Below are positions 1 to 23,281 of a stretch of 23,281 nucleotides of DNA, piece by piece (position 1 is the stretch's first letter; each line of letters starts with the position of its first letter). Source of the stretch: a virus. Under the pieces are notes generated by a model that made no database searches, was not told where the DNA came from, and saw only the letters and a program-made list of their open reading frames with translations. The DNA is taken from positions 1 to 23,281 of the IMG/VR virus record IMGVR_UViG_3300006919_000470. The stretch is one strand, 5' to 3'. The position numbers and the translations under genes were made by a program.

Positions 1-21
1 AAATGTATTAAATGTATAGTT

Positions 22-211
22 TGGGGATAATGTATGAATTGTGCATTAATCTGTGGACAGATTTGTATGAATTGTGGATAAGTTTTCATTGTGGATAAGT
101 CTGTGGATAACTTTCTCGGTCTTAATTGCTGGTACTTTTACAAAACTATTGCACGTTACTGGATGGCTTTGTACTGGGTAGCATTCCTATTCGATTCCCG
201 ATTGTGGATAA
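22..211 (+). promoter_or_regulatory. DnaA-box cluster, candidate replication origin or DnaA-bound control region
   Basis: The 9-mer TGTGGATAA, reverse complement of the consensus DnaA box TTATCCACA, occurs exactly at 73-81, 90-98, 102-110 and 203-211, all in one orientation. A one-mismatch copy (TGGGGATAA) lies at 22-30 and a weaker one (TGTGGACAG) at 52-60. The copies at 102 and 203 share the longer string TGTGGATAACTTT. The stretch is AT-rich and has no credible gene. The sites are seen directly. That host DnaA binds here, and that this is an origin rather than a regulatory site, is inference. The phage replication genes would have to lie outside the window. Confidence 0.6.
31..76 (+). repeat. 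13-bp direct repeat within the DnaA-box region
   Basis: TGTATGAATTGTG occurs at 31-43 and again at 64-76, the second copy running into the first exact DnaA box. A shorter direct repeat, AAATGTAT, is at 1-8 and 10-17. Such short spaced repeats resemble iterons, but with only two copies the function is unproven. Confidence 0.5.
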
Positions 212-263
212 CTTTGGTTTGTTGCCTGTTTCCCACCCTAGCAACTGCAACACGCAACAATTG

Positions 264-272
264 TGCTATATT
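264..272 (+). promoter_or_regulatory. Possible extended -10 promoter element ahead of the Q-like gene
   Basis: TGCTATATT matches an extended -10 element (TG, one base, TATATT), about 30 bases before the ATG at 304. No convincing -35 hexamer is found 16-18 bases upstream, so this would rely on the extended TG. It would drive the gene at 304. Inference from a short match only. Confidence 0.3.
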
Positions 273-303
273 CTAGTTCCATCAATTTATAACACTATAT
301 TTT

Positions 304-636
304 ATGGACGATTTACAGAAAGAGCTAGAAGGCATTATGCACGCTTGGTCTCGGTATATGGGTAAGGGCGGATCAGTCAAAGGTTATCCGACACAAGTTA
401 GCTATATGGCATCTTCAGGTAGTCAGTCAAGTGATGAGTTTTATGACGAAGTGCAACATACTTTAGGCCTTACAGTAGATGCAATAATACAAGGATTAGA
501 TGACGGGCAAAGGATGGCCATTAATCATTGTTACCTAAAGTGCAAATGGTTATACAACATAAACGAGTACGCGTTATCCTTAAATAGTGCTTTAGAATCA
601 ATACGTAAGAGTGCAATCACCAAAGGTATACTGTAG
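304..636 (+). CDS. Putative Q-like late antitermination regulator (110 aa)
   Basis: A small protein whose layout resembles phage antitermination Q-type proteins: an N-terminal helix ending in HAWSRYMG (residues 13-20), a GYP turn (about 27-29), a central VDAIIQGLDDGQR segment, then a tyrosine- and cysteine-containing helix (HCYLKCKWLY) and a C-terminal helix that could form a helix-turn-helix. Size and position, just before the late genes with a leader and strong terminator behind it, fit a regulator that lets RNA polymerase read through terminators. The ATG at 304 has no clear ribosome binding site. An ATG at 334 follows AGAAGG but would remove the N-terminal helix that resembles the family, so 304 is kept. 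The family call is by remembered sequence pattern, not a search. It could be another small HTH regulator. Confidence 0.45.
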   Translation: MDDLQKELEGIMHAWSRYMGKGGSVKGYPTQVSYMASSGSQSSDEFYDEVQHTLGLTVDAIIQGLDDGQRMAINHCYLKCKWLYNINEYALSLNSALESIRKSAITKGIL

Positions 637-712
637 ATAGTTACCACCTGTATGCAGAATAGGTGTATAGTTGTGGAAGGGTTAGCCCCAACGCGCCCAT
701 ATAAAGTGTACC
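637..712 (+). promoter_or_regulatory. Leader between the Q-like gene and the late-operon terminator
   Basis: This gene-free stretch carries a 7-bp imperfect hairpin (CACCTGT at 645-651 with ATAGGTG at 659-665, one G-T pair) with no U tract, and a TATAGT hexamer at 666-671. In lambdoid phages the equivalent spot holds the late promoter and the Q-utilisation site. No -35 element convinces here, so the role is inferred from position alone. Confidence 0.3.
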
Positions 713-747
713 GCCCTATTGTGTTAATAACTAATAGGGCTTTTTTT
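713..747 (+). terminator. Intrinsic terminator at the entrance of the late operon
   Basis: GCCCTATT (713-720) pairs perfectly with AATAGGGC (733-740) around a 12-base loop, followed at once by seven T residues (741-747). This is a clear rho-independent terminator. It ends transcription of the gene at 304 or, if that protein is an antiterminator, acts as the gate that is read through to express the late genes. Confidence 0.85.
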
Positions 748-761
748 ATGGGAGTAGCATA

Positions 762-947
762 ATGGCTGATAAAGAATTTAATATCACGTTAAATAATGTC
801 GAGAAGATTATAAGTACCTGTATATTTAACATTGCCAATGAATTAGACGATTTAAGCGATAACGAAAAGCTACAGATATATTCCGAGATAGAGCAACTAG
901 CTATGGATGCTATACAGGACGCTAAACAAATGGGAGCGTTGCATTGA
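762..947 (+). CDS. Small acidic hypothetical protein (61 aa)
   Basis: First gene after the terminator, with a good ribosome binding site (GGAG at 751-754, seven bases before the ATG). The protein is predicted mostly helical and acidic, with the segments VEKIISTCIFNIANEL and LQIYSEIEQLAMDAIQDA, which look like two amphipathic helices. I recognise no family. It abuts the next gene (TGA then ATG with no gap), so the two are probably translated together. Confidence 0.65.
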   Translation: MADKEFNITLNNVEKIISTCIFNIANELDDLSDNEKLQIYSEIEQLAMDAIQDAKQMGALH

Positions 948-1148
948 ATGTATTACTTAGTCTTAACTGTATATTTTGCCAGCATTGGTGGAACGGTTAG
1001 TATCTATGTAGATGACTTCAGAAGTGAAAAGTACTGCGAAATGGCAAAGGTACGTTATATAGAGACACATATAACTGACTTAGTAAAAAGAAAACAGACT
1101 TATACTAATATTAAAAGGATTGATTGCATCAAGGTTGAGAAAGGATAA
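948..1148 (+). CDS. Small protein with hydrophobic N-terminus (66 aa)
   Basis: Begins directly after the stop of the preceding gene. Residues 1-20 (MYYLVLTVYFASIGGTVSIY) are hydrophobic and uncharged and could be a membrane anchor or uncleaved signal. The rest is charged, with two cysteines (in KYCEMAK and RIDCIK) that could pair if exported. Ends in a TAATG overlap with the next gene. No family recognised. A membrane-anchored accessory role is a guess from the hydrophobic start. Confidence 0.6.
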   Translation: MYYLVLTVYFASIGGTVSIYVDDFRSEKYCEMAKVRYIETHITDLVKRKQTYTNIKRIDCIKVEKG

Positions 1149-1327
1149 TGATAATAAAGTTTCCAATGTCGAAAGAAATGGTTAGGCGAGTTAACCAGAA
1201 TCAGTCTTATGAACGGGCGTTATCAGCTTTTTATGCTTCTGCAAATGCACAAAAACAATATAAAGAAAATCTAGCGAGTAAAAAATACAAGCTAGACGTA
1301 ATGAAACTTTTTACAAAGGTCAATTGA
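1148..1327 (+). CDS. Small basic hypothetical protein (59 aa)
   Basis: ATG overlaps the previous stop as TAATG, with AAAGGA immediately upstream. Reading gives a 59-residue basic protein starting MIIKFPMSKEMVRRVNQNQS and continuing with a lysine- and alanine-rich, probably helical, region to FTKVN. Frame, overlap and coding appearance support a real gene although it is under 60 codons. No family recognised. It sits in a run of tiny coupled genes before the terminase module. Confidence 0.6.
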   Translation: MIIKFPMSKEMVRRVNQNQSYERALSAFYASANAQKQYKENLASKKYKLDVMKLFTKVN

Positions 1328-1477
1328 GTGGGGCTAATAGTACATGAGGAAGGATGTGACGCTATACGCTGTACTTGTAACCGTCCTAAAACATTAAAAG
1401 AAGTAATAGAAGAATTAGAAAAAAAAAGAGAAGAAACAGAAAAGCCTAAAGTAATAGATGACTATGGTTGTGCGTAA
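1328..1477 (+). CDS. Tiny GTG-start protein with three clustered cysteines (49 aa)
   Basis: GTG start directly after the TGA at 1325-1327, ending in a TAATG overlap with the next gene. The protein has Cys10, Cys15 and Cys17 (EEGCDAIRCTCNRP), a Lys/Glu-rich helix (LKEVIEELEKKREETEK) and a fourth Cys one residue before the C-terminus. The cysteines could bind a metal, but no known zinc motif is complete. It fills the only gap in an otherwise tightly packed run, which supports it being translated. Confidence 0.5.
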   Translation: MGLIVHEEGCDAIRCTCNRPKTLKEVIEELEKKREETEKPKVIDDYGCA

Positions 1478-1752
1478 TGAAAATACCTAAGACGTTTACA
1501 TTGGGCGCGATTACGTGGAAGGTTAAGATAGTAGAAGATTTGCCTGATCGTATGGGGCAAGCTGATTTTAGGAACGCGACAATATTAATAGAGAAAAACG
1601 AAAATAAACAGATTATGGCTCAAACTTTTTGCCATGAACTGCTACACGCTTTGTTTTTTTCTACAGGTAGAGTGGAAGATCATAATGAAGTATTAATAGA
1701 CGGTCTAGCTCACTCACTACACCAGTTTTTGGTGGAAATGTATGAGGATTAG
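1477..1752 (+). CDS. Minimal HExxH zinc metallopeptidase-like protein (91 aa)
   Basis: The motif HELLH at residues 53-57 inside QTFCHELLHALFFSTG is the zinc-binding HExxH of gluzincin-type peptidases. Glu71 in HNEVLIDGLAHSL is a plausible third ligand. The N-terminal half (TWKVKIVEDLPDRMGQADF, then ATILIEK) looks like a short beta sheet leading into the active-site helix, as in ImmA/IrrE and related phage proteins. It is very short and lacks the HTH domain of full ImmA. ATG 1477 is chosen because it makes a TAATG overlap with the upstream gene; a TTG at 1468 would add three residues. The substrate is unknown. Cleavage of a host or phage repressor or defence protein is a guess from the ImmA resemblance. 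Confidence 0.7.
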   Translation: MKIPKTFTLGAITWKVKIVEDLPDRMGQADFRNATILIEKNENKQIMAQTFCHELLHALFFSTGRVEDHNEVLIDGLAHSLHQFLVEMYED

Positions 1753-1755
1753 AGT

Positions 1756-2727
1756 ATGGCAGGAAAGGTTACTCATAACTCAAAATGCAGCGAGAGTGTA
1801 TTTATAGAAGCCTGTTTACGATTAAAATCAACTGCACTTGTAGCAAAAGAAACAGGCATAAGCCACCGAAATGTAGTAGATAGACGTAATAAAATTCATA
1901 AACGAACAGGAACATTTTTAAACTTAGATAGTAGGATTGAAAAGGTTAGAGTCACTATCCCACCTACTAAAAAGCGTACTACAGTAGATTTAACTGATGG
2001 CTGTATAATGGTTGCATCAGACGCTCATTACTGGCCTGATGTAGATTCAGCAGCACATAAAGCATTTGTATTTATGGCTAAAAAATTAAAGCCGAATGTA
2101 ATTATTATGAACGGTGATAGTTTTGACGGCTCGTCAATTAGTAGATTTGGAAGAATCGCATGGGAAGATAGGCCTACTGTTAAGGAAGAGTTGGAAGCAG
2201 TAATAGATAAGTTAGATGAAATTGCTAATGCTTCTAAAAACTCTAAGCTGCTTCATACATGGGGCAACCATGATTTACGCTTTAATACTAGATTATCACA
2301 AGTTGCGAGTGAATTTGAACGGGTAGAGGGATTTGATTTTGAAAGCCATTTCCCTAGATGGAACTTTACTATGTCCGTTATGGTAAACGATAATACTATG
2401 ATAAAACATAGATGGCATAATGGTGTTCACGCTACATGGAATAATATATTAAAATCTGGTAAAAATTTTGTAACTGGTCACTTACATAGTTTACAAATTA
2501 GACCTTTTACAGATTATAACGGTACGCGATATGCAGTAGATACGGGAACTTTGGCATATCCAGATGGCGAACAGTTCGGCTATGCAGAAGATAACCCAAA
2601 AAATCATAGGGCAGGATTTGCTATTTTAACTTTTATTGATGGTGAGTTGATGCCACCAGAAGTAGTAGAAGTTATAGATGAAAAGCAAGGAATGTGTTTT
2701 TTTAGAGGTCAGAAGTTTACAGTTTAA
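1756..2727 (+). CDS. Metallophosphoesterase with N-terminal helix-turn-helix (323 aa)
   Basis: The calcineurin-like metallophosphoesterase motifs are all present in order: D89-A-H91 (VASDAHYWPD), G120-D121 (MNGDSFDG), G170-N-H-D173 (TWGNHDLR), H218 and H221 (KHRWHNG) and G241-H-L-H244 (TGHLHS). These bind two metals and hydrolyse phosphoester bonds in proteins, nucleotides or DNA. Residues about 13-50 (FIEACLRLKSTALVAKETG then ISHRNVVDRRNKIHKR) read as a helix-turn-helix, suggesting the enzyme is brought to DNA. The gene lies three bases after the previous stop and just before terminase, a common spot for such enzymes in tailed phages. The enzyme fold is confident. DNA as substrate is inference. 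Confidence 0.88.
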   Translation: MAGKVTHNSKCSESVFIEACLRLKSTALVAKETGISHRNVVDRRNKIHKRTGTFLNLDSRIEKVRVTIPPTKKRTTVDLTDGCIMVASDAHYWPDVDSAAHKAFVFMAKKLKPNVIIMNGDSFDGSSISRFGRIAWEDRPTVKEELEAVIDKLDEIANASKNSKLLHTWGNHDLRFNTRLSQVASEFERVEGFDFESHFPRWNFTMSVMVNDNTMIKHRWHNGVHATWNNILKSGKNFVTGHLHSLQIRPFTDYNGTRYAVDTGTLAYPDGEQFGYAEDNPKNHRAGFAILTFIDGELMPPEVVEVIDEKQGMCFFRGQKFTV

Positions 2728-2735
2728 GGTAAATA

Positions 2736-2891
2736 TTGGAATTTCAGGAATTAGATGAAGTAATTCATCAATTGTATGGGTCAGGCAAAGTAACTAAGAT
2801 TTTCGCTAACGGTGGAGATACTATTTACGGTGTAGATTTCGGACACGAATATAACTTATTTGTTCCACAGGTGGAAATAACAGCTAAATAA
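2736..2891 (+). CDS. Small TTG-start protein, possible SH3-like barrel (51 aa)
   Basis: An open frame starts at TTG 2736, six bases after AAGG (2726-2729), and ends with a TAATG overlap on the terminase small subunit gene. The protein has a short helix (LDEVIHQLYGSG) then beta-like strands: GKVTKIFANGGDT, IYGVDFGHEYN, LFVPQVEITAK. That strand pattern resembles small KOW/SH3-type barrels, but this is visual only. The start site, overlap and fit to a gap that would otherwise be empty support a real gene. Confidence 0.6.
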   Translation: MEFQELDEVIHQLYGSGKVTKIFANGGDTIYGVDFGHEYNLFVPQVEITAK

Positions 2892-3301
2892 TGCGTAAAA
2901 AGGCACGTATGAAAGAATTAACGACCAAACAAGAGACATTTGCTCAAGAAATAGTTAAAGGTAGCAATCAGGCTGATGCTTATAGACTAGCCTATAATGC
3001 AGGTGGCATGAAAGATGAAACTATTTGGAGTAATGCGTCTAGGTTGATAATAGAAGATAAAATACAGAAGCGTATCAAAGCTCTTAGACAGCCTACAGTT
3101 GATAAAGTTCAATTAACTCTAGAAAAACACTTAAATGACTTGTTACATTTAAGAGAAAAAGCAACAAATGATGAAAAATGGTCATCTGCTATACAGGCTG
3201 AGACAGTTAGAGGCAAAGCTGCTGGATTGCACGTAGAAAAAGTAGATATGAAGCAAGATGTAGATATAGTGGTAGAATTAGTAAACTTTGGTGATGAGTG
3301 A
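2891..3301 (+). CDS. Terminase small subunit (136 aa)
   Basis: The N-terminal segment (LTTKQETFAQEIVKGSNQAD and AYRLAYNAGGM) matches the typical small-terminase opening of a 'KQ..F...iv.g.n...AYR.AY' helix-turn-helix that recognises the packaging site. A helical middle (RIKALRQP, LEKHLNDLLHLREKA) would make the oligomer, and the acidic C-terminus could contact the large subunit. Lying directly before the large subunit supports the call. The ATG at 2891 forms TAATG with the upstream gene. An in-frame ATG at 2909 has a better ribosome binding site (AAAAAGG, five bases before) and may be the real start. Confidence 0.88.
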   Translation: MRKKARMKELTTKQETFAQEIVKGSNQADAYRLAYNAGGMKDETIWSNASRLIIEDKIQKRIKALRQPTVDKVQLTLEKHLNDLLHLREKATNDEKWSSAIQAETVRGKAAGLHVEKVDMKQDVDIVVELVNFGDE

Positions 3302-3443
3302 TAATCATTATTTGCAAAGCAGAAGAACTTATTTACTTTACAAAAAAGCAGAATATTTAACTACTCGTACAGAAGACTCTGAATTAGAGCAAATAAACAA
3401 GAAGTTAAACGAGTCAAAGCGTGAAAATAAGATTACCAAATAA
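3294..3443 (+). CDS. Tiny protein bridging the two terminase genes (49 aa)
   Basis: An ATG at 3294 overlaps the end of the terminase small-subunit gene by 8 bases, and the frame closes at 3443, 23 bases inside the large-subunit gene. The product is highly charged and helical (RRTYLLYKKAEYLTTRTEDS, LEQINKKLNESKRENK). It probably keeps ribosomes moving into the GTG-start large subunit by coupling. No family recognised. It would be missed by a 60-codon cut-off. Confidence 0.55.
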   Translation: MSDNHYLQSRRTYLLYKKAEYLTTRTEDSELEQINKKLNESKRENKITK

Positions 3444-4791
3444 CTGGAAGCCTAGAAGTTATCAAATCCCTGCTTGGAAGTATTTGCAATCAGGTGGCAG
3501 ACATTCGGAGTTAATTTGGCATAGACGAGCTGGAAAGGATGATTTGTTCCTTAATTGGTGTGCGAGGGCAGCATTTCAACGCATAGCTAATTATTGGTAT
3601 ATGCTTCCTGAATATTCGCAAGCTAGAAAGGCTATTTGGAACGCAGTTAACCCTCATACAGGTAAAAAACGTATTGACGAGGCATTTCCAAAAGAAATAC
3701 GGAAAGCTACACGCGAACATGAAATGACAATTGAATTTGTTAACGGTAGTACGTGGCAAGTAGTAGGGTCAGACAGATTTGACTCGTTAGTTGGCTCAAG
3801 TCCTGCTGGCATTGTGTATTCAGAGTGGGCATTGGCTAATCCGAGCGCAAGAGCTTATTTAAGACCGATTTTAGCTGAAAATAATGGTTGGCAAGCATTT
3901 GTAACCTCTGCTAGAGGGAGAAATCATGCTTATACTACTTACAAAGCTGCTTTAAAAGATCCTACTGCCTTTGCTCAAAAACTATCAGCAACCGAAACAA
4001 ACGTCTTTAGTAAAGATCAGTTAGATATTGAATTACAAAACTATCAAAACGATTTTGGGGATGAATACGGTAGGGCAAAGTTTGAACAAGAATATTTATG
4101 TGCATTTGATGCTGCAAATTTAGGTGCGATATTATCAGGCGCATTAAGTACGGCAGATCGAGAAGGGCGCATAAATGACGTACAATACGACCCAGAAGGC
4201 GCACCGATTGAAATATCAGCAGATATAGGCCGTAGAGACTCTAGTACATGGTGGTTTTGGCAGCCTAAGCTTGGTGGATATTCAATTATAGATTATGACG
4301 GTGGTTGGGGTATTGACGCAGAAGCATGGGTAGACAGGTTAAAAGAAAAAATAGGCAAACGTGAGTTAGGAAAAATATGGCTACCGCACGATGCAAGAGC
4401 CAAGACTTTTGCAGCTAAAAACTCAGCTTTAGAGATTTTTATTAAAGGATTTGGTGCAAATAAAGTAGCTATAACTCCAAATTCAAAGAAAACTGACAGA
4501 ATAAATGCAGCTAGAACATTAATTAAACAAGTTGAATTTAACGAAATCGCTTGTGAAAAAGGTTTAAATGGTCTGAGAGCATGGTCGTATGAATATAATG
4601 AGCAATTAAAGACGTTTTCATCAGAACCAAAACATGATTGGGCTTCACATGATGGCGATGGTTTTTCGTATGGGTGTTTAATAATGAAACAAACACAAGC
4701 TATTTTAAAACCTCCACCTATGAAAACTATACATGAAATCACTTTGAACGAAATTTGGGAAGATAACAAAAAGGGAAGGGCTAGGATATGA
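3421..4791 (+). CDS. Terminase large subunit, ATPase and nuclease (456 aa)
   Basis: This motor protein pumps DNA into the head and cuts the concatemer. The ATPase half has a Walker A-like loop HRRAGKDD (residues 34-41), a Walker B-like strand IVYSEW (131-136) and a coupling-type TSARG (162-166). The nuclease half has acidic residues in the expected order: D268 (SADIGRRDSS), D324 (LPHDARAKTF) and D411/D413 (SHDGDGFSYG). In Walker A an Asp replaces the usual Thr/Ser after GK, and in Walker B a Ser precedes the catalytic Glu. I believe similar RRAGKD loops occur in other phage terminases. GTG is the only reasonable start, since the next ATG is at residue 61. It overlaps the following gene as ATGA. 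Confidence 0.95.
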   Translation: MKIRLPNNWKPRSYQIPAWKYLQSGGRHSELIWHRRAGKDDLFLNWCARAAFQRIANYWYMLPEYSQARKAIWNAVNPHTGKKRIDEAFPKEIRKATREHEMTIEFVNGSTWQVVGSDRFDSLVGSSPAGIVYSEWALANPSARAYLRPILAENNGWQAFVTSARGRNHAYTTYKAALKDPTAFAQKLSATETNVFSKDQLDIELQNYQNDFGDEYGRAKFEQEYLCAFDAANLGAILSGALSTADREGRINDVQYDPEGAPIEISADIGRRDSSTWWFWQPKLGGYSIIDYDGGWGIDAEAWVDRLKEKIGKRELGKIWLPHDARAKTFAAKNSALEIFIKGFGANKVAITPNSKKTDRINAARTLIKQVEFNEIACEKGLNGLRAWSYEYNEQLKTFSSEPKHDWASHDGDGFSYGCLIMKQTQAILKPPPMKTIHEITLNEIWEDNKKGRARI

Positions 4792-5051
4792 TTAACGAAG
4801 CAGGTGGTGTTAAGCGAGTTACGGAAACAGGTGTAGTAAAAGGAATGAATGGCAAGATGCTGGGCTTTTTTGTAGCTAGTGGCACTCCAACAGTAAAACT
4901 TTGGGATAACGCATCTGCTGCAAGTGGAACTGTTCTTCTAAACAGCATGGTTTGTACCGCAGCTACTTGGTATGATTTTCCTGCTTCATTTGCTAACGGT
5001 TTGTATATTACACAAACAAACGCAGGTGATATAAGTTTTATTGTTAGCTAA
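4788..5051 (+). CDS. Small beta-rich virion-associated protein (87 aa)
   Basis: Lies between terminase and portal with overlaps on both sides (ATGA before, TAATG after). The pattern of short strands and turns (GKMLGFFVASGTPTVKLWDN, GTVLLNSMVC, WYDFPASFANGLYIT, GDISFIVS) suggests a compact beta sandwich. Similar short proteins are found near portal genes in podoviruses. The position suggests a head surface or decoration role, but no catalytic motif is visible and the function is unknown. Confidence 0.6.
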   Translation: MINEAGGVKRVTETGVVKGMNGKMLGFFVASGTPTVKLWDNASAASGTVLLNSMVCTAATWYDFPASFANGLYITQTNAGDISFIVS

Positions 5052-7243
5052 TGGAAGAATTAGACGAAGCGGTTAAAGGCGCGGATGGTAGCGATCTTGT
5101 TTCGCTGAAAAACTCTTATTTTCTTGAAATAGACCTTTATGACAAGAAATTTGAAGATTGGGAAACCAGAGCTAAAGTTATCGTAAAGCGTTATAGGGAT
5201 GATCGTGCAGGATTAGATCAAAACTCCAAACAAAACGAAGCTAGGTATAATATTTTGTGGTCTAACATTCAAACCATGATTCCCAATGTGTTTGCTAGAT
5301 TGCCACAACCTGAAGTCTCAAGACGTTACAAGGATAAAGACCCGGTAGGTCGAGTAGCGTCTATGATATTAGAACGGGCTTTAGAGTATGAAATTGAAGC
5401 CTATCCAGATTATGAGAACGCAGTAAGAAATTCAGTAGAAGATAGATTGTTGCCCGGACGCGGTATTTCATGGGTTCGTTATATGCCTGTGATGAAAGAC
5501 GTAGAGATGCCTGAACAACCAATGCAAGCAATGGATGGAGAAGAAGGCACACAAATATCAGAAGATACGCCTAAGACATATCCAGTTATAGATTACGAAT
5601 GTTCGCCATGTGATTACGTCGCTTGGAAGGATTTTGGACACAATGTAGCTAGAACTTGGGAAGAAGTTACGACTGTCTGGCGCATTGTACCAATGAACCG
5701 GGAAGAGTTAATCGAAAGATTTGGTGAAGAAATAGGTGAGCAGATTCCATTAGATATGAAGTCTGGTACACAAGATGTAGACACAGCAAGTCCTGAAGAA
5801 TTAGCCAAGATGAAGGCTAATATTTATGAGGTCTGGGATAAGAAAGAAAAACGCTGTGTATGGTTATCAAAATCGCACCAAAAGGCATTAGATGTTCAAG
5901 AAGATGTACTAGGGTTAGATGGATTTTTTCCTTGCCCTAAACCGCTTTATGCGACCACTACTACCGATTCATTAATACCTGTTCCTGATTACGCTTTATA
6001 TCAAGATTTAGCGAAAGAATTAGACACGTTAACAGATCGTATTAATGGGTTAGCTGATTCTATTAAAGTGGTTGGTGTATATGATTCAACGCAGACGGGT
6101 ATTAAACGGATGCTGAAAGAAGGTGTAAATACTGAACTAATCCCTGTGGATAACTGGATGATGTTTGGTGAGAAAGGTGGCATTAAAGGGGTAATAGATT
6201 GGTTGCCATTGGATCAAGTAGTTGGTGCGTTAAATGCAGCTTATCAAGCAAGAGATCAGGCTAAACAATCTGTTTATGAAATCATGGGCATAGCTGATGT
6301 ATTGCGTGGCTCAAGTGATCCTAATGAGACACTTGGCGCACAGCAAATGAAGGGTCAGTTTGCTTCTAAACGCTTACGTTATATGCAAAATGAAGTCTCT
6401 ACCTTTGCGACTCATTTATTAAAGATTAAAGCACAGATTATCTGTAATCATTATCAGCCCCAGACGATACTAATGATCTCTGGTGCAGAGCAATTTGATG
6501 ACGCTGATAAGCAGCTTATTGCACCAGCATTAGAGTTATTAAAAAATAATGTACTAAATAACTTCCGTATCGAGGTTAGTTCCAATTCATTGATTGAAAT
6601 AGATGAGCAGCAAGAAAAGCAAGACCGTATGGAGTTTTTAACTGCCGTAGGTAATTATATGGAAAAAGCTATAGAATTGCCGCCTCAGTTACACGCTGTC
6701 GCTGGTGAGCTTCTTTTATATGGTGTTCGTGGATTTAGAACAGGCAGACAGTTAGAAGGTCAGATAGATGATGCGCTAGAGTCTCTTAAAGAAACCAGTC
6801 AGCAACCACCACAGCCTGATCCTGAAATGCTCAAAATGCAAGCAGAGCAACAACGTCAAGCTGGTGAAGATCAAAGGGCGCAACAGAAACAAGTAGCTGA
6901 TGTGCAATTAGGCCAACAAAAATTAGCTGCCGATCAACAAACTGCTCAGATGAAGGCTAGTAATGAAATGCAACTAGCACAATTAAAGGCACAAAATCAG
7001 CAAGCATTAGAGCAAGAAAAAATAGCTTCTGCTGAACGAATTGCCATACATAAAGACGAACTATCTGCTGCTTCTGCTATGAAGGGTATGGAAGCTGAAC
7101 AAATAAAAGATATGCAGACGCAAGAAACAGACCATGAACAGGATCACGCTCTACAAGAGTTATCGGAGTCTGTGTGCCAGCTTCATAAAAAATTAGAAGA
7201 TATTACTATTCGTTTAGATGTTAATGAAATAGGAAAATTATGA
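5051..7243 (+). CDS. Portal protein, P22 type (730 aa)
   Basis: The portal forms the dodecameric ring at one capsid vertex through which DNA enters and leaves. Length is close to the 725 residues of the P22 portal. Features include an N-terminal helix followed by RPRL-type contact regions (NIQTMIPNVFARLPQPEV), a middle section with the P22-like VGALNAAYQARDQ and YEIMGIADVLRG segments, and a long glutamine-rich helical C-terminus (about residues 587-693). The C-terminus is expected to form the barrel that extends into the capsid in P22. Position after terminase and before scaffold and coat also fits. It overlaps the next gene by four bases (ATGA). Confidence 0.93.
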   Translation: MEELDEAVKGADGSDLVSLKNSYFLEIDLYDKKFEDWETRAKVIVKRYRDDRAGLDQNSKQNEARYNILWSNIQTMIPNVFARLPQPEVSRRYKDKDPVGRVASMILERALEYEIEAYPDYENAVRNSVEDRLLPGRGISWVRYMPVMKDVEMPEQPMQAMDGEEGTQISEDTPKTYPVIDYECSPCDYVAWKDFGHNVARTWEEVTTVWRIVPMNREELIERFGEEIGEQIPLDMKSGTQDVDTASPEELAKMKANIYEVWDKKEKRCVWLSKSHQKALDVQEDVLGLDGFFPCPKPLYATTTTDSLIPVPDYALYQDLAKELDTLTDRINGLADSIKVVGVYDSTQTGIKRMLKEGVNTELIPVDNWMMFGEKGGIKGVIDWLPLDQVVGALNAAYQARDQAKQSVYEIMGIADVLRGSSDPNETLGAQQMKGQFASKRLRYMQNEVSTFATHLLKIKAQIICNHYQPQTILMISGAEQFDDADKQLIAPALELLKNNVLNNFRIEVSSNSLIEIDEQQEKQDRMEFLTAVGNYMEKAIELPPQLHAVAGELLLYGVRGFRTGRQLEGQIDDALESLKETSQQPPQPDPEMLKMQAEQQRQAGEDQRAQQKQVADVQLGQQKLAADQQTAQMKASNEMQLAQLKAQNQQALEQEKIASAERIAIHKDELSAASAMKGMEAEQIKDMQTQETDHEQDHALQELSESVCQLHKKLEDITIRLDVNEIGKL

Positions 7244-7509
7244 GAAAGTCATGGGTGCAAATTAACGGTGAGTTAGTTCCTAAAGAAAATTACACGCCAA
7301 GCATTGAGCATCAGACAATGATAATGCCTGACATTAAAGAATATAAATCTATGATTACAGGTGAGATGATTACTAGCCGTACAAAGCATAAAAATCACTT
7401 ACGGCAGCATAACTGTTTTGAAATAGGCAATGAGAAGCTAGAAAGAAAAGAAAGAGCGACTCCCGATGGAATTAAAGAAGATTTAATAAGAAATATGAGA
7501 AGAAGGTAG
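7240..7509 (+). CDS. Conserved small protein downstream of portal (89 aa)
   Basis: A short basic protein. Its central segment (DIKEYKSMITGEMITSRTKH then KNHLRQHNCFEIGNE) matches, from memory, a motif often found in small proteins next to P22-type portals, with Ser-Arg, HLR and EIGNE as the constant parts. One Cys and several His could bind a metal, but there are too few for a classical zinc ribbon. The N-terminus (SWVQINGELVPKENY) looks like a beta hairpin. Function unknown. It overlaps the portal gene by four bases, so it is expressed with it. Confidence 0.7.
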   Translation: MRKSWVQINGELVPKENYTPSIEHQTMIMPDIKEYKSMITGEMITSRTKHKNHLRQHNCFEIGNEKLERKERATPDGIKEDLIRNMRRR

Positions 7510-7510
7510 T

Positions 7511-8371
7511 ATGCCAAGCCCATCAAATGAATCTCATTGGCAAAAAGTAGGAAGGCTGTTGGCTAATGATGTGTCTAGCGCAGCAGGAACAGCTAAAGAT
7601 ATAGTTGGGCGCGGTGTAGTAGCTCCGATTCTTGGACTTCCAATGGATATGTTTAATCTAGGAGCAAGAAGACCTGAACATACAGGAAGCTCTGAGTATT
7701 TTGGCGAACAGATGCAAGATGCAGGAATTGTTTCTCCAGATAGAAACTATAAGTCTGAATTAGCAGCTAGTTTACTTAATCCAGCAGCAATTTCCGCTAA
7801 AGCAGCAGCCATACCAGCATTAGCAGCAACATTTGCAGGTAAGGGAGCAAAAAAAATAACACCGTATGTAGACAAGTATGGTCGAACAGTTAGACCAAGT
7901 GATTCTGTTACAAAAGCAGCTAAGTATATAGAAGACATACCTACAGAGCGATGGTTAAAAGAAAAACAAGATTATAGTTTAAAAGAAGGTTTGAATGAAT
8001 TTGGTGCGCCTTATTCTATGGGGTCAGACACGGGGAACTTTGATCGATTTTTAAATATACCAGTAAGTAAACTTTCAGAGGTTAAGGGTTTAAGAGGCGA
8101 ACAACGCATGGTAAGACAAGACTCATTAGATTGGATACGAAATAATTGGGATAGTGTAAAAAATGAACCAGCTTTTATGGTAATTGATCCAACTGGAAAG
8201 GCATGGATTTCAGAGGGAAATCATAGAATTATGGTTGCAAAAGAACGCGGAGAATCATATTTCCCAACAGAAGTTAGATACTTTTCTGGAGGAAATCGTA
8301 CCGCAGGAAGTTTTGACCCTGATAATTTAATAAAGCTAGACCTTGAAATAAATAACAAAAATTTAAAATAA
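7511..8371 (+). CDS. Modular virion-cargo candidate with ParB/Srx-like C-terminal domain (286 aa)
   Basis: Two parts are visible. Residues about 10-110 are Ala/Gly-rich with a recognisable phage-protein motif (ILGLPMDMFNLGARRP, TGSSEYFGEQMQDAGIVSP, ELAASLLNPAAI), which I associate with large phage virion or 'polyvalent' proteins. Residues about 181-262 look like a ParB/sulfiredoxin-fold domain: INIPVSKLSEV-like strand (LNIPVSKLSEV), GEQRM, AFMVIDPTGK, then the key ISEGNHRIMVAKERG (E235-G-N-H-R239) and a FPTEVRYF strand. ParB-fold domains bind nucleotides and DNA, and some are nucleases; the GNHR box corresponds to the GxxR box of ParB. The gene begins one base after the previous stop and ends before a terminator, in the portal-scaffold gap where nothing is needed for assembly. 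A role as ejected effector or moron is inference. Confidence 0.6.
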   Translation: MPSPSNESHWQKVGRLLANDVSSAAGTAKDIVGRGVVAPILGLPMDMFNLGARRPEHTGSSEYFGEQMQDAGIVSPDRNYKSELAASLLNPAAISAKAAAIPALAATFAGKGAKKITPYVDKYGRTVRPSDSVTKAAKYIEDIPTERWLKEKQDYSLKEGLNEFGAPYSMGSDTGNFDRFLNIPVSKLSEVKGLRGEQRMVRQDSLDWIRNNWDSVKNEPAFMVIDPTGKAWISEGNHRIMVAKERGESYFPTEVRYFSGGNRTAGSFDPDNLIKLDLEINNKNLK

Positions 8372-8384
8372 CAATTTGTTTTAC

Positions 8385-8408
8385 CCACGCTGTGAAGCGC
8401 GGTTTTTT
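8385..8408 (+). terminator. Intrinsic terminator before the scaffold gene
   Basis: CCACGCT (8385-8391) pairs with AGCGCGG (8396-8402) around a GTGA loop, with one A-C mismatch, followed by six T residues (8403-8408). It lies in the 71-base gap between the ParB-like gene and the scaffold gene and would limit read-through into the capsid genes unless transcription is antiterminated. Confidence 0.7.
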
Positions 8409-8442
8409 CCCACGGCAGACGTGCCAATAGACGGAGTACATT

Positions 8443-9489
8443 ATGTCAGACGATACCGAAATCGCCACTGATGATATCAGAGAGTCAATATCCTCTGCTA
8501 TTACTGAAGTGGAATCAACCGAAGAAGTTACTGAAAAACCAGCAAGAGTAAGAGATGCAAGTGGTAAGTTTGCTAGAGCAGAAGGCGTTACGCCAGATGG
8601 TGTTATTGCTGATGCTAAACCAGCCGAGCCTTTAACAACTGAGCCTCAATTAAATGAACCTGCTCCAGTAGAGACTGCTCCTGAAGTTGAGCAAATAAAA
8701 CCACCACAGTCTTGGACGAAAGAAGCTAAAGAACAATTTGCTTCTCTTGATCCGTTAGTACAAAAAGAATTAGTAAAGCGTGAAACTGACTACTCAAAAG
8801 GTATTCAACGTCATGCTGAAGGCGCAAAGTGGGCAGAAGAAACTAGACCCATATTTGAGCAATGGCAACCTTATTTGAATCAATTGGGAACTACACCACA
8901 CCAAGCGTTTAAGGCTTTAATTCAAGCTGAATATACGCTACGGCATGGAAGTCCTCAACATAAGCAACAAGCATTAGCCAAGATGGCACAAGATTACGGG
9001 ATTCCACTGGCACAACCGTCAGAAACCCAACCAGCCGATACAAGCGCACAACCCATTTATGATGAGTTGAATAACTTGAGGCAACAAGTTTTACAGCAAC
9101 AGCAATACCAGCAACAAGAGCAACAACGTATCCAGCAAGATCAGGAAGCTCAAATGCAAGAAATGATTACTGAGTTTTCTTCAAACGAAGCATATCCTCA
9201 CTTTGAACAAGTTAGAGAGTCTATGGCTCAACTTTTACAAGGCGGTGTTGCAGAGTCACTGGAGGATGCTTATAACAAGGCGGCATGGAGTAATCCTGAG
9301 ATACGCTCATCGTTAATTCAGTCCGAAGAAGCGAAGCGAATTAAAGACCAAGCGGGTATAGCAAGATCAGCAAAATCGAAGGCTGTCAGCATTCACGGTT
9401 CGCCGTCAGGAGCAGAGACACCAGCGAAAGAGCTGAGTATTCGTGACCAACTGCAACAAGCCTTAACTGGCGATAGCAGTCGGGTTTAA
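8443..9489 (+). CDS. Capsid scaffolding protein (348 aa)
   Basis: Placed directly before the major capsid gene, as in P22. The protein is acidic, low in aromatics and mostly helical: an N-terminal disordered acidic part with RDASGKFARAEG, then the segment PPQSWTKEAKEQFASLDP followed by VQKELVKRETDYSKGIQRHA, which fits scaffold-like proteins of podoviruses. Residues about 205-240 are strongly glutamine-rich and probably coiled coil. Scaffolds guide coat assembly and are then released or degraded. Good ribosome binding site (GGAG) before the ATG. No protease motif is seen in it. Confidence 0.82.
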   Translation: MSDDTEIATDDIRESISSAITEVESTEEVTEKPARVRDASGKFARAEGVTPDGVIADAKPAEPLTTEPQLNEPAPVETAPEVEQIKPPQSWTKEAKEQFASLDPLVQKELVKRETDYSKGIQRHAEGAKWAEETRPIFEQWQPYLNQLGTTPHQAFKALIQAEYTLRHGSPQHKQQALAKMAQDYGIPLAQPSETQPADTSAQPIYDELNNLRQQVLQQQQYQQQEQQRIQQDQEAQMQEMITEFSSNEAYPHFEQVRESMAQLLQGGVAESLEDAYNKAAWSNPEIRSSLIQSEEAKRIKDQAGIARSAKSKAVSIHGSPSGAETPAKELSIRDQLQQALTGDSSRV

Positions 9490-9515
9490 TTCAATTCAAT
9501 TAAAAGGACACAACG

Positions 9516-10487
9516 ATGGCTTCTCCTAATTTAAGTGAGATTGTCACTACTACGCTGCGTAATCGTAGCGGAAAGTTGGCAGATAATGTAACAAACAACA
9601 ATGCACTACTTGCCCGTCTTAACAAGAAAGGAAATGTAAAACCTGTTGATGGCGGACGTTCTATTGTGCAGGAACTTGACTACCAAGAAAATGGAACATT
9701 CAAGCGTTATAGCGGATATGAAACACTAGATATTTCTCCTAGTGAAGTATTCTCTGCTGCTGAATTTGATTGGAAACAGGGCGCAGTATCAGTCTCTATT
9801 TCTGGTCTGGAAGAATTGCAAAATTCTGGTTCAGAACGTGTGATTGATCTCTTGGAATCACGTATTAAAAATGCAGAACGTACAATGGCTAACAATGTCA
9901 GCAATGACTTGTATTCCGATGGTACTGCTTCTGGTGGTAAACAGATTGGTGGTCTACAGCATATTATCGCTGATGCTCCTTCAACTGGTACTGTTGGTGG
10001 TATTAATCGGGCTACTTATAGCTTCTGGCGTAACTACGCATACGATGCGACCACAGATGGCGGTGCTGCTGCTACTGCTGCATTAATGCAAGGTTACATG
10101 AACCAAGTATGGTTAAACATTACTCGCGGTTCAGATCGTCCTGACTTGATAGTTGCTGATAACAACTATTTCAAACTCTATCTTGAAAGTCTTCAGTCAA
10201 TACAGCGTATTGCTAGTGATGACATGGCTCAAGCAGGGTTTACTTCATTGAAGTTTATGGACGCAGATGTTGTCTTTGACGGCGGTTACGGTGGAGATGC
10301 TCCATCAAACCACATGTATTTTATTAATACAGATTATCTAGCTTGGAGACCTCACAAAGATCGCAATATGACTCCACTAAATCCTGATCGTTTCTCAGTA
10401 AATCAGGACGCAATGGTCAAGCTGATTGCCTTCGCAGGTAACTTAACAGTGTCTAACTGTTTTGTTCAAGGTGTCTTAAAAGACTAA
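9516..10487 (+). CDS. Major capsid protein (323 aa)
   Basis: Follows the scaffold gene with a strong ribosome binding site (AAAAGGA). The sequence shows the shape of an HK97-fold coat protein: N-terminal arm (SPNLSEIVTTTLRNRSGKLA), an extended loop with VDGGRSIVQELDYQENGTF, a long spine-helix region (SGSERVIDLLESRIKNAERT) and a C-terminal part with FMDADVVFDGGYGG, MYFINTDYLAWRPHKDRNM and LIAFAGNLTVSNCFVQG. These are typical of capsid families in marine and freshwater podoviruses. The precise Pfam family was not checked. A terminator follows the gene. Confidence 0.9.
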   Translation: MASPNLSEIVTTTLRNRSGKLADNVTNNNALLARLNKKGNVKPVDGGRSIVQELDYQENGTFKRYSGYETLDISPSEVFSAAEFDWKQGAVSVSISGLEELQNSGSERVIDLLESRIKNAERTMANNVSNDLYSDGTASGGKQIGGLQHIIADAPSTGTVGGINRATYSFWRNYAYDATTDGGAAATAALMQGYMNQVWLNITRGSDRPDLIVADNNYFKLYLESLQSIQRIASDDMAQAGFTSLKFMDADVVFDGGYGGDAPSNHMYFINTDYLAWRPHKDRNMTPLNPDRFSVNQDAMVKLIAFAGNLTVSNCFVQGVLKD

Positions 10488-10497
10488 ATAATCACTA

Positions 10498-10517
10498 TCC
10501 CCTTCGGGGGATTTTTT
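10498..10517 (+). terminator. Intrinsic terminator after the major capsid gene
   Basis: TCCCC (10498-10502) pairs with GGGGA (10507-10511) across a TTCG tetraloop closed by C-G, a very stable hairpin, followed by six T residues (10512-10517). It would reduce transcription from coat into the next gene, a usual way to keep capsid protein in excess. Confidence 0.85.
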
Positions 10518-10532
10518 AAGAGGAAATTTATC

Positions 10533-11009
10533 ATGGCAGTATTAAGTGGTGTAAATGTAACCGATGTCACGACAGATGGAATCCCTAAGTTTACAGTGGG
10601 TTCAATCTTTCAGGATGATGACGGTAAGCAATATAAGTATTTTTTGTTCAACAATGGAGCAGGTGATGTTGCATCAATAGCTGGTGATTTTGGCTATTAC
10701 TACGCTGTATCTGGCGCAGGTGCAGCAGCTAACTCTAACACTTGTACTATGGATCGTACAGACTCAGGAGGCATAGGGGCTGGTGTATTCCAAGCTGTTA
10801 TTGCTGACGGACAGTATGGTTGGTTGCAGGTAACAGGAGAAGCTACATTAACTCAAGCACTTACGGCTGGTGCTGACGGCAATGCTTTAACTGCTGTTGG
10901 AGCTGGTGCAGATGGTGCGGTTGATGTGTCTGCTGCGGTAACTGACGCTGTTTGTGCTTTCGCTTATGACGCAAGTGCAAAAATCGTCAAACTTTGCTGC
11001 CCTTTATAA
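10533..11009 (+). CDS. Probable head decoration or cement protein (158 aa)
   Basis: Located after the capsid gene, between two terminators, with its own ribosome binding site (AGAGGA). The sequence is Gly/Ala/Asp-rich and beta-like (FTVGSIFQDDDGKQYKYFLF, GDFGYYYAVSGAGAAA, DGQYGWLQVTGEATLTQAL), with the 'G.YGW.QV.G' turn that I associate with phage head decoration proteins. Its C-terminus ends in a Cys-Cys pair (KLCCPL). The role, binding the outer capsid surface to stabilise it, is inferred from position and composition. No enzyme motif seen. Confidence 0.65.
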   Translation: MAVLSGVNVTDVTTDGIPKFTVGSIFQDDDGKQYKYFLFNNGAGDVASIAGDFGYYYAVSGAGAAANSNTCTMDRTDSGGIGAGVFQAVIADGQYGWLQVTGEATLTQALTAGADGNALTAVGAGADGAVDVSAAVTDAVCAFAYDASAKIVKLCCPL

Positions 11010-11021
11010 GGCAGTTTTTAT

Positions 11022-11047
11022 GCCACTCCTTCGGGGGTGGCTTTTTT
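11022..11047 (+). terminator. Intrinsic terminator after the decoration gene
   Basis: GCCACTCC (11022-11029) pairs with GGGGTGGC (11034-11041), one T-G pair, over a TTCG tetraloop, followed by six T residues (11042-11047). It ends just before the ribosome binding site of the next gene (TGGAG at 11051-11055), so the longer frame that opens inside this hairpin at 11037 is not used. Confidence 0.9.
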
Positions 11048-11060
11048 ATATGGAGATAAA

Positions 11061-11603
11061 ATGATTTCAGAACCTATGGTCAACCGAAACGGTCATGTTT
11101 CATACGGTCAAGATGATAATTGTTACGCACGTTTTCACAAACATCCTTACAAGGGTGATATGCACGACTTTATCGAAATAATTTTTCCCGGAGCAAGAGA
11201 TACAACAGACAGGCCAATTAAAGAGTCAGATAAGCAAAGATTTAGCAGACAGTGGGAAGCCTATCAAAAAGGCGAAGAATTTAAAGCTGAAGGATACCCA
11301 TTAGAAAATTGGCAAGCTATGGATCAAGGAACAGTTCGAGAATATAACCATAAACGCATTTATACCGTTGAACAATTTGCAAATATGGCTGAATCGAATT
11401 TAGAGAATTTAGGGCTAGGTGCAAGGACTTTGCACACGAAAGCTAAAGCATTTTTAGAAGCACATAAAGATACAAAAGCTGCTGAAAAATATGCTTCACA
11501 AAATGAACAATTAAAAAGCCAAATGGAAGCATTGGCAAAAGCTAACAAAGAGATGAAAGACCGATTGGATTCTTTGGAAACAAAAAAGAAAGGTAAAAAA
11601 TGA
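11061..11603 (+). CDS. Conserved phage protein with C-terminal coiled coil (180 aa)
   Basis: ATG 11061 follows TGGAG by five bases and is preferred over a GTG at 11037 lying in a terminator hairpin. The N-terminal half contains HDFIEIIFPGARDTTDRPI and RFSRQWEAYQKGEE, followed by EGYPLENWQAMDQG and the segment YTVEQFANMAESNLENLGLG with ARTLHTKAKAFLEAHK, a pattern of short helices seen in capsid-linked proteins of podoviruses. The C-terminus (about residues 145-180) is a Lys/Glu-rich coiled coil. It may help head completion or bind DNA (the end is strongly basic). It overlaps the next gene by four bases. Confidence 0.65.
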   Translation: MISEPMVNRNGHVSYGQDDNCYARFHKHPYKGDMHDFIEIIFPGARDTTDRPIKESDKQRFSRQWEAYQKGEEFKAEGYPLENWQAMDQGTVREYNHKRIYTVEQFANMAESNLENLGLGARTLHTKAKAFLEAHKDTKAAEKYASQNEQLKSQMEALAKANKEMKDRLDSLETKKKGKK

Positions 11604-12505
11604 ATTTACTGGGATTGGTACAAGCAGCAGCAGGAGAGTTGGGGCTATCCCAGCCATCTGCTGTGGCTACAGCTACAGACGATCAAACAAAACAACTATT
11701 AGCTTTAATTAACAAAGTTGGTAATGATGTAATTTCTGTTGCAGAATGGGAGGGCATTTCTAAGGAAAATCGCTTTTCTACAGTTTCTTATACCGTAACA
11801 GGAAATACGACTGCTGATTCTGCTGTAGTAACTTCTACAGATACTACTGGTAGTGGTTTAGCTGTAGATACGTTTGAAGTAATTGGTGGCTCTGTGCCTA
11901 CCGACACTACTATTGAATCTATTGATAGCAGTACACAAATTACGATGTCTAATGCTGCTACCAAGACCGAAACTGGTGTATCTTTAACTTTTAGCAAAAC
12001 GCAATACGACTTACCTAGTGATTATGACCGTTTTAAAAACAGAACAACTTGGGATCAAACAAATTACTGGGCAATGCCTGACCCACAATCAGCACAAGAG
12101 TGGGCTTATTTAAAGTCAGGAATTATTGCTAATACGCCACGTTTACGTTTTAGAATATTGGGCGGTAAGTTTAATATATTTCCACCCGGAACTGGTGTAG
12201 TACGTTTAAAGTTTGAATATACTTCAAACGGATGGGTTGAAGCAGCCGATGGCACAGCTAAGACAGAATTTGGAGTTGATACAGATACTTGTATTTTCCG
12301 AGATAGAACTATTATTTCTGGCCTGAAATATGAGTTTTTTAAGATTAAAGGATTTGATACAGACGGTTTATGGCGCGATTATCAGATACAGCAAGAGTTT
12401 GAAAAGGGTATTGATAAAGGTGCGCCAACATTAAGTATGTCTGATAGAGGTGGTAGTTTATTCTTAGGTAATTCTTCTATTCCAGACACAGGATTTGGGT
12501 CTTGA
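11600..12505 (+). CDS. Head-tail adaptor, P22 gp4-like, with inserted beta-rich segment (301 aa)
   Basis: The N-terminal helices (LLGLVQAAAGELGLSQPSAV and LLALINKVGNDVISVAEWEG) and the later parts (YDLPSDYDRFKNRTTWDQ, RFRILGGKFNIFPP, EYTSNGWVEAADG) resemble the tail accessory/adaptor proteins that bind below the portal. Residues about 66-131 are a Thr/Ser/Val-rich stretch (GNTTADSAVVTSTDTTGSGL to GVSLTF) unlike the rest; it reads as an extra beta domain inserted between the helical start and the YDLPSDYD part. Removing it leaves about 235 residues. gp4 assignment rests on order and pattern, and its lysozyme-like activity in P22 is not claimed here. It overlaps the next gene as TTGA. Confidence 0.65.
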   Translation: MNLLGLVQAAAGELGLSQPSAVATATDDQTKQLLALINKVGNDVISVAEWEGISKENRFSTVSYTVTGNTTADSAVVTSTDTTGSGLAVDTFEVIGGSVPTDTTIESIDSSTQITMSNAATKTETGVSLTFSKTQYDLPSDYDRFKNRTTWDQTNYWAMPDPQSAQEWAYLKSGIIANTPRLRFRILGGKFNIFPPGTGVVRLKFEYTSNGWVEAADGTAKTEFGVDTDTCIFRDRTIISGLKYEFFKIKGFDTDGLWRDYQIQQEFEKGIDKGAPTLSMSDRGGSLFLGNSSIPDTGFGS

Positions 12506-14034
12506 AGTCTAAGACTAAATCAGTTTCCTCTCCAGTAGGCGGATGGAACGCGAGAGATGCGTTGGCACAAATGCCACCAACTGATGCGGTTAAGATGGAA
12601 AATGCTTTTCCGAATACAACTGATGTTCAGTTACGCAAAGGTGCTGCTAATCATGTAACTGGTATTACAGGTAAGACAGTACAAACATTAGCTGCCTATA
12701 ACAACGCTACTACTTCAGAATTATATGCTTTTGTAGACAATGCGGTTTATGACGTATCTAGTGCTGGGGCAGTAGGCTCTGCTGAATCAGGCACAACCAT
12801 TACTAATGCGAAATGGCAGTTTATTAACTTCAAAGTTCCTAATGGGGCGCATTGGTTATTGTGCGTAAATGGAGTGGATAAACCTCTGTTTTATGATGGT
12901 ACTAATTGGGTTGTAGTCACTCATTCCACTACACCTGCCATTACTGGCTATCCTAGCAATGCATTACAAAACATTATTCATATTAACGAATTTAAGCAGA
13001 GAGTCTGGTTAATTTCTAAAGATTCATCTGTAGCTTTTTATTTGCCAACAGATTCAGTAGGTGGGGGTGCTACGGCTTTTGATTTAGCTCCTGTATTCGA
13101 TCAGGGCGGTTCTCTGATGGCAATGGGAACTTGGTCAATTGATGCTGGGGCAGGACTAGATGACCATGCGGTATTTATATCGAGTAAAGGTCAAGTAGCT
13201 GTATATGCTGGCACTGATCCTGCTAATGCTGCTACCTTTTCATTAATCGGTGTGTTTGATATTGGTTCTCCAATAGGTAGAAGATGTTTTATTAAATTTG
13301 GTGGTGATTTATTAGTTATCACACAAGGTGGTGTAGTGCCACTATCTAAGGCGTTAATTAATGCTGAAATTAGTCAAGCAGTAGCTATTACTGACAAAAT
13401 TAGATCAGAGGTTACTGAGGCGGTTGCTTCTTATTCTGCAAATTTTGGTTGGCAACTTTTGCAGTACCCTAACGCAAATATGTTGTTATTAAATGTACCT
13501 GTATCAGCTACATTATTTGAACAATATGCGATGAATACGATTACGGGCGCATGGTGCAAATTTACTGGTTGGGATTCCTCTTGTTGGGAAATATTTAACG
13601 ACGAAATTTATTTTGGTGGGTCAACAGCAGTAAGAAAGGCTTGGTCTGGCAATAGTGATTATGGAAACAATATTACCGCAGATGTAATTCCAGCATTTGA
13701 CTATTTTAATAGTAATCGTCAAAAAAGATTTACGATGGCAAGACCTATATTTTTAAGTACAGGTACACCATCAATTTTGATGGATATGAATACCGATTAT
13801 GTAACTTTGCCACCATCAGGTGCGCCATCTTTAGCTGTAAGTAATGAATCTATTTGGGATACTTCTAAATGGGATGAGGCTAGTTGGGGTGGCGATTATC
13901 AGATACAAAAGGATTGGGCTACAGTAACAGGTGTAGGTTTTTCTGCATCTTTGCATATTCAATTTACTAGCAAAGCAAATGAAGTAAAATGGCTTTCTAC
14001 GGACTTTGTATTTGAAAATGGCGCAGTCATATAA
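12502..14034 (+). CDS. Tail/neck protein, P22 gp10-like (510 aa)
   Basis: TTG start overlapping the previous stop by four bases. The opening (SSPVGGWNARDALAQMPPTD, then AVKMENAFPNTTDVQLRKGA) is the typical beginning of gp10-like proteins of podoviruses, which form the ring between adaptor and tail needle or fibre. The body is a series of beta strands with repeated motifs such as YNNATTSELYAFVDNAVYD, VNGVDKPLFYDGTNWVVV and FGGDLLVITQGGVVPLSKAL, like a beta propeller. The final part has WDTSKWDEASWGG. The last bases overlap the next gene by 17 if that gene starts at 14018. Confidence 0.8.
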   Translation: MKSKTKSVSSPVGGWNARDALAQMPPTDAVKMENAFPNTTDVQLRKGAANHVTGITGKTVQTLAAYNNATTSELYAFVDNAVYDVSSAGAVGSAESGTTITNAKWQFINFKVPNGAHWLLCVNGVDKPLFYDGTNWVVVTHSTTPAITGYPSNALQNIIHINEFKQRVWLISKDSSVAFYLPTDSVGGGATAFDLAPVFDQGGSLMAMGTWSIDAGAGLDDHAVFISSKGQVAVYAGTDPANAATFSLIGVFDIGSPIGRRCFIKFGGDLLVITQGGVVPLSKALINAEISQAVAITDKIRSEVTEAVASYSANFGWQLLQYPNANMLLLNVPVSATLFEQYAMNTITGAWCKFTGWDSSCWEIFNDEIYFGGSTAVRKAWSGNSDYGNNITADVIPAFDYFNSNRQKRFTMARPIFLSTGTPSILMDMNTDYVTLPPSGAPSLAVSNESIWDTSKWDEASWGGDYQIQKDWATVTGVGFSASLHIQFTSKANEVKWLSTDFVFENGAVI

Positions 14035-14440
14035 AGTAATTTGTGATGATCCTGAAAGGGTGGGAAAGTGGGTGTCAAAGCGCACGGGAACTAAGTGGTG
14101 GTGTCAACACGCAGCAATAGGTTTTGAGAAAGATGGGGCATTAGTAGCAGGTATTATTTATGACAACTTTAATGGCAAAAACATATTTGCTCATATAGCT
14201 GCTGTACCTAATAAGCGTTGGCTAACTAAAGCGTTTCTGCGTTATATGTGCCACTATCCATTTAATGAACTAAAAGTGAATCGAGTTACTGGAATGATTC
14301 CATGCACGAATAAAGCATCAATAAGATTTGTAGAAAAGTTAGGGGCTGAGTTAGAAACGACATTGAAAGATGCTCATCCAAAAGGCGATTTATTAGTATA
14401 TCGAATGATTAAAAAAAACTGTAAATATTTAGGAGTATAA
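14018..14440 (+). CDS. GNAT-family N-acetyltransferase (140 aa)
   Basis: The segment NRVTGMIPCTNKASIRFVEK then LGAELE (residues 88-113) matches the acceptor end of GNAT enzymes: a strand, then N-x-x-(A/S)-x-x-(F/L)-x-x-x-x-G-(F/A)-x. The strand HAAIGFEKDGALVAGIIYD and the AHIAAVP strand before it fit the central sheet. It transfers an acetyl group from acetyl-CoA; the acceptor, possibly a protein or small molecule, is unknown. It sits between two virion genes and overlaps the gp10-like gene, so it is made late and could act on virion or host protein. ATG 14018 is chosen over a TTG at 14006. Confidence 0.8.
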   Translation: MAQSYKVICDDPERVGKWVSKRTGTKWWCQHAAIGFEKDGALVAGIIYDNFNGKNIFAHIAAVPNKRWLTKAFLRYMCHYPFNELKVNRVTGMIPCTNKASIRFVEKLGAELETTLKDAHPKGDLLVYRMIKKNCKYLGV

Positions 14441-14441
14441 A

Positions 14442-15965
14442 ATGGGCGGAAGCGCACCTAAAGCACCCGATTATGCAGCACAAGCCGAAAAACAGGGCGA
14501 AGCTAATATAGAAGCGTCTAGGGTATCGAGTAGGTTAAGTAATCCTAATGTTATTACTCCATACGGTACTCAAACGATTACTTATGGCGATACTCCCTTC
14601 GACCAAGCTGGCTATGATGCAGCAATGGCTGGTTATCAAGAAAGATCACTGGCTGCACCTAAAGCACCAAATAGAGCAGATTTTAATCAAGATTACACTA
14701 CAGATTCTTTTGATCAATCTGGCTATGATACTGCTATGTCAGATTATAACAAGAACGCTGCTGAAAGAGCTAGACTTGAAAAGATAAACCCTTATGGCAC
14801 TGGGTGGAACACGACTCGGCAAAATCAACATTTCCAACAACTCGCTGATTTACAAGACATTGCTGCTCCTAATAGAGATGCTTTTTCAAGTTCAACACAA
14901 AATACAGGATTTGATGCAACTGGGTATAACACTGCTCTTAATAGATATAATGCAGGTCAACCAGAGTTAGCTCCCGATAGAGCTAATTTTATGGGGGCTG
15001 CTGATGGTGGTGGCGATCAAGATATTCCAACTGTTCGACAATCACTTTCTCCTGCTTCTCAGTCTTTGTATGACCAAGAGCTACGGATTAATGCTGCGCT
15101 AGGGAATACAGCAGAAAAAGGTCTTGCAACTATAGACCAAATGCTTGGAACGCCTTTTGATATATCACAAGTAAGAGATAAAGCTCAGTTTCAAGATCAA
15201 ACTTTAGGACAAAGACCAAAATTTGATCCATCACAGTTACGCGACAAAGCGCAATTTGATGATTCTAATATAAGAAATCAAGCACAATCTGGACAACAGG
15301 CTTGGAATAACGCTTATAACGCTCAAATGCAAAGAAATCAGCCTTTTGAGGATAGACGGAGAGATCGGCTAACTAATCAACTTTCTAATCAAGGTATTTT
15401 TGCTGGCTCAGAAGCATATCAAGAAGCTATGCGTGATTTAGAGAGAGGTGAGACTGACTTTAGGTTGGGCGCACAACAAAACGCAACAGCGCAGCAACAA
15501 GCTCAATTTGCTATGGATATGCAAGGAAGACAGCAGGATCAGCAAGAAGCGCAACAACAGTACGCTAGGGGTATTCAAGGACGATTAGCAGATTTAGGAG
15601 AGCAGCAAGCAGCATTTGGTATGGGGATGCAAGATAGACAAAATGCCTTTGCAGAGCAACAAGCTAGATTTGGAATGGATACACAGTCTCGTCAAGATGA
15701 TTTATCTCAAGAAGCATATTTACGGCAATTAAGTTTAAATGAGCTAAATGCACTTAGAATGGGTAATCAGATACAAAATCCGCAATTTCAAGGATTTCAG
15801 GGTCAAAGCGTAGCTCCTGCGCCTATAATGCAAGGTGCTAATGCTCAATATAATGCAGCTTTAGATGCAAGCAATGCTAAAAATGCTGCTACAGGCAATT
15901 TAATATCGGGAGGCACTTCTTTAGCTAGTGCTGGAATGGGCATGGCTGGTATGTTCGCAATGTAA
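14442..15965 (+). CDS. Repeat-rich, glutamine-rich virion protein (507 aa)
   Basis: Starts with MGGSAPKAPDYAAQAEKQGE and RLSNPNVITPYGTQTITYGD, a beginning I associate with podovirus virion proteins near the tail. It contains three similar blocks: FDQAGYDAAMAGY (53-65), FDQSGYDTAMSDY (90-102), FDATGYNTALNRY (157-169), with APNRADF (75-81), APNRDAF (142-148) and APDRANF (177-183) between them. Another pair is VRDKAQF and LRDKAQF (about 244-250 and 266-272). The region 345-420 is Gln-rich and helical, and the end is a short Gly/Ala/Met hydrophobic tail. It is probably an internal or tail-tube virion protein. The exact role is unknown. Confidence 0.7.
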   Translation: MGGSAPKAPDYAAQAEKQGEANIEASRVSSRLSNPNVITPYGTQTITYGDTPFDQAGYDAAMAGYQERSLAAPKAPNRADFNQDYTTDSFDQSGYDTAMSDYNKNAAERARLEKINPYGTGWNTTRQNQHFQQLADLQDIAAPNRDAFSSSTQNTGFDATGYNTALNRYNAGQPELAPDRANFMGAADGGGDQDIPTVRQSLSPASQSLYDQELRINAALGNTAEKGLATIDQMLGTPFDISQVRDKAQFQDQTLGQRPKFDPSQLRDKAQFDDSNIRNQAQSGQQAWNNAYNAQMQRNQPFEDRRRDRLTNQLSNQGIFAGSEAYQEAMRDLERGETDFRLGAQQNATAQQQAQFAMDMQGRQQDQQEAQQQYARGIQGRLADLGEQQAAFGMGMQDRQNAFAEQQARFGMDTQSRQDDLSQEAYLRQLSLNELNALRMGNQIQNPQFQGFQGQSVAPAPIMQGANAQYNAALDASNAKNAATGNLISGGTSLASAGMGMAGMFAM

Positions 15966-15981
15966 CTAAAGGATTAATATT

Positions 15982-16365
15982 ATGGATTTTAGCTCAATAC
16001 GTTCTATACTTAGTGGTTTAATGCCAAAAGGTTCTGTTGGTATGGGAAATGCTTTACAGAGTAGTGGAAGCGGGCCTACTCAAATTCCATTAGGGATGAA
16101 AAATAGTTACACGCCAAAAGAGATGTCTATGTCGGATTTGATGGCGATTAAATCTATGGCTGATGGAGTAGGGAAAGCAGGGGAATCGCCTAACGCTCCT
16201 ACCAGACCAAAATATCAAATTGATGCTCCAATTCCACCTGTGCTAATGGGTAGAGGTGAAGTAGCTCCTATCTCATCTGTATTTGGCAAACAAAGTTTAG
16301 CGCAAATGCAGTTAGAAAAAGACGAAAGAGAGAAAATGGCGCAGGTTTTGCGTGCTTATGTTTAA
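15982..16365 (+). CDS. Hypothetical virion-region protein (127 aa)
   Basis: Small protein between the repeat-rich virion protein and a second short gene, with AAAGGA upstream of its ATG. It is Met-, Gly- and Pro-rich with little predicted structure (LGMKNSYTPKEMSMSDLMAI, NAPTRPKYQIDAPIPPVLMG) and ends in a charged helix (LAQMQLEKDEREKMAQVLRA). No known family recognised. The context suggests a minor virion or assembly factor. Confidence 0.6.
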   Translation: MDFSSIRSILSGLMPKGSVGMGNALQSSGSGPTQIPLGMKNSYTPKEMSMSDLMAIKSMADGVGKAGESPNAPTRPKYQIDAPIPPVLMGRGEVAPISSVFGKQSLAQMQLEKDEREKMAQVLRAYV

Positions 16366-16383
16366 TTAAATAAAGGAAAAATT

Positions 16384-16692
16384 ATGCCTCAAGTAAACGG
16401 CAAGAAGTATCCATATACTCCTGAAGGTATTAAAGAAGCAGCTAAACAACGAATGTCTTGGCCTGAAAGGCTGAACGCGATTAATATTTTATTAGGCACA
16501 GAAGATGCTACAGAGCCACAACCTAATTTTGAATTAGAAGATGTTAGAGGAGTAATAGGAGGAGGTGCTGCTGGAGCAATGACTGACCAAGATATGCGAA
16601 ATCTTGGCAACCCTACTAGCAGAGATTTTGCAATTCCAGAAATAGATGAGGCTATACTGAGACAGCGAAAAGAAAGAATATTTGGATATTAA
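16384..16692 (+). CDS. Small phage protein with MPQVNGKKYPYT opening (102 aa)
   Basis: The start MPQVNGKKYPYTPEGIKEAA matches a short opening often seen in tiny proteins of podovirus tail regions ('MP.V.GKKYPYT..G'). The rest holds a helix (RLNAINILLGTED), an acidic stretch and a Gly-rich VIGGGAAGAMTDQD. No function known. The ribosome binding site AAAGGAAA precedes the ATG. It ends in a TAATG overlap with the PAPS-reductase-like gene. Confidence 0.65.
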   Translation: MPQVNGKKYPYTPEGIKEAAKQRMSWPERLNAINILLGTEDATEPQPNFELEDVRGVIGGGAAGAMTDQDMRNLGNPTSRDFAIPEIDEAILRQRKERIFGY

Positions 16693-17414
16693 TGATAGCA
16701 GGTCATAAAAATATAGTTTTATGGTTTTCGGGTGGCAAGGACTCGATGGCTTGTCTTTACCTACTAAAAGATTATTTAAGCGATATAACTGTTTTATGGT
16801 CTAATACGGGTAAGAATCATCCTGAGTTATTAGATACGGTTTCTAGGGCTAAAAAACTCTGTCCTAACTTTATAGAGATTAAAACTAATAGAGATGCTCA
16901 GTGGAAAGAAAATGGTCTGCCGTCAGATATAGTTCCTATAGATTATACTAAGATTGGTCAGGGTGTTACTTGCAAGAAAAAAGTAATGATTCAAAGCTAT
17001 TTGCAATGTTGCTGGGAGAATATTTCTAGTCCATTAGTAGAAAAAAGCAAAGAATTAGCTGCTACATTAATTATTAAAGGTCAACGGGCAGATGAGGCTC
17101 ATCGCTCTATTTCAGAAAATGGTTATATGCAGGACGGATTACAATTTTGGCATCCAATTGAAGGATGGACAAAAGAGCAGGTATTAGACTTTTTACGAGC
17201 AGAAATGGGTAATTTACCAGATCATTACAAGTTAGACCACTCTAGTATGGACTGTTGGGATTGCACTGCTTTTGCAGCACACTCGTATGATAGAGCAGAG
17301 TATATGAAGGTTTATTATCCAGTTAAATATAAGCAATACCAAAAGAAGTTAAACAAGGTCTGTGGCGCAATTACAGATACTTATAAACAATACACACGTT
17401 TAATCGAGGAATAA
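16692..17414 (+). CDS. PP-loop PAPS/APS-reductase-like enzyme with CC-X80-CXXC cysteines (240 aa)
   Basis: SGGKDS at residues 13-18 is the PP-loop that binds the phosphates of ATP, PAPS or APS. The following LWSNTGKNHPELLDT and the later IKGQRADEAHRS fit the PAPS reductase family. Four cysteines lie as C106-C107, then 80 residues, then C188-W-D-C191. That is the CC-X~80-CXXC pattern that binds a [4Fe-4S] cluster in APS reductases. A VCG triplet near the end (Cys224) lies where the catalytic ECG(L/I)H box would be but is not a match, so reductase activity is doubtful. Alternatives are a nucleotide- or DNA-modifying sulfur enzyme (DndC is a relative) or another PP-loop ATPase. The gene is coupled to its neighbours (TAATG before, one-base gap after) and is an accessory enzyme in a virion operon. 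Confidence 0.85.
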   Translation: MIAGHKNIVLWFSGGKDSMACLYLLKDYLSDITVLWSNTGKNHPELLDTVSRAKKLCPNFIEIKTNRDAQWKENGLPSDIVPIDYTKIGQGVTCKKKVMIQSYLQCCWENISSPLVEKSKELAATLIIKGQRADEAHRSISENGYMQDGLQFWHPIEGWTKEQVLDFLRAEMGNLPDHYKLDHSSMDCWDCTAFAAHSYDRAEYMKVYYPVKYKQYQKKLNKVCGAITDTYKQYTRLIEE

Positions 17415-17415
17415 A

Positions 17416-18825
17416 ATGGCTTTTAAAAACGTCAGTACTTTTAGACCAATGGGCAAATCAGCATTACGTGATGCTGAATTTCAGAAACAAATGGCTCTTA
17501 TTTTACAAAAACAAGGGATGGAATCCCTGCCGAGTGGAAATATGGCTGGTCGTGTATTTGCTCCAATAACTTTACCTCAAGGACTTGGAAAAGTAGCTAA
17601 CGTAGGAGCAGGTATTTTAGGTCAATATTTGGCTGGTAAAAGAGGTCAAGAAATAGACGATGATCGCCGTCAAGATAGAACGGAGAGAGTACGTGCTTAT
17701 TTGGATGACATGAGAGACACTCCAGAAGTAGCGGAGCAGGGCAATCCATACGAAATATTTACTGGGCCTCAATACTCACAAGGTACACCAGAGGTTCATG
17801 CAGTTCCGCCTCAAGGAACTCCACCTAATCCATTATCCTCTTTAAATACTGCTCCTAAGTTTAGTTATGGTCAATTAGATGATAAAAACCCTTATGTACC
17901 AGCTACCGAATATCAACCTGCAACTCAAGGTGGAGAGCTTATCGGTGGCAATACTCATGTACCTGCTCAACCAGCTATAGCAGGATTAAGTAGAGAAGAA
18001 TCTGCTATGAAAAATTTATTTACTAGCGATAACCCAGAAATGCAAGAACTAGCAATGAAAATGATTACTGGTACTGGAAGCGGAGCAGACGGTCTTACCG
18101 CTAGAAGAAAAGATTACGAGTTATATAAAGATATGAGTCCTGAAGAAAAAGAAGAATGGGGAGCTTCAATTAGAGGGTATAGGATGGATGATTATGGAGG
18201 ATTTAGGGGGCATATGACTCCTAGAGGCGTGAGAGGACGAGTTGATAAAACTCCACCACCACAAGATTTGCCAGAGTTTAAAGGAGCGCAAACTAAAGCA
18301 ATCAACGATGCGGAATTGGTAGCTAAAGAAATAGCAAGTAAGAGAGAAAAAGATTTACAACAAACTAATTTCTTTGCTCAAATAGACAAAGCAGAAACGT
18401 TGTTAGGCTTAGACCCTACAGCTAGTGGCTTCGGAACTATGGTAGATGATGTTACTGGATACTTTGGTGGGGCTTTTGATTCAGCAGATGTGGCTGAACA
18501 ATTAAGAGGAGTTGAGGCATGGATGACAAGCAATGTGCCGCGTATGGAAGGGCCACAATCTGATAATGATATAAAAATGTATAAACAAATGGCTGCTGTA
18601 ATTGGAGATTCTACTATTCCAGTTTCGCGAAGAAAGGCAGCATTAAAGACGTTAAAAGATTTGCAGACTAAATATATAACTGGGTATTACCACCCTAAAT
18701 TTGGCGGAACTCGTCCGAATGCTCCTAATGCAAATACTAATGCTGGCAACCAAAATGCCTCTGCTAACGGGAATGCTGTTGAATATGCCAGAGATAAAAA
18801 TGGCAAATTGGTGAGAGTAAGATGA
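17416..18825 (+). CDS. Probable internal or ejected virion protein (469 aa)
   Basis: A long, mostly unstructured-looking N-terminal half rich in Gln, Pro and Gly (NPYEIFTGPQYSQGTPEVHA) is followed by a helical C-terminal part: LPEFKGAQTKAINDAELVAK, FAQIDKAETLLGLDPTASGF and RMEGPQSDNDIKMYKQMAAV (from residue 376). The 'RMEGPQSD.D...Y' box is found, from memory, in several podovirus virion proteins near the ejection genes. After it comes an Asn-rich linker (from about residue 435) and a basic end. It overlaps the next gene as ATGA. A role in DNA ejection is inferred from order and neighbours; no enzyme motif is visible. Confidence 0.6.
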   Translation: MAFKNVSTFRPMGKSALRDAEFQKQMALILQKQGMESLPSGNMAGRVFAPITLPQGLGKVANVGAGILGQYLAGKRGQEIDDDRRQDRTERVRAYLDDMRDTPEVAEQGNPYEIFTGPQYSQGTPEVHAVPPQGTPPNPLSSLNTAPKFSYGQLDDKNPYVPATEYQPATQGGELIGGNTHVPAQPAIAGLSREESAMKNLFTSDNPEMQELAMKMITGTGSGADGLTARRKDYELYKDMSPEEKEEWGASIRGYRMDDYGGFRGHMTPRGVRGRVDKTPPPQDLPEFKGAQTKAINDAELVAKEIASKREKDLQQTNFFAQIDKAETLLGLDPTASGFGTMVDDVTGYFGGAFDSADVAEQLRGVEAWMTSNVPRMEGPQSDNDIKMYKQMAAVIGDSTIPVSRRKAALKTLKDLQTKYITGYYHPKFGGTRPNAPNANTNAGNQNASANGNAVEYARDKNGKLVRVR

Positions 18826-20846
18826 GGATAATTAAATTTGAAGGCAGGGAAATAAATGTTCCTGACGATGCGACAGAGGCAGAAGAAATTGAAATTATTG
18901 AATCATTTGCATCAGAACAAAATCCTTCAGTTGAAAACGAAACTTCTAAACTAAACCCTGACGGATCGCCAAATGTTATAGGTCGATTAACTGATGATTT
19001 AGGATGGGCTGGTGAAACTACAGCAAAAGCGGTAGGGAGTGGTCTTGCTGACACAGGTGGATTAGCTATAGATGCAGCATCATATATTCCTAAAGTTGAT
19101 GAATTTTTGGGAGAATATGGAGCATCAAGAGATCAAAGACAAGCTGCTCGTGATAAATTTAATAAAGAAAATGATGGTACGCTTTTTAATACAATAAGAG
19201 GGGCAACTAATGTTGTTACAGGAATGGGTGCGCCAGTTGCCGTTGGAAAAACTATAATAAAAGCTGCTCCATATTTTTCAAAAGCAGAGCCTTATTTAAA
19301 AAGGTTAGGAGACGCTATAAGAACACAAGGAATGGGAGGAGAGGCTTCTGGAAAAGGTGTTTCTGGTTATGCTAATAGAGTAGCAGGTGGTGGGATAGGT
19401 GGCGGTATTGCTACTAGCGTTATTGATCCTGAATATATGGCAGAAGGGGCTGGATTCGGGGCAGCTATTCCAGCAGTAGGTAGAGTAGCTTCTTTACTTG
19501 CCGCTGGCGGAGGAAAAAGATTTAATGAATTTCAAGACATGATTCGCCGTCCGTGGACAAAAGAAGGCAGAGAAAAAATTGCTGGCGATACACTAAATCT
19601 TGCTGCTGGCGACGGTAAATTGGCGGTTGATACAGCTAATAAATTGAGTCCTTTGCCAACTAATGATCCTACATTAAATGCGCCTATTTCTTCTCCTACA
19701 GCAGCAATGGTTGTAAAAACTCCTGCTTTTTCTGCTTTAGAAGGAAGTTCAGTAACTACACCACGCGCAGCACTTGAGACAGAAAAACAGTTGTTAGCAA
19801 ATAATAAAGCTAGATTAGATGAAATTAAAAATACAATTCCTGATGAAGAAGCTGCAATAGCAGCTAGGACGGAAGGCACAGAAGGATTATATAATACTGC
19901 TAAAGAAATGCCAGTTTTTACAACTGAAGAATTAAAGAATTTATTTAAGCGTCCTAGTATGAAACTTGCTTTAAAGGGCGCGAAAGCAAGAGCAAAAGAA
20001 ATGGACTCTACTTTTGATATAGAGAATTTAACTGGAGATTCAGTTCAGCATATTAACTGGGCATTGCAACAAATGGAAAAGCCAAGCTATTGGCAAGGGG
20101 CTGATCCTTTAAAAAAACTAGATAACAAGTTAATAAGCGATACAAGAAAAAAATTCTTAAACTTAATAGAAAGTCAATTTGACGAGGCTTCTGGCTCTCC
20201 ATTAAATATAGCTAATAAGGCATATGAAAAATTGTCACTTCCAGTTAGCCAATCAAGAATAATAAAACAGGTTCTTCAAGAATCAATGGATGAATCTGGC
20301 ATGGTTAATTTAGCAAAATTTCAAAAAAGTTTAACTGATAAAAACGCTTCTAAAGTTTTAAATCGCTATGACATAAAACTGCAAGATGTGTTAACAGAAG
20401 AACAGCTTAATAAATTAGGAGTTGTAGGCAAAGATTTACAAGACCTTAACTATGCTCAAAAAGCAGGAAACATAATGTCAGGGAGTGTAAAAGCTAATAT
20501 TTCCAACCCCGTCACTCTTGCTGGCGTACCTAATGCTATGCGTGGAGTTTCTGCCTATAATCTTGGTCTTAATTTGGCGAGAGTAGCATCTAAAGATAAA
20601 TTTCAATCTATTAAACAAGAAATTGCAAATACAATAGCAAAAGCATTGAGAGAGCCAAATTACGCTGCACAACTTATGAGAAACTCTAATAAACCTATGA
20701 ACGCAAATTTATTAGGAAAAATATTAGAAGGTATGGAAGCCGCTACTAATGCTGGGATAAGAGCAGCAGGGAGTGGTGTTCCTGCTGCAATTCCCGAATA
20801 TAAGAGAAGCAGAGAAAGAAGTAAAAGAAAATACGATCTTAACTAA
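18822..20846 (+). CDS. Large probable ejection protein with glycine-rich hydrophobic segments (674 aa)
   Basis: The first residues (MRIIKFEGREINVPDDATEA, then EEIEII) match a short opening ('G....VP.DATE.EI') that I associate with phage internal and ejected proteins. Residues about 126-150 and 186-231 are Gly/Ala-rich and hydrophobic (VVTGMGAPVAVGKTIIKAA; GGGIGGGIATSVIDPEYMAE) and could insert in the membrane during DNA entry, as do P22 and T7 ejection proteins. The rest is helical with a basic tail (YKRSRERSKRKY). It sits just before the tail-fibre gene. No transglycosylase motif seen. It probably helps form the conduit for DNA. This is inference from context and composition. Confidence 0.6.
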   Translation: MRIIKFEGREINVPDDATEAEEIEIIESFASEQNPSVENETSKLNPDGSPNVIGRLTDDLGWAGETTAKAVGSGLADTGGLAIDAASYIPKVDEFLGEYGASRDQRQAARDKFNKENDGTLFNTIRGATNVVTGMGAPVAVGKTIIKAAPYFSKAEPYLKRLGDAIRTQGMGGEASGKGVSGYANRVAGGGIGGGIATSVIDPEYMAEGAGFGAAIPAVGRVASLLAAGGGKRFNEFQDMIRRPWTKEGREKIAGDTLNLAAGDGKLAVDTANKLSPLPTNDPTLNAPISSPTAAMVVKTPAFSALEGSSVTTPRAALETEKQLLANNKARLDEIKNTIPDEEAAIAARTEGTEGLYNTAKEMPVFTTEELKNLFKRPSMKLALKGAKARAKEMDSTFDIENLTGDSVQHINWALQQMEKPSYWQGADPLKKLDNKLISDTRKKFLNLIESQFDEASGSPLNIANKAYEKLSLPVSQSRIIKQVLQESMDESGMVNLAKFQKSLTDKNASKVLNRYDIKLQDVLTEEQLNKLGVVGKDLQDLNYAQKAGNIMSGSVKANISNPVTLAGVPNAMRGVSAYNLGLNLARVASKDKFQSIKQEIANTIAKALREPNYAAQLMRNSNKPMNANLLGKILEGMEAATNAGIRAAGSGVPAAIPEYKRSRERSKRKYDLN

Positions 20847-20859
20847 TTAAGGATACACA

Positions 20860-23281
20860 ATGGCAAGAAACGGATCAGGTACATACACTCTACCTACTGG
20901 AAACCCAGTAGCTAGTGGTACAGTAATTTCAAGCACTACTCACAATAATACTATGACAGATGTGGGTACAGCTTTGACCAATTCTGTAGCTCGTAACGGT
21001 GAAGCACCTTTTACGGCAGATCAGCCTATGGGTGATAACAAGATTACTGGCTTAAAAAATCCAACTGCTCAGACAGACGCTACTAATTTATTAGCAATCC
21101 AGCATGGAACGGGTGTATACGGAGCAACAGTAGGTGGTTCAGGAAACGCCATAACCGTAACTTTATCTCCTGCTATAACCGCCTACGCTGCTGGTCAAAA
21201 ATTCAGCTTTATTGCTGGGGCAGCTAATACAGGTGGAGTTACTATTAATTTTAATGGATTAGGTGCAAAAGCAATTACCAAAGTAGGCACAACTGCTCTG
21301 GTAGCTAATGATATATTATCTAGCAGCTTGGTCGAAGTAGAATATGACGGTACGAGATTTCAGTTAATTTCACCAATTGGTGCTGATCCATCTGGTACAT
21401 ATTTACCGCTTGCTGGTGGTACGCTAACAGGCGATTTGAATATGTCTGCCAAAGCTATTAATGAGGCCACTCATACTGAGGCTGCTCATGCCACTACTAG
21501 CGATATATGGACGGGCGGTAATACCTGTCTACTGTCAGGTTCAGTAGTTACTTTCACAGACGTTGCAGACGCTCCAGCAGTAGGGGCAGTACGCTACGTG
21601 GTCGCTAATGCAGCACACGTTATTACTGATAATAGTGCATTGGAAGTTGATGGAAATGCCAACTATACTTGTGCAGTAGGAGACTTACTTAGATTTGAAG
21701 CAAAAACCACTTCAACCTTTAGAGTAAGCGTAGTTGCTCATGGAGATGGTGGCGGTAGCGGTGATGCTAAAACAGCTAATCCACTATCTCAGTTTGCTGC
21801 TACAACTAGCGCACAATTGGCTGGAGTAATATCAAATGAAACAGGATCAGGACTATTAGTTTTTGGCACAAGTCCAACTTTAGTAACTCCTGCTTTAGGC
21901 ACTCCATCTGCTTTAGTTGGAACAAATATATCAGGAACGGCAGCTAGTCTTACCGCAGGTAATGTAACGACTAATGCTAACCTCACAGGTCATATTACCA
22001 GTAGTGGTAACGCTGCTGTACTAGGCTCATTTACTTCAGCACAACTAAAAGCAGCACTAACAAACGAGACGGGTTCTGGAGCTGCTGTTTTTGCAGAAAG
22101 CCCGACATTAGTTACTCCTGCGCTTGGCACTCCGGCAAGTGGAGTAGCAACTAATCTAACAGGAACTGCGTCAGGACTTACTTCTGGCAATGTAACGACT
22201 AATGCAAACTTAACAGGTCATATAACTAGCTCTGGCAATGCAGCGGTATTGGGCAGCTTTACTTCAGCTCAACTAGCTACAGCACTAACAAATGAGACAG
22301 GTTCAGGAGCAGCTTGCTTTGCTACCGCGCCTACTATAGTAGGACTCACGGCAACTGGTGATATTACTATGTCGGGTAAAGCTGTTAATGAAGCTGTACA
22401 TACTGAAGCTGCACACGCTACAACTTCTGATATTTGGACAGGTGGGAATACGTGCTTATTGAGTGGTAGTGTAGTTACCTTTACTGATGTGGCAGATGCA
22501 CCTCAAGCTGGGGCAGTTCGATTCGTCGTGGCAAATGCTGCTCATGTAATAACTGATAACTCTGCGCTAGAGGTAGATGGTAACGCTAATTACACTTGTG
22601 GCATAGGTGATGTATTAATGTTCACAGCAAAAACTACATCTACTTTCCGTGTAAATATACTTTCTCATGGAGACACAACTGGCGATTATGTGCCATCAGC
22701 AGTAGCAATAACGGGTGGTACTATCAATGGAACTACCGTTGGAGCGTCTACACCTGCTGCGGGTAATTTTACTTCTTTAGATGCTACTGGTGTAGCTAGT
22801 GCTACCACTTTTGAACCAGATGGTGATACCTCGGCAAGTGATAACGCAGCAATAGGTTATACAGCAGCAGAGGGGCTAATACTTACTGGTCAAGGTTCAA
22901 CGACAGATGTGACCATCAAAAATGATGCTGACGCTAAAGTTATGGGGGTGCTTACAGGAACAACTACCGCAGCTTTTGAAGGAGAGGTCACAGCAACTGG
23001 CTTCACAGGTACACTTGATGGCGTACTGGGTGGCGGAACTCCGGCTGCTGCCACTACAACAACTCTCAATGCTACTGGTGTTGCCACTCTGCGATCAGAG
23101 ATTGACGAAAGTAGCGCATATACTGGTCAGCTTGTAATTGACTCTGTAACTAAATCAGCAGGACACTTAGCTAGGATTCTCTTTGAACATGACGATCATG
23201 GTTCAGCATCAATTGCAAGTGATTACGAAAGTGCTGGATATGGCAATCTAATACTTTCTACCAGAGGTGGTGGAAATCCAA
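20860..23281 (+). CDS. Tail fibre protein, open at the window end (807+ aa)
   Basis: ATG 20860 follows AAGGA. The frame stays open to the last base, so the gene is partial at its 3' end. The N-terminus (MARNGSGTYTLPTGNPVASG, then TVISSTTHNNTMTDVGTALT) is the usual virion-anchoring start of podovirus fibres. The shaft is built of Thr/Ala/Gly-rich beta repeats (GNVTTNANLTGHITSSGNAA, PTLVTPALGTP), including a 228-base repeat unit and a separate duplicated 102-residue block. Near the end LRSEIDESSAYTGQLVID and HLARILFEHDDHGSASIASD begin a different domain, probably the start of the receptor-binding or chaperone part, which lies outside. The fibre recognises the host surface. Confidence 0.88.
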   Translation, partial: MARNGSGTYTLPTGNPVASGTVISSTTHNNTMTDVGTALTNSVARNGEAPFTADQPMGDNKITGLKNPTAQTDATNLLAIQHGTGVYGATVGGSGNAITVTLSPAITAYAAGQKFSFIAGAANTGGVTINFNGLGAKAITKVGTTALVANDILSSSLVEVEYDGTRFQLISPIGADPSGTYLPLAGGTLTGDLNMSAKAINEATHTEAAHATTSDIWTGGNTCLLSGSVVTFTDVADAPAVGAVRYVVANAAHVITDNSALEVDGNANYTCAVGDLLRFEAKTTSTFRVSVVAHGDGGGSGDAKTANPLSQFAATTSAQLAGVISNETGSGLLVFGTSPTLVTPALGTPSALVGTNISGTAASLTAGNVTTNANLTGHITSSGNAAVLGSFTSAQLKAALTNETGSGAAVFAESPTLVTPALGTPASGVATNLTGTASGLTSGNVTTNANLTGHITSSGNAAVLGSFTSAQLATALTNETGSGAACFATAPTIVGLTATGDITMSGKAVNEAVHTEAAHATTSDIWTGGNTCLLSGSVVTFTDVADAPQAGAVRFVVANAAHVITDNSALEVDGNANYTCGIGDVLMFTAKTTSTFRVNILSHGDTTGDYVPSAVAITGGTINGTTVGASTPAAGNFTSLDATGVASATTFEPDGDTSASDNAAIGYTAAEGLILTGQGSTTDVTIKNDADAKVMGVLTGTTTAAFEGEVTATGFTGTLDGVLGGGTPAAATTTTLNATGVATLRSEIDESSAYTGQLVIDSVTKSAGHLARILFEHDDHGSASIASDYESAGYGNLILSTRGGGNP
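21442..21747 (+). repeat. Intragenic duplication, copy A (102 codons)
   Basis: Codons 195-296 of the fibre gene, from the ATG of MSAKAINEATHTEAAH to the GAT of VVAHGD. It matches copy B at 87 of 102 residues. Of the 87 shared residues, 59 use a different synonymous codon, so the DNA match is much weaker than the protein match. Confidence 0.85.
21802..22335 (+). repeat. 228-base in-frame fibre repeat array
   Basis: Three copies at a spacing of 228 bases (76 residues). Copy 1 (21802-21957) lacks the 5' part, copy 2 is complete (21958-22185), and copy 3 (22186 on) is clear to about 22335 before diverging. Shared protein segments are GNVTTNANLTGHITSSGNAA, VLGSFTSAQL, TNETGSGA and PTLVTPALGTP. 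The type is common in phage fibre shafts. The array lies between duplication copies A and B. Confidence 0.8.
22369..22674 (+). repeat. Intragenic duplication, copy B (102 codons)
   Basis: In-frame second copy, 927 bases after copy A (MSGKAVNEAVHTEAAH to ILSHGD). The longest conserved protein run includes SDIWTGGNTCLLSGSVVTFT. Four serine positions switch between TCN and AGY codon groups. The differences that change the protein cluster at the copy ends and around residues 78-86. Confidence 0.85.

Follow-up and report, generated by a model that had tools for sequence, protein, structure and literature searches.

The window analysed here is the whole 23,281-nt virus record IMGVR_UViG_3300006919_000470, and L-numbers denote the related contigs and genomes with which it was compared. 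At its end lies a putative tail-fibre gene (20860..23281, + strand) with an ATG start and 807 visible codons, open at the 3' end because the virus record stops there. Residues 1-152 of its product, the N-terminal region, match proteins of Stenotrophomonas phage BUCT555, Bradyrhizobium phage ppBjS10J-1 and Myxococcus phages Mx8/Mx9, one of these matches being annotated as 'putative tail fiber protein', and residues 79-192 match a Pseudomonas phage 'tail fiber protein'. The gene is found downstream of genes for the portal, the major head protein and further structural proteins, and the portal protein of the window leads to the same distant phage group as the matches of the fibre N-terminus. From the matches of the N-terminus and the following stretch, together with the affinity of the portal protein, the gene therefore most likely encodes a phage tail fibre; both the shared N-terminal region and the location after the virion genes are those of a fibre attached to the virion. 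By analogy, the fibre is presumably trimeric.

Several other genes of the window were noted. A gene for a calcineurin-like phosphoesterase (1756-2727; PF00149, E 2.4e-5) precedes the terminase gene, a PAPS reductase-like gene (16692-17414; PF01507, E 5e-15) is located inside the block of virion genes, and a weak match to GNAT acetyltransferases (14042-14440; PF13302, E 5e-4, under the cut-off) is located between virion genes. The protein encoded at 12502-14034 very strongly matches a PHROG labelled 'amidase' (E 2.7e-119); it matched no family in Pfam and its gene sits among virion genes, so the 'amidase' label may be a misannotation.

The fibre gene contains two copies of a domain of 102 codons, copy A (21442..21747) and copy B (22369..22674), both on the + strand like all of the features between them. 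Copy A is followed by a Gly-rich linker with a NPLSQFAATTSAQ stretch (21748..21816), then by a repeat unit U1 of about 75 amino acids (about 21817..22038; LVTPALGTP...NVTTNANLTGHITSSGNAAVLGSF), a second unit U2 (about 22045..22266), and the partial start of another U unit with a APTIVGLTATGDIT lead-in to copy B (22267..22368). The U units are a second repeat of the same gene, unmentioned in the initial annotation, and the U pair also shows synonymous divergence (31/56-57). Members of the U family occur in at least 540 IMG/VR contigs as well as in bacterial genomes, most of them metagenome-assembled, usually with 2-5 copies per open reading frame.

The counts in the initial annotation that drew attention to copies A and B were all reproduced by codon alignment: the two copies align without gaps, 87 of their 102 residues are identical, a different synonymous codon is used at 59 of these 87 positions, and four serines switch between TCN and AGY. 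DNA identity between the copies is 69.6%, and 62 of the 93 nucleotide differences fall at codon position 3. Estimation of dN and dS, which the same annotation had proposed, gave by the Nei-Gojobori method (NG86) a pS of 0.84, at which dS is saturated and undefined, and a dN of 0.138, i.e. a dN far below a saturated dS, as is expected of an old duplication. The protein identity is beyond chance, tblastn E values between domain copies being about 1e-50 to 1e-67.

Two explanations of this pattern were rejected. Convergence of unrelated low-complexity modules, which the initial annotation had named as the outcome that would overturn its reading, is ruled out because A and B belong to a single family of folded domains, in which there are positions invariant across 20 sequences. 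Foreign origin of one copy was evaluated by codon usage: that of copy B fits the window's own (P 0.31) and that of copy A is slightly unusual (P 0.03), a deviation too small to call foreign, and the GC3 of the two copies (0.27 and 0.24) is close to that of the genome (0.26).

Sequence searches with the domain module against PDB, Pfam and PHROGs found nothing useful; a profile search of PDB sequences found nothing relevant (best E 0.19, to a light harvesting protein), and a scan of genome contigs with the module gave no match. The structure of copy B as a monomer was predicted by AlphaFold2 from 19 aligned copies as all beta, with 8 strands (pLDDT 89.0, pTM 0.80). The best solved matches by Foldseek are the tailspike depolymerase Solidus_gp83 (E 7e-4) and the Pa223 capsid spike (E 1.2e-3), with a probability of 1.00, and structural alignment by VIA gave Z scores of 7.3 for Solidus_gp83, 6.8 for Pa223 and 6.6 for CpaA. 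Further matches by structural alignment are TSP4 residues 79-180 (Z 5.1, 88 residues), gp9 residues 57-168 (5.1), gp10 residues 40-152 (4.4) and StcE (4.0). Among the 14 matches listed, 11 are phage spike or baseplate proteins or domains of StcE or CpaA, with Z of 4.0-7.3 over 85-98 residues, and the next, unrelated structural match reaches a Z of only 2.6. Among predicted viral structures there are 140 fold matches at E <= 0.001, mostly from uncultured Caudovirales among the matches listed. The predicted fold is a beta-sandwich of about 100 residues that is matched over the whole domain, as in XD1-like folds, and homology of the domain to the XD1 family is likely, the absolute Z scores being middling (< 8).

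About 18 contigs in IMG/VR carry the domain, most of them with one copy, L003 with three. Single-copy relatives, which the initial annotation had suggested looking for, thus exist (e.g. L011, L012, L013). An array consisting of A, a linker ending in NPLSQFAATTSAQ, U units, the APTIVGLTATGDIT lead-in and B is common to the window, L003, L010 and L002, with copy A and its linker in the equivalent position in the latter three. Its order in L003 is A-U1-U2-U3-B-B'; L010 has A-U1-U2-U3 and then the lead-in to B, where the contig is cut off, and L002 has A-U1-U2 and is also cut off before B. The lead-in found before B of the window is shared by L003, in front of its own B, and by L010, at its end, and in L003 the Gly-rich/NPLSQFAATTSAQ linker follows copy B as well as copy A. 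Before B, there are two U units in the window, compared to three in L003 and, before the lead-in, three in L010. The U2 of the window is an apparent mosaic of U2 and U3 of L003, its codons 17-32 having 90% DNA identity to L003 U2 and its codons 57-72 having 90% identity to L003 U3; codons 33-55 of the window's U1 are nearer to L003 U3 than to L003 U1. These mosaic tracts in U1 and U2 would be compatible with gene conversion or with loss of one unit, either of which is possible.

The age of the duplication was examined by comparing repeats in the same position in different viruses with repeats in different positions of one gene. For U1, dS is 0.47 between the window and L003 and 0.91 between the window and L010; between L003 and L010 it is 0.49 for U1, 0.28 for U2 and 0.68 for U3. 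Different U units within one gene have dS from 1.27 (U1 of the window against its own neighbour U2) to saturated, versus this range of 0.28-0.91 for the same position across viruses. Taken together, U pairs from the same position show 80 synonymous differences versus 163 expected at saturation, and within-gene U pairs show 247 versus 244.2 expected. For the domain, the comparisons of A with A and of B with B between the window and L003 each show a synonymous difference at 49 of 90 positions (0.54), versus 59 of 87 (0.68) for A and B of the window. Same-position copies are closer across viruses clearly in the case of the U units and more weakly in the case of the domain, of which the A/A and B/B pairs are also near saturation (dS about 2.2-2.3), so that, for the domain, the argument from position depends on the U units at its flanks, on synteny and on a modestly supported tree. 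In this protein tree of domain copies, support of 85/93 unites the B-type copies (B of the window, B and B2 of L003) with the copy of L013 and a distant sequence on a long branch, and the A copies are unresolved.

Because same-position copies are closer to each other than copies within a gene, the copies must have split before the viruses did. An old, conserved duplication, with the protein of each copy held by purifying selection, very probably accounts for A and B, and no new mechanism is needed. This was the first of three options in the initial annotation (an old duplication under strong protein constraint), and it is supported by the A-U-B order kept across contigs as well as by the closeness of same-position copies. 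The second option, that one copy came from a diverged relative, does not have to be invoked for the time since the common ancestor of these contigs and is pertinent to the original founding event, which may have been of this kind because fibres of other phages carry single copies of the domain, which apparently moves between them. Against the old duplication, short tracts may have passed between the domain copies and other lineages.

In the case of separate acquisition, A and B would not have arisen as tandem duplicates within this gene; instead, two already diverged lineages of the domain would have been joined by recombination between fibres and then inherited together. Consistent with this, unrelated fibre contexts (L011, L012, L013, L015, L017, L134 and L137-L143) have the domain in a single copy, the window and L003 have different sequences upstream of A, and B-type copies group, with modest support, with the single copy of L013. 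However, the synteny of A and B in the A-U-B family extends back to the common ancestor, and any separate acquisition is therefore old; moreover, the extra B copy of L003, with its own lead-in, looks like the product of intragenic duplication. Separate acquisition is a possible but rather unlikely origin of the pair.

The divergence of the two copies might also be an effect of sampling, since assembly of short metagenomic reads breaks at identical repeats, so that collections would favour fibre repeats diverged in DNA. Among U pairs of viral contigs there are none with less than 34% synonymous difference, whereas the isolate Sphingomonas sp. SRS2 (L101:3958-4540) has a U duplicate that is 98% identical in DNA with an exact run of 144 bases, a recent duplication within the same repeat family. 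In addition, U-bearing viral open reading frames run off the 3' end of the contig in 26 of 84 cases versus 3 of 84 for the 5' end, and the window also ends inside the gene. On the other hand, recent repeats within genes were assembled in other viral contigs, namely L029 (12-29% synonymous difference, with an exact run of 136 bases) and L067 (16-29% synonymous difference), and a filter that removes identical repeats can neither make diverged ones nor explain the closeness of same-position repeats across viruses. Assembly may hide young duplicates and would be at most a partial filter; as the explanation of the pattern it is improbable.

The extent of codon scrambling between A and B was compared with two models of expectation, independent codon choice from the genome's usage and shuffling of codons within each copy. 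The 59 codon differences compare with 48.6 +/- 4.4 by genome usage (P 0.011) and with 51.8 +/- 3.7 by shuffling (P 0.029), and the longest exact run shared by A and B is 10 bases, versus about 15 expected (P 0.03-0.05). Most of the scrambling is the pattern of any saturated pair, and a small excess is left over. The third option of the initial annotation was that selection removes the DNA identity of A and B, since recombination between identical repeats would delete the intervening shaft; such selection would favour synonymous changes that push divergence past neutral saturation. The short exact run and the slight excess of synonymous difference over saturation (P 0.01-0.03), which age alone does not predict, point in this direction. 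The domain has four within-gene pairs, one of them in the window and three in L003, and each is above expectation (jointly 216 versus 198.1, P 0.0047), as is L003 alone, which does not contain the pair originally flagged (157 versus 146.2, P 0.038), whereas A/B pairs across genomes have no excess (287 versus 289.1 expected). Loss or exchange of units by recombination is plausible as well, the window being one U unit short of the number in L003 and L010 and having a mosaic-like U2.

Against selection of this kind, the sister repeat U in the same genes has no excess (the 247 versus 244.2 given above). Neither does the U family at large, in which 85 U-carrying viral contigs were surveyed with usable pairs from 36 clusters: the ratio of observed to expected is 0.96 within contigs versus 0.94 between contigs, and at equal protein identity exact runs of U are no shorter within a contig than between contigs. 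The A/B pair was chosen for looking scrambled and several statistics were tried, the multi-copy domain is known in two genomes only, and the excess is about 9%. No paper directly addressing codon divergence of repeats within a gene as protection from recombination was found in the literature searched, an absence that is weak evidence. The part of the third option that stands is thus a weak, post hoc excess confined to one domain, with none in the sister repeat, and selection against DNA identity is a very improbable explanation of the scrambling.

Overall, A and B are best read as an old domain duplication of an ordinary kind, well preserved and with a weak signal left over. The shaft of the fibre would be a mosaic of reusable domains, in which an XD1-type beta domain of ~100 residues is present twice with a run of 75-residue shaft units in between. 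Whether by duplication or by the joining of two lineages of the domain, the pair would have arisen before the common ancestor of the window phage and its relatives; afterwards, purifying selection would have acted on the protein of each copy while synonymous sites went to saturation, and saturation alone would account for nearly all of the codon scrambling. The role of A and B is most likely structural, according to the predicted fold, as XD1-like domains placed along the shaft, where they presumably serve as spacers or as interaction domains. The implication for fibres of environmental phages is that domains hold their position in an array for longer than synonymous saturation takes, and the predicted fold ties a repeated fibre domain to the structural family of XD1. 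Should the weak excess of synonymous difference be confirmed in more genomes, it would directly test whether the stability of repeats influences codon choice in phages.

Repeats that are conserved by position between species and much more diverged inside a protein have been described (Persi, Wolf, Koonin 2016, PMC5120217), and the fibre follows this rule, same-position repeats being closer across viruses than repeats within the gene. That study associates the divergence of intraprotein repeats with relaxed purifying selection, whereas A and B retain 85% protein identity at saturated dS. Like A and B, the knob of the tail fibre of Alteromonas phage A5 (PMC10579305) is a domain that is double in one virus and single in the fibre of a relative, but it is a different domain and is linked to chaperone dependence. 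The annotated tail fiber protein of podovirus MW202697 (Manatee Spring) resembles that of the window in containing the domain, at 52% identity, together with four places that match U, but it has only one copy of the domain.

The best solved fold matches, Solidus_gp83 (PDB 24qj, residues 595-701) and Pa223 (9ny6, residues 192-294), resemble the fibre domain in structure but have only 9-14% sequence identity to it, and Z scores below 8 can mean merely a common arrangement. For XD1 of TSP4, gp9, gp10, CpaA and StcE have been given as relatives, XD1 modules have been proposed to be spacers, and CpaA has four tandem copies of an XD1-type domain (PMC8825819). The fibre domain differs from XD1 of T4 gp9 and gp10 and CBA120 TSP4 in having only 7-14% sequence identity to them and in being located within a repetitive shaft in two copies (three in L003) rather than beside the virion anchor. 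It nevertheless matches the same set of relatives that was given for XD1 (PMC8825819), and the pair of copies extends a known kind of fibre-domain duplication by a new sequence family.
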